Shown here: positions 1 through 64,000 of the stretch, one piece after another
How positions within the stretch are numbered: position 1 is the first letter of the stretch
Layout: each line of letters opens with the position of its first letter
Assembly (NCBI RefSeq): GCF_025717675.1
Contig: NZ_JAJIRT010000001.1
Location: 620,001 to 684,000 of the forward strand
Reading direction: 5' to 3'
DNA from: Paucibacter sp. DJ2R-2
Lineage (GTDB): Bacteria > Pseudomonadota > Gammaproteobacteria > Burkholderiales > Burkholderiaceae_C
Length of the DNA stretch: 64,000 bases
Notes under the pieces: generated by a model
What the model was told of the DNA's origin: nothing
Database searches by the model: none
The model's input: the letters and a program-made list of their open reading frames with translations, nothing else
Program-made: the position numbers and the translations under genes

Positions 1-973
1 GGCGCAGGCCCAGGCGGTTGATGTCCTTGTAAGCGCGGGCTGCGCGTTCGGCGTGCGCGGCCGTGGGCGCGAACTTGGGCGGGTCCAGCACGATGGCATC
101 GAACTGCCGACCTTCTTTCAGGAAGTTACGCAAGGTGGCGTTGACATCAGCGTCCAGCGCCCGGTGCAGCTCGGGCGCGAAGCCGTTCAGCGCCACATGG
201 GCCGTGGCGCGGGCGAGGGCTGGCGCCGAGGAATCGACACTGAGCACCTCCTGCGCGCCGCCCGCCAGCGCCGCCACCGAAAAGCCGCCGGTGTAGCTGA
301 AGCAGTTCAGCACCGACTGGCAACCGTACTGGCGCACCGTATCGGCGAACTTTTTGCGGTTGTCGCGCTGATCGAGGTAGTAACCGGTCTTGTGACCCTC
401 GGCCACATCCAGGGTCAGCCGCCACTGGTGTTCGCTGATCGTCACTTCTGTGGCGCCCTCGCCACGGAGCCAGCCCGTCGTCTGGGGCAAGCCCTCGAGT
501 TCGCGCACCTGAGCGTCCGAGCGCTCGTAGAGCCGGCTCAGGCCCGTGGCCGCCAGCAGGTGGTCGGCGATGACCGGCTTCCAGCGTTCGGCACCGCTGG
601 ACAGGAACTGGGCCACCAGGGTGTCGGCATAGCGGTCAACGATCAGGCCAGGCAGGCCATCGGCCTCGCCGTGGATCAAGCGCAGCGCGTCCGAGGCAAT
701 CGGCAAGCGGGCGCGCACGCCCAGAGCACGGTCGATGCGCTGGCGGAAGAAGGCCGCATCGATGCGCTGGCCTTCCTCGAAGCTCCAAGCGCGCAGGCGG
801 ATCTGCGACTGCGGGCTGAAGGCCGCCCAGCACAGAAAAGCGCCTTCGGCCGACTCGACCCGCACGGTCTCGCCGGCATCGGCATTGCCGCGCGCGACCG
901 AGCTTTCAAACACCCAGGGGTGGCGGCGCTCCAGCGAGCGCTCCTTGCCGGCGCGGATGACGATTTTCTTCAT
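1..973 (-). CDS. rlmI: 23S rRNA (cytosine-C5) methyltransferase, RlmI family (3' end outside window)
   Basis: SAM-dependent methyltransferase predicted to make m5C in 23S rRNA (E. coli RlmI modifies C1962). The protein begins MKKIVIRAGKERSLERRHPW, a typical N-terminal PUA domain (about residues 1-80). The Rossmann methyltransferase follows, with motif FSYTGGF at 225-231 and the DPPKFA motif at about 297-302. The reading frame is open to the left edge (324 codons visible, last residues YKDINRLGLR), so the final ~70 residues expected for this family (about 396 aa) lie outside. Start ATG at 973 fits the family N-terminus, although no strong ribosome binding site precedes it. It lies 31 bp downstream of the unknown barrel-like gene on the same strand. 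Confidence 0.9.
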   Translation of the reverse strand, partial: MKKIVIRAGKERSLERRHPWVFESSVARGNADAGETVRVESAEGAFLCWAAFSPQSQIRLRAWSFEEGQRIDAAFFRQRIDRALGVRARLPIASDALRLIHGEADGLPGLIVDRYADTLVAQFLSSGAERWKPVIADHLLAATGLSRLYERSDAQVRELEGLPQTTGWLRGEGATEVTISEHQWRLTLDVAEGHKTGYYLDQRDNRKKFADTVRQYGCQSVLNCFSYTGGFSVAALAGGAQEVLSVDSSAPALARATAHVALNGFAPELHRALDADVNATLRNFLKEGRQFDAIVLDPPKFAPTAAHAERAARAYKDINRLGLR

Positions 974-1004
974 CGGATGATCTGCTTTCTTGTGGATTCA
1001 GGTG

Positions 1005-2555
1005 TCAGCGCACCAAGCTACCGAAGGCATAGCCGACCGAGACATTGAGCACCGGGCTGGACTGCTGAGCGCCGCGCAGCGTGCGCCACTGGCCCAGGCC
1101 CAGACGCAGGCGCAGGCGTTCTTCCTCACCGAGGTTGAGCTGGGTCCAGGCCTCGCCTTGCAGCACCGCGCCGCTGCGCACGGCCACACCGCCGCCGCCG
1201 GCCGCACCGGCCAGCAACTCGGCGCCGACCCGCCAGCGCGGCTGGCTGGCCAGAGGCTGCGTTTGCAGACCCAGACCGACCAGGCCATAGGAGTAAGCAC
1301 CGGCCGAGCCCCAGGCGGCGCTGCCGGCCTGGGCCGTACCGTAGACCGAGCGCGAGAGCTCGCGCGTCATCATCAGGCCGAGATGGGTGACCGCTTCCTG
1401 CCGGCCATCCTTGAAGCGAACCTTGGGCAGGTGCTGGATGCTGGTGAACAGCTGCTGGGTGCGCACCGTGCCGGGCACGTCATCAATGCCAAAGGCGCCG
1501 AAGCGCGGCCCCCGGTCCAGTGGCATGCTCAGGCCCAGGCGGACAAAGCCGGCCTTGAAATTGCCGGCCGTGGCGCGCGCCAGCCCGGCGTCCAGACGCA
1601 GGCTGGGGCCCCAGGGCGTTTGCCAGCGCAGGGTCGGCCCGGCACGCAAGAGCCAGCCGCTGCCGGTGTCAACATTGCCGCCGCCGCCCAGGCCCAGGGC
1701 CAGCTGGCCGCCGACGCGCAAGGAGGGGTGGCCGAGCGCCCAGTCCTGGCCGGCATTGGCCAGCACTTCCATGTATCCATCGGCGCCACCCTGGGCTGCG
1801 CCCGAGGCTTCCACGCCCCACCAGCTGCCCTCAGCGATGTAGTGGCGCAGGTCGGCCCCGGCCTTGCCCATGCGCGCGGTGCTGACATCACCACTGCGGT
1901 TGCGCGTGCTCTTGCGCGGCTTGTAGAAACCGGCCTGCACGGCGATCTCGTCAAAGCCGAGGCCAGTGCGCTGCGAAGCCAGGCCCGGGCGGCCGGCATC
2001 GATGGGCGAAAAGCCGGCAAAGCTGCCGGAGCGGCCGAGCACAAAGCCGACACTGTTGCCGCGCACATTGCCACTCGGGAAGCGCACATGGTTGAGTGAC
2101 ACGCCGGCATACCAGGGACCCATCTCGGTGCGGATGGACAGTTCAGGGCGCAGCATCAGGCCACCACCGAAACGCACCTGGCTGGAGCTGAGGCCTCCGC
2201 CGGCGCCGGCATAGAGGCCGGCCGCCAGATGGGTGTTCTGGCCCAAGCGCCAGCGTCGCTGCGCCGTCAGGCCCACCGTGAACACACCACCGTAATTGCC
2301 CTTGGCGGCGCCATAGACGCTGGGGCCGAAGCCCCACTCATCATCGATGGCCATCAGGTAGCTGCCACCCAGCAAGGCGATGCGTTCGCCAGTGGGCAGG
2401 CGCAAAGGCGTCCAGTTGCTTTCGATCGCGGCCGGGCGGGATTCGGCGATGCGCGCCATGGGCGAAGCAGCGCCACCGGCGGGCGTCTGGGCGGCGGCAT
2501 TCAGGGCCAGCAAAAGGCCGGCAGCGGCCAAGGAGGAAGACGTGGGTTTGAACAT
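1005..2555 (-). CDS. Predicted secreted, barrel-like hypothetical protein (516 aa)
   Basis: I do not recognise the family. The N-terminus MFKPTSSSLAAAGLLLALNA followed by AQT looks like a Sec signal peptide with cleavage near residue 22. The mature part has many alternating hydrophobic/polar stretches rich in Gly and aromatic residues (for example VFTVGLTAQRRWRLG, LSIRTEMGPWYAGVSLNHVRF, LRLRLGLGQWRTLRG) and ends YAFGSLVR, as expected for an outer-membrane beta-barrel or other surface beta structure. It lies 11 bp downstream of xerC on the same strand and 31 bp upstream of rlmI, so it may be co-transcribed, but neither neighbour suggests a function. No Shine-Dalgarno sequence is obvious before ATG 2555. 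Localisation is an inference from composition only. Confidence 0.7.
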   Translation of the reverse strand: MFKPTSSSLAAAGLLLALNAAAQTPAGGAASPMARIAESRPAAIESNWTPLRLPTGERIALLGGSYLMAIDDEWGFGPSVYGAAKGNYGGVFTVGLTAQRRWRLGQNTHLAAGLYAGAGGGLSSSQVRFGGGLMLRPELSIRTEMGPWYAGVSLNHVRFPSGNVRGNSVGFVLGRSGSFAGFSPIDAGRPGLASQRTGLGFDEIAVQAGFYKPRKSTRNRSGDVSTARMGKAGADLRHYIAEGSWWGVEASGAAQGGADGYMEVLANAGQDWALGHPSLRVGGQLALGLGGGGNVDTGSGWLLRAGPTLRWQTPWGPSLRLDAGLARATAGNFKAGFVRLGLSMPLDRGPRFGAFGIDDVPGTVRTQQLFTSIQHLPKVRFKDGRQEAVTHLGLMMTRELSRSVYGTAQAGSAAWGSAGAYSYGLVGLGLQTQPLASQPRWRVGAELLAGAAGGGGVAVRSGAVLQGEAWTQLNLGEEERLRLRLGLGQWRTLRGAQQSSPVLNVSVGYAFGSLVR

Positions 2556-2566
2556 GGGCGAGGAGG

Positions 2567-3577
2567 CTATTGGTCTTCGGACGTTTGTTTCTTGGCGCGC
2601 GGGTGGGCGCGGTCATAGACCTGGGCCAGGTGCTGAAAGTCCAGCTGGGTGTAGACCTGGGTGGTCGTGATATGGGCATGGCCCAGCAGCTCCTGCACCG
2701 CGCGCAGGTCACCGCTGGACTGAAGGAGATGGCTGGCAAAAGAGTGGCGCAGCATATGCGGGTGCACATGCGTGGGCATGCCGGCGGCCAGCGCACGGAT
2801 CTTGAGCCGGGCGCGGATCTGCGTCGCCGCCAGGCGGGCGCCACGCGGGCCGACGAACAGGGCAGCCTCGTCGCCACGCGCCAGCTGCGGCCGCAGCAGC
2901 AGCCAGGCCTGCAGGGCCAGCAAGGCCGCGCGACCGACCGGCACCGAGCGGCGCTTGGCGCCCTTGCCCAGCACATGGGCTTCGCCCGCGGCCAGATCGA
3001 TCCAACCGCGAGCGGTCGGGCCCGCCTGGGCGTCCAGTCCCTCCAGCTCGCTGACACGCAGGCCACAGCCGTAGAGCAGCTCAACGATGCAGCGGTCACG
3101 CGCTTCCAGGCGCGGGTCCTGGCCGGCGCCGGCATCTTCAAAGGAGGCCAAGCGCACTGCGTCGTCCACCGCCAAAGCCTTGGGCAGGGGCTTGGCCGCC
3201 TTGGGCGCCCGCAAGCCCTCGAAGGGGTTGAGGGCGATGCGCCCTTCCCGCCCGAGCCAGCGGTACAGGCCGCGCCAGACCGAGAGCTGCAAGGCGATGC
3301 TGCGCGGCCCCAGGCCGCGTTGGCCCTCGCTGCCCCCGTGCAGGCGCGCCGCCCAGCGCCGCGCCTGCGGGCTGCTCAGCTGCAGGAGTTCGACACCGGA
3401 CTCAGCGGCCAGAAGCTGCAGACGCAGCAAGGCGGCACCGTAGATCTCCAGGGTGCGCGCTGCCAGGCGGCGCTGTACACGCACATGGTCGAGATAGGTC
3501 TGCAGCAGCGGCGCCAGGGCGGGCGCCGCCTCCACCTCATCCACCGCCTCAGTCAGCGGCTGCCGCGGCTTGCTCAT
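2567..3577 (-). CDS. xerC: Site-specific tyrosine recombinase XerC
   Basis: Chromosome-dimer resolution recombinase acting at dif with XerD. The N-terminal SAM-like domain (about 20-105) is followed by the catalytic domain carrying Arg174 (in GCGLRVSEL), the beta-hairpin Lys in GKGAKRRSVP, His274 and Arg277 (HPHMLRHSF), His300 (LGHAH) and the nucleophile Tyr309 (TTTQVYTQLD). At 336 aa it is slightly longer than E. coli XerC (298 aa), mostly at the N-terminus and in a linker. I chose ATG 3577 (MSKPRQPL); a longer frame exists upstream but lies inside the DUF484 gene. It overlaps the DUF484 gene by 29 bp. The order dapF-DUF484-xerC is conserved in proteobacteria and supports the assignment. Confidence 0.93.
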   Translation of the reverse strand: MSKPRQPLTEAVDEVEAAPALAPLLQTYLDHVRVQRRLAARTLEIYGAALLRLQLLAAESGVELLQLSSPQARRWAARLHGGSEGQRGLGPRSIALQLSVWRGLYRWLGREGRIALNPFEGLRAPKAAKPLPKALAVDDAVRLASFEDAGAGQDPRLEARDRCIVELLYGCGLRVSELEGLDAQAGPTARGWIDLAAGEAHVLGKGAKRRSVPVGRAALLALQAWLLLRPQLARGDEAALFVGPRGARLAATQIRARLKIRALAAGMPTHVHPHMLRHSFASHLLQSSGDLRAVQELLGHAHITTTQVYTQLDFQHLAQVYDRAHPRAKKQTSEDQ

Positions 3578-4277
3578 CGCTGGCGGCTGGGGCGGGCAGG
3601 CAGCGCGCCAGAGCGGCGCTGGCAATGTCGCCGACGCGGGCCAGGAACTCGGTGCCCATCTCGGCCGTGTAACGCGTCGGGTCGGGCGAGCCCAGAACCA
3701 GCAGGCCGAAGCTGCGTGCCGGCGTGCCGTGGGTCAGGGGAATCAAGGCCAGCGAGGTGGCGCCACCCTCGCTGCCGTCGGCGGCGCGCAGCCAGCCGGC
3801 CGCCTCGAAGCCCGAGTTCACACCGCAATAGGGCTGACTCAGGCTGGCGGCGAAACTCTTGACATCACCGCTCACCGCACGCGCGCACTCATGCTCGGCC
3901 AGGGCCCCGGCCACGCCCCACAGGCGCAGACCGGCCTGAGGAATCATGAACTGGTGGCGCAGCTCCTTGAGCAGCACCGCCGGCAGCTCGGCGACCGCGG
4001 TGGTCAACATCAAGGCTTGGGTCCAGCGATGCAGGCGGTCGGCAATGGCCACATTGTCCTGGCCGTTGCGGATCATCTCCATGATCTTGAACTCCAGGCC
4101 CTTGATCTTCTCGCGCAGCATTTCGGCCTGGCGCTCTTGCAGAGAGACCGCGCGGGCACCATGCGGGTGGCTCAGCTGCACCGTGGCCAGCAGCTCGGCG
4201 TGGCGCTCAAAAAAGCCGGGCGTGCGCGCCAGAAACTCAGCAATGTCCTGCTCGGTGATGGTGGGGGCTTGGCTCAC
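3549..4277 (-). CDS. DUF484 family protein
   Basis: A 242-aa cytoplasmic protein of the DUF484 family (GAF-like fold), the usual companion between dapF and xerC in proteobacteria. Its molecular role is not established. The N-terminus [20 protein letters not shown] is characteristic, followed by a predicted coiled coil ([25 protein letters not shown], about 48-72) and a GAF-like domain to about 230; the tail is Ala-rich. Start ATG 4277 overlaps the dapF stop by 4 bp and its 3' end overlaps xerC by 29 bp, so the three genes are probably translationally coupled. Confidence 0.88.
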
Positions 4278-5149
4278 AGCGAGATCTCTCCTTCAAACAC
4301 GGTTTGCGCCGGCCCGGTCAGGAACACCGGCGCGTCCAAACCGGCGGCCGCACCTGCGGCGCTGCCTCCGGCCCATTCAATCTTCAGCAGACCGCCATGG
4401 GTCTGCACCTCGACGGCCGCATCGAGCAAGCCCAGGCGTATGCCCGCCACCACGGCCGCGCAGGCGCCGGTGCCGCAGGCCAGCGTTTCGCCGGCATCGC
4501 GCTCGAACACGCGCAGCCGCACGCTGGAGCGGGACAGCACTTGCAGAAAACCGACGTTGACCTTGCGCGCAAAGCGCGCGTGGGTCTCGATGCGCGGCCC
4601 CAGCTGCTCGACGGGCGCGGCCTCGCTGTCCGGCACCAGCAGCACCGCATGCGGATTGCCCATGGACAGCACGGCCAGCTCAACCCCAAGCTCGGCCAGC
4701 GGCCAGAGTTCGAAGCCCGCCTGCAAGCGCGGGCTCAGGCCCTCGGCATCGAAGGGCAGCTGGGCCAGATCGAAGACGGGGGCGCCCATGTCGACGCTGA
4801 CCCGACCGTCCTCGCGCAGGTGCAGCTCCAGCTGCTTGTTGAGCGTCTCGACGCGGATGCTGCGCTTGGCCGACAGGCCTTTCTCATTCACATAACGTAC
4901 AAAACAGCGCGCACCATTGCCGCAATGCTCGACCTCGGCGCCGCTGCTGCCATTGAAGATGCGGTAACGGAAGTCCACACCGGGCGTGTTGCTGGACTCG
5001 ATCACCAGGATCTGGTCGCAGCCGACGCCGAAGCGCCGGTCGCCCAGGCGCTGCAATTGCGCGGGGCTGAGGGTCAGGGCTTGCCGGGTCGCGTCGATGA
5101 CACAGAAGTCATTGCCGGCGCCCTGCATCTTGGTGAAGCGCAGATTCAT
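4274..5149 (-). CDS. dapF: Diaminopimelate epimerase
   Basis: Interconverts LL- and meso-diaminopimelate for lysine and peptidoglycan synthesis. The 291-aa protein starts [19 protein letters not shown], the family signature. The two active-site cysteines are present: Cys76 in EHCGNGARC and Cys225 in ACGTGACAA. The start at 5149 is fixed by this conserved N-terminus; the frame stays open another 267 bp upstream but that part has no family similarity. It is divergent from the cyclase-like gene with an 82-bp intergenic region, and is the first gene of the dapF-DUF484-xerC run. Confidence 0.95.
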
Positions 5150-5231
5150 CGCGGCATTATCAGGGCTGCTCTGTTGCGTTTGCGCGCGGCAGGCCTTGAT
5201 CAATCGCCACCTGCGCCCGACACTGCAGGCC

Positions 5232-6959
5232 ATGACGCCCGCAGCAGTCGGCACTTCCGCATCGTCCTGGTCGGCCTTCGCCGAAGCCCAGCCCGCTTTG
5301 CTTGCCGTCACACTGGCGGCCGACTCGCCCGATGAGCCCCGCGACCAGGCCTGGGCCGCCCTGCTGGAGAGCCTGCAGAACGCCCTGCCTGCCGACAGCG
5401 AGGGGATCGAATTCACCCGCCAGACCCGCCGCCTGCTGCTCAGCTTTGCGCGCAGCGATCAGGCCGTCAGCGCGGCCCTGCACATCCAGCGCTTCGAGGC
5501 CCAGCGGCCCAGCCGTTACCGCATCGGCGCCGATCTGCGCCAGGCCGAACAAGGCGTGGCGGCCGCCACCGCCTTGGCCGAGCTGGCGGTGCCCGGTGAG
5601 GTCTTGCTCTCTGAGGCCTTGCGCGACCAGATCGTCGCCGGCCTGGACGCCGAGCTGGAATACGCCGGCGAGCCCGAGTTCCCCGAATTGCAGCGCTCGT
5701 TGCGCCTGTTCCGGCTCTTGCCCAAGCCTGAAGCCGAACAGGGCTGGGGAGACTTTCTGGCCAACAAGCCGACCCTGGTGCTGCTGCCTCTGCGCGTGGC
5801 CGAGGGCCAGCGCTGCGACCCGGTCTATGCCGAGCTGGTCGGCTATGGCCTGAGCCGCGGTCTGGCGCAGAACAAAGCCTGGCACCTGATCTCCAGCCTC
5901 AGCGCCGCCGCCTTCCGCCATCGCCAACCAGCCGCGGCCGAGCTGCAGCAACGCCTGAAGGCCAGCCATGTGCTCTCGGGCGAGGTGCATCAGGAAGGCC
6001 GGCTGCTGCACGCGCAGATCCGCATGGTGGACACGGCCAGCGGCCAGGAACTCTGGGCCCGGACCGTCAGCTTGCCGGTGCATTTGGCGCGCTCGCCCGA
6101 GAACCCTTTTGGCCGCGAGGTGGTCAGCGGCGTCTCGCAAGCGATCTTTGGCGAGGTCGCGCGCGCCGGTCTGCTGCCCGCCCTCGACGACCTGGACAGC
6201 TACACCTTGCTGTTCAAGGCCATGACCCTGGTGCACCGCAGCTGTTCGGCCGAGTTCCTGCAAGCCCGCGAGCTGCTGGACCATCTCGTGCAACGCCACC
6301 CCAAGGCCGGCGAGGCCCAGGCCTGGCTGGCCAAATGGCATGTCATGAATGTCGCGCGCGGACAGAGCCGAGACATCGAGGCCGACACCCGTCTGGCCCA
6401 GCAAGCGGCGCAGCAGGCCCTGCATTGCGAAGGCGACCGCGCCCTGGGTCTGGCGATCGATGGCCTGGTGCATGCTTATCTGCTGGGCGAGCTGGATCAG
6501 GCCGAGGCCCAGCTCAAGGCCGCCATCGCCGAGAACGCCAACGAGGCCTTGGCCTGGCTCTACCTCTCGGCCGTCCATGTCTACCGTGACCAGGGCCAGG
6601 CGGCGGCCGACGCGGCCGGCATGGCCATGCTCTTGTCGCCGCTGGACCCGATGCGCTACTACTTCGATTCCTTCGCCGCCCACGCCCTGCTGGCGGCCGG
6701 GCGGCTCAACGAATCCATCGTGCTGGCCAGTCGCTCGCTGAGCGCCAATCGGCGCCACCTGCCGACTCTGCGCACCCTGGCCATCGCCCGCGCGCTCAAC
6801 GGCCAGCTGGCCCAGGCCAGCGAAGCGGTGCAGGCTCTGCGCGGCCTGGACCCGAACTACTCCCTGCACAGCTTCAACACCCGCTACCCCGGCCGCGGCA
6901 CCGCATTCGCGGCGTGCTGTGCGCTGGCGCTGCAAACCGCGGGCCTGCCGGAGCTGTGA
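5232..6959 (+). CDS. Degenerate class III nucleotide-cyclase-like protein with TolB-like and TPR domains
   Basis: Built like the cyclase/TolB-like/TPR proteins common in proteobacteria. About residues 15-165 resemble the C-terminal half of a class III cyclase homology domain ([20 protein letters not shown], then [15 protein letters not shown] and [10 protein letters not shown]). However, the usual metal-binding Asp motifs (FADxxGFT; GDxxMA) cannot be found, so nucleotide cyclisation is unlikely. About 178-315 match the TolB-N-like region ([51 protein letters not shown]). About 325-560 are helical TPR-type repeats. No signal peptide or membrane helix is seen. ATG 5232 was chosen because earlier in-frame starts run into dapF. 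It is first of three co-directional genes, 69 bp before the haloperoxidase-like gene. Its role, perhaps scaffold or regulator, is inference. Confidence 0.75.
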
Positions 6960-7028
6960 GCGCAAGGCAGCGATCTTCCTGAACCCGGGCGGCGCGGGCC
7001 GGCCCCTTAACGCGAAGGCGGAGCTTTC

Positions 7029-8192
7029 ATGGCGAACTCTGGTTTTTCCTATGCCGGTGTGCAGTCCTATGCCGGGGCGGCCTCGTATGCGGGTGCGGCG
7101 TCCTATGCCGGGGCTGCCTCCTACACAGGCGGCTTCAGCAAGGAGGGTTATGACGGCCAGCCCTACAACCCTTTGCTGGTGCAGGGTCTGGGCGCCAGCC
7201 GCGAGGAGCTGCTGGCCGGCCTGAGCCCGGCCGAGCGCAGCGCCTTGCAAGACCTGCAGCAACGCCTGGGCCCGATGCCGGCCTTCGACCCGGCCGATCA
7301 TCTGATGCGCGCCAACGGCATTGAGGTGCGTGCCGCATTGCTTCACTTCGAACTGCTAACCCAGCTGCGCTTCGGCTCCAAGCCCATAACTGGCCACAGC
7401 GGTGAGCACTGGGCCGAGCTGCAAGCGGCCAGCGGGCCCAAGGGTGCGATGAAGCCCCTGCTGCGCGTCAGCCGGCCCAGCCAGGAGTTCCTGCTGGCCC
7501 ATCTACAAAGGGTGCAGGCCCTGGCGCCGCTGCGCGACAGCCGCACGGCCGAAGTCCTGACCCAGGTAGCGCCGCCGATCGCCTACTTCGCCAGCGTGCT
7601 GAACCTGCAGTCCGGGCGCCATGCCAAGACCACCGAGCTGCTCAAGGTGGCGCTGCAGTTCAGCTATGCCGTCTGCATGCGCTTCAAGCAGGCGCTGGCC
7701 GTGCCGCGACCAAGCGCCTTCACGGCCCAGATCCAACCCATGATCGAGGTGCCCATGCACCCCAGCTTTCCGGCCGGCCATGCGCTCGAGGCCCATGTCA
7801 GCGCCACCCTGCTCGGCGCCCTGGCCGAGGCACCCGGCCGGCCCGATGACAACGCCGTACAGAAGCAGCTGCTGCGACGCCTGGCCACGCGCATCTCGGA
7901 GAACCGCATCGTCGCCGGCGTGCATTTCCCGGTCGACTGCGAAGTCGGCCGCCTGATGGGCGACGCTTTGGCCGCCTACCTGCTGGCCGCCTGCGAGCCG
8001 GAACGCCGCTGGCGTGGCGCCAGCTACGACGGCCTCAAGCTGGACCTGGCCGGCGCCGGCACGCGCGACTTCAGCGCCAAGGGCCAGGCCTTTGAGGACG
8101 AGCACGGGCGCGGCGCGCCGGGCTGGCTGCCCGGCCCGGACCTGCCCCTGCTGCAAAAGCTCTGGAGTCTGGCCCGCGCGGAATGGGTCTGA
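7029..8192 (+). CDS. Vanadium-dependent haloperoxidase / PAP2-fold enzyme with N-terminal SYAGAA repeats
   Basis: A 387-aa protein with the three-part phosphate/vanadate site of the PAP2/vanadium haloperoxidase superfamily: Lys220-x6-Arg227-Pro228, PSFPAGH at 245-251, and Arg293-x5-His299-x3-Asp303 (NRIVAGVHFPVD). Spacings fit the haloperoxidase-type signature; whether it oxidises halide or hydrolyses phosphoester cannot be told from sequence. Residues 7-36 are five hexapeptide units, SYAGVQ then SYAGAA three times then SYTGGF, before the folded part. No signal peptide or membrane helices are evident. A ribosome binding site-like GGCGGAG precedes ATG 7029. The gene is 4 bp upstream of the S8 protease gene and almost certainly co-transcribed with it. 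Confidence 0.82.
   Translation: MANSGFSYAGVQSYAGAASYAGAASYAGAASYTGGFSKEGYDGQPYNPLLVQGLGASREELLAGLSPAERSALQDLQQRLGPMPAFDPADHLMRANGIEVRAALLHFELLTQLRFGSKPITGHSGEHWAELQAASGPKGAMKPLLRVSRPSQEFLLAHLQRVQALAPLRDSRTAEVLTQVAPPIAYFASVLNLQSGRHAKTTELLKVALQFSYAVCMRFKQALAVPRPSAFTAQIQPMIEVPMHPSFPAGHALEAHVSATLLGALAEAPGRPDDNAVQKQLLRRLATRISENRIVAGVHFPVDCEVGRLMGDALAAYLLAACEPERRWRGASYDGLKLDLAGAGTRDFSAKGQAFEDEHGRGAPGWLPGPDLPLLQKLWSLARAEWV
7047..7136 (+). repeat. Five tandem hexapeptide-coding units (SYAGxx)
   Basis: Five consecutive 18-bp units inside the haloperoxidase-like gene encode SYAGVQ, SYAGAA, SYAGAA, SYAGAA, SYTGGF. Synonymous positions differ between units (for example tcctatgccggggcggcc against tcgtatgcgggtgcggcg), so peptide repetition is preserved better than DNA repetition. 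Confidence 0.9.
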
Positions 8193-8196
8193 GGCC

Positions 8197-10269
8197 ATGC
8201 CCTCCGCCGCCCCGCCCACCCCACCCACGCCGCAGCCACGCGACCCCTATCTCAGCTGGGCACAGGACACCGGCTTCAGCGGTCATGCCGCGTTTGCGAA
8301 ACCTGCGGCCAGCAGCCGGTCCGGCGCACCGCAACTGCCCCTGCTCATCAAGCTGCCACTCGAGAGCTCGCCGCAGGCGCTGAGCTGCCGCGCCGGCATT
8401 CAGCTGCCGCCGGCCTATCTGGACCCGGCCCTGAACAGCCGCTTCTGCTGCGCTTGGGTGGAGCGCGCCGCCTTGAATGGATTGAACGCGGCCGTGGCGG
8501 AGGCTGCCCTGTCCCTGCCCTTGCCCGGGCAGTGCCTTGCGGCGGCTGAGCACCGCCTGCCCGAGCGCGAGGACATGGCCGATGCGCCGCTGGTGATCGG
8601 CGTGATCGACAAGCACTGCGCCCTGCTGCACCGAGCCTACCGGCGCGCCTGGCAGGGCGAGGGCGCGGCGCAGTCGCGCCTGGTCGGCCTCTGGGAGCAA
8701 GGCCGGCGCAGCGAAGGCCAGGCGGGCAGCCCCTGGCACTGCCCCGCCGATTTCGGCTATGGCCGCGCCCTGGGGCGGGCCGCAATCGCCGCCCTGCTAC
8801 CGGGCCTGGACAGCGCCGAGGACGAAGCTGCGGCCTACCGGCGCCTGGGCTATCCGCTCGACGCGCAAGGCCAGCTGCAACCGATGCTGCACGGCCACCA
8901 GGTGCTGGACATCGCCGGGGGTCTGGCGCGCGAACAGGCCTTGCCGGCCAGCGCGGTGCCCATGCGGTCCGGCGACCGGGCCGACCCGGTCGAGCAAGCC
9001 GAGTTGCTGTTCGTGGACGTGCCAGAACCTGGCCCGGAGGACAGCAGCGGCGCCGCCGCCGACGCCTACATCCTGGACGGCATCCACTACATCCTGCGCC
9101 GGGCCGGCCCGCGCGCTCGGGTGCTGATCAACATCAGCATCGGTGCCCTGGCTGGCCCGCATGACGGCCACTCGCTGCTGGAAGAGGCCATGGATGAGCT
9201 GCTGCTCAGCCACCCGCAGCTGGCCATCACCGTGGCGGCGGGCAATGCCGCACAAGAGCCATGGCATGCACGTGGCCAGTTAGACCCTCAGATGCAAAAG
9301 GCCGGCTTGCACTGGCACACCATTCCCGGCGATGCCACCGACAGCTTCATGGAGCTGTGGTTCTTCGCCGAGGACCCACAATCCTTCAGCAGCCTGCGCT
9401 TGCGCCTGCAAAGCCCGAGCGGGCAGGTGTTGGAGGCGGGGCTGGGCGAAGATCGCCTGCTGCCCGGCACGCCGGAACGACCGTTGGCCGGTCTGTACTT
9501 TCAGCTCGCCGGCGCAGGCCGCGCCCAGGCCTTGCTGGCGCTCGCGCCCTGCAGCGGCGAGCGAGCCGGCGAATGCGCCGGGGTCTGGCAGTTGGAGATC
9601 AGTCGCAGCAGCGATGACAGCAAACGGCCCTTGCGCCTGGCGGCCTGGCTGCAGCGCGACACGCCAGGGCGCTCGAGCCGGCCTCTGCTGCAATCCTTCA
9701 TCACCGGCTGCAGCGGCGGCCTGAGCCTGGATGGCGGCAGCGCGCTGAGCAGTCTGGCCAGCGGCCGCTACACCGTGGTGGTCGGCGCCGCACGCGCGCT
9801 AGATGGCTCACGCAGTGCCTATTCGCCGAGCGCCGGCATCAGCGCCTATGGTGCCGCCGACGAGAGCGCGGCCATCTATGGCCTGCTCTGCGCCGGCGCC
9901 TTGAGCGGCAGCTGGGCCCGGCTCAGCGGCACCAGTGCGGCAACGCCGGTGGTGGCGCGCGCGCTAGCGCCGCTGCTGCTGGCCAGCCCCATCCCGGCCA
10001 TGAGCAGTCAGGCGCGCAGCATGGAAGGCGGCGGGGGCAGCAACCACAGCCAGGTCGGCCGCCCTGCCGAGCCGGGCCTGTGGCGACTTGCCGCCGGCCT
10101 GCTCGGCGCCAGCTTTGCGGGCGACACAGAGGAAAACAAGGCGCACCGGGTGGTGCTGCCTGCAAGCAGTGGTTCGGCAGAACCGGCACGCCTGGCCAAT
10201 GAACTGGCCCGAGCGCGCCAACAGGCCTCGCTCAGTACAAGGACGGCGCACCCTCGGGGCGGGTCTTGA
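8197..10269 (+). CDS. S8 (subtilisin-like) serine protease
   Basis: A 690-aa subtilase. The catalytic set is visible: Asp138 (VIGVIDKHC), His232 (MLHGHQVLDIAGG), oxyanion Asn350 (VAAGNA) and nucleophile Ser580 (LSGTSAATPVV). Between Asn350 and Ser580 there is an unusually long insertion of about 230 residues with beta-rich segments (MELWFFAEDPQSFSSLRLRL, LYFQLAGAGRAQALLALAPC). There is no signal peptide and no clear propeptide; the first 45 residues are Pro/Ala-rich. ATG 8197 lies 4 bp after the haloperoxidase-like stop; a longer frame from 8014 overlaps that gene and was rejected. The last 38 bp overlap the convergent acyltransferase gene. Substrate and localisation are unknown. Confidence 0.85.
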   Translation: MPSAAPPTPPTPQPRDPYLSWAQDTGFSGHAAFAKPAASSRSGAPQLPLLIKLPLESSPQALSCRAGIQLPPAYLDPALNSRFCCAWVERAALNGLNAAVAEAALSLPLPGQCLAAAEHRLPEREDMADAPLVIGVIDKHCALLHRAYRRAWQGEGAAQSRLVGLWEQGRRSEGQAGSPWHCPADFGYGRALGRAAIAALLPGLDSAEDEAAAYRRLGYPLDAQGQLQPMLHGHQVLDIAGGLAREQALPASAVPMRSGDRADPVEQAELLFVDVPEPGPEDSSGAAADAYILDGIHYILRRAGPRARVLINISIGALAGPHDGHSLLEEAMDELLLSHPQLAITVAAGNAAQEPWHARGQLDPQMQKAGLHWHTIPGDATDSFMELWFFAEDPQSFSSLRLRLQSPSGQVLEAGLGEDRLLPGTPERPLAGLYFQLAGAGRAQALLALAPCSGERAGECAGVWQLEISRSSDDSKRPLRLAAWLQRDTPGRSSRPLLQSFITGCSGGLSLDGGSALSSLASGRYTVVVGAARALDGSRSAYSPSAGISAYGAADESAAIYGLLCAGALSGSWARLSGTSAATPVVARALAPLLLASPIPAMSSQARSMEGGGGSNHSQVGRPAEPGLWRLAAGLLGASFAGDTEENKAHRVVLPASSGSAEPARLANELARARQQASLSTRTAHPRGGS

Positions 10270-11119
10270 AGCGCTTGTGCACCCAGAGGTACTGGGCGGG
10301 GTTCTCGCGGATGCGCGCTTCCAGCCAGGCGTTGAGCACGCGCGCGTCGGCCTCCAGATCGCCACTCGGGTAGCCTGCGGGCGGTGCAAAGGCCTCGATC
10401 AGATAGCCCTGACCGCCCGGCTTCATGGTCACGACCAGGGGCTGCACCGTCATGCCCATGCTGCGCGCGATCTTGGCAGGCGCCAGCAGGGTGCAAGCGG
10501 GCACACCGAAGAAGGGAATGAAGGCCGAGTCCTTGGCGCCGAAGTCCATGTCCGGCGCGTTCAGAAAGGCATAGCCCTCGCGGATCAGGCGCAGCACCGG
10601 GCGGATGCCGTCATGGCGGTCAACAAACGCGGTCTTGCCGAAACGCGCGCGGCCGGCCAGCAGCTGCGCATCGAAGACCGGGTTGCTCTGGCGCGAATAC
10701 ACATCCACGCCGGGGCAGCTCTGATTCAGCATCAGGGCCGGCGCCGACCATTCCAGGCCGGCGAAATGTGGCAGCAACCACATCACCGGCGTTTCGCCGC
10801 GCTGGGCCAACTGGATATCACCCTTGATTTCCATCAGACGCTGCAGGCGCTCGGCCGGCGCAAACCAGAGCAGGCCGCGCTCCAGCACGCTTCGGCCCAT
10901 CCAGGCGAAATGCTCACGCGCCAGCGCCTGGCGCTGGGCGGCATCGAGCTCGGGAAAGCAGAGTTCGAGATTGCGCAAGGCGATGCGCCGGCGCGAACGC
11001 GCCAACACCCACAGCAAGCTCCCCAGGCCACGACCCAGGGCCGCGAGCAGCGACAACGGCAGGAAATGAAGAAGCCAGAGCAGGCCGATCAGGAACTTGG
11101 CACCCCAGGTGGACAGCAT
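10232..11119 (-). CDS. Lipid A biosynthesis acyltransferase, LpxL/HtrB family
   Basis: Inner-membrane lauroyl/myristoyl-type acyltransferase that adds secondary acyl chains to Kdo-lipid A. 295 aa with an N-terminal membrane segment (about 8-30) and the HX4E catalytic dyad His118/Glu123 (LPHFAGLEW). NPAQYLWVHKRFKTRP at the C-terminus is typical of the family. It begins immediately after the stop codon of the second acyltransferase (11120-12022), so the two form an operon. Which is LpxL and which LpxM/LpxP-like cannot be decided here. The 3' end overlaps the convergent protease gene by 38 bp. Confidence 0.9.
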   Translation of the reverse strand: MLSTWGAKFLIGLLWLLHFLPLSLLAALGRGLGSLLWVLARSRRRIALRNLELCFPELDAAQRQALAREHFAWMGRSVLERGLLWFAPAERLQRLMEIKGDIQLAQRGETPVMWLLPHFAGLEWSAPALMLNQSCPGVDVYSRQSNPVFDAQLLAGRARFGKTAFVDRHDGIRPVLRLIREGYAFLNAPDMDFGAKDSAFIPFFGVPACTLLAPAKIARSMGMTVQPLVVTMKPGGQGYLIEAFAPPAGYPSGDLEADARVLNAWLEARIRENPAQYLWVHKRFKTRPEGAPSLY

Positions 11120-12022
11120 TCAACGCTCCGCTTCGGCGGCAGGCGCAGTTGCGGCGGCCGGAGCGGCCGCAATGTCCAGGCCACGCGGCTGCTTGTAACG
11201 GTGGTAGCCCCAGAGGTATTGGCTGGGCGCCAGGCAGATCAGCTGTTCCATGGATTGATTGATGAGCAGGGCGGCCGATTCTGGCGTGATTTCGCGCCCG
11301 ATCTCGGGGCCGGGTCGCACATGCACCACATATCCGCGGCCCTTCTCTAGACGCTCACCCCAAATCAGGAGCGCGCGCGCGCCGGTCTGCTGCAGCAAAC
11401 GGCTGGCCAAGGTCATGGTGTAGGCCTGCCGGCCGAAGAACGGCGCCCAGACACCCAGGCCATCGGGCGGCACCTGGTCGGGCAGCAGGCCGATGGTGTG
11501 GCCCTGGCGCAGGGCGCGAATCATTTGCCGCACCCCGGCCAGATTGGCAGGCGCCGTATCCAGCCCCGGTCGACCACGCGAGCCATCGACCACCTCACGC
11601 AGCCAGGCCTGGCGGGCCGGCCGAAACAGCACGGTGATGGGCGCCTTCGCACTTTCCGCAAAGCGCTCGGCATAGGCCTGGGCGCAGATCTCAAAGCAAG
11701 CCAGATGCGGCGTCATCAGCACCAGACCGCGCCGCTCCTGCAGGGCTAGCGCGATCAGTTCGGCGCCGTCCCAGCTGACCCGCTCGCCCAGCGGCGTGCC
11801 CGGCGGACGCAGCCACAGCCAGGGCAACTCGGCAATCATGCGCCCGGCCGCAGCCACGCCGCCGCGTACCGCCGGCCAAGCCAGACCGGCCTGAGCCACA
11901 TTGGCCCGATAGCGGCGCCGGTAGGTGCTTGAGGCCAGGAAAGTCAGCCAACCGGCCAGCGACCCGAAAGCATGGAGCAGCCGCAGGGGGCATTTGGAGA
12001 GCAGGCGAAGTAGCACAAACAT
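11120..12022 (-). CDS. Lipid A biosynthesis acyltransferase, second LpxL/LpxM-type paralogue
   Basis: A 300-aa member of the same family as its neighbour, with His106/Glu111 of the HX4E dyad (MTPHLACFE) and the C-terminal [15 protein letters not shown] motif. An N-terminal hydrophobic segment ([20 protein letters not shown]) anchors it in the inner membrane, and the Ala/Pro-rich tail is probably disordered. Start ATG 12022 is chosen over a 34-codon longer frame because the family N-terminus begins here. The gene is divergent from metK, an arrangement common in Burkholderiales, and abuts the next acyltransferase gene directly. Confidence 0.9.
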
Positions 12023-12027
12023 ATTTC

Positions 12028-12033
12028 TATAAT
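12028..12033 (+). promoter_or_regulatory. Candidate -10 element for metK
   Basis: A perfect TATAAT lies just inside and upstream of the divergent lpxL-type start. No good -35 is found 16-18 bp upstream. If used, transcription would begin near 12040, giving metK a leader of about 160 nt. The assignment rests on the hexamer alone. Confidence 0.45.
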
Positions 12034-12036
12034 CAG

Positions 12037-12075
12037 CGCATCGCCGAGTTACTGAACAACTTGCGGGGCGATGCG
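12037..12075 (+). promoter_or_regulatory. Stable hairpin in the metK leader
   Basis: CGCATCGCC (12037-12045) pairs perfectly with GGCGATGCG (12067-12075), a 9-bp GC-rich stem with a 21-nt loop. Two further possible hairpins lie downstream: GGCAGCG/TGCTGCT (12107-12113 with 12126-12132) and CGGC/GCCG (12166-12169 with 12173-12176) close to the metK ribosome binding site. I do not recognise a known riboswitch class here. Confidence 0.5.
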
Positions 12076-12201
12076 GGCCTTGTTCGAGAGATTGAGGGGT
12101 CCGCCGGGCAGCGATGCTCAACAAATGCTGCTAAAGCGTTCGCCGCGTCTCCAAACCAGACAGTCCGGCAACGCCGTCGAACTATCAACTGGAGTGTAAA
12201 A

Positions 12202-13380
12202 GTGGCGAACGATTTTCTCTTTACTTCTGAATCCGTCTCCGAGGGTCACCCGGACAAGGTGGCCGACCAGATCTCGGATGCGATTCTCGACGCAATCTTT
12301 ACCCAAGACCCCTTGTCCCGTGTCGCGGCCGAAACGCTGACCAACACCGGCCTCGTGGTGCTGGCAGGCGAGATCACCACCAACGCGCACGTGGACTACA
12401 TCCAGGTGGCGCGCGACACCATCAAGCGCATCGGCTACGACAACACCGAGTACGGCATCGACTACAAGGGCTGCGCGGTGCTGGTGGCCTATGACAAGCA
12501 GAGCAATGACATCGCCCAAGGCGTGGACCGCGCCAGCGACGACCACCTGAACATCGGCGCCGGCGACCAGGGCCTGATGTTCGGCTACGCCTGTGACGAG
12601 ACGCCGGAGCTGATGCCTGCACCGATCTACTACGCCCACCGTTTGGTTGAGCGCCAGGCGCAGATGCGCAAGGACGGCCGTCTGCCCTTCCTGCGCCCGG
12701 ACGCCAAGAGCCAGGTGACCATGCGCTATGTGGACGGCAAGCCGCACAGCATCGACACCGTGGTGCTGTCCAGCCAGCACGCGCCCGAGATGAGCGACGG
12801 CGCCAAGATGAAGCCCGAGTTCATCGAGGCGGTGATCGAGGAAATCATCAAGCCGGTGCTGCCCAAGGAATGGCTGAAGGACACGAAATACCTGATCAAC
12901 CCGACCGGCCGTTTCGTCATTGGCGGCCCGCAAGGTGATTGCGGCCTGACCGGCCGCAAGATCATCGTCGACACCTATGGCGGCGCCTGCCCGCACGGCG
13001 GCGGCGCCTTCTCGGGCAAGGACCCGAGCAAGGTCGACCGCTCGGCCGCTTACGCAGCCCGTTACGTGGCCAAGAACATCGTCGCCGCCGGCCTGGCCCG
13101 CCAGTGCCAGATCCAGGTGGCCTACGCCATCGGCGTGGCCCGCCCGATGAACGTGACCGTCTACACCGAAGGCACTGGCGTGATCAGCGACGAGAAGCTG
13201 GCCGCCCTGGTCAACGAGCATTTCGATCTGCGCCCCAAGGGCATCATCCAGATGCTGGACCTGCTGCGCCCGATCTATACCAAGACCGCCGCCTACGGCC
13301 ACTTTGGCCGCGAAGAGCCGGAGTTCACATGGGAGCGGACTGACAAGGCTGCAGCGCTGCGTGCTGCAGCTGGGCTGTAA
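12202..13380 (+). CDS. metK: S-adenosylmethionine synthetase
   Basis: Makes SAM from methionine and ATP. 392 aa starting V(M)[28 protein letters not shown]; the ATP-binding GHPDK, the P-loop-like motif at [16 protein letters not shown] and the [16 protein letters not shown] segment are all present, and the length is normal. The start is GTG at 12202, with GGAG at 12191-12194 as ribosome binding site; no in-frame ATG fits. It is preceded by a leader of about 160 nt with predicted structure and followed by a bidirectional terminator. It supplies the methyl donor whose by-product is handled by ahcY (17789). Confidence 0.97.
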
Positions 13381-13420
13381 GGCCCACCTCGCGCCAGCGA
13401 GGCATCGGTCCGCGGGCGAT

Positions 13421-13445
13421 GCTCATGCTGCGAAGCAGCGTGAGC
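13421..13445 (+). other. Hairpin in metK 3' region
   Basis: GCTCATGCTGC (13421-13431) pairs with GCAGCGTGAGC (13435-13445) across a GAA loop, with one G-U pair. There is no T-tract. It may stabilise the metK transcript end; the real terminator lies further on. Confidence 0.4.
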
Positions 13446-13513
13446 AGAGACCAAAGAACTGACGAGCCAAGACCCCGGCTGCGGCGAGGACTGCAGCATT
13501 TCTTGTCCCAAAC

Positions 13514-13550
13514 AAAAAGGCCGCTCCGGCATCCCGGAGCGGCCTTTTTT
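13514..13550. terminator. Bidirectional intrinsic terminator between metK and cheY-like gene
   Basis: An 11-bp perfect stem, GGCCGCTCCGG (13519-13529) with CCGGAGCGGCC (13534-13544), loop CATC. It is preceded by AAAAA and followed by TTTTTT, so it can end transcription of metK on the plus strand and of the CheY-like gene on the minus strand. Confidence 0.9.
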
Positions 13551-13564
13551 CATGGGCGCAGGTT

Positions 13565-13936
13565 TCAGCTCAATCCGCAGAACTTCTTGAACGGCGCCAG
13601 CACCGCGTCGCCGCGGAAGGGCTTGACGATCCAGCCCGTGACTCCGACTTCCTTGCCGCGCGCGCGCATGGCCGGGTTGTCTTCGGTGGTCAGCATGATG
13701 ATGCGCACGTCTTTGTTGCCCAGCTCCTTGCGGATCTTGTCGGCCATGGTGAGCCCGTCCATATTGGGCATATTGACGTCGCTGACGATCAGCTTGATGC
13801 CGGGGTCGCTGCGCAGCTGCAGCAGACCGTCACGGCCATCGGAGGCCACGGCCACTTGAAAGCCGTTTTGATTCAAATAGCCCGCCACGATCTCACGCAT
13901 GGTGGCGGAGTCGTCAACCACCAGAACATTCGCCAT
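13565..13936 (-). CDS. CheY-like single-domain response regulator
   Basis: A 123-aa stand-alone receiver domain. Acidic pair Asp8/Asp9 (VVDDS), phosphoacceptor Asp53 (VSDVNMPNMDG), Thr83/84 (MLTTE) and Lys105 (IVKPF) are all intact, so it should be phosphorylated and act by protein contact rather than DNA binding. AGGAG just before ATG 13936 is a good ribosome binding site. It follows the receiver/CheX-like gene by 54 bp on the same strand. The pair suggests a chemotaxis or motility branch in which the CheX-type domain might dephosphorylate this CheY; that is inference. Confidence 0.92.
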   Translation of the reverse strand: MANVLVVDDSATMREIVAGYLNQNGFQVAVASDGRDGLLQLRSDPGIKLIVSDVNMPNMDGLTMADKIRKELGNKDVRIIMLTTEDNPAMRARGKEVGVTGWIVKPFRGDAVLAPFKKFCGLS

Positions 13937-13990
13937 ATTTTTCTCTCCTCACGCTGCCGCAGTTGCGGGCTCATTCAAGGGGTCATTCGC

Positions 13991-14956
13991 TCAGAACAGA
14001 TCCAGCTCACCGGTGGGGCTGACCGTCGGGGCCGCCGCATCAAACTCGGCAAACTCATCGGGTGACCAGTGCAGATTGAAGATGAAGCGCTGCACGATCA
14101 TCAAGGGCGGCAGGCCCGGCCGGAAGGGGTCAGACAGCTGGTAGCGTATGCACAGCTGCGGGTCTTGCGAGCCGAAGCTGATGTATTTGTGCTCGTGGTT
14201 GATGACGATGGGCACCTGCGTCTGCTGATTGGCAAAGGCCTGGGGCGGGATGTAGCGGTTCTTGAACGCGCCCCAGATCAGATTGGTGGTCTCGCCGAGC
14301 ATATTGTTGAGCTCGCGGAAGTTCAGGTCGCCGCCGATGCCGGCATAGCTGAAGCCCTGGATCAGGCCCTGGCGCAGGGCGCTTTCCTCGGTCTGCAGCA
14401 TCATGTAGCCGCGACACCAGGTGCTCTCAATGGCGATCAGGGTCGACACCTCGCCATGGATGATGCGGTCATGCACCACATAGGGCGACTCCGACACCAC
14501 CAAGGCATTCGGGAACATGGCGCCCAGGGCCGAACGGGTCAGGTCAACGATGCCATGCACCAGGCTGGTCGGGTAACGCAGACTGAAGATGGTGTACTCC
14601 ACCGCCGCCTTGAGATGGGCCAGGTCGCCGGTGTTCCAGCGGTGGCGCACCACCACCTCTTCCTCGGGCGCCAGCTGGCGCTCGGTGGTGCGGCGCAGAA
14701 AGATGGGCAGCTCGGGCCGAAGCTTGTGGATGGCGCGCGCCAGATGCAAGCCGTCGGGGCCGTCACAAGGCAGGTCCTCGGCCAGCAGCACGCCACCCAG
14801 GTCCTTGTTCTGCGCCAGCGTCGCCAAGGCATCGGCGGCCGAGCGCGGCAGCGCCATCAGGCCGACCTCGCGGCAGAACTCGTTCAAGACCTGGAATTGC
14901 GCCGCATCATGCTCGAGCAGCAGCACCTTGGCTTCAAGTTGGGTGGTTTCGGTCAT
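13991..14956 (-). CDS. Degenerate receiver domain fused to a CheX-like chemotaxis phosphatase domain
   Basis: About residues 8-125 have a receiver-like fold (AKVLLLEHDAAQFQVLNEFC, then VLLAEDLPCDG), but the usual phospho-Asp position of LLDxxMP is Ala (LLAEDLP), so phosphorylation is doubtful. The C-terminal ~190 residues resemble the CheC/CheX family: FRELNNMLGETTNLIWGAFK carries the E-x2-N type helix that in CheX attacks phospho-CheY. It is 321 aa from ATG 14956; ATG 14962 two codons upstream is equally possible and no strong ribosome binding site decides. It precedes the CheY-like gene and is divergent from REC-GGDEF across 333 bp. Confidence 0.75.
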   Translation of the reverse strand: MTETTQLEAKVLLLEHDAAQFQVLNEFCREVGLMALPRSAADALATLAQNKDLGGVLLAEDLPCDGPDGLHLARAIHKLRPELPIFLRRTTERQLAPEEEVVVRHRWNTGDLAHLKAAVEYTIFSLRYPTSLVHGIVDLTRSALGAMFPNALVVSESPYVVHDRIIHGEVSTLIAIESTWCRGYMMLQTEESALRQGLIQGFSYAGIGGDLNFRELNNMLGETTNLIWGAFKNRYIPPQAFANQQTQVPIVINHEHKYISFGSQDPQLCIRYQLSDPFRPGLPPLMIVQRFIFNLHWSPDEFAEFDAAAPTVSPTGELDLF

Positions 14957-15289
14957 GTACATGCCCAGGCGGAGACGCCTGCCCTTTTCAACACAAGAGG
15001 AGCTCGCAGACCGGCCAGGCACAAAGAGGAGGAGGCCCTGACGCGCCCCTCCTCAACAGGCCGGAGATCCCGACAGGACGCCTCACGCACAGCGGCAGGC
15101 GCCCATCGGCTCTGTGTTCTCTTTATCGGCCACCACGCGCGGTTCTGAAGCAAAAAACAGCGCGACAAGCGCTTGGTGTACTCAAGCCGGGCCCTTGAAC
15201 GCCGATAGCGCATGGACGAGTGGAGCGACCGCGCGAAGCACCCGCGCCCGGCCGGCTGACCACCGCACCGTCAAACCGCGGACCCGCCT
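14957..15289. other. Divergent intergenic region, 333 bp
   Basis: It separates the CheX-like gene (minus) and the REC-GGDEF gene (plus). I see no convincing gene, terminator, strong -35/-10 pair or long repeat. Promoters for both genes must lie here but cannot be assigned. Confidence 0.5.
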
Positions 15290-16303
15290 ATGGCCATCAC
15301 CTCGCCCAACCCACTCACCGTGCTGATCGTTGACGATCAAAGCGCCACCCGCGTCGCCGTCAGCGCCGAGCTGGACCGGGTCGGCCACCGCGTCATCGAA
15401 GCCGACAGCGGGGAATGGGCCCTGGAACTGTTCATCCGCTACCGGCCTGATATGGTCCTGCTGGATGTGGAAATGCCGGTCCACGACGGCTACTGGACCG
15501 CTCGAGCCATGCGCGCGGCCGAGCCAGGGGGCTGGACACCGATCCTCTTTCTGTCTCAACGTGACCAGGATCAGGACGTCTGGCAAGGCATCGACGCCGG
15601 CGGCGACGACTACCTGATCAAGCCCCTGTCACCGATGATCTTGCATGCCAAGCTGCGCGCCATGCAGCGCCTGATAGGCATGCGGCAACGGCTGCTGGAG
15701 ATGTCCGAGGAATTGCGCCTGGCCAACGCGCAATTGCAGGAACTGAGCAGCATTGACAGCCTGACTGGCTTGATGAACCGCCGCGCCCTCGACGCCCGGC
15801 TGCATGAAGAAATCGGGCGAGCCCGACGGGAGGGCACGCCGCTGACGCTTGTTCTCTGCGATGTGGACTTCTTCAAACGCTACAACGACAGCCTGGGTCA
15901 TGTGGAGGGTGACGGTTGCCTGCGCCAGGTGGCACGGCTGCTCAGCGAGGCCTGTCGCCGCCCGAGCGACTGCGTGGCCCGCTACGGCGGCGAAGAGTTC
16001 GCCCTGGTCCTGCCCAACACGCCACGTTCGGGCGCCATGACCTATGCACGGACCCTGACCCATCTCGTGACCCATGCCCATATCGCGCACCCGGATTCGC
16101 CCGTCGCCAGCCACGTCAGCTTGTCCGGCGGCATCACGACCTGCGTTCCCGACGCGTCGACCACGGCCGAGGGTCTGTTGATTCGCGCCGATGACGCGCT
16201 GTACACGGCCAAGGCACATGGCCGCAACCGCTTCTTCAGCTACGAAATGCTGCTCGACACGGTGGAGCAGAGGGAGTTGCTGCGCGCCACACCCAAGCTC
16301 TGA
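15290..16303 (+). CDS. Response regulator diguanylate cyclase (REC-GGDEF)
   Basis: Makes cyclic di-GMP under control of a phosphorylated receiver. The receiver at 10-125 has Asp15/Asp16, phosphoacceptor Asp59 (LLDVEMP) and Lys111. A coiled-coil linker (about 128-155) leads to a GGDEF domain with GGEEF at 233-237 and metal-site DVDFFKRYNDSLGH. The RxxD product-inhibition site is present (RPSD, 224-227, five residues before GGEEF). All catalytic features are intact, so an active, feedback-controlled enzyme of the PleD/WspR type is expected. 337 aa. No partner kinase is encoded nearby; the CheY/CheX-like pair is divergent from it. Confidence 0.93.
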   Translation: MAITSPNPLTVLIVDDQSATRVAVSAELDRVGHRVIEADSGEWALELFIRYRPDMVLLDVEMPVHDGYWTARAMRAAEPGGWTPILFLSQRDQDQDVWQGIDAGGDDYLIKPLSPMILHAKLRAMQRLIGMRQRLLEMSEELRLANAQLQELSSIDSLTGLMNRRALDARLHEEIGRARREGTPLTLVLCDVDFFKRYNDSLGHVEGDGCLRQVARLLSEACRRPSDCVARYGGEEFALVLPNTPRSGAMTYARTLTHLVTHAHIAHPDSPVASHVSLSGGITTCVPDASTTAEGLLIRADDALYTAKAHGRNRFFSYEMLLDTVEQRELLRATPKL

Positions 16304-16360
16304 AACAGCTGGACAAAACCACAGCCCCTTGCCTATGCTCGGCGCCCAGGAGGGCCGCTC

Positions 16361-17467
16361 ATGGGCGCCAACAGCAAGACCATCACCATCGAAGACCTGC
16401 AGCGCCATGCCGTGGCCCGCAGCCTGTTCAAGCCGACCAGCCTGCCGCAGGCCATCCAGCGTCTGGGCTTTGTGCAGGCGGATCCGATCCGCGCCCCGGC
16501 CCGCGCGCAAGACCTGACCCTGCGGCACCGCGTCAAGGACTACCGCGCCGGCGACCTGGAGCGGCGCTACGCCCGCCTGGCCGTGGAAGAAGACTGCCTG
16601 GTCAACTACGGCTTCCTGCCGCGCGAGCACCTCAAGCTCATGCACCCGCGCAGCGCCAAGCGCAGCTGGGACGCCAAGACTCGCGCCCAAGCGGCCGAGA
16701 TCCAGGCGTTCGTCCAAGCCCATGGCCCCTGCCACCCGCGCGAGATCCAGGCCGAGTTTCAGCTCGGCGCCACCCGCAATGCCTGGGGCGGCAGCAGCAA
16801 TGCCACCACCCATCTGCTCGACGCCATGCATTACCGCGGCTTGCTGCGCGTGCAGCAACGCGAGCAAGGGCAGCGGGTCTACAGCGCCGTGGTGCACGAG
16901 GCCGACCCGCGCTCGCCGCATGAGAAAGCACAGGCCCTGCTGGAACTGGTGCTGGCCAAGTACGCGCCACTGCCCTCGCGCAGCCTGGGCCAGCTCTGCA
17001 GCCTGCTGGGCTACGGCGCGCCACATCTGCGCAGTGAGCTGCGCCAGACCCTGGCCATGGCGCGCAAGACCTGGCCCCAGGCCGAGGTCGAGGGGCAAAC
17101 TTGGTACTGGCCCGAGGGCGAGAGCCCCAACTCCACGCGCTGGAAGCTGGACGAGGCCGCGCGCCTGCTGGCCCCCTTCGACCCCATCGTCTGGGACCGC
17201 ATGCGCTTCGAGCGCTTCTGGGGCTGGGCCTATCGCTTTGAGGCCTACACACCGGCGCCCAAGCGCAAACTCGGCTACTACGCCCTGCCCCTGCTCTGGC
17301 GCGGCGAGGTGATCGGCTGGGGCAATGTCAGCGCGACAGAGGGCCGGCTGCAGGCGCAGCTGGGCTATGTGCAAGGCCGCCCTCCCTCCGACCCGGCCTT
17401 TGCAAAAGCATTGGAGCAGGAGCTGAGCAAGCTGGCCTGCTTTCTCGGCCTGGAGCAGCCAGGCTGA
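16361..17467 (+). CDS. AlkX/YcaQ-type winged-helix DNA glycosylase family protein
   Basis: A 368-aa protein of the AlkZ/YcaQ superfamily, winged-helix DNA glycosylases acting on bulky alkyl adducts and interstrand cross-links. Residues Gln39-Ala-Asp41 in LGFVQADPIRAPARAQ form the QxD motif typical of the YcaQ (AlkX) branch rather than the QxQ of AlkZ. The C-terminal region LLAPFDPIVWDRMRFERFWGW and YRFEAYTPAPKRKLGYYALP is also characteristic. AGGAGG at 16348-16353 supports ATG 16361. It lies between a diguanylate cyclase and the ahcY leader, and a hairpin follows at 17473. Confidence 0.88.
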   Translation: MGANSKTITIEDLQRHAVARSLFKPTSLPQAIQRLGFVQADPIRAPARAQDLTLRHRVKDYRAGDLERRYARLAVEEDCLVNYGFLPREHLKLMHPRSAKRSWDAKTRAQAAEIQAFVQAHGPCHPREIQAEFQLGATRNAWGGSSNATTHLLDAMHYRGLLRVQQREQGQRVYSAVVHEADPRSPHEKAQALLELVLAKYAPLPSRSLGQLCSLLGYGAPHLRSELRQTLAMARKTWPQAEVEGQTWYWPEGESPNSTRWKLDEAARLLAPFDPIVWDRMRFERFWGWAYRFEAYTPAPKRKLGYYALPLLWRGEVIGWGNVSATEGRLQAQLGYVQGRPPSDPAFAKALEQELSKLACFLGLEQPG

Positions 17468-17472
17468 AGAAA

Positions 17473-17496
17473 CCCTGGCCCGGCGAATAGCCAGGG
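17473..17496 (+). terminator. Possible weak terminator after the AlkX-like gene
   Basis: CCCTGGC (17473-17479) pairs with GCCAGGG (17490-17496), 10-nt loop, 5 bp after the stop codon. No T-tract follows, so Rho-independent function is doubtful. Confidence 0.35.
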
Positions 17497-17536
17497 ATTC
17501 CCCGCTTGTTCCGCACGCGACTTGCAGTGGTGCGGC

Positions 17537-17542
17537 TAGAAT
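17537..17542 (+). promoter_or_regulatory. Candidate -10 element for ahcY
   Basis: TAGAAT at 17537-17542 would place the transcription start near 17549, exactly at the 5' edge of the SAH riboswitch. The -35 is poor. The geometric fit with the aptamer is the main support. Confidence 0.5.
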
Positions 17543-17549
17543 TCACGTG

Positions 17550-17662
17550 TTCCGAGGAGCGTTGCAACCTGGATCCGGCTCGCTGGATCTGGGCCAGGCT
17601 CGGAAAAGTTTGCACAGTGGCCCCCTCACCTCTCGGCCCTGTCCATATGGCAACCGCGCTCA
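17550..17662 (+). promoter_or_regulatory. S-adenosylhomocysteine (SAH) riboswitch, ahcY leader
   Basis: It matches the SAH riboswitch class, which turns on SAH-recycling genes when SAH accumulates. P1: TTCCGAG (17550-17556) with CTCGGAA (17599-17605). Conserved core GAGCGTTGCAAC (17557-17568). P2: CCTGG (17568-17572) with CCAGG (17594-17598), plus inner ATCC/GGAT. Pseudoknot P4: GAGCG (17557-17561) with CGCTC (17657-17661). An optional P3 hairpin fits ACAG-GGCC (17614-17622) with GGCCCTGT (17635-17642), explaining the long gap between P1 and P4. Placement directly upstream of ahcY, its standard regulon member in Burkholderiales, makes the call strong. Confidence 0.93.
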
Positions 17663-17687
17663 CCCGCTGACGTTTTCGCGTGGGTGA
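17660..17687 (+). promoter_or_regulatory. Possible switching helix of the ahcY riboswitch
   Basis: TCACCC (17660-17665) can pair with GGGTGA (17682-17687), extended by one G-U and one C-G pair. The helix would use the last two bases of pseudoknot P4, so ligand-bound and alternative folds could exclude each other. This is inferred from pairing only. The ahcY ribosome binding site (AAGGAG at 17775) is about 90 nt downstream and is not covered by this helix. Confidence 0.4.
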
Positions 17688-17788
17688 TCGGTTTGCAAGG
17701 TCCGGAACTCCGGGCCTGTCCTTCTGGACACCCTTTCCCCCCGGCGATGACGACAGCGGCTTCATATTTCGCATGAAGGAGCTGTCCG

Positions 17789-19228
17789 ATGACTACCGCC
17801 ATCACCACCACCCCGCTGGCCGCCGACCAATACCTGATCAAGGACCTGAGCCTGGCCGCCTGGGGCCGCAAGGAAATGAACATCGCCGAGAGCGAGATGC
17901 CCGCGCTGATGGCCATCCGCCGCGAGTACGCCGCCACGCAACCGCTCAAGGGTGCTCGCATCACCGGCTCGCTGCACATGACCATCCAGACCGCCGTGCT
18001 GGTCGAGACCCTGCAAGCCCTGGGTGCACAAGTGCGCTGGGCCTCCTGCAATATCTTCTCGACCCAGGACCAGGCCGCCGCCGCCCTGGTTGCCAAGGGC
18101 ACACCGGTGTTCGCCTACAAGGGCGAGACCCTGGAAGACTACTGGGACTACACCCACCGCATCTTCGAATTCGCCGGCAAGGGCGAGGCGGGTGAAGGCC
18201 CGAACATGATTCTCGATGACGGCGGCGATGCCACCCTGCTGATGCATCTGGGCCAGAAGGCCGAGAAGGACCTGAGCGTGCTGGCAAACCCGGGCAGCGA
18301 GGAAGAACGCATCCTGTTCGCCGCCATCAAGGCCAAGGTCGCCCAGGACGGCAGCTGGTACACCCGCAAGAGCGCCGAGATCATCGGCGTGACCGAGGAA
18401 ACCACCACCGGCGTGTTGCGCCTGAACGAGATGGCGGCCAAGGGCAGCCTGCTGTTCCGCGCCATCAACGTCAATGACTCGGTGACCAAGAGCAAGTTCG
18501 ACAACCTCTACGGCTGCCGCGAATCCCTGGTCGACGCGATCAAGCGCGCCACCGATGTGATGGTCGCCGGCAAGGTCGCCGTGGTGGCCGGCTACGGCGA
18601 TGTGGGCAAGGGCTCGGCCCAGGCCTTGCGCGCCCTGTCGGCCCAAGTCTGGGTGACCGAGATCGACCCGATCTGCGCCCTGCAGGCCGCCATGGAAGGC
18701 TACCGCGTCGTCACCATGGAGTACGCCGCCGACAAGGCTGACATTTTTGTCAGCGCCACCGGCAACAAGAACGTGATCCGTCGCGAGCATATGGAGGCCA
18801 TGAAGGACCAGGCCATCGTCTGCAATATCGGCCACTTCGACAACGAGATCGATGTCGCCTCGCTGGAGTCCTGCGAGTGGGACGAGATCAAGCCGCAGGT
18901 TGACCATGTGATCTTCCCCTCGGGTCGTCGCATCATCCTGCTGGCCAAGGGCCGTCTGGTGAACCTGGGCTGCGGCACGGGCCACCCGAGCTATGTGATG
19001 TCGTCCAGCTTCGCCAACCAGACCATCGCCCAGATCGAATTGTTCGCCCACAAGGACGCGTACGACATCGGCAAGGTCTATGTGCTGCCCAAGCACTTGG
19101 ACGAGAAGGTCGCTCGCCTGCAGCTGACCACGCTGAATGCGCAGCTGAGCGAGTTGACGGCCGAACAAGCTGCCTACATCGGGGTGCCCAAGACTGGCCC
19201 CTTCAAGCCCAACACCTACCGCTATTGA
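17789..19228 (+). CDS. ahcY: Adenosylhomocysteinase (SAH hydrolase)
   Basis: Hydrolyses S-adenosylhomocysteine to adenosine and homocysteine, relieving product inhibition of methyltransferases. 479 aa, the usual bacterial length. Recognisable are [29 protein letters not shown], the NAD-binding [25 protein letters not shown] and the C-terminal [14 protein letters not shown] precedes ATG 17789 by a normal spacer. The SAH riboswitch upstream implies induction by its own substrate. It begins a run ahcY-tlyA-metF, though a palindromic hairpin region of about 110 bp separates ahcY from tlyA. Confidence 0.98.
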
Positions 19229-19271
19229 TCGGCAGGCTACTGCGCGGCCGCCAGACGTCGTTGCGGGTCCC

Positions 19272-19314
19272 TCCGCAGATCCTCACGTAGCCCAGCTACG
19301 TTCCGGTCTGCGGA
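19272..19314. repeat. Strong palindromic hairpin between ahcY and tlyA
   Basis: Outer arms TCCGCAGA (19272-19279) and TCTGCGGA (19307-19314) enclose a second perfect stem, ACGTAGC (19285-19291) with GCTACGT (19295-19301). Flanking GGCCGCCAG/CTGACGGCC-like arms (about 19241 and 19329) extend the symmetry. It may be a REP-like intergenic element or a partial terminator/mRNA stabiliser; there is no T-tract. Confidence 0.6.
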
Positions 19315-19374
19315 TCCGCCCGCGCCTAGCCTGACGGCCGCTCGCTACGCCTCGACACACCTGACCCTTCTCCT

Positions 19375-20151
19375 ATGCGCGCTGATCAACTGTTAGTTTC
19401 CAAAGGCCTGGCGCCGACTCGCTCGGCGGCGCAACGGCTGATTTCGGCCGGTGCGGCGCAATGGCGGGCGCCCAAGGACTGGCAGGCGATCCGCAAGGCG
19501 GGCGAGGAGTTGTCGGAACATTGCGAGCTGCGCGTCAGCGATGACGCGGAGCTGCGCTTTGTCTCGCGCGGCGGGCTCAAGCTGGAGGGCGCGCTGCAGC
19601 AAAGCGGCCTGGATGTGAGCGGCCTGACGGTGCTGGACATGGGCCAGAGCACCGGCGGCTTCACCGACTGCCTGCTGAAAGCGGGCGCGGCCAAGGTCGT
19701 GGGCGTGGACGTGGGCCACAGCCAGCTGCATGAACAGCTGCGCCAGCACCCCCAGGTGGTGGGGCTGGAGCATTTGCATGTGCGCGAGCTGGCAGGCTCA
19801 GCCCTGGCGCAGCACGCGCCGCCCGAAGGCTTTGCCCTGATCGTCGGCGACCTCAGCTTCATCTCCATGCTGGGCGCCTTGCCGCATCTGGCGGCCTGGC
19901 TGGCCCCTCAGGGTCAGGTCTTGCTGCTGGTGAAGCCGCAGTTTGAACTGGGCAAGAAGGCACTGGCCCGCGGCGGCCTCGTCAAGGACGCCAAGCAATA
20001 CCCGCTGCTGGAAACCCAGGCCCGCCAGGCCGCCCGAGATCAGGGCTGGCAGGTGCGGGGCTATTTTGAGAGTGCCATCACCGGCGGTGACGGCAACAAG
20101 GAATTTTTCCTCTGGGCGCAAGCGCCCGAGGCTGTGAAAGAAACGCCATGA
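19375..20151 (+). CDS. tlyA: TlyA family rRNA 2'-O-methyltransferase
   Basis: 258 aa: an N-terminal S4 RNA-binding domain (about 1-60, MRADQLLVSKGLAPTRSAAQRLI) followed by an FtsJ-like methyltransferase (SRGGLKLEGAL, then LDMGQSTGGFTDCLLKAG and LIVGDLSFISM, then VKPQFELGK). The SAM loop has GQSTGGFTD where GASTGGFTD is usual, a minor substitution. The family methylates ribose in 16S and/or 23S rRNA; haemolysin annotations are historical. The stop overlaps the metF start by 4 bp, so tlyA and metF are coupled. Presence in the methyl-cycle operon fits a SAM-consuming enzyme. Confidence 0.9.
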   Translation: MRADQLLVSKGLAPTRSAAQRLISAGAAQWRAPKDWQAIRKAGEELSEHCELRVSDDAELRFVSRGGLKLEGALQQSGLDVSGLTVLDMGQSTGGFTDCLLKAGAAKVVGVDVGHSQLHEQLRQHPQVVGLEHLHVRELAGSALAQHAPPEGFALIVGDLSFISMLGALPHLAAWLAPQGQVLLLVKPQFELGKKALARGGLVKDAKQYPLLETQARQAARDQGWQVRGYFESAITGGDGNKEFFLWAQAPEAVKETP

Positions 20152-20993
20152 GTACAGCAACACCCCGCGTGCCGGTCAGCTTCGAGTTCTTCCCGCCGAA
20201 CACCCCGGTGGGCACCGAGAAGCTCAAGACCGTGGTGCAAGACCTGAGCGTGCTGAATCCGCATTACTTCAGCGTCACTTACGGCGCCGGTGGCTCCACG
20301 CGCGAGAAAACGCTGAGCACAGTGATGGACATCGCGGCGGCCGGCTATGAAGCGGCCCCGCATCTTTCCTGCGTGGGCTCCACGCGCGAGAACATCGCCG
20401 AGATCCTGGCCACCTACCGCGCGCAGAACATTCGCCGCGTGGTGGCCCTGCGCGGTGATCTGCCCAGCGGCACGGCCACCGCTGGTGAATTCCGTTATGC
20501 CTCGGAGCTGGTGGCCTTCATTCGCGAGACCCAGGGCCCGGACTGGCAGATCGAGGTGGCAGCCTACCCCGAATACCACCCGCAGCAGCGCTATGCCGCC
20601 AAGGACTTGGAGCACTTTGCTGCCAAGATGCGCGCGGGTGCCAACTCCGCCATCACGCAGTTCTTCTTCAACCCGGACGCCTACTTCCACTTCGTCGACG
20701 AGGTGCGCAAGCTCGGTGTGGACGCGCCCATCGTGCCGGGCATCATGCCTTTCCACAATTACGCCCGCATCGCCCAGTTCGCGGCCCGCGACGGCATCGA
20801 GATCCCGCGCTGGGTGGCGCTGAAGATGGAAGGCTATATGGACGATGTGGCCAGCATCCGCGAGTTCGGCCTCGAGGTGATGACACGCGTCTGCGAGCGC
20901 CTGATCGCCGGCGGCGCGCCCAGCATCCACTTCTATACCCTCAATCAATCGGCCTTGACGCTGGCGTTGTGCAAACGCCTCGGCCTTGGCTGA
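20148..20993 (+). CDS. metF: 5,10-methylenetetrahydrofolate reductase
   Basis: FAD enzyme reducing methylene-THF to methyl-THF for methionine synthesis. 281 aa, normal length. FEFFPPNTPVGTEKL, SVTYGAGGSTREKT, ALRGDLP and TQFFFNPDAYFHFVD are family motifs, with the catalytic Glu in SFEFFPP. It starts in the tlyA stop codon (ATGA overlap) and is followed by a clear terminator. With metK and ahcY in the window, it closes most of the activated methyl cycle; methionine synthase itself is not present. Confidence 0.97.
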   Translation: MSTATPRVPVSFEFFPPNTPVGTEKLKTVVQDLSVLNPHYFSVTYGAGGSTREKTLSTVMDIAAAGYEAAPHLSCVGSTRENIAEILATYRAQNIRRVVALRGDLPSGTATAGEFRYASELVAFIRETQGPDWQIEVAAYPEYHPQQRYAAKDLEHFAAKMRAGANSAITQFFFNPDAYFHFVDEVRKLGVDAPIVPGIMPFHNYARIAQFAARDGIEIPRWVALKMEGYMDDVASIREFGLEVMTRVCERLIAGGAPSIHFYTLNQSALTLALCKRLGLG

Positions 20994-21020
20994 GTTGTTT
21001 GCGGTAAATCAAGTGGCACC

Positions 21021-21044
21021 GGCCCTCCTCGCGAGGGCCTTTTT
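21021..21044 (+). terminator. Intrinsic terminator after metF
   Basis: GGCCCTC (21021-21027) pairs with GAGGGCC (21033-21039), loop CTCGC, followed by TTTTT. It lies 28 bp after the metF stop and should end the ahcY-tlyA-metF transcript. Confidence 0.9.
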
Positions 21045-21062
21045 GCATTTGCGCCAGATCAA

Positions 21063-21072
21063 GGGTTAACCC
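21063..21072. promoter_or_regulatory. Perfect palindrome upstream of ompW
   Basis: GGGTTAACCC is a 10-bp perfect palindrome about 75 bp before the ompW start and just after the metF terminator, where an operator would be expected. No regulator is assigned. Confidence 0.35.
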
Positions 21073-21141
21073 CTCACGCCGCGATTCAATGGCTTCCATC
21101 GGGAACAGATTTGATTGATCCCATACATAGGAAGCCAAAAA

Positions 21142-21768
21142 ATGATCACCAAGACTTTTGCTCGCACCGCCGCTGCCGCCCTGGCCATCGCCACCCTGGC
21201 TGGCGCCTCCTTCAACGCTGCAGCCCAAGAAAGCCCCTGGCTGGTGCGCGTGCGCGCCGTGAACCTGGATTCGGCCAACAAGGACAGCACCGGCCTGGGC
21301 CTGAGCGTGAACAACAAGGTCATCCCCGAAGTGGATTTCAGCTACTTCGTGACCCCGAACTTCGCGCTGGAACTGATCCTGACCGTGCCGCAAAAGCACA
21401 CCCTGAAGTCCAAGGGCACGGCCATCGGTTCGCTCAAGCACCTGCCCCCGACCCTGTCGGCCCAGTACCACTTCAACCCGACCGGCGGCTTCCGCCCCTA
21501 TGTCGGAGCCGGCCTGAACTACACCAACTTCTCGGCCGTGAAGTTTGATTCCGCCGTGGACGCTGCCCTGCACCCCAGCATCAAGCGCAACAGCTATGGC
21601 CTGTCCTTCCAGGTCGGCGCTGACATCGAGCTGAGCAAGAACCTGTACCTGAACGTGGACGTCAAGAAGGTTAAGCTCGGCACCACCGTCTACTCCAGCG
21701 GCACCAAGGTCGGCACTTTCAAGGTCGACCCGACACTGGTCGGCGTGGGCCTGGGCTTCCGCTTCTAA
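21142..21768 (+). CDS. ompW: OmpW family outer-membrane protein
   Basis: 208 aa with a Sec signal peptide (MITKTFARTAAAALAIATLA to about Ala27) and an eight-stranded barrel of the OmpW type: SPWLVRVRAVNLD at the mature N-terminus, FSYFVTPNFALELILTVPQKH, LSAQYHFNPTGGFRPYVGAGLNYT, and a C-terminal VGVGLGFRF ending in Phe, as required by the Bam machinery. AGGAAG at 21129-21134 supports ATG 21142 rather than a start 27 bp upstream. A monocistronic unit bounded by terminators. The family makes hydrophobic-substrate channels and is often stress- or oxygen-regulated; no such control is proven here. Confidence 0.93.
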   Translation: MITKTFARTAAAALAIATLAGASFNAAAQESPWLVRVRAVNLDSANKDSTGLGLSVNNKVIPEVDFSYFVTPNFALELILTVPQKHTLKSKGTAIGSLKHLPPTLSAQYHFNPTGGFRPYVGAGLNYTNFSAVKFDSAVDAALHPSIKRNSYGLSFQVGADIELSKNLYLNVDVKKVKLGTTVYSSGTKVGTFKVDPTLVGVGLGFRF

Positions 21769-21854
21769 GTCGGAGCAAGCCAAACCCAGACAGTTTCCCG
21801 CTGTCATCACCCGTGCCACCTTCAACGGTGGCCGCGCCAGAAGTCGAGGCGCCA

Positions 21855-21892
21855 TGCCGCTGCAGCTTGAAGAAAGCGCAGCGGCATTTTTT
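21855..21892 (+). terminator. Intrinsic terminator after ompW
   Basis: TGCCGCTGC (21855-21863) pairs perfectly with GCAGCGGCA (21878-21886), 14-nt loop, followed by TTTTTT. It ends ompW transcription 87 bp after the stop. Confidence 0.88.
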
Positions 21893-21943
21893 CGTCGGCT
21901 GAAAACGGCACAGAGCCGTCGTTCGCTGAGATCTGAATATGAA

Positions 21944-22033
21944 CGCAGAGTGCGCGGAGGACCGCAGAGGTCGCGGAGAAGAGAGCAGGTTTTTTAGTCT
22001 CCGCGTCCTCTGCGGTCCTCCGCGAGCTCTGCG
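21944..22033. repeat. 90-bp inverted repeat with 36-nt arms
   Basis: Left arm 21944-21979 and right arm 21998-22033 are reverse complements at 33 of 36 positions, around an 18-nt loop containing TTTTTT. Each arm itself alternates CGCAGAG and CGCGGAG units. It lies between the ompW terminator and the 3' end of convergent pepQ. Arms this long and regular look like a dispersed extragenic palindrome rather than a simple terminator; copies elsewhere cannot be checked here. Confidence 0.85.
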
Positions 22034-22087
22034 TGCTGAAGTTTCTTCGCGAACGACCTCTCCGTGCCGACACCCGCCGGAACAGCC

Positions 22088-23434
22088 TCAGCTCAAGTTA
22101 GCAAACGCATCCCGCGTCAGATTCTCGGCGGCCCCTTCCGCCCGGCAGACCACATCGTCTTCGATGCGGATGCCGCCGAAACGGCTCAGGCGCTCAACCT
22201 TGGCCCAGTCCACGGACACTGCCGAGGCGCTGGCGCGCAGCTGGCGCAGCAAGGTCGGGATGAAGTAGAGGCCGGGCTCGATGGTCACCACCATGCCGGC
22301 CGCCAGGGGGCGGGTCAGGCGCAGATAGGGGTGGCCTTCGGGCTTGGGCGAAACTGCACCGGTTTCATCGGCCATGAATCCGCCCGCATCGTGCACCTGC
22401 AGGCCCAGCAAATGGCCAATGCCATGCGGGAAGAAGATGCTGGTCACGCGCTCGGCCAGCTGCGCTTCCACGCTCATGCTCACCAGACCCTGGTCTTGCA
22501 GGATGGCGGCGATGCGGCGATGGGTGCTCAGATGGATGTCGCGGTAGTCCACCCCGGCGCGCACCTCGTCCACCAGCGCCAGCTGGGCTGATTCCATGGC
22601 AGCCAGCAGGGCATCGAACTCGGCGCTGTCGGCGCCACCGACTGACCAGGTACGGGTGATGTCCGAGGCATAACCGTTCACTTGCGCGCCAGCGTCGATC
22701 AGGAAGCTGCGGCTCTGTGCCGGGCGCTGCGTATCCTGGTACTGGTAATGCAGCACGGCGCAATGTTCGTTGAGTGCCACGATATTGCCGTAGGGCAAAT
22801 CGCGGTCGGTGTGACCGGCGGCGATCAGGTAGGCACGGTGGATCTCGGCTTCCGAGGCGCCGGCCAGGAAGGCATCGCGCGCGGCCAGATGGGCCGGCGC
22901 GGCGCGGCGCGAGGCGGCGCGCATCTGCTCCAGCTCATACGACGTTTTGTAGGCGCGCTGGTAGTGCAGCAGGTGAATCAGGTCCTGCGGGTTGTTGGGC
23001 ACCACGCCGTCGAGCGCGGCATCGGCCTCGCCGATGATGGCCAAGCGGCCCGGCACCTGCAGATGAGCGGCCGCGTCCTCGGCGCGGCTGATGACGATCA
23101 GCTCCACATGCTGCACCCACTCGCCGGTCGGCGCACTGGGCGGCACATGCCAGTAGTCATCGGGCTGGTAGTAGACAAGGCGCGGCTTGTGGCCCGGGCG
23201 CAGCAGCAGCCAGCTGTTGGGATGCTGGGTCAGCGGCAGCCAATGCTTGAAATGCGGGTTGGGCTGGAACAGATAGGGCCGGTCGTCGAGAAAGGCGTAC
23301 TTCTCGATGCCGGACGCGATCAGCAGTGCGTCAAAGCCCGTGCGCGCCAGAGCGCTTTCCAGCTGCGCTTGCAACTGGGCCAGGTGTTGGGCGTAGGACG
23401 AAGAAGACGAGGAGGCGGTGGTGGTGGTGCTCAT
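22088..23434 (-). CDS. pepQ: Xaa-Pro dipeptidase (M24 family)
   Basis: A 448-aa cytosolic metallopeptidase cleaving Xaa-Pro dipeptides. The dinuclear metal ligands of the pita-bread fold are visible: Asp pair in FLIDAGAQVNGYASDITRTW, His in FFPHGIGHLLGLQVHD, Glu in VTIEPGLYF and Glu in RIEDDVV. Length and the inserted HDAGGF segment match PepQ of E. coli (443 aa) better than PepP. The Thr/Ser-rich first 14 residues are probably disordered. It is convergent with ompW across the inverted repeat, and starts 12 bp from the end of the AmpR-like gene on the same strand. Confidence 0.9.
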   Translation of the reverse strand: MSTTTTASSSSSSYAQHLAQLQAQLESALARTGFDALLIASGIEKYAFLDDRPYLFQPNPHFKHWLPLTQHPNSWLLLRPGHKPRLVYYQPDDYWHVPPSAPTGEWVQHVELIVISRAEDAAAHLQVPGRLAIIGEADAALDGVVPNNPQDLIHLLHYQRAYKTSYELEQMRAASRRAAPAHLAARDAFLAGASEAEIHRAYLIAAGHTDRDLPYGNIVALNEHCAVLHYQYQDTQRPAQSRSFLIDAGAQVNGYASDITRTWSVGGADSAEFDALLAAMESAQLALVDEVRAGVDYRDIHLSTHRRIAAILQDQGLVSMSVEAQLAERVTSIFFPHGIGHLLGLQVHDAGGFMADETGAVSPKPEGHPYLRLTRPLAAGMVVTIEPGLYFIPTLLRQLRASASAVSVDWAKVERLSRFGGIRIEDDVVCRAEGAAENLTRDAFANLS

Positions 23435-23446
23435 GGGGCCGCATTG

Positions 23447-24319
23447 TCAGCCATGTCCGCACTGCCCCAGCAGCCAGGCCCTGAATGCCACCATGGCCGG
23501 GCTGGGCGGCCGGGTGAGCAGCCGGGTCAGCCAGTAGGCACCGACATCCACCTCCAGCGCAAAGGGCTGGACCAAACGCCCTTGCAGCAGCTCGCGGCGG
23601 AACATGCAAGGCGGCGCCAGGGCCACGCCTTCACCGAGCAAGGCGGCCTGCACCATCAGGGCCGAGGCATCGAAAACCGGGCCGCGCGCCACCAGCCGGG
23701 CCACACCGGCCGCGCGCAACCAGGTTTGCCAGTCCTCGCCGCGGTAGGAGCGCAGCAGAGCGTGGCGCGCCAGATCCTCAGGCTGGCGCAGCTGCGCAGC
23801 CACGGCCGGCGAACACAGCGGCGTCATCGGCGCCGGCAGCAGCACGTCAGCCTCCACGCTGCGCCAGGCGCCATCGCCAAAGCGAATGGCCAGGTCCAAG
23901 CCCTCGCCGGCCAGATCGACCTTGTTGTTGTTCGTCAGCAGGCGCAACTCGATGCGCGGATGGCAGGCGCGGAAATCGGCCAGTCGTTCGAGCAAAAAGC
24001 CCATGGCAAAAGTGCCGACCACACCCACCGTCAGCAGCTCGGCCGGACCGCCCTGTCGAAGCGCGTCCAAGCTGCGTTCGATACGGCCGAAGGCGTCCTG
24101 CACCACCGGCGCCAGCTGCGCGCCCTCATCCGTCAGCACCAGCCCACGGGCATTGCGGCGAAACAGGGCTCGGCCCAAATGGGCCTCCAAGGCCTTGACC
24201 TGATGGCTGACGGCCGCCTGGGTGACGCACAAGTCCTCGGCCGCGCGGGTGAAGTTCAGATGGCGCGCCGCGGCTTCGAAAGCGCGCAAGGTGTTCAGCG
24301 AAAGCCCGCTCAACGGCAT
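23447..24319 (-). CDS. LysR-type regulator, AmpR-like
   Basis: A 290-aa LysR regulator. The N-terminus LSLNTLRAFEAAARHLNFTRAAEDLCVTQAAVSHQVKALE is the AmpR/GcvA-type helix-turn-helix, followed by an effector-binding domain (about 90-290). It is divergent from a class A beta-lactamase gene, the classical ampR-bla arrangement, so it probably controls that gene in response to cell-wall fragments; this is inference from family and context. ATG 24319 (MPLSGLSL) fits AmpR length; an in-frame extension to 24382 would cover the shared promoter and is unlikely. Confidence 0.88.
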   Translation of the reverse strand: MPLSGLSLNTLRAFEAAARHLNFTRAAEDLCVTQAAVSHQVKALEAHLGRALFRRNARGLVLTDEGAQLAPVVQDAFGRIERSLDALRQGGPAELLTVGVVGTFAMGFLLERLADFRACHPRIELRLLTNNNKVDLAGEGLDLAIRFGDGAWRSVEADVLLPAPMTPLCSPAVAAQLRQPEDLARHALLRSYRGEDWQTWLRAAGVARLVARGPVFDASALMVQAALLGEGVALAPPCMFRRELLQGRLVQPFALEVDVGAYWLTRLLTRPPSPAMVAFRAWLLGQCGHG

Positions 24320-24426
24320 GGCAGATCCATTAGAAAAAGTATCAACAAACCCCAAAAACCATCCATTGTGCCCAGGAGCCAAATGAACAGAATCACGACC
24401 TCCGATCCATTGCCAATATTTTTCAT
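24320..24426. promoter_or_regulatory. Shared ampR-like/bla control region with three ATCCATT repeats
   Basis: This 107-bp divergent region is AT-richer than its surroundings and holds three direct heptamers ATCCATT at 24325-24331, 24361-24367 and 24405-24411. Two are preceded by G (GATCCATT). They are candidate regulator contacts. No clear Shine-Dalgarno sequence precedes the bla ATG. Confidence 0.45.
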
Positions 24427-25395
24427 ATGAACAACCCTCTGATCAGCCGCCGCCAAACCCTGCTCGCCGGCACCGGTTTCGCATTCCTGCATGCCAGCCT
24501 GAGCCACGCGGCCAGCCCGCAGGCCTCGGTCGCTCGGAGCGCGTCCTTCCCGGCCCTGGCCGCGCTGGAGCGCCGCGCCGGCGGCCGGCTCGGCGTCTGC
24601 GCCCTGGATCTGCGCAGTGGCGAACGCATCGGCCACCGCCAGCATGAGCGCTTCGGCCTGTGCTCCAGCTTCAAGCTGCCGCTTGCCGCCATGGTGCTGC
24701 GCGAGGCCGACGCAGGCCGCCTGCAGTTGGATCAATGGCTGGCTTTCGGCAAGGCCGATCTGGTCCACCATGCACCGGTCGCCCGCCAACACCTCGCCGC
24801 CGGCGGCATGAGCGTGGTGGCCCTCGCCGAAGCCACACAGACGACCAGCGACAACGTCGCCGCCAACCTGCTGCTGAAGCGCTTGGGCGGCCCCGCTGGC
24901 TTGACCGCCATGCTGCGCCAGGTGGGCGATACCGAAACCCGCATCGATCGGTTCGAGCCGGCGATGAACGTCGTGCGGCCCGGCGAACTCAGGGACACCA
25001 CCACCCCGCAAGCCATCGCCCGCCTGTGCGCGGACCTGCTCAGCGGCGAGGTCTTGAAGCCAGAGTCGCGCCAACGACTGCTGTCCTGGGCCCAGGCCAC
25101 CGAGACCGGCCTGGAGCGCTTGCGCGCCGGCTTCCCAACCGGCTGGCTGGCTGGCGACAAGACCGGCACGTTCACCTCGCCAGACATGGCCAGCAAGATC
25201 AACGACGTCGCCATCACCTGGCCGGCGGACAGCACGCCGCAGCGCGGTTTGGTGGTCAGCGCCTACTACGAAGCGCCCAAGCCCTGGGGCGGCCCGCTCC
25301 GGGACCGCGACCTCGCCGTGCTGGCCGAGGCCGGTCGCATCGCCGCCGCCTGGTGGCAATCACAGCCGCCGCTCGCGGCCGCGCAGGCCCGCTGA
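24427..25395 (+). CDS. Class A beta-lactamase, Tat-exported
   Basis: A 322-aa serine beta-lactamase. SSFK at 80-83 gives nucleophile Ser80 (Ambler 70) and Lys83 (73); SDN at 141-143 (130-132); Glu177 and Asn181 in EPAMN (166/170); KTG at 245-247 (234-236). Cys79 precedes the nucleophile (Ambler 69), as in several chromosomal class A enzymes, but position 238 is Phe, so the carbapenemase 69-238 disulfide is absent. The signal is of Tat type: SRRQTLLAG with Arg8-Arg9 and a hydrophobic stretch to about Ala29. It is divergent from an AmpR-like gene. The substrate spectrum cannot be read from sequence. Confidence 0.93.
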   Translation: MNNPLISRRQTLLAGTGFAFLHASLSHAASPQASVARSASFPALAALERRAGGRLGVCALDLRSGERIGHRQHERFGLCSSFKLPLAAMVLREADAGRLQLDQWLAFGKADLVHHAPVARQHLAAGGMSVVALAEATQTTSDNVAANLLLKRLGGPAGLTAMLRQVGDTETRIDRFEPAMNVVRPGELRDTTTPQAIARLCADLLSGEVLKPESRQRLLSWAQATETGLERLRAGFPTGWLAGDKTGTFTSPDMASKINDVAITWPADSTPQRGLVVSAYYEAPKPWGGPLRDRDLAVLAEAGRIAAAWWQSQPPLAAAQAR

Positions 25396-25398
25396 CCT

Positions 25399-25962
25399 TC
25401 AGCCGCGCTGATCCCAGACCACGCCCTCTTCGGTCAGGATCGCATCCAGCGGCACATCATGCGGCTCGGCCTTGAGCATGGGCAGAAAGCCATGGGCGTA
25501 GCCGACCCCAGCCGTGGCCGGACGCGGCTGCAACTCGGCCAAGGTGCGGTCCATGAAGCCGCCGCCATAGCCGAGGCGCAGGCCGAAAGGCCCGTAGCCC
25601 ACGCAGGGCACGATCAGCAACTGCGGCTCGAAAGTGGCGGTGTCCTTGGGCTTGGGGATGCCGTAGGCGTCTTCTTCCATCGGGCAGCCGGGGTACCAGA
25701 CATGAAAGCGCAGCGTGCCATGCTCCTTGTCCACCACGGGCAAACCGATGCGGCGATCGGGCTGAGCCTCGCTCCAGCGGTAGAGCGCCGGCAGCGGGTC
25801 GAACTCGCCCTTGATAGGCCAGTAGGCGCCGATGGTCAGCTCAGGCCGCCGCACCAGCCAGACCCGCAGCACGCTTTGCAGCTGCTCGGCCAGCTCCAGG
25901 CGATGGGGCAGGTTCAGGCGATCCTGGATCAGCTTGTGGCGCAAGGCGGCACGGTCATTCAT
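25399..25962 (-). CDS. 5-formyltetrahydrofolate cyclo-ligase, copy 1
   Basis: Converts 5-formyl-THF to 5,10-methenyl-THF with ATP. 187 aa with the family motifs GAYWPIKGEFDP, IVPCVGYGPFGLRLGYGGGFMDR and a short C-terminus. ATG 25962 (MNDRAALR) has GGGAGT about 11 nt upstream; a GTG at 25968 or a TTG at 25974 are alternatives. It is convergent with the beta-lactamase gene, only 3 bp apart. A second, divergent paralogue occurs at 28897-29568. Confidence 0.9.
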   Translation of the reverse strand: MNDRAALRHKLIQDRLNLPHRLELAEQLQSVLRVWLVRRPELTIGAYWPIKGEFDPLPALYRWSEAQPDRRIGLPVVDKEHGTLRFHVWYPGCPMEEDAYGIPKPKDTATFEPQLLIVPCVGYGPFGLRLGYGGGFMDRTLAELQPRPATAGVGYAHGFLPMLKAEPHDVPLDAILTEEGVVWDQRG

Positions 25963-26071
25963 GTCCACTGACAACTCCCTGGGAACTGGCTGGCAAGCAA
26001 TTCGGAATGCCTCGCGATTGTGTGCGGACTTGGTGACGGGCCCGGGCAGAAACTGCCCCTATATTTGACCC

Positions 26072-26470
26072 ATGTCCAAGGATTCCAAGGAATTGCTCGC
26101 CCACAGCCTGGAGCTGCTCGCCCCGCTGGGGCCGCTGCGCAGCCGCCGCATGTTCGGCGGCTGGGGCATTTATGTCGAGGACATCTTCATCGCTCTGATC
26201 GCCTTCGATCAGCTCTACCTGAAGGCCGATGCCGAGAGCCGCCCCCAGTTCGAAGCCGCCGGTTGTGCCCCCTTCCAGTACGAACGCGAGGGTCAGGTCA
26301 TGAGCCTGGGCTACTTCGTCGCGCCCGAGGAGGCCATGGAGTCGCCCGCGCTGATGGTGCCCTGGGCGCGCCTGGCCTTCGGGGCCGCCTTGCGGGCGCG
26401 GGCCAGCAAGGCCAAAAAACCTGCGGCAAAAAAGAAGGAGGCAGGCGGGAAGAAGGCAGCGCCGCGCTGA
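26072..26470 (+). CDS. TfoX N-terminal domain protein
   Basis: 132 aa. About residues 5-100 match the TfoX/Sxy N-terminal domain (LLAPLGPLRSRRMFGGWGIYVEDIFIALIAFDQLYLKADAES, then FQYEREGQVMSLGYFVAPEEA). The TfoX C-terminal domain is missing, replaced by a Lys/Ala-rich tail (KAKKPAAKKKEAGGKKAAP) that may bind nucleic acid. Full-length TfoX/Sxy activates competence genes in gammaproteobacteria; stand-alone N-terminal proteins like this one have no firm function. It lies between the cyclo-ligase and DUF2917 genes without an evident operon. Confidence 0.88.
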   Translation: MSKDSKELLAHSLELLAPLGPLRSRRMFGGWGIYVEDIFIALIAFDQLYLKADAESRPQFEAAGCAPFQYEREGQVMSLGYFVAPEEAMESPALMVPWARLAFGAALRARASKAKKPAAKKKEAGGKKAAPR

Positions 26471-26486
26471 AGCGGCGCTTCAGAGT

Positions 26487-26816
26487 TCAGGCGGCAGCAA
26501 GGCCACCCATCGCATTCCGCCCCTGCGCCGCGCGCCGTTCACCCAGCCGCGCCTGCAAGGCCGGGCAGGCCGAGGGCGGTACCAGCAGCTGAAACGCCGC
26601 CTGGGGCCAGGCCTCGATCACCACCTGGCTGCCGGAGGCCAGGGCCAGCGATTGCCCGGCCTGCAACCAAACATCTTCGGCCGGCGCTTCGGGGCGGCCG
26701 GCCTGGGTCAGCCAGAGGCGGCCGCTGCTCACGCGCAGCTCGCGCGCGCCCGGGCCGACCTTGAAACTCAGGGCCTCACCCTCGGCCAGGCTCCACAATG
26801 CTTGCGATTCACTCAT
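26487..26816 (-). CDS. DUF2917 family protein
   Basis: 109 aa with the DUF2917 pattern: LAEGEALSFKVGPGARELRVSSGRLWLTQAG, then EDVWLQAGQSLALASGSQVVIEAWPQAAFQL, a small cupin-like beta fold. Function is unknown. GGGAGT 7 nt before ATG 26816 fixes the start; a 16-codon upstream extension is less likely. It is divergent from a LysR regulator with a palindromic site between them, a pairing seen repeatedly in Burkholderiales, so it is probably that regulator's target. Confidence 0.85.
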   Translation of the reverse strand: MSESQALWSLAEGEALSFKVGPGARELRVSSGRLWLTQAGRPEAPAEDVWLQAGQSLALASGSQVVIEAWPQAAFQLLVPPSACPALQARLGERRAAQGRNAMGGLAAA

Positions 26817-26881
26817 GACTCTTACTCCCGATGTTTGCTCCCAGGGGTAGCGCAGACATTGCATGCACCTCTAGAAGCCAT

Positions 26882-26903
26882 GGGTGAATCCTAGGGTTCA
26901 CCC
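26882..26903. promoter_or_regulatory. Candidate LysR operator between DUF2917 and LysR genes
   Basis: Perfect inverted repeat GGGTGAA (26882-26888) and TTCACCC (26897-26903), spaced by 8 bp (TCCTAGGG). It contains a T-N11-A type LysR half-site geometry and is placed 65 bp from the DUF2917 start and 49 bp from the LysR start. Confidence 0.65.
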
Positions 26904-26951
26904 GGGGCGACGTCCAATGAGACTGCGGGCAGCGATTGATACCATTCGCGC

Positions 26952-27968
26952 ATGAATGGCAACAACACCAGCGACTCGCAACCGGCCCGCTTGCCCCTGT
27001 CCAGCCGGCAGCGGCCGCTGTCCATCGGTCCCCTACGCGCCTTCGAGGCGGTGGCGCGGCTGCTCAGCTTTCGCGCCGCGGCCGAAGAATTGCACCTGAC
27101 CCAATCGGCCATCAGCCGCCAGATCCGATCGCTGGAAGAGGAAATCGGCTGCACCCTGTTCCTGCGCGGCACCCGCTTCGTCGAACTCAGCGCCGACGGC
27201 GCCGTGCTGCGCCACCAGGTCCTGCCCCTGCTCGAGCGCCTGGACCAGACGGTGCGCCAGATCCGCCAGTCGCGCGGCCGGCGCGTGGTCAATGTGACCA
27301 CCTTCGCCTCCTTCGCCTCGCTCTGGCTGATCCCGCGCTTGGAGGCCTTCCAGCGCGAGCATCCGGACATCGACATCCGCGTCTCGGCCAATGATGTGGT
27401 GATCGACCTCGACGACAGCGAGTTCGACGTGGCCCTGCGCTACATCTCGAAAGAACAGACCCCGGCCGGCGCTGAGCGCTTGTTCGGCGAGACCCTGACC
27501 CCGGCCATCGGCCGCTGGGCCGCCGAGCGCGCCGCAGCCGGCGAAGCGCCGCCCCTGCGCCGGCCGGCCGATCTGGCCGCCTACAGCCTGGCCGAGGAGG
27601 ATGACTCGCGCGCCAGCACCGAATACCTGGGCTGGCGCCGCTGGCTGCGCAGCCATGGCGTGGGCGAGCTGCAGCCGCGCCGCTGGATGTACCTCAACTT
27701 CACCTACCAACAGGTGCAAGCCGCGCTGGCCGGTCAGGCCGTAGCCCTGGCCCGCGTGGCCCTGGTCAGCGAGCAGCTGCAGCGCGGCGATCTGGTCGAA
27801 CCCTTCGGCCCGGCCGGCCGCATGAGCAGCCCCATCTCCTACTGGCAGCTGCAGTCCCGCCACAGCCGCGAGCGCACCGAAGTGCGACAGTTCTGCGACT
27901 GGATCACTGAGCAGGCGGCGCAGACGCGGGCGGACATTGGCGAGGCGGAACCGGCGCCCGAGGACTGA
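26952..27968 (+). CDS. LysR-type regulator, GcvA-like
   Basis: A 338-aa LysR protein. Helix-turn-helix at about 25-85 (SIGPLRAFEAVARLLSFRAAAEELHLTQSAISRQIRSLEEEIG), then a periplasmic-binding-like effector domain to about 325, with an unusual acidic tail. It is divergent from the DUF2917 gene across 135 bp that holds a clear palindrome, so mutual control or autoregulation is likely. No specific ligand can be inferred. It is convergent with the orphan binding-protein gene. Confidence 0.92.
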   Translation: MNGNNTSDSQPARLPLSSRQRPLSIGPLRAFEAVARLLSFRAAAEELHLTQSAISRQIRSLEEEIGCTLFLRGTRFVELSADGAVLRHQVLPLLERLDQTVRQIRQSRGRRVVNVTTFASFASLWLIPRLEAFQREHPDIDIRVSANDVVIDLDDSEFDVALRYISKEQTPAGAERLFGETLTPAIGRWAAERAAAGEAPPLRRPADLAAYSLAEEDDSRASTEYLGWRRWLRSHGVGELQPRRWMYLNFTYQQVQAALAGQAVALARVALVSEQLQRGDLVEPFGPAGRMSSPISYWQLQSRHSRERTEVRQFCDWITEQAAQTRADIGEAEPAPED

Positions 27969-27974
27969 GGCCCG

Positions 27975-28871
27975 CTACAGCCGGGTCCACGACGCCGTGC
28001 GGGCATTGAAGAAGCCCGACTGCGTGTAGGCCTTGCGCACAACGCCCTGCTGCAGCAGGCGCTGCAGGCCGCCATCGAGCGCGCTGCGCAGGCCAAAACT
28101 TTCAGGGTGTTCACGCGCCAGCAGATAGTGGCGCGTGCCGCGCAGGGCAATCTTGAGACCAGGAATGGGCAGCAGGCGCACATTGCCCACGGTCAGGGAC
28201 AGGTCGGGCGTGGCCTGAAAAGGCGCCAGCAAGAGGTCGGCCCGGCCGGCTGCGACCATGCGCGGCATCAGCTCCCAGTTGGTGACATGCTGGCGCCGAC
28301 TGATGCCCAGCTGCTCCAGCGTCGCCCAGTCAACCACCCAGTTGCGATTGGACAGCACGCTCAAGGCCCGCACATCGGCCAGCGTGCGCGCGCTCATGGC
28401 GCGGCGGTTGCTCTCCACCGTGTAGAGCCCCGCCTCGAACTCGCCCATCTGGATCATGGGCCGGCTCAGCAACACGCCCTGGCCGGTGCCGACGCCCGGG
28501 CCGGCGATGTCCTGTTCCCAGTACGTGGTGGCACTGCAGATCAGGCGGCCCGAGCTGATCTCGCGCAGCAGGCGCTCACCCGAGGGCATGTCCACAAACT
28601 CCAGCGGGTGTAGCCAGCCACCGAGCGCCAGCGCCTGGTGCAACAGCACCACCTCCACCACATCACGGCGCGAATGCGGCCCCGAAAAGTCGCTGATGCT
28701 GAGGGGGTCGCGGCCATTCAAGAAGCGCGCGTAATCGGCCATCACGTCAGCGGGCACCGCGGCCTGGATGACGCGCTGCTCGGGCCCAGCAGCAAAGGCC
28801 GCCGGCAGCCAGGCACAGGACAAGGCGGACAGCGCCCGGCCCAGACAGTTCCGGCGGCTCAAGGTGTCCAT
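27975..28871 (-). CDS. Orphan periplasmic solute-binding-like protein
   Basis: 298 aa. The N-terminus MDTLSRRNCLGRALSALSCA carries twin arginines and a hydrophobic stretch ending near AAFAAG, so Tat or Sec export is likely. The rest resembles family 3 solute-binding folds (VIQAAVPADVMADYARFLNG, GRADLLLAPFQATPDLSLTV, RHYLLAREHPESFGL). No permease or ATPase gene is nearby, so it may be a sensor or an orphan binding protein. It lies 25 bp downstream of the second cyclo-ligase gene on the same strand and is probably co-transcribed. Ligand unknown. Confidence 0.7.
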   Translation of the reverse strand: MDTLSRRNCLGRALSALSCAWLPAAFAAGPEQRVIQAAVPADVMADYARFLNGRDPLSISDFSGPHSRRDVVEVVLLHQALALGGWLHPLEFVDMPSGERLLREISSGRLICSATTYWEQDIAGPGVGTGQGVLLSRPMIQMGEFEAGLYTVESNRRAMSARTLADVRALSVLSNRNWVVDWATLEQLGISRRQHVTNWELMPRMVAAGRADLLLAPFQATPDLSLTVGNVRLLPIPGLKIALRGTRHYLLAREHPESFGLRSALDGGLQRLLQQGVVRKAYTQSGFFNARTASWTRL

Positions 28872-28896
28872 CAGGCCTTGCGCTTCTGGATCGGGT

Positions 28897-29568
28897 TCAC
28901 GGCGACATCAGCTCCCGTTCGGTGAGCACCAGAGTCAAGGCCTGGTCATGCGCCTCGACGGCAAACGCAGCCTCGCCCAAACTCCAGGCCAGGCCGATGC
29001 TGGTGACGCCCGGGTGCGCGGCCAGCCAGCGATCGTAATAGCCGCCGCCGTAGCCGAGGCGGTAGCCCTCGCGGGTGAAACCCACGCAAGGCACCAGCAT
29101 CACATCGGGGACGAGCACCGCGCCCTTGCTGCTGGGAATGCCGCATTCATCCAGCAAGGTGGGCGCCGGGCCGTCGAGTGGGCCGTCCCAGCGCCGGTAG
29201 TCCATGCGGCGCGGCGATTTGTAGGCGTAGGGCAAGGCGAACTGCAGGGGCTCGGCCGGGCCCTCGTCCTCCAAGTCATCGTCGTCGTCTTCGTCCGCCT
29301 CGGGCTCCAACATGGCGGCCAGGTTCAGCAGATGCGGGGCCGGGTTGAACTCGCCATCCAGCGGCCAGTAGATGCCCAGGCACTGTGGCGCCAGCTGGCG
29401 CAGCAGCTCGTGCAAACGCTGGCCCAGGGCGGCGCTGGCCGCATGCGCGGCCGGTGTGGCCAGCCAAGCGCTGCGCTGGGCCAACAATTGCGCGCGCAGG
29501 GCTGGCCGCTCGTGAGACAGTGTGGTGTGGCTGGGTGTTGAAGACGGAGCCGGTGTGGGGTTGCTCAT
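28897..29568 (-). CDS. 5-formyltetrahydrofolate cyclo-ligase, copy 2 with acidic insert
   Basis: 223 aa. The family core is clear: LGIYWPLDGEFNPAPH, MLVPCVGFTREGYRLGYGGGYYDRWLA and SIGLAWSLGEAAF. Between the first strands and the substrate region it has an acidic insert rich in Glu and Asp (EPEADEDDDDDLEDEG) that copy 1 lacks, and a Ser/Thr/Pro-rich N-terminus. AGGAG 8 nt upstream supports ATG 29568. It differs enough from copy 1 (25399-25962) to be an old paralogue or a separate acquisition. Downstream on the same strand is the orphan binding protein. Confidence 0.9.
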   Translation of the reverse strand: MSNPTPAPSSTPSHTTLSHERPALRAQLLAQRSAWLATPAAHAASAALGQRLHELLRQLAPQCLGIYWPLDGEFNPAPHLLNLAAMLEPEADEDDDDDLEDEGPAEPLQFALPYAYKSPRRMDYRRWDGPLDGPAPTLLDECGIPSSKGAVLVPDVMLVPCVGFTREGYRLGYGGGYYDRWLAAHPGVTSIGLAWSLGEAAFAVEAHDQALTLVLTERELMSP

Positions 29569-29652
29569 GTACGGGGCTCCTGAGGCAAGCGATGCATGCA
29601 GGCCAGCCTGAATCCTTGAGATGGAAAAAAGACAGAAGAAAGCAGTGGGACC

Positions 29653-31827
29653 ATGTTCTTGGCAGTATATGAAGCAGAAGTCGGCCCGCAGACAGGGGAA
29701 GCCCCCGATCGCAGGGCGAGCCGCGCACGCCCCTTGACCCTGGCGCTGGCCTTTGCGCTGGCCGCTTGGCTGGCGGCGACCGGCACGCCGGCCCAGGCGC
29801 AAACCTCGGCCACGGCGGGCGCCAGCGCCAACCCCGAACTGATCCTGGAAGCGCAGGACGCGCTTCGCCAGAAAAACCGCGCACGGCTGTCAGCCCTGAA
29901 CGTGGCCGCGCAGGAACTCAAACACCCGCTGGCACCCTGGGTCGACTACTGGCAGCTGGGTCTGCGCCTGGCCGAGGCCTCGCAAAGCGAGCTGGACGCC
30001 TTCTACGCCCGCTGGCCGGGCAGCTATGTCGAAGACCGGCTGCGCAATGACTGGCTGCTGGAGCTGGGCCGTCGCCGCGACTGGAAGAATTTTGCGAACG
30101 ACCACACCCGCTACCAGATGCGCGACGACCGCGAGGTCGTCTGCTACGCCCTGCTGGCCGAGCATTTCAACGGCCGGCCCGTGGCGCGCGAATCGGCCCG
30201 CGCCGCCTGGCTGGCCCAGCGAGACGCCGGAGAAGGCTGCGGCCTGCTGGCCAGCACCTGGCTGGACAACAAGCAGTTCAGCCAGGCCGACATCTGGCTC
30301 AAGCTGCGCCTCTCGCTGGAATCGCTCAAGCTGCCGGCCGCGCGCCAAGCCGCCAAGCTGCTGGGCAAGCCCACCGAACTGGCGCTCAAGGAAATCCTCG
30401 ACAACCCGACCCGCTATATGGCGCGCAAAGCGCAAGGCGGCGCTCGCACCCACACCGAGCTGGCCACCCTGGGCTTGATGCGCCTGGCCGCCGCCGACCC
30501 GAGCGCCGCGGCCGAGGCCATGGCCAAGCGCTGGGAGCGCGAGCTGCCGCAGGAACTGCAGGCCTGGGCCTGGGCCCAGATCGGCCGGCAGGCGGCCTTC
30601 AAGCTGCAGCCCGAAGCCAGTGACTATTTCGAACGCGCACTCAAGGCCCAGGGCCGCAACAGCCCCGAGTGGAGCGAGGACACCCGCGCCTGGGTCGTTC
30701 GCGCCGCCCTGCGCAGCGGCCGCTGGGCCCAGGCGCTGCAAGGCCTGAACCTGCTGACCGGTGCAGACGACGGCCAACGAGAGGGCCGCGAAGCCCGGGA
30801 GGCGCGCCAGGCCCGCGAGCTGCGCGAGGCGCGGGACCTGCCGCCCTGGCCCTACTGGCGCGCACGCGCCCTGCTGGCCACCGCCGCCCCAGGCGCCGCC
30901 GGTGAAACCCAGCGAGAAGAAGCCCGCAAGCTGCTGCGCACCATGGCAGAGGGCCCGCAGGCCGGCCTGAATTACTACGGCCGCCTGGCCGCCGAAGAAC
31001 TGGGGCTCACGCCCAATCTGCCCGCCGCACCCAGCCCCTTGAGCCCGGCCGAGCGCGCCCAAGCGCAGGCTCACGCGGGATTGAGTCGCGCCCTGCTGCT
31101 GATCAACGCCGGCCTGCGCAGCGAGGGCAACCGCGAGTGGAACTACTCCTTGCGCGGCCTGAACGACCGCGAGCTGCGCGCCGCCGCCCAGCTGGCCTGC
31201 GAGAGAGAGCTCTGGGACCGCTGCATCAACAGCAGCGACCGCAGCCGCCAGGAATTCGACCTGGCGCAGCGCTTTCCCACGCCCTTCCGCAATGCCTTGC
31301 TCGGCCAGGCCCGCGAGGCCGGCCTGGACCCCGCCTTCGTCTATGGCCTGATCCGTCAGGAGTCGCGCTTCATCGCCGACGCCCGCTCCTCGGTTGGCGC
31401 CACAGGCCTGATGCAGGTGATGCCGGCCACAGCGCGCTGGACGGCCAAGAAGGCTGGCCTCAGCTACAGCCCCGAGCTGATGAAGACGCAAGACTTCAAT
31501 CTGCGCATCGGCACCCACTACCTGAAGCTGGTGCTCGACGACTTCGGCGGCTCCTACGCCATGGCTGCGGCCGCATACAACGCCGGCCCCGGCCGCCCGC
31601 GCCGCTGGCGCGATGGCCCTGTGCTGGAGGCGGCCATCTGGGCCGAAAACGTGCCCTTCATCGAAACCCGCGACTATGTGAAGAAGGTGCTGACCAACAG
31701 CGCCGTCTATGCCCAGCTGCTGGGCCTGGGCCCCGAGGCCAGCAGCCTCAAGTCCCGCCTGGGCCGCAGCATCGGCCCGCGCAGCGCAGGCACCGACATC
31801 GTCCCCGAGGAGCAGCCCCAGCCATGA
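29653..31827 (+). CDS. slt: Soluble lytic murein transglycosylase
   Basis: Periplasmic enzyme cleaving peptidoglycan to 1,6-anhydro products. 724 aa: an N-terminal hydrophobic export segment (about 32-50, LALAFALAAWLAATG, then AQAQ), a long alpha-helical superhelix (about 60-545) and a C-terminal lysozyme-like domain with catalytic Glu in YGLIRQESRF, GATGLMQVMPATA and AAAYNAGPGRPRRW. It overlaps the following NAD(P)-binding gene by 4 bp. Products of this enzyme class are the usual signal for AmpR-type regulators, such as the one at 23447, a functional link by knowledge of the pathway only. Confidence 0.94.
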   Translation: MFLAVYEAEVGPQTGEAPDRRASRARPLTLALAFALAAWLAATGTPAQAQTSATAGASANPELILEAQDALRQKNRARLSALNVAAQELKHPLAPWVDYWQLGLRLAEASQSELDAFYARWPGSYVEDRLRNDWLLELGRRRDWKNFANDHTRYQMRDDREVVCYALLAEHFNGRPVARESARAAWLAQRDAGEGCGLLASTWLDNKQFSQADIWLKLRLSLESLKLPAARQAAKLLGKPTELALKEILDNPTRYMARKAQGGARTHTELATLGLMRLAAADPSAAAEAMAKRWERELPQELQAWAWAQIGRQAAFKLQPEASDYFERALKAQGRNSPEWSEDTRAWVVRAALRSGRWAQALQGLNLLTGADDGQREGREAREARQARELREARDLPPWPYWRARALLATAAPGAAGETQREEARKLLRTMAEGPQAGLNYYGRLAAEELGLTPNLPAAPSPLSPAERAQAQAHAGLSRALLLINAGLRSEGNREWNYSLRGLNDRELRAAAQLACERELWDRCINSSDRSRQEFDLAQRFPTPFRNALLGQAREAGLDPAFVYGLIRQESRFIADARSSVGATGLMQVMPATARWTAKKAGLSYSPELMKTQDFNLRIGTHYLKLVLDDFGGSYAMAAAAYNAGPGRPRRWRDGPVLEAAIWAENVPFIETRDYVKKVLTNSAVYAQLLGLGPEASSLKSRLGRSIGPRSAGTDIVPEEQPQP

Positions 31828-32840
31828 TGCCCACCCGCCCATCCAGCGAACCGTCCGTCCTGATCCTGGGCGGCAGCGGTTTCATCGGCCGCTCCCTGTG
31901 CGAACAGCTGGTGCAAGCCCACGGCGGACGCGCCCGCATCACCGTGCCGACGCGACGCCTGGGCCATGCACCGGGCTTGCAAGCCATCCAGAGCCTGCCC
32001 GGCCTGACGGTGTTGCAGGCCGATGTGCACCGGCCCGAAACCCTGCAAGCGCTGGTGGCCGGCCATGAGGTGGTGGTCAATCTGATCGCCATCCTGCAGG
32101 GCAATGAGGCCCAGTTCCAGCGCAACCATGTGCAGCTGCCGCGCCAGATTGCGGCCGCTTGCCGGGCGACGGGCGTGCGCCGCCTGATCAACATCAGCGC
32201 CCTGGGCGTGGGCGCCACGGTGGACGGGCAGACCGAGGGCCCTTCGCGTTATCTGCGCTCCAAGGCCGGTGGCGAGGCGGTGCTGCAGACCTCACCCGAT
32301 CTGGACCTCAGCATCTTGCGCCCCTCGGTGGTGTTCGGCGCCGGCGATCGCTTCGTCAATCTGTTTGCCAAGCTGCAGGCCTTGTTCCCGCTGATGCCGC
32401 TGGCCGGCGCCGAGGCGCGCTTTCAGCCGGTCTGGGTCGAGGATGTGGCGGCGGCCATCCGGCGCTGCATCGCCGACCCGGCGACCATCGGCCAGACCTA
32501 CGAGATCGCCGGCCCCGAGGTGCTGAGTCTGGCCGAGATCGTGCGCCGGGCCGGCCGCTGGAGCGGCCACTCGCGCCCCATCCTGCCCCTGCCCGCTCCG
32601 CTGGCCTGGGCGCAGGCGCTGATGATGGAGCTGCTGCCCGGTGAACCGCTGATGTCGCGCGACAACCTGGGCTCCATGCGTGTGCCCAATGTGGCCGGCG
32701 CCGCGGGCCCGGCCCTGCCGGGTCTGGCCGAGCTGGGCATCACGCCCAGCGCCATGGCGGCCGTGGCGCCCGACTATCTGCGCCCCGAGCAACAGGGCTG
32801 CGGGCGCCTGGATGCCTGGCGCATGAAGGCGGGGCGCTGA
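31824..32840 (+). CDS. NAD(P)-binding epimerase-like protein (complex I NDUFA9-like)
   Basis: A 338-aa atypical short-chain dehydrogenase. The Rossmann motif GGSGFIGRSL follows the start; VVNLIAILQGNEAQF, RRLINISALGVGATVDG and LRPSVVFGAGDRFVNLF resemble the NDUFA9-like branch, whose bacterial members have no firm function. ATG 31824 overlaps the slt stop (ATGA); a much longer frame upstream lies inside slt and is spurious. Probably cytosolic or membrane-associated. Substrate unknown. Confidence 0.88.
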   Translation: MMPTRPSSEPSVLILGGSGFIGRSLCEQLVQAHGGRARITVPTRRLGHAPGLQAIQSLPGLTVLQADVHRPETLQALVAGHEVVVNLIAILQGNEAQFQRNHVQLPRQIAAACRATGVRRLINISALGVGATVDGQTEGPSRYLRSKAGGEAVLQTSPDLDLSILRPSVVFGAGDRFVNLFAKLQALFPLMPLAGAEARFQPVWVEDVAAAIRRCIADPATIGQTYEIAGPEVLSLAEIVRRAGRWSGHSRPILPLPAPLAWAQALMMELLPGEPLMSRDNLGSMRVPNVAGAAGPALPGLAELGITPSAMAAVAPDYLRPEQQGCGRLDAWRMKAGR

Positions 32841-32981
32841 CGAGGGCGCGGCATTGATGCGCACGGCGCATCAAGCCCATGCATGAATATCAGCGGCCTG
32901 GCTTTCAGTTTCAGCGGCGACGCTGGCTAAGCTGAGCGTTCTTTCGCAAGCCCCATCCGACACTCAGAAAGTGCCCACCCC

Positions 32982-33662
32982 ATGAAGCTCTACATCGGCA
33001 ACAAGAACTACTCCTCCTGGTCCATGAGGCCCTGGGTGCTGCTCAAGGCCTTCGGCATCCCCTTCGAGGAGGTGAAGCTGCGCTTTGACTTCAGCCCCGG
33101 CTCGGCCTTTTACCAGACCCTGGCGGCACTGACCCCGGTGGGTAAGGTGCCGCTGCTGGTCGAGGACGACGGCTTTGTGGTCTGGGACACGCTGGCCATC
33201 ACCGAGACCCTGGCCGAACAGCACCCCGAGCACGCCATCTGGCCGCGCGATGCGCGCCAGCGCGCCCGCGCCCGCAGCGTCTGCGCCGAAATGCACGCCG
33301 GCTTCAGCGCCCTGCGTGGCTTCTGCCCGATGAACATCGATGCGGAACTGCGGGCCGTGGGCGCCCGCCTGCTGGCCACCGAGCCCAAGCTCAAGGCGGA
33401 CCTGGCTCGCATCGATGCGCTCTGGAGCGAGGCCCTGGCCGCCAGCGGCGGGCCCTTCCTCTTCGGCGCCTTCAGTGCGGCCGATGCCTACTTCGCGCCG
33501 GTGGTGATGCGCGTTACCCGCTACGGCCTGCCACTGTCCGCTGCGGCAAACGCCTATGTTCAGGCCATCGAGGCGCACCCGGCGGTGCAGGCCTTCGTGG
33601 CCGACGCCGTGGCAGAGCGCGACTTCATCGCCGAAGACGAACCCTACCGGACCCAAGCCTGA
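32982..33662 (+). CDS. Glutathione S-transferase family protein
   Basis: 226 aa: thioredoxin-like N-terminal domain ([21 protein letters not shown], with Ser in the SSWS active-site region and cis-Pro in [11 protein letters not shown]) and helical C-terminal domain ([20 protein letters not shown]). It matches small bacterial GSTs of the maleylacetoacetate isomerase-like/YfcF type. It is 8 bp upstream of cca, so probably transcribed with it. Reaction not predictable. Confidence 0.9.
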
Positions 33663-33670
33663 GTGTGCCC

Positions 33671-34894
33671 ATGACGACGATGAAGTCCTACCTGGTCGGC
33701 GGTGCAGTGCGCGACGCCCTGCTCGGCTGGCCGGTCAAGGACCGCGACTGGGTGGTGGTCGGCGCCGACCCGGCCGCCATGCGCGCGGCCGGCTACCAGG
33801 CCGTGGGCCGCGACTTCCCGGTCTTTCTGCACCCCGAGACGCATGAGGAATACGCCCTCGCCCGCACCGAGCGCAAGACCGCGCCGGGCTACCACGGCTT
33901 TGCCTTCCACGCCTCGCCCGATGTGACCTTGGAGCAAGACCTGGCCCGGCGCGACCTCACCATCAATGCCATGGCGCAAGACGCCAGCGGCCAGATCATC
34001 GACCCCTACGGCGGCCAGCGCGATCTGGCCGCACGGGTGCTGCGCCATGTCTCGCCCGCCTTTGCCGAAGACCCGGTGCGCATCCTGCGCCTGGCCCGCT
34101 TCGCCGCCCGTTTTGAGGGCTTCACCGTGGCGCCAGAAACCCTGGCCCTGATGCGCGCGATGGTGGCGGCCGGCGAGGTCGACGCCCTGGTGGCCGAGCG
34201 CGTCTGGCAGGAGTTCGCCAAAGGCCTGATGGAGGCGCAGCCGGCCCGCATGATCGAAGTGCTGCGCGACTGCGGCGCCCTGGCCCGGCTGGCGCCCGAG
34301 TTGGAGGCCCTGTTCGGCGTGCCGCAGCCACCCGCCCACCACCCGGAAGTGGACACCGGCATCCATGTGCTGATGGTGCTGCAGCAATGCGCGCGCCAGC
34401 AGGCGCCGCTGACCGTGCGCTACGCCAGCCTCTGCCACGACCTGGGCAAGGGCCTGACCCCCGCCGATGTGCTGCCCCGCCACATCGGTCACGAGAGCCG
34501 CAGTCTGCCCCTGGTGCGGCGCCTGAGCGAACGCTGGCGCGTGCCCAGCGATTGCCGCGAGCTGGCCGAACTGGTCGCACGCGAACACACCCATGTGCAC
34601 CAGAGCGAAAGCTTCAGCCCCGAAGCCCGGCTGCGCCTGATGGAGCGCTGCGACGCCTGGCGCCGCCCCGAGCGTTTCGAGCAAATGCTCTGGGCCTGCG
34701 AATGCGACGCCCGCGGCCGTCTGGGCCTGGAAGACCGGCCCTACCCGCAGCGCGAGCGGCTGCTGCAAGACCTGCGCGCCGTGCAGGCGGTGGACCTGGC
34801 CGCCGTCAGCGCACAGGCGCTGGCCGAGGGGCGCAAGGGGCCGGAGATCGGGCGGGCGGTGCAGAGGGCGAGGCTGGCGGCCTTGGGCGAATAA
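33671..34894 (+). CDS. cca: Multifunctional CCA tRNA nucleotidyltransferase
   Basis: Adds or repairs the 3' CCA of tRNAs; members with an HD domain also have phosphohydrolase activity. 407 aa. Nucleotidyltransferase motif [11 protein letters not shown] with Asp24/Asp26 in [19 protein letters not shown] and the B/A-type head-neck residues, then an HD domain ([18 protein letters not shown]). ATG 33671 chosen; GTG 33665 is possible. The gene directly follows the GST gene. Length matches the E. coli enzyme (412 aa). Confidence 0.96.
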
Positions 34895-34937
34895 CTCACC
34901 AATCCTGCGGGTTTGTTGGACGCATTGAACTTGAGGG

Positions 34938-35048
34938 ATGTACAGCCTGGCCGCGCGCTGGGTAACCGCACTGGCCAAGCGGCTGAATGAGCGCGCGGTG
35001 CGCCTGGTTGAAGCACGGGAAGCCATGCGCCCTGAACTTCAAACCTAA
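34938..35048 (+). CDS. Possible small protein (36 aa)
   Basis: A short open frame from ATG 34938 encodes [20 protein letters not shown] and 16 further residues, with an amphipathic, basic-helical look. GAGGG lies immediately before the ATG, too close for a good ribosome binding site. It sits alone in the 258-bp gap between cca and the ABC ATPase gene. It may equally be a remnant or chance. Confidence 0.22.
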
Positions 35049-35152
35049 GACAAGGCTGTTGCCACGCTGCCCAAGGCCGGCGCCGCCGGCTCTTTCTGGC
35101 TGCCTTGATGTCTATCAATGCCTTGCTGGCGGCACGCTGCGAAGCTGGGCGC

Positions 35153-35884
35153 ATGGGAGCAGAACAAGTGCCTTCGGCCGAGCCGCCGGTCTTCTTTGCC
35201 CGTGGCCTCAGCAAGACCTACGGCACCGGTGATACCGCCGTGCATGCGCTGCGCAGCGTCGATCTGGACGTGGCGCGCGGCGAGTTCATCGTGCTGCTCG
35301 GCGCCTCGGGCAGCGGCAAGTCGACGCTGCTGAACATCCTGGGCGGGCTGGATGTGCCGAGCACCGGCGAGTTGCGCTTTGCCGAGCATCAGCTCAGCGG
35401 CGCCAGCGAGGCCGAGCTGACGCGCTACCGGCGCGAACATGTGGGCTTCGTCTTTCAGTTCTACAACCTGATCCCCAGCCTGACCGTGCGCGAAAACGTG
35501 GCGCTGGTCACCGACATCTGCAGCCAGCCGATGCCGGTGGACGAGGCCATTGGCCTGGTTGGTTTGTTGCCACGGGCGGATCACTTCCCGGCCCAGCTCT
35601 CAGGCGGCGAGCAGCAGCGCGTGGCGATTGCACGGGCCATCGTCAAGAAGCCCGATCTGCTGCTGTGCGACGAGCCCACCGGCGCGCTGGACTACCAAAC
35701 CGGCAAGTGGGTGCTGGAGGTGATCGCGCGCATCAACAAGGAGCTCGGCACCACCGCCGTGGTGATCACGCACAACGCGGCGATTGCGGCGATGGCGGAC
35801 CGCGTGATCTACCTCAGCGACGGCGCGATCCAGCGCATTGAGCGCAACGCGCACAAGCGCTCGCCTTCCGAGCTGAGCTGGTAA
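35153..35884 (+). CDS. ABC transporter ATP-binding protein (MacB/LolD type)
   Basis: 243 aa ATPase of the export type that pairs with FtsX-family permeases. Walker [11 protein letters not shown]-loop [14 protein letters not shown], signature LSGGEQQR, Walker [11 protein letters not shown]-loop VITHN. Two starts are possible: ATG 35153 ([12 protein letters not shown], preferred because similarity begins soon after) or ATG 35108. Next gene is 8 bp downstream; the unit continues with the permease and an HlyD-type adaptor. The substrate is not identifiable. Confidence 0.93.
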
Positions 35885-35892
35885 CTGTTCTC

Positions 35893-38259
35893 ATGAGGGC
35901 ACTCGACCGCAAACTGCTGCGCGACCTGCGCTTGATGTGGAGCCAGGCGCTGACCATTGCGCTGGTGGTGGCCTGCGGCATGGGAGGCTTTCTGACCACG
36001 CTGTCGGCGGTGGATTCCTTGGCGTTGGCGCGCGATGCCTTCTACGCCGAGGGCCGTTTCGCCGATGTGTTTGCCAGCGTCAAGCGCGCGCCGCTGGCCC
36101 TGGAGCCACGGCTGCGCGAGCTGCCCGGCGTGCTGGACGTGCAGACCCGGATCGAGCATCTGGTGCGGCTGGAGTTGCCCGGTGTCGATGACCCGGTGCT
36201 GGGCCAGCTGATCGGCTTGGAGCCGCGCAGTGCGCCGCGCATGAACCGTGTCTTCATCCAGCGCGGCCGCGATCTGGGCGAGCAGCCGACCGGCACCCGG
36301 GCCATCGAGGTGCTGTTGTCCGCCGGCTTTGCCGAAGCCCGTGGCCTGGAACCGGGCACACGCCTCACCGCGCTGATCAACGGCCGCCAACGCGAGCTGG
36401 TGGTGGTGGGCTGGGTGCTCTCACCCGAATACATCTTCGCCGGCCTGGGCGGCCTGCCGGACATGCGCGGCTTCGGCGTGGTCTGGCTGGACCGCGAGCA
36501 GCTGGCCGGCGCCTACGATATGCGCGGAGCCTTCAACCGCGTGTCAATCAAGCTGGCGCCGGGCGCCTCCGAGGCGGCGGTGATCGCCGAGCTGAGCCAG
36601 GTGCTCCAGCCCTATGGCGGGCGCGAGGCCTATGGCCGCGCGGACCAGACCTCACACGCGATGCTGGACGCCGAGATCAAAGAGCAGCAAGTGCTGGGCA
36701 CGCTGCTGCCGGTGATCTTCCTGGGCGTGGCGGCCTTTTTGCTGAACGTGGTGGTGTCGCGCCTGGTGGCCACGCAGCGCGAGCAGGTGGCGGCGCTGAA
36801 AGCCCTGGGCTACCCCAATCGCAACATCGCCGTGCACTACCTGAAGCTGGTGCTGGTGATTGTCAGCTTAGGACTGCTATTAGGCATCGCGCTGGGCAAG
36901 ACGCTGGGCGTCATGATGACGGGCCTGTAAGCCGAGTTCTTCCGCTTCCGCAGCTATGGGCATGTGCTGGAGCCTTCGCTGGTGCTGATCAGCGGCGCGG
37001 TGAGCGTGGCCATGGCGGTGGCGGGCACGCTCAATGCCATCGGTGCCACGGTGCGCCTGGCGCCGGCCGAGGCGATGCGCCCGGCCGCACCGGGACGCTA
37101 CAAGGCCGCGCTGCTAGAGCGCCTGCCCGGCGTGCGCGGCAGCGTGCCGCTGCGCATGATCCTGCGCCAGATGGAGCGCCGGCCTTGGCGCAGCCTGCTG
37201 TCGATCACCGGCGTCGCGGTGGCGGTGGCCATCGTCGTGCTGGGCAACTTCTTCCGCGACGCCATCGACCACATCGTCGATGCACAGTTCAACGTGACGA
37301 TGCGCTCGGATGTGACCGTCTGGATGGCCGAAGCCGGCAGCGACAGCGCGCGCCACGAGCTGGCGCGCCTGCCCGGCGTACTCAGCACCGAGTCGGGCCG
37401 CGATGTGGCGGTGCGATTCATCCACGGCCCGCGCAGCGAGCGCGGCAGCCTGCAGGGCATGGCCGAGCGGCCCGAGGCGCGCCGCATCGTCGATATGGAC
37501 GGCCGCGCCGCCTTGCCCAGCAGCACCGGCCTGGTGATGACCGACCGGCTGGCCGAAAAGCTGGGCCTGCGCGTCGGTGACCTGGTGCAGGTCGAGCTGC
37601 TGGAAGGCCAGGTGCGCACGCTGCAGCTGCCGCTCGAGGCCACGGTGAGCGAAATGATGGGCCTGAACGCCTACATCGAACGCCGTGCGCTGAATCGACT
37701 GCTGGGCGAAGGCGACGTGGCTTCGCAATTCGCGCTGATCGCCGAGCGCGGCCACGAGGGCGAGCTGCTGCGGGCGCTGAAGGCCCTGCCGCGCGTGGTG
37801 GGCAGCTTCAGCAAGAGCCTCTTGGTGCGCAATTTGCAGGACATCAGCGCGCGCAATGTGCGCATCATGAGCACCATCCTGACGCTGTTCGCCAGCGTCA
37901 TCGCGGTGGGCGTGGTCTACAACAATGCGCGCATCGCGCTGGCCGAGCGCAGCTGGGAGCTGGCTTCGCTGCGCGTGCTGGGCTTCACGCGTGCCGAGGT
38001 CTCGGGCCTGTTGCTGGGCGAGATGGCCATCGTGATCGGCATTGCGCTGCCGCTGGGCATGCTGATGGGCTGGGGCCTGACGCATGGTCTGGTGGGTGCA
38101 TTGAAATCCGACCAGTTCATGTTCCCGGTGGTGATCCAGCCGCGCACCTATGCCTGGGCCAGCCTGGCCGTGTTGGGCGCCGGCCTGGCCAGCGCGCTGG
38201 TGGTGCGGCGGCGTATCGACCAGCTCGATCTGGTGGCCGCCTTGAAGACGAGGGAGTAG
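35893..38259 (+). pseudogene. FtsX-type ABC permease interrupted by in-frame TAA
   Basis: One continuous reading frame of 789 codons encodes a MacB/FtsX permease: N-terminal helix (LTIALVVACGMGGFLTTLSA), extracytoplasmic domain, helices near 275-345 and a second half with helices at the end (VLGAGLASALVVRRRIDQLDLVAALKTRE). Codon 346 (36928-36930) is TAA, between MMTGL and AEFFRFRSYGHVLEP. Homologous permeases usually read YAEF(F/Y)RFP here, so a Tyr codon appears mutated to stop; no frameshift exists. Just before it are rare codons TTA, GGA, CTA and TTA (36868-36882). Either a true nonsense mutation, two-part expression (restart at GTG 36964) or a sequencing error. Confidence 0.85.
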
Positions 38260-38265
38260 CAGACG

Positions 38266-39471
38266 ATGCAGACGAAAACGAAGTGGATGCTGGCCGGCAC
38301 GGCAGCCGTGCTGGTGGCCCTGCTGGGCTGGGCCTTCGCGCCGCGCCCGACGCTGGTGGAGCTGGCCGAGGCGAAGCCGGGCTTGTTCGAGGCCGGCATC
38401 GAAGAGGACGGCAAGACCCGCGTGCTGGACCGCTACCAGGTCTCGGCCCCGCTGGCCGGCCGCTGGCTGCGGCCCACGCTGAAAGAAGGCGACACGGTGC
38501 AGGCTGGCGCCTTGCTGGGCCAGTTGCAGCCCAGCATGGCGCCGCTGCTGGATGCGCGCAGCCTGGCCGAACTCAGCGCGCGTGCCGATGGCGCGGCCGC
38601 CGCCCAGCCGCGTGCCGCCGCCCGCCTGGGCGCGGCCCAGGTGGCGCTGGCCCAGGCCGAGCATGGACTGCGCCGAGCCGAATCACTGGCGGCACAAGGC
38701 TTTATCTCCAAAGCCAATCTAGACGATGCGCAACTGGCGCTGCAAGCGGCCCAGCAAGAGCGCGCCAGCGCCCAAGCCGAGGCGCAAATCACCCGCTACG
38801 AGCTGGCCCAGGCGCGGGCGGCGCTCGGCGCCCACAAGCCGGGTTCGAGCCAGGGCTCGGCCCGCAGCTTCGAGCTGCGCGCGCCGGTTGGGGCTCAGGT
38901 CTTGCGCGTGCAGCAGCCCAGCGAGGCCATGGTGGCGATGGGCACGCCGCTGATCGAGCTGGGCGACACCGCGCGGCTGGAGGTGGTGGCCGAGCTGCTG
39001 AGCAGCGATGCGCTGCAACTCAAAGCCGGGCAGCCGGTGCGCATCGAGCGCTGGGGCGGGCCGGGCACGCTGGCCGGCCAGGTCAGCCGGGTCGAGCCGG
39101 GCGCCTTCACCAAAGTTTCGGCCTTGGGCGTGGAGGAGCAGCGCGTCAAGGTGCAGATTGCGCTGAGCAGCCCCTTGGCACAACGCCAGGGCCTGGGCGA
39201 CGGCTACCGCGTCGCCGTCAAAGTCATGACGCGCAGCCAAGACGGGGCGCTGCTCGTGCCCGTCAGCGCCGTGTTCCCCATGCCCGGCGCCGAGCCGGGC
39301 CGGCATGCGGTGTTCAAGGTCGAAGGGGGCCGCGCCCACCTCAGCGAGGTGCAACTGGAAGCGCGCAACAAGCAAGTCGCCTGGGTCAGCAAGGGCCTCT
39401 CGGCCGGCGCTTCGGTGGTCGTGTATCCGCCGCAGGGCTTGCTGGATGGGTCAAGAATCAAGGCTCGTTGA
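38266..39471 (+). CDS. HlyD/MacA-type periplasmic adaptor protein
   Basis: 401 aa membrane-fusion protein linking an inner-membrane exporter to the outer membrane. N-terminal anchor helix (WMLAGTAAVLVALLGWAFA, about 7-25), lipoyl half-motifs, an alpha-helical coiled-coil hairpin (about 115-195, rich in Ala/Glu/Gln) and beta-barrel domain (VRIERWGGPGTLAGQVSRVEPGAFTKVSALGVEEQRV). It starts 7 bp after the permease gene and completes the ATPase-permease-adaptor operon. It is intact although the permease carries a stop codon. Confidence 0.9.
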   Translation: MQTKTKWMLAGTAAVLVALLGWAFAPRPTLVELAEAKPGLFEAGIEEDGKTRVLDRYQVSAPLAGRWLRPTLKEGDTVQAGALLGQLQPSMAPLLDARSLAELSARADGAAAAQPRAAARLGAAQVALAQAEHGLRRAESLAAQGFISKANLDDAQLALQAAQQERASAQAEAQITRYELAQARAALGAHKPGSSQGSARSFELRAPVGAQVLRVQQPSEAMVAMGTPLIELGDTARLEVVAELLSSDALQLKAGQPVRIERWGGPGTLAGQVSRVEPGAFTKVSALGVEEQRVKVQIALSSPLAQRQGLGDGYRVAVKVMTRSQDGALLVPVSAVFPMPGAEPGRHAVFKVEGGRAHLSEVQLEARNKQVAWVSKGLSAGASVVVYPPQGLLDGSRIKAR

Positions 39472-39509
39472 AACAAGAGCCCAAGAGCAAAGCAGGCAGA
39501 CTAACGACG

Positions 39510-40190
39510 TTAAGGCCTCTTGCTGCCCAGCACCTCGGGTGTGGTCACGCCCATGGACACATACAAGCTGGTCAGGCCTTCCATGCCGATGTCGGCCGGG
39601 CGCACCCAGTCTTGGGGCAGGTAGAACAGGCCGCCGCCCACCGGCACCGGCGCGGTGGGCACCAGCACCGCGAGGAAGGCAACGCCGCCAATGTCCACCG
39701 GCTCCGGGCTGGACAACAAGCCCAGCACCAGCGCGCCGCCCTCGGGCTTGACGCCCCCGAAGTGGCACCACACCGGCGCCATCGCTCGCACGCCAGCTTC
39801 ATCGCGCTTGGACATCATCTCGATCATGCGTTTGAGCAAGTCGTAGACCGTGCCGATCACCGGAATGCGCGCAATCAAGCCCTCCAGCTGCGCCTTCAAT
39901 CGGCGCTGCAACTGTGTCTCCACCAGCAAGCCCAGCAGATAAACCAAGGTCAACACCACGCCCAGGCCGATCAGGTATGCGGCAAAAGGCGATTCGGTCA
40001 GCCGCAGCCCCAAGCGCCCCAGCGTGTTGCCCAAAACACTCTTTGGGCCCAAATAATCCATCACCACAGACATCACCCAGCCCAGCAGCACCAGCGTGGC
40101 CACCAAGGGCAGCACAGTCAGGAAACCGGTGACAAAGGTCCGCAGGACGTGACGGCGAGCTTGAGCGGCGAAGGGTTGAGGGCTGGTCAT
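39510..40190 (-). CDS. DUF502 family membrane protein
   Basis: 226 aa with two transmembrane helices (about 17-42, FVTGFLTVLPLVATLVLLGWV; about 69-90, FAAYLIGLGVVLTLVYLLGLL) and a soluble C-terminal domain with the DUF502 signature RIPVIGTVYDLLKRMIEMM and VPVGGGLFYLPQDWVRPADIGMEGLTSLYVSMG. Function is not established. Convergent with the HlyD-type gene; it is 104 bp downstream of the MidA-type gene on the same strand. Confidence 0.9.
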   Translation of the reverse strand: MTSPQPFAAQARRHVLRTFVTGFLTVLPLVATLVLLGWVMSVVMDYLGPKSVLGNTLGRLGLRLTESPFAAYLIGLGVVLTLVYLLGLLVETQLQRRLKAQLEGLIARIPVIGTVYDLLKRMIEMMSKRDEAGVRAMAPVWCHFGGVKPEGGALVLGLLSSPEPVDIGGVAFLAVLVPTAPVPVGGGLFYLPQDWVRPADIGMEGLTSLYVSMGVTTPEVLGSKRP

Positions 40191-40294
40191 GGCAGGCAGA
40201 TGAATAGCAAAACTGCGGGCATCATGCCAGCAGCAGTGAAGTGCGTGAGGGCTGCCGGTGGAGCGTCGGGGCCGACAACATCAAGCCCCCCTCC

Positions 40295-41407
40295 TTACAG
40301 CATATGGGACCGGTCCCCCCGCACAAAACCCAGCGCCTCAAACGCCGAGCCTGCTGCCGCAAAGCCGATCACCTTGAACAGCTCGCCCATCTCATGCTCG
40401 GCCACCAGCTTATGGGCCATGCTGCGCTCGGCCACGCTGGCGCTTTCGAGCAGGGCAGCCAGACCGCAGTTCAAGAGGAAATGGGCCTGGCTGGTGTAGC
40501 CCAGCACCTCGAAGCCGGCGTCCTGGCCGGCCAGGGCGATGCCGGTGAAGTTGATGTGGGCGGTGATGTCTTTCTCGCCCACCAGAACCAGAGGATCGGG
40601 GTCGCTGCGGTGCAGGTGGTGGCACATCAGGGTGCCGCCATGGCGCTGCGGGTGGTAGTACTCGCGCTCGGGAAAACCGTAGTCGATCAGAAAGGCCGCG
40701 CCACGCCGCAGGCGCTGGGCCAGGGTGCGGACAAAAGCCTCGGCCTGGGCGTGGGTCTCGGTGACCATGCCGGGCGGGAAGGCGCCCACCGGAGGCTCGC
40801 TCAGCGGCAACTGCAGGCCCGGCTGCGCGCGGTCCGCATAGGCAAAGCCGCCCTCGGGCGTACAGACCACGCCGCGCTCGGCCCAGGCCTGGCCGTCGAA
40901 GGCCAAGAGCTGCACCGGCATGGCATCCAGCACCTCGTTGCCGACGACGATGCCGTCGAACTGTTCGGGCAGCTGGTCCAGCCACTCGACCTGGTCGCCC
41001 CAGGCGGCCAGGCGCTGAGCCTGGCGAGCGCGAAGGGTGCCGGAAAGGTCGACGATGCGATAACGGCGAATCTGCGTGCCCAGAGCGCCCAGCAGTTGCT
41101 CGGCCAGGGCGCCGGTACCGGCACCGAATTCCCAGACCTCGTCGCAGCTGCAAGCCTGCAGGGCCTGGCCCACCTGGGCCGCCAGCGCTCGGCCGAACAG
41201 CGGGCTCAGCTCGGGCGCGGTGACAAAGTCGGAGCCGCTCTGCGGCATCAGACCGAATTTCTGGCTGGGGCCGCTGTAATAGCCCAGGCCCGGGGCATAC
41301 AGGGCCAGGGCCATGAACCGGTCGAAGGGCAGCCAGCCGCCCGCTGCGTGGATCTCGGCAGCAAGGCGCTCGCTCAGCGGGCTTGCTTGGGAAGAATCAT
41401 CGGTCAT
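40295..41407 (-). CDS. MidA/NDUFAF7-type SAM-dependent methyltransferase
   Basis: 370 aa. FDRFMALALYAPGLGYYSG, DFVTAPELSPLFG, EFGAGTGALAEQLL (SAM motif I), IVVGNEVLDAMPVQLL and GAAFLIDYGFPEREYYHPQRHGGTL define this family, whose mitochondrial member methylates an arginine of complex I. A corresponding bacterial target is unproven. ATG 41407 overlaps the stop of the upstream PAS-GGDEF-EAL gene by 4 bp, so the two are translationally coupled. Confidence 0.92.
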   Translation of the reverse strand: MTDDSSQASPLSERLAAEIHAAGGWLPFDRFMALALYAPGLGYYSGPSQKFGLMPQSGSDFVTAPELSPLFGRALAAQVGQALQACSCDEVWEFGAGTGALAEQLLGALGTQIRRYRIVDLSGTLRARQAQRLAAWGDQVEWLDQLPEQFDGIVVGNEVLDAMPVQLLAFDGQAWAERGVVCTPEGGFAYADRAQPGLQLPLSEPPVGAFPPGMVTETHAQAEAFVRTLAQRLRRGAAFLIDYGFPEREYYHPQRHGGTLMCHHLHRSDPDPLVLVGEKDITAHINFTGIALAGQDAGFEVLGYTSQAHFLLNCGLAALLESASVAERSMAHKLVAEHEMGELFKVIGFAAAGSAFEALGFVRGDRSHML

Positions 41408-43839
41408 GGGAATGCGCTGCTGCGCTGCTGCAGCCATTGCTCAAAATCGGCGGCGGACATGGGCGGGCCGATCAGCTCACCCTGAAGCTCATCGCAGCCC
41501 CAGTCGGCCAACAGGCGGCGCTGTGCCGGCGTGCGCACGCCCTCGGCGCTGACATGCAGGCCCAGGCCGCGCGCCATCTGGATGATGGCCCGGGTGATGG
41601 CCGCGGCACCGCCGTCTTCGGGCAGCTTGGCAACAAAGCTCTGGTCGATCTTGAGCTTGTCCAGGGGCAGCTGGGTCAGGTGAGCGAGCGAGGTGTAGCC
41701 GGTACCGAAGTCGTCGACCGACACGCCCAGGCCTAGGGCCCGCAGCGCCGTCAAGGTGGCCGGCGCACTGGCGATCTCATCCATCAGCATGCGCTCGGTC
41801 AACTCCAGCTCCAGACATTCGCCGGCAATGCCCACCTCGTCCAGCACCCGCGCCACCGCGGCACCAAAGCCCTCAAGGCGGAACTGCATGCGCGAGAGGT
41901 TGACGGCAATCGGCACCGCTGCCACGCCGCGCTCGCGCCAGTCGCGCGCCTGCAGGGCCGCCGCGCGCAGCACCCATTCGCCGAGCTTGAGCATCAGGCG
42001 GTGGCGTTCGGCCACGTCGATGAAGGCATCGGGGCCAAGCAAGCCGCGCGTGGGGTGGCGCCAGCGCAGCAAGGCCTCGGCACCAATCAGCGCCCCGCCC
42101 TGCTCGCCGCCCAAGGCGGCCACCTGGGGCTGGAAGAAGAGCTCGAACTCGCCGCGCTCCAGGCCTTGCGCGAGCTCGCTCTCCAGCACCAGGTCGGAGT
42201 AGGCATGGCGAGCCAGTTCGGCATCGAAGAACTGGTAGTTGGCACGCCCGTCGGCCTTGGCCTGGTACATGGCCATATCGGCATGCTGGATCAGCTCCTC
42301 GGGCCGGCCACCATGCTCGGGGAACATGGCCACGCCGATCGAGGGCGTGACGCACAAGCGGCAGCCATCGGCCAGCACCGGCACCTCGACCACGGCCAGC
42401 AGCGCCATCAGCACCACCATCACATCCTCGCGGCTGGCGATGTCGCGCAGCAGGATGACGAACTCGTCGCCGCCGAAGCGGGCCACCAGATCGGTGGAGC
42501 GCAGGCAGTCGGTGATGCGCTCGGCCACGGTGGTCAGCACCTTGTCGCCTTCGAGATGGCCGAGCGAATCGTTGACGCGCTTGAAGTTGTCCAGGTCGAT
42601 GAAAAGCAGGGCCAGGCGCCGCTCGCGGCTCTCGGCCAGTTGCAGGGCCGGGCCCAGCTGTTCCATGAAGGCCGCGCGGTTGAGCAAGCCGGTCAGGGCA
42701 TCGTGGTGGGCCAGATGCTGGATGCGGGCCTGGGCGGCCAGGCGGTCGCGGATGTCACGCACGATGGTCATGCGCAGCTGTTCGCCTTGCGACTCCAGCG
42801 TGCGCACGATCAGCTCGACCGGGATGCGCGAGCCGTCGCGGTGCAGCAGGGCCGACTCATAGCTGAGCTCGCGCCGCTCGGCCATCACGTGGGCGGCTTG
42901 CTCGCGCAAATCATCGACGACGAAATCCAGCGCCGCACGCCCCACCATCTCGTCCAGGCCATAGCCCAGCAGGCGGCACAGCGGCGGGTTGGCGTCGCTG
43001 ATCTGGCCCTGGCGGTGAAACAGAATGCCCTCGACCGAAGCCTGCATGAACTTCTGCAGCCGCGCCTCGGACTCGCGCGCGGCAATCTCGGCCACGCGGT
43101 GCCGGGTGATGTCATTGATCATCACGAAGCAGGCCTGGGCGGCAGCGCCATCGACCAGATGCGGGATCAGGCTGACCTCGACCCAGCGCCCATCCTCGCT
43201 ACGCGCCGGGTCGCTGCCAGGCAGATAACGCTCATAACTGACGGTCACCCGCTCGCGCAGCAGGCGATCCACCTGAGGCTGGATCAGCAGCCGGGCGTCG
43301 GCCCCGATCACCTCGCTGAAGCTGCGGCCAAGAATGCTCTGCTCGTCCAGACCGAAGGCCTGGGCGTACTGGCGGTTGGCGAAATGGCAGCGGAAGGTCT
43401 GGGCGTCGTAGAAAGCCAGCAGGGCCGGCACGTTGTCGGCCAGCAAGCGCATCTGGCTGGCTTGCAAGGCCAGGGCCTGGGACTGGGCTTGTGCCGCCTG
43501 CTCCTGGCGGCGCTGGGCCGAGACATCGTGCCAGAGGCAAGCGAAGGCCTGGCGGGCGCTCAGCCAGCGGGCCCGGCAGGTCAGGTCGGGCAATCTGCCA
43601 TGGCCGGGCAAGAGCAGTTCGAAATCCTGCGCACGACCCAGGAGCTGGCTCAGTTGCTCTCGCTCGGCCGCAGCAAAGGCCTGCAGCCAAGTCGCCTCCA
43701 AGGCAAAGGCTGGATGGAGGGCATGCCAGGCGGCATTGGCCTGCAAAAGCTGGGCCTGGGGCCCGATCAGGCTGGCAGCACAGGGCAGCTCGTCCCAGCC
43801 CAGCTCGGCAGGCTGAGGCGGCAGGGTCGCGTCGTTCAT
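41404..43839 (-). CDS. PAS-GGDEF-EAL cyclic di-GMP signalling protein
   Basis: 811 aa, cytosolic, no transmembrane helix. PAS-like regions at about 15-110, 125-250 and 262-380, GGDEF domain (GGDEF 456-460, preceded by I-site RSTD) and EAL domain (Glu588-Ala-Leu; VNLSRMQF, LELTERML, VDDFGTGYTSL, KIDQSFV). Both domains have core catalytic motifs, but the late EAL signature AEGVET reads AEGVRT and QGY reads QGE, which could weaken or change phosphodiesterase activity. It is followed by the MidA-type gene (4-bp overlap), and its 5' end overlaps the uracil-glycosylase-like gene by 4 bp. Confidence 0.93.
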   Translation of the reverse strand: MNDATLPPQPAELGWDELPCAASLIGPQAQLLQANAAWHALHPAFALEATWLQAFAAAEREQLSQLLGRAQDFELLLPGHGRLPDLTCRARWLSARQAFACLWHDVSAQRRQEQAAQAQSQALALQASQMRLLADNVPALLAFYDAQTFRCHFANRQYAQAFGLDEQSILGRSFSEVIGADARLLIQPQVDRLLRERVTVSYERYLPGSDPARSEDGRWVEVSLIPHLVDGAAAQACFVMINDITRHRVAEIAARESEARLQKFMQASVEGILFHRQGQISDANPPLCRLLGYGLDEMVGRAALDFVVDDLREQAAHVMAERRELSYESALLHRDGSRIPVELIVRTLESQGEQLRMTIVRDIRDRLAAQARIQHLAHHDALTGLLNRAAFMEQLGPALQLAESRERRLALLFIDLDNFKRVNDSLGHLEGDKVLTTVAERITDCLRSTDLVARFGGDEFVILLRDIASREDVMVVLMALLAVVEVPVLADGCRLCVTPSIGVAMFPEHGGRPEELIQHADMAMYQAKADGRANYQFFDAELARHAYSDLVLESELAQGLERGEFELFFQPQVAALGGEQGGALIGAEALLRWRHPTRGLLGPDAFIDVAERHRLMLKLGEWVLRAAALQARDWRERGVAAVPIAVNLSRMQFRLEGFGAAVARVLDEVGIAGECLELELTERMLMDEIASAPATLTALRALGLGVSVDDFGTGYTSLAHLTQLPLDKLKIDQSFVAKLPEDGGAAAITRAIIQMARGLGLHVSAEGVRTPAQRRLLADWGCDELQGELIGPPMSAADFEQWLQQRSSAFP

Positions 43840-44714
43840 GAGCCGGCCTTGATCGACTCCAGCGCCAGACAGAGGTCGGCCCAGGCGCCGGCCTTGTCGG
43901 CCGGGCTGCGCAGCAGGTAGTCCAGGCCATAGCTGACCACCACCGGAATGCCCTGGTGGCGATGGACGCGGCCACGCAGACGACCCAGAGGCTCATCGCT
44001 GCCCAGCAAGGCCTGGGCCGAGGCCCGACCCAGGGCGACGATCACACGCGGCTGCAACAAGGCCACCTGGCGCGCCAGGATGGGGCGGCATTGCTGCAAT
44101 TCCTCCGGCCCCGGTGCGCGGCCGGCCGCCGGCCGGCATTTCAGCGGCAGGCTGATATAGGCCTGACGGGCTCGCTCGACCGGCGCCGCCGCGGCGCGGC
44201 CCAAGGCCGGCGCCGGGTCCAGCTTGAGAGCTCGCAGCATATTGGCCAGCAAGGCCGCAGCCTCGCCACCAAAAGCTTGGGCGGGGTCTTCGCCTTCGCC
44301 CGACGGGTCGGCCACGATCAGCCAATCGGCCGCCTCCTCGCCGGCGCCGAACACATGGCCGCGCCGGCCCTGGCACAGGCGGCAAGCCTGGCACTCGGCG
44401 GCTTCGTAGCGCAACTCGGTCCAGTCGAAGCCGGCCAGGGCTTGCTCGCGGGCGCCGGCAGGCAGAGCCGGGCGCGGTGCGGCGGCGGGCACGGGCGCTG
44501 ATGGCGGCTTGGGCACAAGAGGCGCGGCTGCGCTGGCAGCGGACCGCATGGCGGGGGCGGGTTGGGGTTGGACGGGCCTTGGCACCACGGCTTCAGCCAC
44601 GGCCACATCGGCCTCGACCAGCTCTTGCGACTCAAGCTCAGCAGCCCGGGCACGCGGCCAGACCCGCAGGCCTATGGCCGCGAGCATGGCGGTCTGGCGT
44701 GCATCCCAGCTCAT
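43836..44714 (-). CDS. Uracil-DNA glycosylase family 4/5-like protein with altered catalytic motif
   Basis: 292 aa. The iron-sulfur ligands of family 4/5 glycosylases are kept: Cys108, Cys111, Cys193 (KCRP) and Cys209. Motif 1 reads VADPSGEGEDPAQAFGG, a variant of GEAPGxxED. Motif 2, normally a His-Pro element (as in YHPAYLL), reads YGLDYLL at 262-268, so the His is absent. Residues 40-90 are a Pro/Ala linker. The protein may be catalytically impaired or act as a DNA-binding partner. It is coupled by 4-bp overlaps to rimI upstream and the GGDEF-EAL gene downstream; tsaB-rimI-glycosylase is a conserved order. Confidence 0.85.
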   Translation of the reverse strand: MSWDARQTAMLAAIGLRVWPRARAAELESQELVEADVAVAEAVVPRPVQPQPAPAMRSAASAAAPLVPKPPSAPVPAAAPRPALPAGAREQALAGFDWTELRYEAAECQACRLCQGRRGHVFGAGEEAADWLIVADPSGEGEDPAQAFGGEAAALLANMLRALKLDPAPALGRAAAAPVERARQAYISLPLKCRPAAGRAPGPEELQQCRPILARQVALLQPRVIVALGRASAQALLGSDEPLGRLRGRVHRHQGIPVVVSYGLDYLLRSPADKAGAWADLCLALESIKAGS

Positions 44715-45214
44715 GGCTGCTGCGCCTCCAGCACATCGAGGCTCATCAACACGGCATCCTCGCGCGCGCCCTGCAAGACCGGGTAATAGGCCGGGCGCAA
44801 GCCCACCTCACGAAAGCCGTATTGCAGGTAGACCTCGCGGGCGCGCTGGTTGCTGACGCGCACTTCCAGCCAGAGCTGCGGGCATTTGCGCTCACGGCAG
44901 AGCTGGGCCAGCGCCGCCAACATGCGGCGCGCCAGGCCGCGGCCCTGACAGACCGGGTCGACCGCGATATTGAGCAGATGGACCTCGCCAAAGCCCTGCA
45001 TAGCCAAGCAATAGCCGAGTACGGCACCGTCGGCCGCCTGCAGCACGAGGGCGCTGTAGCCAGCAGCCAAGGAATCAATGAAGTTACCCTCGGTCCAGGG
45101 CAGTTCGTAGGCCAGACGCTCGATGGCCAGCACGGCCGGCACATCGCTGCTGCGCATGGCGCGCAGCTGGGCCTCGGGCACGAGTTCGCGCTGGTCCTGC
45201 GGGCAGGCGCTCAT
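44711..45214 (-). CDS. rimI: Ribosomal protein S18-alanine N-acetyltransferase
   Basis: 167 aa GNAT enzyme acetylating the N-terminus of S18. The acetyl-CoA site (VDPVCQGRGLARRML, in the Q/RxxGxG/A pattern), LAIERLAYELPWTEGNF and the C-terminal NQRAREVYLQYGFREVGLRPAYY are typical. It overlaps tsaB (4 bp) and the glycosylase-like gene (4 bp). The N-terminal 18 residues extend beyond E. coli RimI. Confidence 0.94.
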   Translation of the reverse strand: MSACPQDQRELVPEAQLRAMRSSDVPAVLAIERLAYELPWTEGNFIDSLAAGYSALVLQAADGAVLGYCLAMQGFGEVHLLNIAVDPVCQGRGLARRMLAALAQLCRERKCPQLWLEVRVSNQRAREVYLQYGFREVGLRPAYYPVLQGAREDAVLMSLDVLEAQQP

Positions 45215-45942
45215 GCGGCGCTCCCGGCCGCGGCTTTGGCGGCCATGCGTTCGGCCGTGGTTTGGGCCACCTTGTCGCGCACATAGACCGGCATGGCTTC
45301 GGCGGCATCAAGCAGCTCGCCGCGTGCAAAGGCTTGGGCCGCCAGCGACGCCAAGGCCTGCGCGCGCGACTGGCAGCGCGGCCATTGGCGCACGCCTTCC
45401 AAGGCCGGCGCCAGGGCTTCAGCAAAGACCTGCAAAGCCGAGCCGGCCACGGCCTCGGGCCGCTCCCAATGCGCCAGCAGGCTGGCCGGGGCATACAGCG
45501 CCGGCGCCTGCCGAACCCGCCATTGCTGGCCATCCCAGCGCAAGGCGGCGGCATAGATTTCATTCATGCGGGCGTCCATGGCCACCCAGATCTCGCCAAG
45601 CAAAGGCTGCCCCTCGGCCTCGGCCTGCTGGCGCGCATCCTCGGCCACCAGTTCCAGGCTGCACAGAGACAGCACCGGCTTGCCCAGCGCAAAGGCCAGG
45701 CCTTGGACCACGGCACAGGCCGCGCGCAAGCCGGTGAAAGCACCCGGGCCGCGGCCAAAGCCGATGGCGTCAACATCAGCCAAACGCAGGCCCGCCGAAG
45801 CCAGCAAGGCCTGGGCTTCCGGCACCAGGCGAGCCGAGGCCTGCGGGCCTCCTTCGGCCTCGAAAACCCAGCGGCCCGCCGGGCTGCTGAGGGCCAGGGC
45901 CATGGTTTCGGTGGAACTGTCTAAGGCCAACAACACGGTCAT
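45211..45942 (-). CDS. tsaB: tRNA threonylcarbamoyladenosine synthesis protein TsaB
   Basis: 243 aa member of the ASKHA fold that supports TsaD in t6A37 formation. The N-terminus MTVLLALDSSTETMALAL and FGRGPGAFTGLRAACAVVQGLAFA are diagnostic. ATG 45942 is set by this N-terminus; an extension to 46002 is not conserved. It starts the tsaB-rimI-glycosylase run. Threonylcarbamoyl-AMP synthase, which makes the precursor, is encoded at 47114 on the same strand. Confidence 0.94.
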   Translation of the reverse strand: MTVLLALDSSTETMALALSSPAGRWVFEAEGGPQASARLVPEAQALLASAGLRLADVDAIGFGRGPGAFTGLRAACAVVQGLAFALGKPVLSLCSLELVAEDARQQAEAEGQPLLGEIWVAMDARMNEIYAAALRWDGQQWRVRQAPALYAPASLLAHWERPEAVAGSALQVFAEALAPALEGVRQWPRCQSRAQALASLAAQAFARGELLDAAEAMPVYVRDKVAQTTAERMAAKAAAGSAA

Positions 45943-45994
45943 GGCGGAAGTGTAGCTGCGGGGTTCGGGAGCAAAGCCAGCCAGAGGCGCGCGC

Positions 45995-46029
45995 AAAAAC
46001 AAACGCCGGGGCGCTTGCGCGGCCCGGCG
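45995..46029 (-). terminator. Intrinsic terminator after the SGNH-like gene
   Basis: On the minus strand CGCCGGG (46029-46023) pairs with CCCGGCG (46010-46004), inner GCGC pairs add stability, and a T-rich run (TTTGTTTTTG) follows. It separates the SGNH-like gene from tsaB. Confidence 0.75.
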
Positions 46030-46057
46030 AGTGCGACAACGCAGCTTCGGCTGCCGA

Positions 46058-47047
46058 TCAGAAGGGGTTGTTGCGCGCCCGGGTCAGCGCCAGGGAGCCC
46101 AACCGTTGCTGGCCGGCCGGGCCGAGCTGGGTGTCGCTGGCCCACAGCCAGGTGTCGGCCGAGGCGTCGGTGACCAGAGTCTTGGGCGTGCACTCGGTGA
46201 TGGCCACGGTGCTCTGGCAGGACGCAGCCACCACATTGGCAAAACCGAAACCGCCAGGGTATTTGACGATGGTCTGGATGCCGCCGCTGCGGTCATCGTT
46301 GGTCATGACCAGGCCGATCAAACGGCCGTCGTTGACCAGATTGAGCGTCATTTCCAGGTTCAGCTCGCTGGTCAGCTCCGACAGGAACTTGGCGCGGTCC
46401 AGGGTGCCTGGCTTGGCCGCTGCTTCTTTGATGGCAAAGGGCGTCAAGCCCATATCAGGCACCTGGACCACGACGATGCGGCCGTTGGCCAGGCCGATGC
46501 GGTTCACCTGCTGCGCCAGCAGCTTGCCGCGCGCACGCGCTTCGGCCAGCAGGCTGTCGCGGCTCTGCGCTGGGTACTGGGCATAGAGCTCCAGCACGTC
46601 ATTGCTGCCCACCATCAAGGTGACCAGATCCTTGGGACCAAAACCGCCATTGGTGAACTGGGCGTCGATGCGGGCGCGCACGTCGGCGACCTTTGCGCCG
46701 GGGGCCGCATACATCAGGGCCGTCGGGTTGGCGATATTGGTCGGGTTGCATTCCTTGAAGACCATGCCGAAGTTGGCGGCAACGATCTGCACCCAGTTCG
46801 GGTTGCTCGCGCAGGCCAGCAGGCCGGTGGTGGCATCGAGCGCGTTGACGCTGTACTTCTTGCCGGCGGCGGTGATGACGCTGGTCTCATCGCCCAAAGC
46901 CATGATGCGGGTTGGGGCGAAAGGCTCGATCTGCTGGGTACCGCCCCCGCAGCCCGACAGCACAGCCACGGCGGCCAGGGCCAGCGTCGCCATCCAGGCG
47001 CGACCTTGGCGAACGTCGCGACCTGCGCCCGTTTTGCAACTCTTCAT
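46058..47047 (-). CDS. SGNH/GDSL-like lipoprotein
   Basis: 329 aa. Signal sequence with lipobox AVLSGC (Cys33), so probably a lipoprotein. The fold resembles SGNH hydrolases: block I IMALGDETS, block III VTLMVGSNDVLELY and a C-terminal block WLWASDTQLGPAGQQRLG. In block I the usual nucleophile Ser of GDS is Glu (GDET), and the final DxxH reads DTQL, so hydrolase activity is doubtful or uses other residues. It lies between tsaC and tsaB with its own terminator. No specific role can be named. Confidence 0.78.
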   Translation of the reverse strand: MKSCKTGAGRDVRQGRAWMATLALAAVAVLSGCGGGTQQIEPFAPTRIMALGDETSVITAAGKKYSVNALDATTGLLACASNPNWVQIVAANFGMVFKECNPTNIANPTALMYAAPGAKVADVRARIDAQFTNGGFGPKDLVTLMVGSNDVLELYAQYPAQSRDSLLAEARARGKLLAQQVNRIGLANGRIVVVQVPDMGLTPFAIKEAAAKPGTLDRAKFLSELTSELNLEMTLNLVNDGRLIGLVMTNDDRSGGIQTIVKYPGGFGFANVVAASCQSTVAITECTPKTLVTDASADTWLWASDTQLGPAGQQRLGSLALTRARNNPF

Positions 47048-47113
47048 GAACACTCCAAGCAAAGAAACTCTCAAGGGTCGTGCTGGCCTTCTGCCAAACA
47101 CCGACCACAAACC

Positions 47114-48124
47114 TCAAGGTCCGACAAAGGCAGCGGCGGCACGGCTCAGGCGATCCCTGACCCCGTCCCAGGCGCTGCCCGCAGGCGGCAACTCAATCCA
47201 GATTTCGCTCGCACCGGCGGCATCCAACTCCCGCAGCACCGCAAACAACTCATGCGCAGCCGCCCGGGCCTGCTCCGGCATGCGTCGGGCCAGCAAGCCG
47301 GCCGGCACCTCGACCGACCGCGAATATACCGCCAGCCCCCCGACGGGGCGCTCTTGGACCGTGCTTTCGGCCAGGGCCAGACGCAGGGCTTCGGCGGCGT
47401 ACAGGCGCACGACCGCCCGGGGCGCGTAATGCGCGACCAGGGTGCCCGAGGCGCGCGGCGCTTGCGCGTCCGGTGCCCGCAAAGGCTCACCGGCCGCGGC
47501 TTCGATCTCGTCCGGAGTCAGCACGCCGGGGCGCAGCAGCACCGGATGGGCGCGGCTGCAGTCGACAATGCTCGATTCGATGCCGACCTCGCAGTCGCCG
47601 CCGTCCAGCACCCACAGGCCGGGCTCGAATTCATCGACCACATGGCGGGCCTGGGTCGGGCTGACCCGGCCGAAACGGTTGGCGCTGGGGGCGGCCACAC
47701 CGGCCACGCCCAGGGCGCGGGCGGCGATCAGCAGCTCGCGCGCCACCGGGTGGGCCGGGCAACGCAGGCCGATGGTGTCCTGCCCGCCGGCTGCGGCCGC
47801 GCCCACGCCGGGCTTGCGCGGCACGATCACGGTCAAGGGACCGGGCCAGAAGGCCGCCATCAAGCGCCGCGCCACCGCGGGCAGTTCGGCCGCAAACAAT
47901 TCAGCATCGGCCGCATCGGCGACGTGGACGATCAGGGGATGGTCAGCCGGCCGGCCCTTGGCCGCAAAGATCTTGGCCACGGCCGCGTCGTCGTCGGCAC
48001 GCGCACCGAGGCCGTACACCGTCTCGGTCGGCAGCGCCAGCAACTCGCCCGCAGCCAAGCGGGCGGCTGCGGCGGCGATGGCATCGGGCTGGCGGGCGTC
48101 GAGCAACATGGCGGTGTCGCTCAC
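47114..48124 (-). CDS. tsaC: L-threonylcarbamoyladenylate synthase (Sua5 type)
   Basis: Makes threonylcarbamoyl-AMP for t6A. About 336 aa: YrdC-like catalytic domain ([57 protein letters not shown]) plus a C-terminal Sua5 domain (about 220-336), the long form. The start is uncertain: GTG 48124, whose first bases overlap the purK stop (GTGA), or ATG 48109 (MLLDARQP). An AGGA before the GTG favours the former slightly. Third gene of purE-purK-tsaC. Confidence 0.93.
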
Positions 48125-49299
48125 CAGTCCTGGGGCAAGCCCAGCAGGCCCGCGGCTTCGCGCGCCAGGCGCTCCGCCTCGGCCGCGGTGGCGGCCGTGA
48201 TGTTGAGGTGGCCCATCTTGCGGCCAGGGCGTGCGCTGGTCTTGCCGTACAGATGAAGATGGGTGCCAGGCAAGGCCAACACGGCATCCCAAGCCGGCGT
48301 GCGTTCGGCGCCCGAAGCGTCAAACCACAAGTCGCCCAGCAAATTGAGCATCACGGTCGGCGAATGCAGGCGCGGCGTGCGCAGCGGCAGGCGGGCCATG
48401 GCACGGACCTGGAGATCGAACTGCGAGACATCGCAGGCGTTCATCGTGTAGTGGCCCGAGTTGTGCGGGCGCGGCGCCATCTCGTTGACGACCAGGGAGC
48501 CGTCTTGCAGCACAAAAAACTCAACGCAGAGCACGCCGACATAGCCCATCTCGGTGGCAATGCGGGCGGCCGAGGCCAGGGCCTGCTGCTGCAAGGCCTC
48601 GCTGACCGAGGGCGCCGGCACTTGCGTGATGGCCAGGATGCCGTCGCGGTGCAGGTTCTGCTGCACCGGGAACTGCACCACCGTGCCATCGGCGCCGCGG
48701 GCGCTCAGCACCGAAAGCTCGAGCGCCAGCGGCAGCATCTGCTCCAGCACGCAGGGCATCTGTTTGAGCTCGTCCCAGCCGGCTTGCAGCTCGGCGCGGT
48801 TGCGCACGCGGATCTGGCCCTTGCCGTCGTAACCCATGCGGCTGGTCTTGAGGATGCCGGGCAGCAGGCTGTCAGCCACCGCGGCCAGATCAGCCGCGCT
48901 CTCGATCACCGCATAAGGCGCGCAGGCGACGCCGCTGGCACCGAAATGCGCTTTCTCGGCGGCGCGGTCCTGGCAATAAGCCACGGATGCACCAGCCGGC
49001 GCGACGAAGCGCCGCGCGGCCAGTTGCTCCAGGGCCTGGGCTGGCACGTTCTCAAATTCGGTGGTGATGGCATCGGCCACTTCGGCCAAGCGCGTCAGAC
49101 CGGCCTCGTCGAGATAGCCGGCACGGATGTGCTCATGGGCCACCTGACCGGCCGGGCTGTCGGCGTCCGGGTCCAAGACCACGGTGCGATAACCGAGGCT
49201 TTGCGCGGCATGAACAAACATGCGGCCCAGCTGGCCGCCGCCCATCACGCCCAGCGTGGCTTCTCCGGGCAACAAAGGTTTCAGAGCGGCCGCCGACAT
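48121..49299 (-). CDS. purK: N5-carboxyaminoimidazole ribonucleotide synthase
   Basis: 392 aa ATP-grasp enzyme carboxylating AIR in purine synthesis. [16 protein letters not shown] at the N-terminus, [27 protein letters not shown] and [17 protein letters not shown] are characteristic. ATG 49299 shares a base with the purE stop (TGATG), and its end overlaps the tsaC start, so purE-purK-tsaC are tightly coupled. Confidence 0.97.
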
Positions 49300-49826
49300 C
49301 AGACCAGGTCCTTGCTCATGGCCCGTGCGACTTCGGTCTGACGGGCGCGGAAGGCGTCCAGCTGGGCGCGCAGGGCCGGGTTGTGGTTGGCGAGCATGGC
49401 CACGGCGAACAGAGCGGCATTGCCGGCACCGGCCGTGCCGATGGCGAAGGTGGCGACCGGGATGCCCTTGGGCATCTGGACGATGGAATGCAGGGAATCG
49501 ACGCCTTGCAGATGGCGGCTGGCCACGGGCACGCCGAGCACCGGCAGGGGCGTCTTGGCGGCCAGCATGCCCGGCAAATGAGCAGCGCCGCCGGCACCGG
49601 CAATGATGGCTTGCAGGCCGCGGCCCGCCGCGCTCTCGGCATAGGCGAACATATCGTCCGGCATGCGGTGCGCCGACACGACCTTGGCCTCGAAGGCAAT
49701 GCCGAACTCGGCGAGAATGTCAGCAGCGTGCTTCATGGTGTCCCAGTCGCTGCTGGAACCCATCACCACGCCAACCAGGGGTGCTGCGCTCGTTGACGGT
49801 TGATGATGCTGCACGACTCGCTCCAT
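49299..49826 (-). CDS. purE: N5-carboxyaminoimidazole ribonucleotide mutase
   Basis: 175 aa, class I Pur[37 protein letters not shown] (with catalytic His of SAHR), [27 protein letters not shown] and [17 protein letters not shown] cover the whole family pattern. ATG 49826 (MERVVQHHQ) was chosen; an upstream in-frame extension is not similar to PurE. Divergent from cnoX over 116 bp. Confidence 0.96.
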
Positions 49827-49942
49827 GGCTTGGGAAACCTTGAATTGTAGGCGGCCGGCGCCATCTGGCAGCTGGCTCCTGGCTTTGCAGGCCCGCCCCA
49901 CCCCGCGCAATTGCAGCGCATCATCGACACCGACACTCGACC

Positions 49943-50896
49943 ATGATCGACATCAACCTACAGAATTTTGAAGCCGAACTGATCCAGGGTTCGATGCAAC
50001 AGCCGGTCCTGCTGGACATCTGGGCGCCCTGGTGCGGCCCCTGCAAGACCCTGGGCCCGGTGCTGGAAAAGCTCGAAGTGGCCTATGCCGGCCGCTTCAA
50101 ACTGGCCAAGCTGAACAGCGACGAGGTGCCCGAGATCGCCAGCCAGCTGAGCCAGATGTTCGGCGTGCGCAGCATTCCCTTTTGCGTGATGTTCGCCGGC
50201 GGCCAGCCGGTGGACGGCTTCGTCGGCGCGGTTCCCGAGGCCCAAATCCGCGAATTCCTGGACAAGCATGTGCCCAGCGGCGAGATGCTGGAAGCCCAGG
50301 AAGAAGTGGCCGAGGCCGAGGAATTGATGGCCGAGGGCGATCTGGAATCGGCCCTGGTCAAGCTGCAGGCGGCGGTCGAGACCGACCCGGCCAATGAGCA
50401 GGCGCGCTTCGACTATGTGCGTGCATTGCTGGAACTCGGCTTGCTGGCCGATGCGCAAGCGGCATTTGCCCCGGTGGCGGCCCGCGCGGCGGACACCATC
50501 ACCCCGCATGCCCGCTTCGCCGCCCTGGGCCTATGGCTGCAAGCCTGCGAGCGCAGCGCTGCCGGCCTCGACGTGACCGCCCTGCAAGCGGCCATCGCCA
50601 GCAACAAGCGTGACTTTGAATCCCGCTACGCCCTGGCCCAGGGCATGCTGGCAAACCAGAGCTTCACCGAAGCCATGGACGAGTTGCTCGAAATCATCAT
50701 GCGCGACAAGAGCTGGAATGGCGAGCTGGCGCGCAAGACTTATGTGGCCATCCTGGAACTGCTGAGCAAGCCGGCCCCCAAGCCTGCGGCCCATGAAACC
50801 AAGAGCACCCTGGAACTGGCCGGCCGCGCCGTCGTGCCGCCCAGCGACCCGCTGCTGGACCAATACCGCCGCAAGCTCAGCATGGCCTTGTTCTGA
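49943..50896 (+). CDS. cnoX: CnoX (YbbN) thioredoxin-like chaperone
   Basis: 317 aa: a thioredoxin domain (1-110) followed by TPR-type helices. Active-site WCGPC (Cys31, Cys34) keeps both cysteines, unlike E. coli CnoX which lacks the CxxC pair, so redox activity is possible. [26 protein letters not shown] is typical. The family protects proteins from oxidative damage and hands clients to GroEL. It is convergent with the TPR-like gene (33 bp apart) and divergent from purE. Confidence 0.92.
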
Positions 50897-50929
50897 GGCC
50901 GGCGGCGCGGCCGCCAGCCCCTTAGCCCA

Positions 50930-52099
50930 TCAGCGGGGCTGAATCGCCGTGGCCCGCAGCTGCCCGGCCCAAGCGGCCTGCTGAACCGCGAACTCTTGCC
51001 ATTCCGCTTGCGCCAGGGCGGCGTGCTGAGCGGCTGCCTCGGTCTGACCCAGTGCGGCATAGACCTGCGCGAGGCGGCTGTGCGTGGCGGCGCGGTCATC
51101 GACATCGCAATGCGCATCGAGTTCGAATTCGGACTCGCGCGCCTGCAGCAAACCATGGTCCGCCTGGCCCAGATTGACCCGGCACCAGGCCAGATCTGCC
51201 AGCAGGCTGCTGCCCAAACGCGCCAGGCCGCTGGCCATGGCTTGCGGGAGATGGGCCTCGTACAGCGCCAGCGCCTGAGCGAAATCGCCCTCGACCACCA
51301 GGATCTGGGCACGCAGCAGCGGCGTCAGGTCAGGCATCACCGAGCCGCCCATGGCCGCGTCGTAATGCTTGATGGAATCGGCCCCGAGTAGCAGCCCCTG
51401 CCCGCCCGAGACGGCGGCCAAGGCCGCGACCAGACTGGCGCGGCGCGCCTGCGCCGTGCGCATTTCCGCCATGTTGTACATCAGGGCCGAGACGGACGCG
51501 TCATCGCCATCGATCAAGGCATGGCGGCGTGCCTGCGAGAACCAGGCTTGCGCCGGCTCATTGAGATCGGCGTACTGATGGGCCAGGCCCATGACGGTGC
51601 ACAGGCGGTAACGCGCGCCATGGTCATCGGGAGCGGCCAGGCGGTCGCAGAGTTCGGCCTGGCGCAGCATCTCCTCGGAGGCATGGCGCACATAGGCCAG
51701 CTGGGCCAACCAGGCCGCACACAGAGCCTCCAGCGCCGGCAGGCTGGCGGCCCGGGCGATCTGCTGAGCGCGCGCGATCTTCTCGTGGGCCGAGCTGCTG
51801 AAGTCGGTGTAGTAACTCATCAGCCCCTCGGCGAAATGCAGCCAGGCGCCGAGTTCGGGATGAGGGTGCTGGAAGGCCAGCTGATGCAGGCCGGTCAGCT
51901 CGCTGCGGGCCTGTTCCAAGCGGCCATGGCGGGCCAGCAGCAAGGCCCGACGCGCGCGGGCGCAGGCCGACTGGGTTTGGTGGGTCGCGGCAGCGATCTC
52001 CGCCTCGACCCGGCTCAACAAGCGGTTCTTGATGGCCTCGGGCGCGGCCCGAGGCGCACGCTTGGCGGCAGGCCGGCTGCTGCCCTTGCTGCTGCTCAT
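50930..52099 (-). CDS. TPR-like helical repeat protein, unknown function
   Basis: 389 aa. After a basic, disordered N-terminus ([20 protein letters not shown]) the protein is almost entirely Ala/Leu-rich helices with TPR-like spacing ([73 protein letters not shown]). No enzymatic or membrane motif is visible. Its start overlaps the purC stop by 4 bp, so it is translated with purC, yet nothing links it to purine synthesis. Probably a protein-interaction module. Confidence 0.75.
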
Positions 52100-52995
52100 G
52101 ACTGGGTCAGGCGCTGCAGCGCCTCGCGGTATTTGGCCGTGGTGTGCTCGATCACGGCAGCGGGCAGACTGGGCGCCGGCGCGGTCTTGCCCCAGGGCTT
52201 GCCGTCGACCTCCGCCGCCTCCAACCAGTCGCGCAAGAACTGCTTGTCGTAGCTGGGCGGGTTGATGCCTTCGGCATAGCTCTCCACCGGCCAGTAGCGC
52301 GAGGAGTCGGGCGTCAGCACCTCGTCCATCAGGGTCAGGGTGCCGTCGGCATCGAGGCCGAACTCGAATTTCGTATCGGCAATGATGATGCCCTTGGTCA
52401 GCGCGTAATCGGCAGCACGCTGGTAGAGCTGGATGGAGATGTCGCGCACCCGGGTCGCGAGGTCCAGGCCGATGATGTCGACCATCTTGTCAAAGCTGAT
52501 GTTCTCGTCGTGGTCGCCCATCTCGGCCTTGGTGGCCGGGGTGAAGATGGGCGCGGGCAGCTTGGAAGCGTTCTTCAGGCCGGCCGGCAGTTGCACGCCG
52601 CAGACCTGGCCATTCGTCTTGTACTCGGCCCAGCCACTGCCGGCCAGATAGCCGCGCACCACGGCCTCGACCGGCAGGGGCTTGAGGCGCTTGACCAGCA
52701 TGGAACGGCCGCGCACCTGGGCTTGCTCCTCGGCCGTCACCACCGACAGCGGATCATCGCCGGTCAGGTGGTTGGGCACGATGCCATCGAGCTTCTCGAA
52801 CCAGAACAGGGCCATCTGGGTCAGCAACTCGCCCTTGCCCGGGATGGGCTCGCCCATGATGACGTCGTAGGCCGAGATGCGGTCGCTGGCGATCATCAGG
52901 ATGCGGTCCTCGCCCACCGCATAGTTTTCGCGCACCTTGCCGCGCGCGATCAGGGGCAAGGAGGTGAGGGTCGAGTTCAGCAAGGCAGCGGTCAT
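52096..52995 (-). CDS. purC: Phosphoribosylaminoimidazole-succinocarboxamide synthase
   Basis: 299 aa SAICAR synthetase, of the longer (about 300 aa) branch. [35 protein letters not shown]-like [37 protein letters not shown] and [17 protein letters not shown] cover the active site. ATG 52995 (MTAALLNS) was chosen over a 14-codon extension. It lies downstream of fba but behind that gene's terminator, so it has its own promoter within 52996-53050. Confidence 0.96.
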
Positions 52996-53038
52996 GGTGG
53001 GCATCCGGAAAATGTTGCCCAGGATTTTAGGCGGCATT

Positions 53039-53078
53039 CAAAAACACAAAGGCCCGCCGGGCGCGAACCCGGCGGGCC
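53039..53078 (-). terminator. Intrinsic terminator after fba
   Basis: Minus-strand GGCCCGCCGGG (53078-53068) pairs with CCCGGCGGGCC (53061-53051), 6-nt loop, followed by TTTGTGTTTTTG. It ends fba transcription before purC. Confidence 0.88.
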
Positions 53079-53107
53079 AAAGACCGAAAAGGCGTCCTGG
53101 GTCTTGC

Positions 53108-54172
53108 TTACTGAACGATCTGGTTCAGCTCGCCGCGGGCATAGGCCGCAGCAATGTCCACCAGCGTGCGCGGCTGGATCTTGCCGGCCTGGCCTTCGCA
53201 ACCGAACTCCAGATAACGCTGCTTGCACACCGCCTTGGCGGCTTCACGGGCCGGCTTGAGCCACTCGCGGGCATCGAACTTGTCAGGGTTCTCGAACAGG
53301 AACTTGCGCACCGCGCCGGTCATGGCCAGGCGGATGTCGGTGTCGATATTGATCTTGCGAACGCCATGCTTGATGGCCTCTTGGATCTCTTCGATCGGCA
53401 CGCCGAAGGTTTCCTTCATCTGGCCGCCGTACTGGTTGATGATGGCCAGCAGCTCTTGCGGCACGCTCGAGGAGCCGTGCATCACCAGGTGGGTGTTGGG
53501 AATGCGGGCGTGGATCTCCTTGACGCGGCTGATGGCCAGGATGTCACCAGTGGGCTTGCGGCTGAACTTGTAGGCGCCGTGGCTGGTGCCGATGGCGATG
53601 GCCAACGCATCCAGCTGGGTGGCCTTGACAAAGGTGGCGGCTTCTTCCGGGTCGGTCAGCATCTGGCTGTGGTCCAGCTTGCCGACGGCGCCGATGCCGT
53701 CTTCCTCGCCGGCATCACCGGTTTCCAGATTGCCCAGGCAGCCCAGCTCGCCCTCGACCGTGACGCCGACCTTGTGCGCCATCTCGACGACGCGGCGGGT
53801 CACGTCCATGTTGTACTCAAAGGACGAAGGCGTCTTGCCATCTTCCATCAAGGAGCCGTCCATCATCACCGAGCCGAAGCCCAGATCGATGGCGCCCTGG
53901 CAGATCTTGGGGCTGGTGCCGTGGTCCTGGTGCATCACCAAGGGAACGTGGGGGTACATCTCAGCCGCAGCCTGGATCAGGTGCTTGATGAAGGGCTCGC
54001 CGGCGTACTTGCGGGCGCCGGCGCTGGCCTGCAGGATCACCGGCGCGCCGACCTCGTCGGCGGCAGACATCACGGCCTGGACTTGCTCGAGGTTGTTGAC
54101 GTTGAAAGCCGGGATGCCATAGCCGTGTTCGGCGGCATGGTCCAGCAGTTGGCGCATAGAAACGAGAGCCAT
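53108..54172 (-). CDS. fba: Fructose-bisphosphate aldolase, class II
   Basis: 354 aa zinc aldolase of glycolysis/gluconeogenesis, of the CbbA-like subgroup. [30 protein letters not shown], the zinc-site [53 protein letters not shown] and [11 protein letters not shown] are all present. ATG 54172 is set by the N-terminus; a 63-codon extension upstream is not conserved. Own terminator downstream; a possible -10 (TAGAAT, minus strand, 54282-54277) lies 105 bp upstream. Confidence 0.97.
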
Positions 54173-54322
54173 GGAAGTTCTCCGGGAGTTTGAAATCCGA
54201 TTGACGCAGCCTACCGACCCATCATCCGTCGATTGATGACGAAGCGGGCCATGTAACCGCGTTGTAACTGGCGCGGATTCTAGCGGCGCGCCATGAAACG
54301 ACAGCCCGGGCAGGCTCGCTTG

Positions 54323-54336
54323 TGTCAATGTTGACA
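54323..54336. promoter_or_regulatory. Palindrome TGTCAA-TG-TTGACA upstream of the HATPase/STAS-like gene
   Basis: A perfect 6+2+6 inverted repeat 84 bp before ATG 54420, in the 247-bp divergent region with fba. Its right half is an ideal -35 hexamer for the plus strand, but no -10 follows at 16-18 bp, so an operator role is at least as likely. Confidence 0.45.
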
Positions 54337-54419
54337 AGCATTTAGGCTCACTGTGCCCCATTTTTCACGCCTTCACGGGGGGCAACCCGGGTCAGACTAC
54401 CCAGCATGGAGCCCCACGC

Positions 54420-55439
54420 ATGACACGACTTGCCATTGACCAGCTGACCCTCTGGATCACCGCCGCCGCGCGCGAACACTCGCACGACCTGGCTCAGCAT
54501 CTGGAGGAACGCACCGGCGCCAGCCACCGCTCGGCCCTGAGTGCGCTGCGCCGCTTGGTCGATGCCCATTGGCTGGTGCGCTCGGGCAGCAGCCGCCGCC
54601 CTGTCTACGGCCCGGGACTGCTGCGCCAGGTGGCGCGCTCCTACACCTTGCATGGCCTGCAGGAAGACATCCCCTGGCAGCGCGACTTCGCGCCCCACTT
54701 CGAGCTGCCGACTCATGTGGCTCGCATGGTTCAGCACGGCTTCACCGAGCTGGTCAACAACGCGGCCGACCACAGCGGCGGCAGCAGCGTCACCGTCTCG
54801 CTGCGTCAGACACCCAGCCATGTGCAACTGCTGGTGTCCGACGATGGCTGCGGCGTGTTCGACAAGATCTGCTCGGCCTTCGACATCGCCGATGCACAAC
54901 ACGCCATGCTGGAGCTGAGCAAGGGACGGCTGACCAGCCAGCCCGAGATGCACACCGGCCGCGGCTTGTTCTTCAGCTCGCAGCTGGCCGATGTCTTCGA
55001 CATCCATGCCAATGGCACCGCCTTCCAGCGCCGCGCCTGGGAGAGCACCGGCTGGCAGCCGGGCCGCCCCATGCCGCGCCAGGGCAGCTCCATTTACATG
55101 GCCATTGCCCTGGACACCAAGCGCACCCTGGACCAGGTGATGGAGACTTGGAGCCTGGCTGGCGACGGCATCGAATTCGACCGCACCACCATCAATCTGC
55201 GCCTGCTGGCCGGCCCCGGCCAGGCCCTGGATTCACGCGCCCAGGCGCGCCGCGTGGCCGCCCGACTGCCGCAATTCAAGCGCGCCGAGGTCAGCTTCGA
55301 AGGCGTGGTGGACGTCGGTCACGGCTTCACCGATGAGCTGTTCCGCGTCTTTGCACGAGCTCACACCGAGGTGGAGCTGGTGCCGACACACATGACGCCG
55401 CGCATTGCAGCTTTGATCAAAAGCGCCCAAAGCAGCTAG
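54420..55439 (+). CDS. Winged-helix / HATPase / STAS-like (DUF4325) regulator
   Basis: 339 aa with three parts. Residues 1-75 look like a winged helix (DLAQHLEERTGASHRSALSALRRLVDAHWLVRSG). Residues 85-235 are a GHKL ATPase like anti-sigma kinases: N-box Glu110 and Asn113/114 (FTELVNNAADHS), G1 SDDGCGVF (Asp142), G2 HTGRGLFFSS. Residues 255-335 match the STAS-like DUF4325 domain (RAQARRVAARLPQFKRAEVSFEGVVDVGHGFTDELFRVFA). No His-phosphorylation domain is present, so this is not a normal sensor kinase. It may be a one-protein partner-switch regulator; that is inference. Convergent overlap of 4 bp with the next gene. Confidence 0.85.
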   Translation: MTRLAIDQLTLWITAAAREHSHDLAQHLEERTGASHRSALSALRRLVDAHWLVRSGSSRRPVYGPGLLRQVARSYTLHGLQEDIPWQRDFAPHFELPTHVARMVQHGFTELVNNAADHSGGSSVTVSLRQTPSHVQLLVSDDGCGVFDKICSAFDIADAQHAMLELSKGRLTSQPEMHTGRGLFFSSQLADVFDIHANGTAFQRRAWESTGWQPGRPMPRQGSSIYMAIALDTKRTLDQVMETWSLAGDGIEFDRTTINLRLLAGPGQALDSRAQARRVAARLPQFKRAEVSFEGVVDVGHGFTDELFRVFARAHTEVELVPTHMTPRIAALIKSAQSS

Positions 55440-56449
55440 CGCGCGCCTTCTCGCGCCCCAGCTTTAGATTCGCTCGCGACATTTGAAGGGCTGGACACAG
55501 GCCCGGCGGTGACCGCCGCCATTCGGGCCCGGTAGATCTGGAGCTCTTCAGCGGGCAGCATGGATTCGTACTGTTCGCGCAAGCGTGATTTTTCGGCCTC
55601 CATGCCTGTCACGCGGTCAATGGCCTGAATCACCTGCCTGCCCCAGGCGGTTTGGCTGCAAGCGACATAGGTGGGAATCAGGGCCGGCGCCTCAGCCAAA
55701 GCCACGAACTGAAAATCAGCGGGGCTGGTTTGGGTCTTGCGCAACTGCTCCACTTCGATGGCATAGCCCAGGGTCACATCGAAGCGCTTGCGGCTCAAGG
55801 TGTGCAGCAATCCGGACAAGAGCCCGTACTCACCAAAATCCAGAACCTGGTCCGGATGGGCTGCCCGTGCTTGCTTCAAGATGTCGTCCAGCGCCTGCCC
55901 ATATCGACGTTTGGGCAAGGTGCCCACCTTCACTTCGCCGGAGCGAAGCAGTTCGGCCAGAGACACATCACCGCCCGGTCGCTTCTTCCAACCACCCGGC
56001 GGCGCATAGGCACGACGGGCGATCAAGACCGGCGGCAACTGCACAAAATAAGGCTCCGAGGCAAACCGGGTGTATGCCTCACGCTCCGGCACCTTCAACA
56101 AGGACAGTGTGCACACGGGCTGCCCGGCTTGCATCGCCTGAAAGATCCGCTCCGTGCTGCTGATTTCCAACTGATGCTGGTATTCAGGCAAGCGCTTGCT
56201 CAGCGCGCTGAGGTACTGATCTCGCAAACCTGTGCCTTGCTTGGGGCCGTCAATCACGTGGTACGGCACAAAGTCCAGCAAGAGCCAGCGGATGGGCGGG
56301 GATGCTGCCGCCAAGCCAGTTGGGCTGCCCGAACTGGACCCCGGCGCAGTGGATATCGGCTGCGCGACCGTCTGCGCATGCCCGGCTGACACCATTGCCA
56401 AATAGCCAGCCAACAAGGCAAACCACAAAGACCCAAGGCCTGCAACCAT
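55436..56449 (-). CDS. Orphan periplasmic solute-binding-like protein
   Basis: 337 aa. N-terminal signal peptide (LWFALLAGYLAMVSAGHAQT), a Ser/Pro-rich linker, then a family 3-like binding fold (IRWLLLDFVPYHVIDGPKQGTG, VCTLSLLKVPEREAYTRFASEPYFVQLPPVLIARR, VKVGTLPKRRYGQALDDIL). It resembles the TIGR02285-type conserved proteins. No permease or ATPase accompanies it. Another binding-like gene lies 143 bp upstream on the same strand (56593). Ligand and role unknown. Confidence 0.75.
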   Translation of the reverse strand: MVAGLGSLWFALLAGYLAMVSAGHAQTVAQPISTAPGSSSGSPTGLAAASPPIRWLLLDFVPYHVIDGPKQGTGLRDQYLSALSKRLPEYQHQLEISSTERIFQAMQAGQPVCTLSLLKVPEREAYTRFASEPYFVQLPPVLIARRAYAPPGGWKKRPGGDVSLAELLRSGEVKVGTLPKRRYGQALDDILKQARAAHPDQVLDFGEYGLLSGLLHTLSRKRFDVTLGYAIEVEQLRKTQTSPADFQFVALAEAPALIPTYVACSQTAWGRQVIQAIDRVTGMEAEKSRLREQYESMLPAEELQIYRARMAAVTAGPVSSPSNVASESKAGAREGAR

Positions 56450-56592
56450 TCGAATACTCCAGTGGCCAACAGCAGACCTGCGCGAAGGCAGCGTCAGGGC
56501 CGACTATAGCGAGCACTTGCTGGCCTGACGCTCGCGGGAACTGCGCTTTTTATCGCGCCGCCGCCAGAGCCGAAACACGAGCTGCGCGCAGT

Positions 56593-57378
56593 TCAGAGAT
56601 CGCTATTGATCAGGGACTGCATCGCCATCGCTTCCTGGCGCATGGCCAAGTTCAGGCGCGGCAGTACCGAGGCCCATGCATGCTCACGTGATACCGCAAA
56701 GTGAACCGGATCGACCAACATCGGCGTGGGCAGAACGGCCAAGGCAGCAGAGTACCCTGACTGCTCACGCAGCCGCCGCTCGACCAACCAGGGTCGAGCG
56801 CTTCGGTGCGGCGTCAGCATGACATCGCAGCGGCCCGCCATGAGCATGCGCACGCGAGCGCTCAGGGCGCCATCGACGGGCTCGATCTGGAACACACGGC
56901 CTCTGGCCGCTTCAAAGTCCGGGCCGAAACTGGCGCCCCGACTGACGCAAAGTACGCGCCCTTTCAAGTCGTCCAAGCTGCGGTAGTCCAAGCCTTGATC
57001 GCGCCGCACCACCATCCAGACATGGTTGTTGAAGATCGGCTCGCTGAAAGCCAGAATCTTCTCCCGCGCTCTCGTGCGCGACACCCCAAAAACAAGCACC
57101 TCCCCTCGCTCGGCCATCAGCAAAGCCCGAGCCCATGGCAGCACCTGGACTTGCCACTCGATCCGCGCAGCCGCACCGATCACGTCCAGCGCGCGCCTCA
57201 CGAAGGGCCGGCTGCTGGCTTCGGCAACGGCGATGGGCACATTCAAGGGCTCCAGCTTGTTCGCAGCATTGGCGCAAGCAAACAGCGGCACAGCGCCAGA
57301 CACCAGGGGCAGCAAGTGCCAAAGCAACGCTCGCCGAGGCGGCGAGTGAACAGTGATCGGATTCAGCAAAGCAGGCAT
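56593..57378 (-). CDS. Orphan periplasmic solute-binding-like protein, family 3
   Basis: 261 aa. Signal peptide region (LLWHLLPLVSGAVPLFACANAA), then VPIAVAEASSRPFVRRALDVIGAA, VFGVSRTRAREKILAFSEPIFNNHVWMVVRRDQGLDYRSLDDLKGRVLCVSRGASFGPDFE, a classical SBP_bac_3 layout, and GRCDVMLTPH. No transporter partner lies nearby; together with the downstream paralogue (55436) this suggests sensing or an incomplete system. It is followed upstream by pyk on the same strand, 93 bp away. Confidence 0.8.
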   Translation of the reverse strand: MPALLNPITVHSPPRRALLWHLLPLVSGAVPLFACANAANKLEPLNVPIAVAEASSRPFVRRALDVIGAAARIEWQVQVLPWARALLMAERGEVLVFGVSRTRAREKILAFSEPIFNNHVWMVVRRDQGLDYRSLDDLKGRVLCVSRGASFGPDFEAARGRVFQIEPVDGALSARVRMLMAGRCDVMLTPHRSARPWLVERRLREQSGYSAALAVLPTPMLVDPVHFAVSREHAWASVLPRLNLAMRQEAMAMQSLINSDL

Positions 57379-57471
57379 GAAGGGTGCTGAAGGGTGGCGG
57401 CATCAGCATAGCGTCATGCATCCACACCTTACAGACCCATGCGAGCACTCGGCCCGCACTTCAAGCAAGGC

Positions 57472-58905
57472 TCAGCCGCCGACGCGGCACACCTTCAGCA
57501 TATTCGTGCCACCGGGATAGCCCATGGGCTCACCGCAAGTGATGGCATAGGTGTCGCCCGGCATCAGCACACCCTTGTCGACGAGGATTTTCTCGGCCGC
57601 AGCCAGCGCGGTGTCGCGGTCCTCAAACTTGGGCATCAGCAGCGGCCGCACATTGCGGTACAGCGTCATCTTGCGCTGGCTGATTTCCTGGGTGGTCAGG
57701 GCGTAGATCGGCACCTGGATGCGGTGGCGGCTCATCCACAGCGCGGTGGAGCCCGATTCGGTCAGTGCCAGGATGGCCTTGCAGCCCAGGTGGTGGGCGG
57801 TGAACAGCGCGCCCATGGCGATGGACTGATCGATGCGGCCGAACTGGCGACCGGCAAAGTCGGTGTCCAAGGTGACGAACTCGGCGCGCTCGGCCTCCAG
57901 GGCGATGGCGGCCATCTGCTCGATGGTCTCGACCGGGAACTTGCCGGCGGCCGTCTCGGCGCTCAGCATCACCGCATCGGTGCCGTCCAGCACGGCATTG
58001 GCCACGTCCGACACCTCGGCGCGCGTGGGCACCGGATTGACGATCATGGACTCCATCATCTGCGTGGCGGTGATGGCCACCTTGTCCAGGGCCAAGGCCA
58101 TTTTGATCATGCGCTTTTGCAGCGCAGGCACCGCCGCATTGCCCACTTCCACGGCCAGGTCGCCGCGCGCCACCATGATGCCGTCGCTGGCCTTGAGGAT
58201 GGCCTCGAGGTGCGGGATGGCCTCCGAGCGCTCGATCTTGGCGATCATGCTGGGCTTGTGGCTGTAGGCCTCGCCGGCCATATTGGCCAGCTGGCGCGCC
58301 ATTTCCATGTCGGTGGCGTTCTTGGGGAAGCTGATCGCCAGGTACTCGCAGCGGAAGCTCATCGCGGTCTTGATGTCCTCCATGTCCTTGGCGGTCAGGG
58401 CCGGCGCGGTCAGGCCACCACCCTGCTTGTTGATGCCCTTGTTGTTGGACAGCTCACCACCCAGCTTGACGATGGTGTGCACGGCCGCACCGCGCACTGC
58501 TTCCACGGTCAGCACCAGTAGGCCGTCGTTGAGCAAGAGGGTGTCGCCAGGCTTCACATCGCGCGGCAGTTCCTTGTAATCGAGGCCCACGGCTTCTTCA
58601 TTGCCGAGTTCGGTGCGGTCGGCGTCGAGGATGAAACGTTCGCCGTTGACCAACTCGATCTTGCCGTTCTCGAATTTGCCGACGCGGATCTTGGGGCCCT
58701 GCATATCGGCCATGATGGCCACTTCCTTGCCGGCGGCCTTGGCGGCCTCGCGCACCAGGCGGGCGCGGTCGATGTGATCCTGCGCCTTGCCATGCGAGAA
58801 ATTGAGCCGCACCACATCGACGCCGGCTCGGATCATGCGCTCCAGCACCTCCGGTGAGGAGGACGCAGGGCCCAGGGTGGCAACGATCTTGGTGGCTCGG
58901 GACAT
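57472..58905 (-). CDS. pyk: Pyruvate kinase
   Basis: 477 aa, last step of glycolysis. RATKIVATLGPASSSPEVLERMIRAGVDVVRLNFSHG, MADMQGPKIRVGKF, SMIAKIERSEAIPHLEAIL (active-site Lys/Glu), IMVARGDLAVEV and MIVNPVPTRAEVSDVANAVLDGTDAVMLSAETAAGKFPVE are all intact. C-terminal allosteric domain present. A good promoter precedes it (see 58941-58968). Confidence 0.97.
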   Translation of the reverse strand: MSRATKIVATLGPASSSPEVLERMIRAGVDVVRLNFSHGKAQDHIDRARLVREAAKAAGKEVAIMADMQGPKIRVGKFENGKIELVNGERFILDADRTELGNEEAVGLDYKELPRDVKPGDTLLLNDGLLVLTVEAVRGAAVHTIVKLGGELSNNKGINKQGGGLTAPALTAKDMEDIKTAMSFRCEYLAISFPKNATDMEMARQLANMAGEAYSHKPSMIAKIERSEAIPHLEAILKASDGIMVARGDLAVEVGNAAVPALQKRMIKMALALDKVAITATQMMESMIVNPVPTRAEVSDVANAVLDGTDAVMLSAETAAGKFPVETIEQMAAIALEAERAEFVTLDTDFAGRQFGRIDQSIAMGALFTAHHLGCKAILALTESGSTALWMSRHRIQVPIYALTTQEISQRKMTLYRNVRPLLMPKFEDRDTALAAAEKILVDKGVLMPGDTYAITCGEPMGYPGGTNMLKVCRVGG

Positions 58906-58940
58906 GGCAGATCTCGCTGAAATAAAGTTACAAGCGGCTG

Positions 58941-58968
58941 ATTATGCGGCGCATTTGTGGCCGCTCAA
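58941..58968 (-). promoter_or_regulatory. Candidate sigma70 promoter of pyk
   Basis: Minus strand: -35 TTGAGC (58968-58963), 16-bp spacer, -10 CATAAT (58946-58941). Start would fall near 58934, giving a leader of about 28 nt. Confidence 0.6.
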
Positions 58969-59047
58969 ACGTCGAACAAGGGTTTCAGCGAGTTACACGC
59001 ACCGAGCCGCATTCAGCCCTTGGCCGACAGTGCGTCGGCCCCCTCGT

Positions 59048-61366
59048 TCAGCTCTTCGCCGCCAGCACGTCGGCCACCGCCAGCGCCGTCATATTGACGA
59101 TGCGGCGCACCGTGGCCGAGGGCGTCAGGATGTGCACCGGTGCGGCCGAACCCAAGAGGATGGGGCCCACCGTCACGCCCTGGCCGGCGGTGATCTTGAG
59201 CACATTGAACAAGATATTGGCCGCATCCAGCGAGGGCAGTACCAGCAGATTGGCCGCGCCCTTGAGCGTGCTGTCGGGCAAGAAGGTGTTGCGCACCGAT
59301 TCCGACAGGGCCGCGTCGCCATGCATCTCGCCATCGCACTCGACATCGGGCGCATGCTGGGTGAAGAGCTCACGCGCACGGCGCATCTTCACGGCCGAGG
59401 GCCGCTTGCTGGAGCCGAACATCGAGTGCGACACAAAGGCCAGCTTGGGCGGCAGGCCGAAGCGACGCACCTCCTCGGCAGCCATGGCCGCGATCTCGGC
59501 GAGCTGCTCGGCATCGGGCTGGTCGTTGACGAAGGTGTCGGTCAGGAACAGGGTGTGCTCGTCCAGCATCAGCGCATTCATGGTGGCGAAATTGCGCGCG
59601 CCGGGTTTCAGGCCGATCAGATCGGAGACATGCTCGAGGTGGTTGTCGAAGCGACCGACCATGCCGCAGATCATGGCGTCGGCATCGCCGAGCTTGATGG
59701 CCAGGGCGCCGATGGTGGTGGCGGAGCGGCGCACGGCGGCCTTGGCCATGTCGGGCGTCACGCCCTGGCGGCCCATGACCTGGTGATACGCCTCCCAGTA
59801 CTGGCGGAAGCGTGCGTCGTTGTTGGGGTCGATGACGGCCACATCCTCACCCAGCTTGAGGCGCAGGCCGGCCCGCTCGATGCGGGTGGCGATGACCTCG
59901 GGCCGGCCGATCAGGGTCGGCTTGACGATGCCTTCGTCCAGCGCCACCTGCACCGCGCGCAGCACGCGTTCATCCTCGCCCTCCGCGTAGATCACGCGCG
60001 CCGGGTTGGCCTTGGCGGCCGTGAACACCGGGCGCATGAACATGCCGGTCTGGTAGACGTAACGCTCCAGCGACTGGCGGTAGGCCGCCATGTCAGCAAT
60101 CGGGCGCTCGGCCACACCGGAGTCGGCCGCAGCCTGAGCCACGGCCGGCGCGATGCGCAGGATCAGGCGCGCATCGAAGGGCTTGGGGATCAGATAGTCT
60201 GGGCCGAAGTGCAGCTCTTCTCCTGCGTACGCCGCGGCGACTTCATCGCTGGTCTCGGCCTTGGCCAGGGCGGCAATTTCGCGCACGCAGGCCAGCTTCA
60301 TTTCTTCCGTGATCTTGCTGGCGCCGCAGTCCAGGGCACCGCGGAAGATGTAAGGGAAGCAGAGGACGTTGTTGACCTGGTTCGGGTAGTCCGAGCGGCC
60401 GGTGGCAATGATGCAATCCGGGCGCACGGCCTTGGCCAGCTCAGGCCGGATCTCGGGTTCGGGGTTGGCCAGGGCCAGGATGATGGGGCTGGCGGCCATG
60501 GTCTTGACCATCTCGGCCGTCAGCACGCCAGCGGCGGAGCAACCCAGGAAAACATCGGCGCCATGGACCACATCGGCCAGCGTGCGTGAGGCCGTGGTCT
60601 GGCAGTAGCGCTGCTTGGATTCATCCAGCTTGCCGGCCTTGGCATCCTCACGCTCGGCGTGGATCACGCCCTTGGAGTCGCAGACAAAAATGTTCTCGCG
60701 CTTGACGCCCAAGCCCACCATCACATCCAGGCAAGCAATCGCCGCCGCGCCCGCGCCGGACACGGCCAGCTTGACCGCGGCGATGTCCTTGCCCACCAGT
60801 TCCAGGCCGTTCAGCAAGGCAGCGCTGGAGATGATGGCCGTGCCGTGCTGGTCATCGTGGAAGACGGGAATGTTCATGCGCTCCTTGAGCTTCTTCTCGA
60901 TGTAGAAGCACTCAGGCGCCTTGATGTCCTCCAGGTTCACGCCGCCCAGGGTGGGCTCCATGGCGGCAATGATATCGACCAGCTTGTCGGGGTCGCGCTC
61001 GGCCAGTTCGATGTCGAACACATCGATGCCGGCGAACTTCTTGAACAGGCAACCCTTGCCCTCCATCACCGGCTTGGCGGCCAGCGGGCCGATGTCGCCG
61101 AGGCCCAGCACGGCTGTGCCATTGGTGATCACACCGACCAGGTTGGCGCGCGATGTGTACTCGGCAGCCAACGAGGGATCGGCCTCGATGTCCAAACAGG
61201 GATAGGCCACACCGGGTGAATAGGCCAGCGACAGGTCGCGCTGGTTGGACAAGGCCTTGGTCGGGGTGACGGCGATCTTGCCGCGAGAGGGGCTGCGGTG
61301 GTATTCCAATGCAGCTTCACGCAGGGCCGCCTCGGCCGGCGACAGCAAAGCCTTGTCATTGCTCAT
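59048..61366 (-). CDS. maeB: NADP-dependent malic enzyme, MaeB type
   Basis: 772 aa fusion. N-terminal malic enzyme domain (about 1-430): [31 protein letters not shown]-like [32 protein letters not shown](P)-binding [16 protein letters not shown]-terminal phosphotransacetylase-like domain (about 435-772): [38 protein letters not shown]. The latter is regulatory rather than catalytic in characterised MaeB. GGAG 7 nt before ATG 61366. It converts malate to pyruvate, next to pyk. Confidence 0.95.
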
Positions 61367-61504
61367 TCGGTGCTCCAGGAAAAATTGAGTTCCGGGAGGT
61401 TACATCGGCAATTGCTGCTCGCCGATGCCGGGAGCTTTAACTGTTATGCAAAGATCGCAAGTCGCTGATGCGCTGCGCGAGGATTCACCCGAGGCTTTGG
61501 CTCC

Positions 61505-62830
61505 TCAGTCCCCTGGGCCTTGCTCAACCCCAGACAGCACCACACGATCGCGTCCCTCCCGCTTGGCCCGGTACATGGCCTGGTCAGCCGCACGCATGGC
61601 CGCCTCGACCCCGGCTTCGCCATCGCTGTGACCGGGAGCCTGTGCCACACCAAAGCTGGCGCTAACCTTCAAGCCACTCGGCCAACTCTGCTCGGCCAGC
61701 AATTTGCGGAGGCGCTCGGCCACCTCAAAGGCTTCTTCGGCGGTAGTGAGGGGCATCAGCAGCACGAACTCTTCGCCACCCCAGCGGGCCAACAAATCCT
61801 CTCGTTGGATATGGGTCTTCAGGCACTGCGCAAACTGCTTGAGTACCTCGTCGCCGGCATCGTGACCCAAGCTGTCGTTGATCGACTTGAAATGGTCGAT
61901 GTCGGTGAAGATCACCGACAGTGGAAACATCAACTCCTCTTGTGCCCGCATCAGCAAACGCAGGTCATGCTGAAGACCCAAGCGATTGGACACGCCTGTC
62001 AAAGCGTCATGGTGCGCCTTGGCCTCGTATTCGCCCGAGATCGCTTGGAGCCGGGCATTGGCCAGCTTCAATTCACGCTTGCCACGCAAGGCCTGATCCA
62101 GTTTGCGACGCGAGCGTCGCCAGTCCCAAAAAAGGAAGGCCCCCATGCTGAACACCCAGACCGAGATGATGGCCAAACGAAACTGGGCCGGAGCAATCCA
62201 CACGCCAACGAACTCGGCCGCATCCAGCTCAATCCGGTGCAAACCCGGCTGCACCGTGCCAGGGGTGGTCAGAGTCAGGTAAATCGTGCGATCCAACTGC
62301 GGCCCGAGCAAGCGAACCGGCAAGGGGTGGTTTTGCACCCACCACGAGGCCACCATGAACTGTTCAAGTCGAAACTCGACCGGCAGTGCCTGCGCCGCCG
62401 GGTCATAAACCACTTCATGCGGCTTGAGATCCGCCTCCTTGCCCGAGCCCGCATAGGCAGGATCGTAGTGGCGCAGAAACACCCGAACGTGCTGCTGAGG
62501 TTCCGGACCGCTGGCGCGAATCCACAAGCGCACGCTGTCGAATTGGGTCAGATCCAGGCCCTGCTCCAGTTCCGCCAACTGAATCTGCAGCGCGCAGAAC
62601 GGCCATTCGTAGCCGGGCTGAATATCGCAATGCAAGATCCAACCCGATCCACTGCGTTCAACCCGCCCCTCACTATTGCCCCCCTCCCCGCGATCATTGA
62701 CGGCTGCCACCCAGTCGTCCCGCTGCGACATATTGTCAATGCGCAGGGTTCGCTGCATCCAGTTCGCGTTGGCATACAGCGCCAGCAAGGTGGACAAGAG
62801 CAAGAGCGACAAGAGTCGACGCAGGATCAT
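61505..62830 (-). CDS. Membrane diguanylate cyclase with periplasmic sensor domain
   Basis: 441 aa. TM1 at about 4-22, a periplasmic domain of about 200 residues (beta-rich, GWILHCDIQPGYEWPFCALQIQL, LPVEFRLEQFMVASWWVQNHPLP, jelly-roll-like in pattern), TM2 about 222-240, then a GGDEF domain (HHDALTGVSNRLGLQHDL, FTDIDHFKSINDSLGHDAGD, RWGGEEF). The RxxD inhibitory site is not conserved at the expected place (QRED instead), so feedback inhibition may be lost. It lies between pgk and maeB on the same strand, 77 and 138 bp away. Confidence 0.92.
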   Translation of the reverse strand: MILRRLLSLLLLSTLLALYANANWMQRTLRIDNMSQRDDWVAAVNDRGEGGNSEGRVERSGSGWILHCDIQPGYEWPFCALQIQLAELEQGLDLTQFDSVRLWIRASGPEPQQHVRVFLRHYDPAYAGSGKEADLKPHEVVYDPAAQALPVEFRLEQFMVASWWVQNHPLPVRLLGPQLDRTIYLTLTTPGTVQPGLHRIELDAAEFVGVWIAPAQFRLAIISVWVFSMGAFLFWDWRRSRRKLDQALRGKRELKLANARLQAISGEYEAKAHHDALTGVSNRLGLQHDLRLLMRAQEELMFPLSVIFTDIDHFKSINDSLGHDAGDEVLKQFAQCLKTHIQREDLLARWGGEEFVLLMPLTTAEEAFEVAERLRKLLAEQSWPSGLKVSASFGVAQAPGHSDGEAGVEAAMRAADQAMYRAKREGRDRVVLSGVEQGPGD

Positions 62831-62907
62831 GAGGCTCTTGACGCGAACGTCTGCGAAGGAGTTAGGAGAAGAGGGTGGCGGGGCTGCCTTCCAATTCTGG
62901 GCTGAAC

Positions 62908-64000
62908 TCAGCCGCCTTGAGCGTCCTGAGCGCGACGACTCAGAATCTCAAACGCCGGCAAGGTCTTGCCTTCCAGGATTTCCAGGAAAGCGCCGCCGCC
63001 GGTGGAGATGTAGCCCACATCCTTCTCGATGCCGTACTTGGCAATCGCGGCCAGGGTGTCGCCACCGCCGGCGATGCTGAAGGCCGGCGAGGCGGCGATC
63101 GCGCGGGCGATGGTCTCGGTGCCATGGGCAAAGGAGTCGAACTCGAACACGCCGACCGGGCCGTTCCAGACGATGGTGCCGGCGGCCTTGAGCTGCTCGG
63201 CCAGCATGGCGGCGGTCTTGGGGCCGATGTCCAGGATCAGGTCGTCTTCAGCCACATCGGCCGCATCCTTGACCGTGGCTTCGGCGTCGGCGGCAAAACG
63301 CTTGGCCACCACCACGTCCACAGGAATCGGCACGGCCGCGCCGCGCGCCTTCATGGCGTCGATCACGGCCTGCGCTTCGGCGACCAGATCGGGCTCAGCC
63401 AGCGACTTGCCGATCTTCAAGCCAGCGGCCAGCATGAAGGTGTTGGCGATGCCGCCGCCGACGATCAGGCCGTCGACCTTCTCGGACAGGGCCTTGAGGA
63501 TGGTCAGCTTGGTCGAGACCTTGGAGCCGGCGACGATGGCCACCAGCGGACGCTTGGGCGCGCTCAGCGCCTGGCTGATGGCGTCGATCTCGGCGGCCAG
63601 CAGCGGGCCGGCACAGGCGATCTTGGCGAATTGGGCGAGGCCGTAAGTCGTGCCCTCGGCGCGGTGGGCGGTACCGAACGCGTCGTTGACGTAGATGTCG
63701 CACAGGGCGGCCATCTTCTTGGCCAGCTCTTCGTTGTTCTTCTTTTCGCCCTTGTTGACGCGGCAGTTCTCCAGCAGCACCAGTTGGCCCGGGGCGACAT
63801 CCACGCCGTCCACCCAGTTGGCCACGACCGGGACTTCACGACCCAGCAGCTCGCCCATGCGCTTGGCCACCGGGGCCAGGGAGTCTTCAGGCTTGAATTC
63901 GCCCTCGGTCGGGCGGCCCAGGTGCGAGGTCACCATCACGGCGGCGCCGGCCTTCAAGGCCTGCTCGATGCAGGGGATGGAGGCGCGAATGCGGGTGTCT
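62908..64000 (-). CDS. pgk: Phosphoglycerate kinase (5' end outside window)
   Basis: The open frame runs off the right edge; visible residues begin [30 protein letters not shown], so roughly 35 N-terminal residues are missing. [82 protein letters not shown] and the C-terminal [37 protein letters not shown] are typical. It completes pgk-(GGDEF)-maeB-pyk on the minus strand. Confidence 0.96.

Follow-up and report, generated by a model that had tools for sequence, protein, structure and literature searches.

A 64,000-nucleotide stretch of DNA from Paucibacter sp. DJ2R-2 (the window) carries a cassette of a cyclase-like TPR protein (g1), a phosphatase-fold enzyme (g2) and a subtilase (g3), and raises the question of what joins three such proteins. 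Our answer, to which we assign a probability of roughly 0.6, is that the cassette is a dedicated module for signalling inside the cell, with a recognition code of its own, in which g1 would be the receptor that reads a repeat tag on g2.

A conserved cassette of three genes

The first-pass annotation described three co-directional genes separated by 69 and 4 bp, and the ORF coordinates agree. All lie on the + strand: g1 (5232..6959; 575 residues) is a signalling protein with a cyclase-like domain, a TolB/FlgO-like middle and a C-terminal TPR superhelix; after 69 bp (6960..7028) comes g2 (7029..8192; 387 residues), a PAP2-superfamily enzyme with an N-terminal tandem repeat; and 4 bp further on begins g3 (8197..10269; 690 residues), an S8 (subtilase) peptidase. 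The 3′ end of g3 shares 38 bp with a convergent acyltransferase ORF (10232-11119), and the flanking genes on the − strand are, judged by eye, presumably dapF and lpxL-type acyltransferases. Pfam returns TPR_19 for g1 (E 1.9e-4, under the family cut-off), and PAP2 for g2 (E 1.5e-11) and Peptidase_S8 for g3 (E 2.2e-6), both passing their cut-offs.

The three genes are a conserved unit. The expected co-occurrence is borne out in relatives: among 111 g2 relatives with an exact array, g1 lies upstream of g2 within 3 kb in 104 and g3 downstream within 3 kb in 101. These relatives are distinct in the sense that their core sequences are non-identical, several Phaeobacter strains being counted separately, and the g1 neighbours of three of them (L163, L164 and L166) are not independent because these loci came from the g1 search. 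In a smaller homologue set g3 is present at 16 of 20 loci; one homologue set takes the top 80 from a pool of 583 or more relatives, and at least 23 Bradyrhizobium-type loci were left out of the analysis. In a genus that we take to be Hydrogenophaga, 52 of 67 genomes have the cassette. A nearby gene, Crp-like in the two representatives identified, belongs to a cluster found at 47 of 100 loci. The earlier interpretation of the trio is partly supported.

Three other identities were considered. A known anti-phage defence system was rejected because the cassette has no match at E 0.01 or better to the PADLOC models (2023 library), and a phage-borne module because a phage collection gave no match to the core of g2. 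In Rhizobium, genes for an HExxH hydroxylase and ThiF had suggested a RiPP precursor, which we consider unlikely: in the tblastn search of loci, TIGR04267 and ThiF genes came after the cassette in L186/L196 (one plasmid) and L188 only, and neither was seen beside the window's cassette.

Domain structure of the three proteins

An AlphaFold model and structure comparison place a class III nucleotidyl cyclase fold at residues 16-166 of g1 (5277..5729, + strand) and, together with Pfam, a TPR superhelix at residues 321-575 (6192..6956, + strand); the middle part we take to be TolB-like, FlgO matches being found in relatives only. The cyclase domain is degenerate. The class III catalytic set (two metal-binding Asp, Asn and Arg) is absent from the window's g1, which has T27, R66, A110 and A114 where 56 of the 61 sequences of alignment A2 (the first 60 of the 69 divergent g1 sequences, together with the window's own) have D, D, N and R. 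Judged from this alignment, the window's g1 has lost its catalytic residues and, since the domain is degenerate, its output is probably not a cyclic nucleotide. The N-terminal module is a class III cyclase in most relatives and a winged helix in the Rhodobacterales copies scanned; both kinds of output module depend on dimers.

The core of g2 (residues 99-387; 7323..8189, + strand) was delimited by alignment and structure comparison, and the AlphaFold model gives it a PAP2-superfamily fold. K220, R227, P228, P248, G250, H251, R293, H299 and D303 are invariant in 59 aligned sequences, and the core reads PAGH where PSGH is usual. Among the solved structures compared with the model, class A acid phosphatases take ranks 1-13. 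We take the active-site residues to be of the same kind as those of vanadium haloperoxidases; the vanadate site (K, R, H, R, H) is indeed present, but it is shared with the phosphatases and does not separate the two. The predicted fold of g2 is thus most like that of class A acid phosphatases, and haloperoxidase activity is putative. The earlier domain labels hold for the cyclase fold and TPRs of g1, the PAP2 core of g2 and the S8 domain of g3, whereas haloperoxidase, as the default identity of g2, is not favoured over acid phosphatase. The N terminus of g2 shows no hydrophobic stretch and its residues 1-45 are modelled with low confidence; in agreement with the first-pass annotation, no signal peptide is evident on g2 or g3 on inspection of their sequences and of the model of g2.

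In the window's g3, catalytic D138, H232 and S580 and oxyanion N350 are all present, and the triad D, H and S is kept in 92, 94 and 91 of 94 g3 sequences, respectively.

A repeat array that is regular as peptide

The sequence and model of g2 place a tandem array, SYAGVQ-SYAGAA-SYAGAA-SYAGAA-SYTGG, at about residues 7-35 (7047..7133, + strand). Its unit is SYAGxx, and the copies differ by synonymous codons. The array is of low confidence in the model and is probably disordered on its own. Neither the repeat nor the lost cyclase residues of g1 appear in the first-pass annotation.

Of 122 strong relatives of g2 (window's g2 included), 111 carry an exact array; the figures are 1 of 154 for g1, 1 of 129 for g3 and 63 of 4055 for other ORFs. 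Among the 11 without one, several are imperfect by eye and two are cut by contig ends; alignment A1 leaves out L020, which has no array. There are 59 different units among 116 arrays, the unit varying from one species to another, and their synonymous codons are scrambled: neighbouring units differ at codon position 3 in 1882 of 2872 comparisons, at position 1 in 63 and at position 2 in 21, a third-position excess part of which follows from the selection of arrays for peptide identity. The array is therefore regular as peptide and irregular as DNA. Units are whole codons and copy number shifts by whole units in Phaeobacter, with 5-7 NSF copies. Whole-codon units with scrambled third positions rule out a phase-variable simple-repeat locus. 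Scrambled codons are not peculiar to these arrays: neighbouring ORFs hold 33 further exact arrays, mostly belonging to one Ala-Pro-Lys repeat family, and many of them are scrambled as well.

The C terminus of g1 covaries with the repeat unit in one genus

The covariation of g1 with the repeat was followed mainly in the genus taken to be Hydrogenophaga. Of 53 places found, G596, G597 and G619 were left out; 50 loci were read and L212, without g1, was dropped, leaving 49 loci from 48 genomes (G621 twice) with 22 units, a sample that is not independent because it overlaps with named loci of earlier comparisons. In the three 30-residue windows nearest the end of g1, pairs of loci sharing a unit show excess identity of 0.197, 0.152 and 0.125 (0 of 500 shuffles for each window), falling to 0.038 and then 0.013 or less further upstream; the regression and shuffles behind these figures leave some effects of shared ancestry. 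Beyond the array, excess identity in g2 is at most 0.031 over twelve windows. Where g2 cores are at least 0.92 identical, the last 90 residues of g1 are 0.92 identical between same-unit pairs (n=6) and 0.564 between different-unit pairs (n=16), compared with 0.952 and 0.904 for upstream g1. In this best-sampled genus, unit sharing thus tracks the last 90 residues of g1 and hardly the rest of g1 or g2 past the array.

These 90 residues comprise the C-terminal TPR pair and the tail. They are our proposed reader, and correspond to 6687..6956 (+ strand) in the window, an assignment made from covariation in relatives and not for the window's g1 itself. The strongest covarying position is TPR2-6, and the top six include TPR1-9, TPR1-12 and TPR2-9, which by TPR consensus numbering we take to be groove positions. 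A point against our reading is that covariation in the C-terminal tail matches that of the groove in strength (0.192 and 0.203).

Coupling of this kind could arise by linkage if a single recombining stretch of DNA runs from the 3′ end of g1 across the gap and the array, contact between the proteins playing no part. Between L073 and L081, whose g2 cores are 98.1% identical and whose units are SAGV and SGGY, divergent DNA extends from the end of g1 across the array and stops there, a pattern that speaks for recognition as well as for linkage; in favour of linkage, the effect also tends to grow nearer the array. Outside the Hydrogenophaga-type genus the effect is weaker (0.028 for all pairs; 0.055 for 13 same-unit pairs, GGA-GGA pairs excluded) and equally visible in the preceding 90 residues of g1, which counts against our reading and for linkage. 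At four Rhodobacterales loci the unit changed (GGF, GGL, SGL) but the C terminus of g1 shows no corresponding change, a further point against our reading. Against linkage, the block is one-sided, with little association just past the array (0.023 in the first 15 columns compared; 44 of 500 shuffles). Excess identity drops steeply 90 residues into g1 from its end and shows no smooth decay within that end (0.043 at −75..−60, 0.197 at −90..−75), and the covarying positions include the presumed groove positions. We consider linkage by itself an unlikely source of the covariation.

A model for reading the repeat

Covariation makes it likely that g1 recognizes the array. In the model that we propose, g1 would hold the g2 array in its TPR groove, and the array, because it offers many identical sites, could gather two or more g1 molecules; this gathering would control the N-terminal module, be it a cyclase, a winged helix or the window's degenerate cyclase. 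Sensing or an effector role would fall to the phosphatase-like domain of g2, and cleavage of g2 or its partner by g3 would switch or reset the complex. Multivalent activation of g1 is a tentative element of this scheme, and resetting by g3 cleavage a slightly more doubtful one. That the cassette amounts to a swappable barcode inside the cell, with tag unit and receptor TPR pair replaced together between species and the multivalent tag assembling and switching a cyclase or DNA-binding output, we regard as an even bet; natural variation would in that case display a readable code of short repeat units against TPR groove residues.

A different use of the same parts would be signalling of the RRNPP kind, in which the array is a multi-copy propeptide, g3 acts as a kexin-like S8 peptidase that cuts it, and g1 senses the released oligopeptides with its TPRs. 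An S8 peptidase does adjoin the repeat-bearing protein and the TPR protein, and the covariation resembles the coevolution of peptide and TPR pocket in ComR-ComS (PMC8605241). Against this, no signal peptide is evident by eye and the cassette holds no exporter gene; at four loci with arrays and g1 (L190, L191, L193 and L194), neither a profile search nor tblastn with a Rhizobium S8 gave an S8 match; and g3 shows no clear unit-linked region at 22 loci. Its best window of 21 reaches 0.088 (15 of 500 shuffles), and we therefore do not claim that g3 reads the unit. This route is improbable.

The chances are similarly low that g2 is an effector, costly when free, that g1 holds through the array, with changes of unit keeping pairs private as in toxin-immunity systems. 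Near one-to-one pairing of g1 with g2 and fast unit change would fit. So would the different units of two cassettes in one genome, seen in 7 of 7 genomes looked at (one second array imperfect; G066, with two cassettes and no exact array, and further two-place genomes left out), although by a rough estimate this is near chance expectation and we do not use it as support. Signal-output modules such as the cyclase and winged helix of g1 are unusual for a simple inhibitor, and the absence of PADLOC and phage matches also argues against such a pair. Finally, an ordinary haloperoxidase or phosphatase operon with a neutral low-complexity tail accords with the PAP2 fold and intact active-site residues but is very improbable, exact periodicity in 111 of 122 relatives despite scrambled codons being hard to square with neutral drift and the array being missing from eight more distant PAP2 proteins without a g1 match in their 1.5-kb flanks.

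Relation to known systems

The first-pass annotation knew of no described system with this combination, and the open-access literature searched likewise yielded no description of the three-gene cassette or its repeat-reading principle. If our reading of g1 as the receptor of the g2 tag is true, the cassette would be a widespread signalling module of Proteobacteria with a new recognition principle, identical short repeats being read by a co-evolving TPR pair. It would explain why one enzyme family carries regular yet ever-changing repeats, and give this orphan phosphatase-fold enzyme and its peptidase a testable role. It would also provide a natural data set for how TPR grooves recognize short peptides, and a source of mutually orthogonal peptide tags.

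The enzymes have familiar counterparts. Class A nonspecific acid phosphatases (7f17; PhoN, 2akc) are PAP2-superfamily members with the fold closest to g2, which differs in having a repeat array and no evident signal peptide and in nearly always adjoining g1; vanadium-dependent haloperoxidases (1qi9, 4cit) have the superfamily fold in common with g2. Class III adenylate cyclases with TolB-like and TPR parts match g1 in domain order, most aligned sequences keeping the two Asp, Asn and Arg, whereas the window's g1 is degenerate and the Rhodobacterales copies scanned have a winged helix.

As in g1, RRNPP regulators (Rap, NprR, PlcR, PrgX, ComR) join a TPR domain to an output domain, and in Rap-Phr peptide and TPR pocket reportedly coevolve. 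In the cassette, however, the peptide takes the form of a tandem array on an enzyme that shows no evident export signal, the outputs include a class III cyclase and the known hosts are Proteobacteria. The gaps of 69 bp and 4 bp are too short to hold a propeptide gene inside the cassette itself. Bacterial amyloid signalling motifs (BASS) place a short variable N-terminal motif on a protein next to a partner gene, as g2 does with its array and adjacent partner; here a comparable exact array is all but missing from g1 (1 of 154) and g3 (1 of 129), and the g2 array instead covaries with a TPR region. The joint change of repeat unit and g1 C terminus in the best-sampled genus, at a site that could grip the peptide, suggests intracellular lock-and-key signalling of a new type.

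Conservation and spread of the three-gene cassette

Three genes form a conserved unit: g1 (5232–6959, + strand), a signalling protein with a cyclase-like domain, a TolB/FlgO-like middle and a C-terminal TPR superhelix; g2 (7029–8192, +), a PAP2-superfamily phosphatase-like enzyme with an N-terminal tandem repeat array; and g3 (8197–10269, +), an S8 peptidase. Among 150 genomes of the same family as the window, g2 has strong matches (E below 1e-12) in 21, its own included, and any match in 47. With the window's own locus excluded, single-sequence searches over ~1.5 kb placed a g1 relative next to g2 at 20 of 20 loci and a g3 relative nearby at 16 of 20. The first-pass annotation had described the three-gene arrangement correctly; its interpretation was incomplete and missed the repeat tag of g2 and its apparent reader.

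Profile searches of a wider set brought the strong g2 relatives to 122, the window's included, no two of them identical in core sequence. Among the 111 with an exact array, picked by g2 similarity except for three loci found via g1 (L163, L164 and L166), 104 have g1 no more than 3 kb upstream in the same orientation. In the other seven, g1 is scored downstream in two (L052 and L092, through overlap of extended reading frames), is on the opposite strand in two, has no match in two and meets a contig end in one. g3 is downstream of g2 in 101, with five loci at a contig end, four without a g3 match and one opposite. Hosts include Hydrogenophaga, Polaromonas, Rubrivivax, Bradyrhizobium, Methylobacterium, Microvirga and Rhodobacterales, and the cassette is also carried on Phaeobacter and Rhizobium plasmids. 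The g2 core occurs in 52 of 67 genomes of one genus, taken for Hydrogenophaga (39 of 44 high-quality genomes). In the window's own genus g1 occurs in 5 of 18 genomes, the window's included; each of the other four carries a g2 of its own, whose unit is GGIGRN, AGVGPF, GGVGPS or an imperfect GGVGPx. That the system's core appears to consist of g1 and g2 is suggested by four loci (L190, L191, L193 and L194) where g1 and an array-bearing g2 occur and no S8 match was found close by. On Phaeobacter and Parasedimentitalea plasmids, cassette genes look truncated (L177, by annotation) or frame-shifted (L185); hence the module seems to be decaying in some lineages.

ORFs of one sequence cluster, identified as Crp/FNR-like from two representatives (L033, downstream; L054, upstream), lie near the cassette at 47 of 100 loci (L031–L130). 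Of these 73 ORFs, 70 follow g3 in the opposite orientation, mostly directly after it, and 3 are upstream. Behind the Crp/FNR-like gene there is often a second, with weak PAS and LuxR matches. The genes flanking the window's cassette are not Crp-like, as far as can be read from the ORFs. In Rhizobium (L186 and L196, both Rhizobium johnstonii pRL12, and L188) two genes follow an NK-repeat cassette, one for an aKG-HExxH peptide hydroxylase (TIGR04267) and one for a ThiF adenylyltransferase, and this hints at a connection with peptide modification; L196 has an additional 73-residue unknown protein beside them.

A variable repeat array opens g2

The window's g2 begins MANSGF-SYAGVQ-SYAGAA-SYAGAA-SYAGAA-SYTGG, and its relatives open with different repeats (GGV, SGGA, GGW, TGT, QGI, ASLWPR, NSF, NK and others). 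Among g2 relatives, exact arrays (unit of 2–8, at least 3 copies, at least 12 residues) are present in 111 of the 122 strong ones and in 5 of the 14 weak ones, compared with 1 of 154 g1, 1 of 129 g3 and 63 of 4055 other ORFs; some of these last are frames overlapping a g2 array. In total, the 116 arrays comprise 59 distinct units, of length 3 (78 arrays), 4 (26), 6 (7), 2 (3), 5 (1) and 8 (1), and none contains cysteine. Copy number of the NSF unit in Phaeobacter ranges from 5 to 7 across nine records. Eight more distant PAP2 proteins (L153–L160) lack an array, and their flanks, ~1.5 kb per side, gave no match to g1.

Of 2872 codon comparisons between neighbouring units, 1882 show a difference at the third position, 63 at the first and 21 at the second, a pattern that in part reflects the choice of arrays for peptide identity. 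The DNA of the units nevertheless varies too much for recent slippage to have produced most arrays; in 8 of 116 arrays it is more than 95% identical. At many Hydrogenophaga-type loci (for example L057, L060 and L071) neighbouring ORFs include a protein with an AAPAKK repeat, also codon-scrambled; it resembles a segment rich in lysine and alanine within an unrelated gene.

The repeat unit covaries with the C terminus of g1

The g2 cores of Hydrogenophaga flava (L073) and a relative (L081) are 98.1% identical, but the units differ (SAGV and SGGY, respectively). Their DNA diverges in a single block that starts in the 3′ part of g1 and ends shortly after the array; L080 and L082, both SGGY, have no comparable block. 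Across 82 loci, in the top bin of upstream identity (g1 before its last 90 residues), the last 90 residues of g1, comprising the C-terminal TPR pair and tail, are 0.773 identical in 60 same-unit pairs, many of them Rhizobiales with GGA, and 0.581 in 79 different-unit pairs, at upstream identities of 0.874 and 0.869. Among the 17 loci of the largest related cluster, this identity is 0.761 for 14 same-unit pairs and 0.558 for 122 different-unit pairs, a difference reached in 0 of 5000 shuffles.

We sampled the genus taken for Hydrogenophaga at 50 of 53 g2-core places. An array, under a looser threshold of no fewer than 2.5 copies and 9 residues, and a g3 match are present at all 50 loci and g1 at 49, from 48 genomes, with 22 units. 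Once identity of upstream g1 and of the g2 core is regressed out, a step that removes shared ancestry only in part, same-unit pairs exceed different-unit pairs in identity by 0.197, 0.152 and 0.125 over the final three 30-residue windows of g1 (49 loci; 0 of 500 shuffles each). The excess falls to 0.038 in the next window upstream (4 of 500) and to at most 0.013 beyond. Past the array, with ~15 poorly aligned columns directly after it omitted, g2 has an excess of at most 0.023 in the first seven 15-column windows and a maximum of 0.031 over all twelve (9 of 500 at that window). For g3 the largest excess is 0.088 (22 named loci, 21 windows; 15 of 500).

Among 34 closely related loci, the strongest unit-associated positions of g1 are TPR2-6 (position 6 of the second C-terminal TPR), TPR1-9 and TPR1-12, followed by one residue of the tail and by TPR1-17 and TPR2-9. 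In TPR numbering, positions 9 and 12 line the concave groove, and position 6 is outside the usual list. Mean association is 0.203 at groove positions of helix A, 0.084 elsewhere in helix A, 0.084 in helix B and 0.192 in the tail; hence groove and tail carry similar weight.

Other results run against recognition of the unit by the end of g1. In 59 loci from outside the genus, with 34 units, the effect drops to 0.028 for all pairs and 0.055 without GGA–GGA pairs, and the preceding 90 residues of g1 show it equally. At four Rhodobacterales loci the unit has switched among GGF, GGL and SGL with no matching change at the end of g1. By contrast, L037 (GGA) and L111 (GGV), also outside the genus, repeat the pattern seen within it: their g1 proteins are 0.90 identical upstream but 0.44 identical in the last 90 residues.

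Output of g1 and a proposed mechanism

Both metal-binding Asp residues of the class III cyclase in g1 are kept in 57 of 61 aligned sequences, and the Asn and Arg too in 56. In the window's g1, unlike those 56, all four catalytic residues checked in the cyclase domain (5277–5729) are lost (T27, R66, A110 and A114); this protein has therefore probably lost its output or has a non-catalytic one. Two Rhodobacterales proteins scanned have an OmpR-type winged helix as an alternative output module. Both kinds of module normally depend on dimerization, and TPR grooves bind extended peptides.

In the simplest interpretation, g1 would bind the g2 array, whose periodic peptide would offer many equal sites. 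To the two observations made here, the g1–g2 pairing and the covariation of g1 with the unit, we add only proposals: the array may gather g1 molecules and so switch their output, the phosphatase-like domain of g2 may act as sensor or effector, and g3 could reset the complex.

Comparison with known systems

The individual parts of the cassette are members of known families. We found no description of the cassette or of such arrays in the open-access literature searched, which omits most subscription journals. RRNPP systems, in which a TPR sensor coevolves with its peptide (ComR–ComS; PMC8605241), offer the nearest principle. The gaps between the three genes, to which the search for a separate propeptide gene was confined, are too small to hold one, and we therefore do not file the cassette as RRNPP. 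The surprising feature of the cassette is a repeat tag with an apparent reader in g1.
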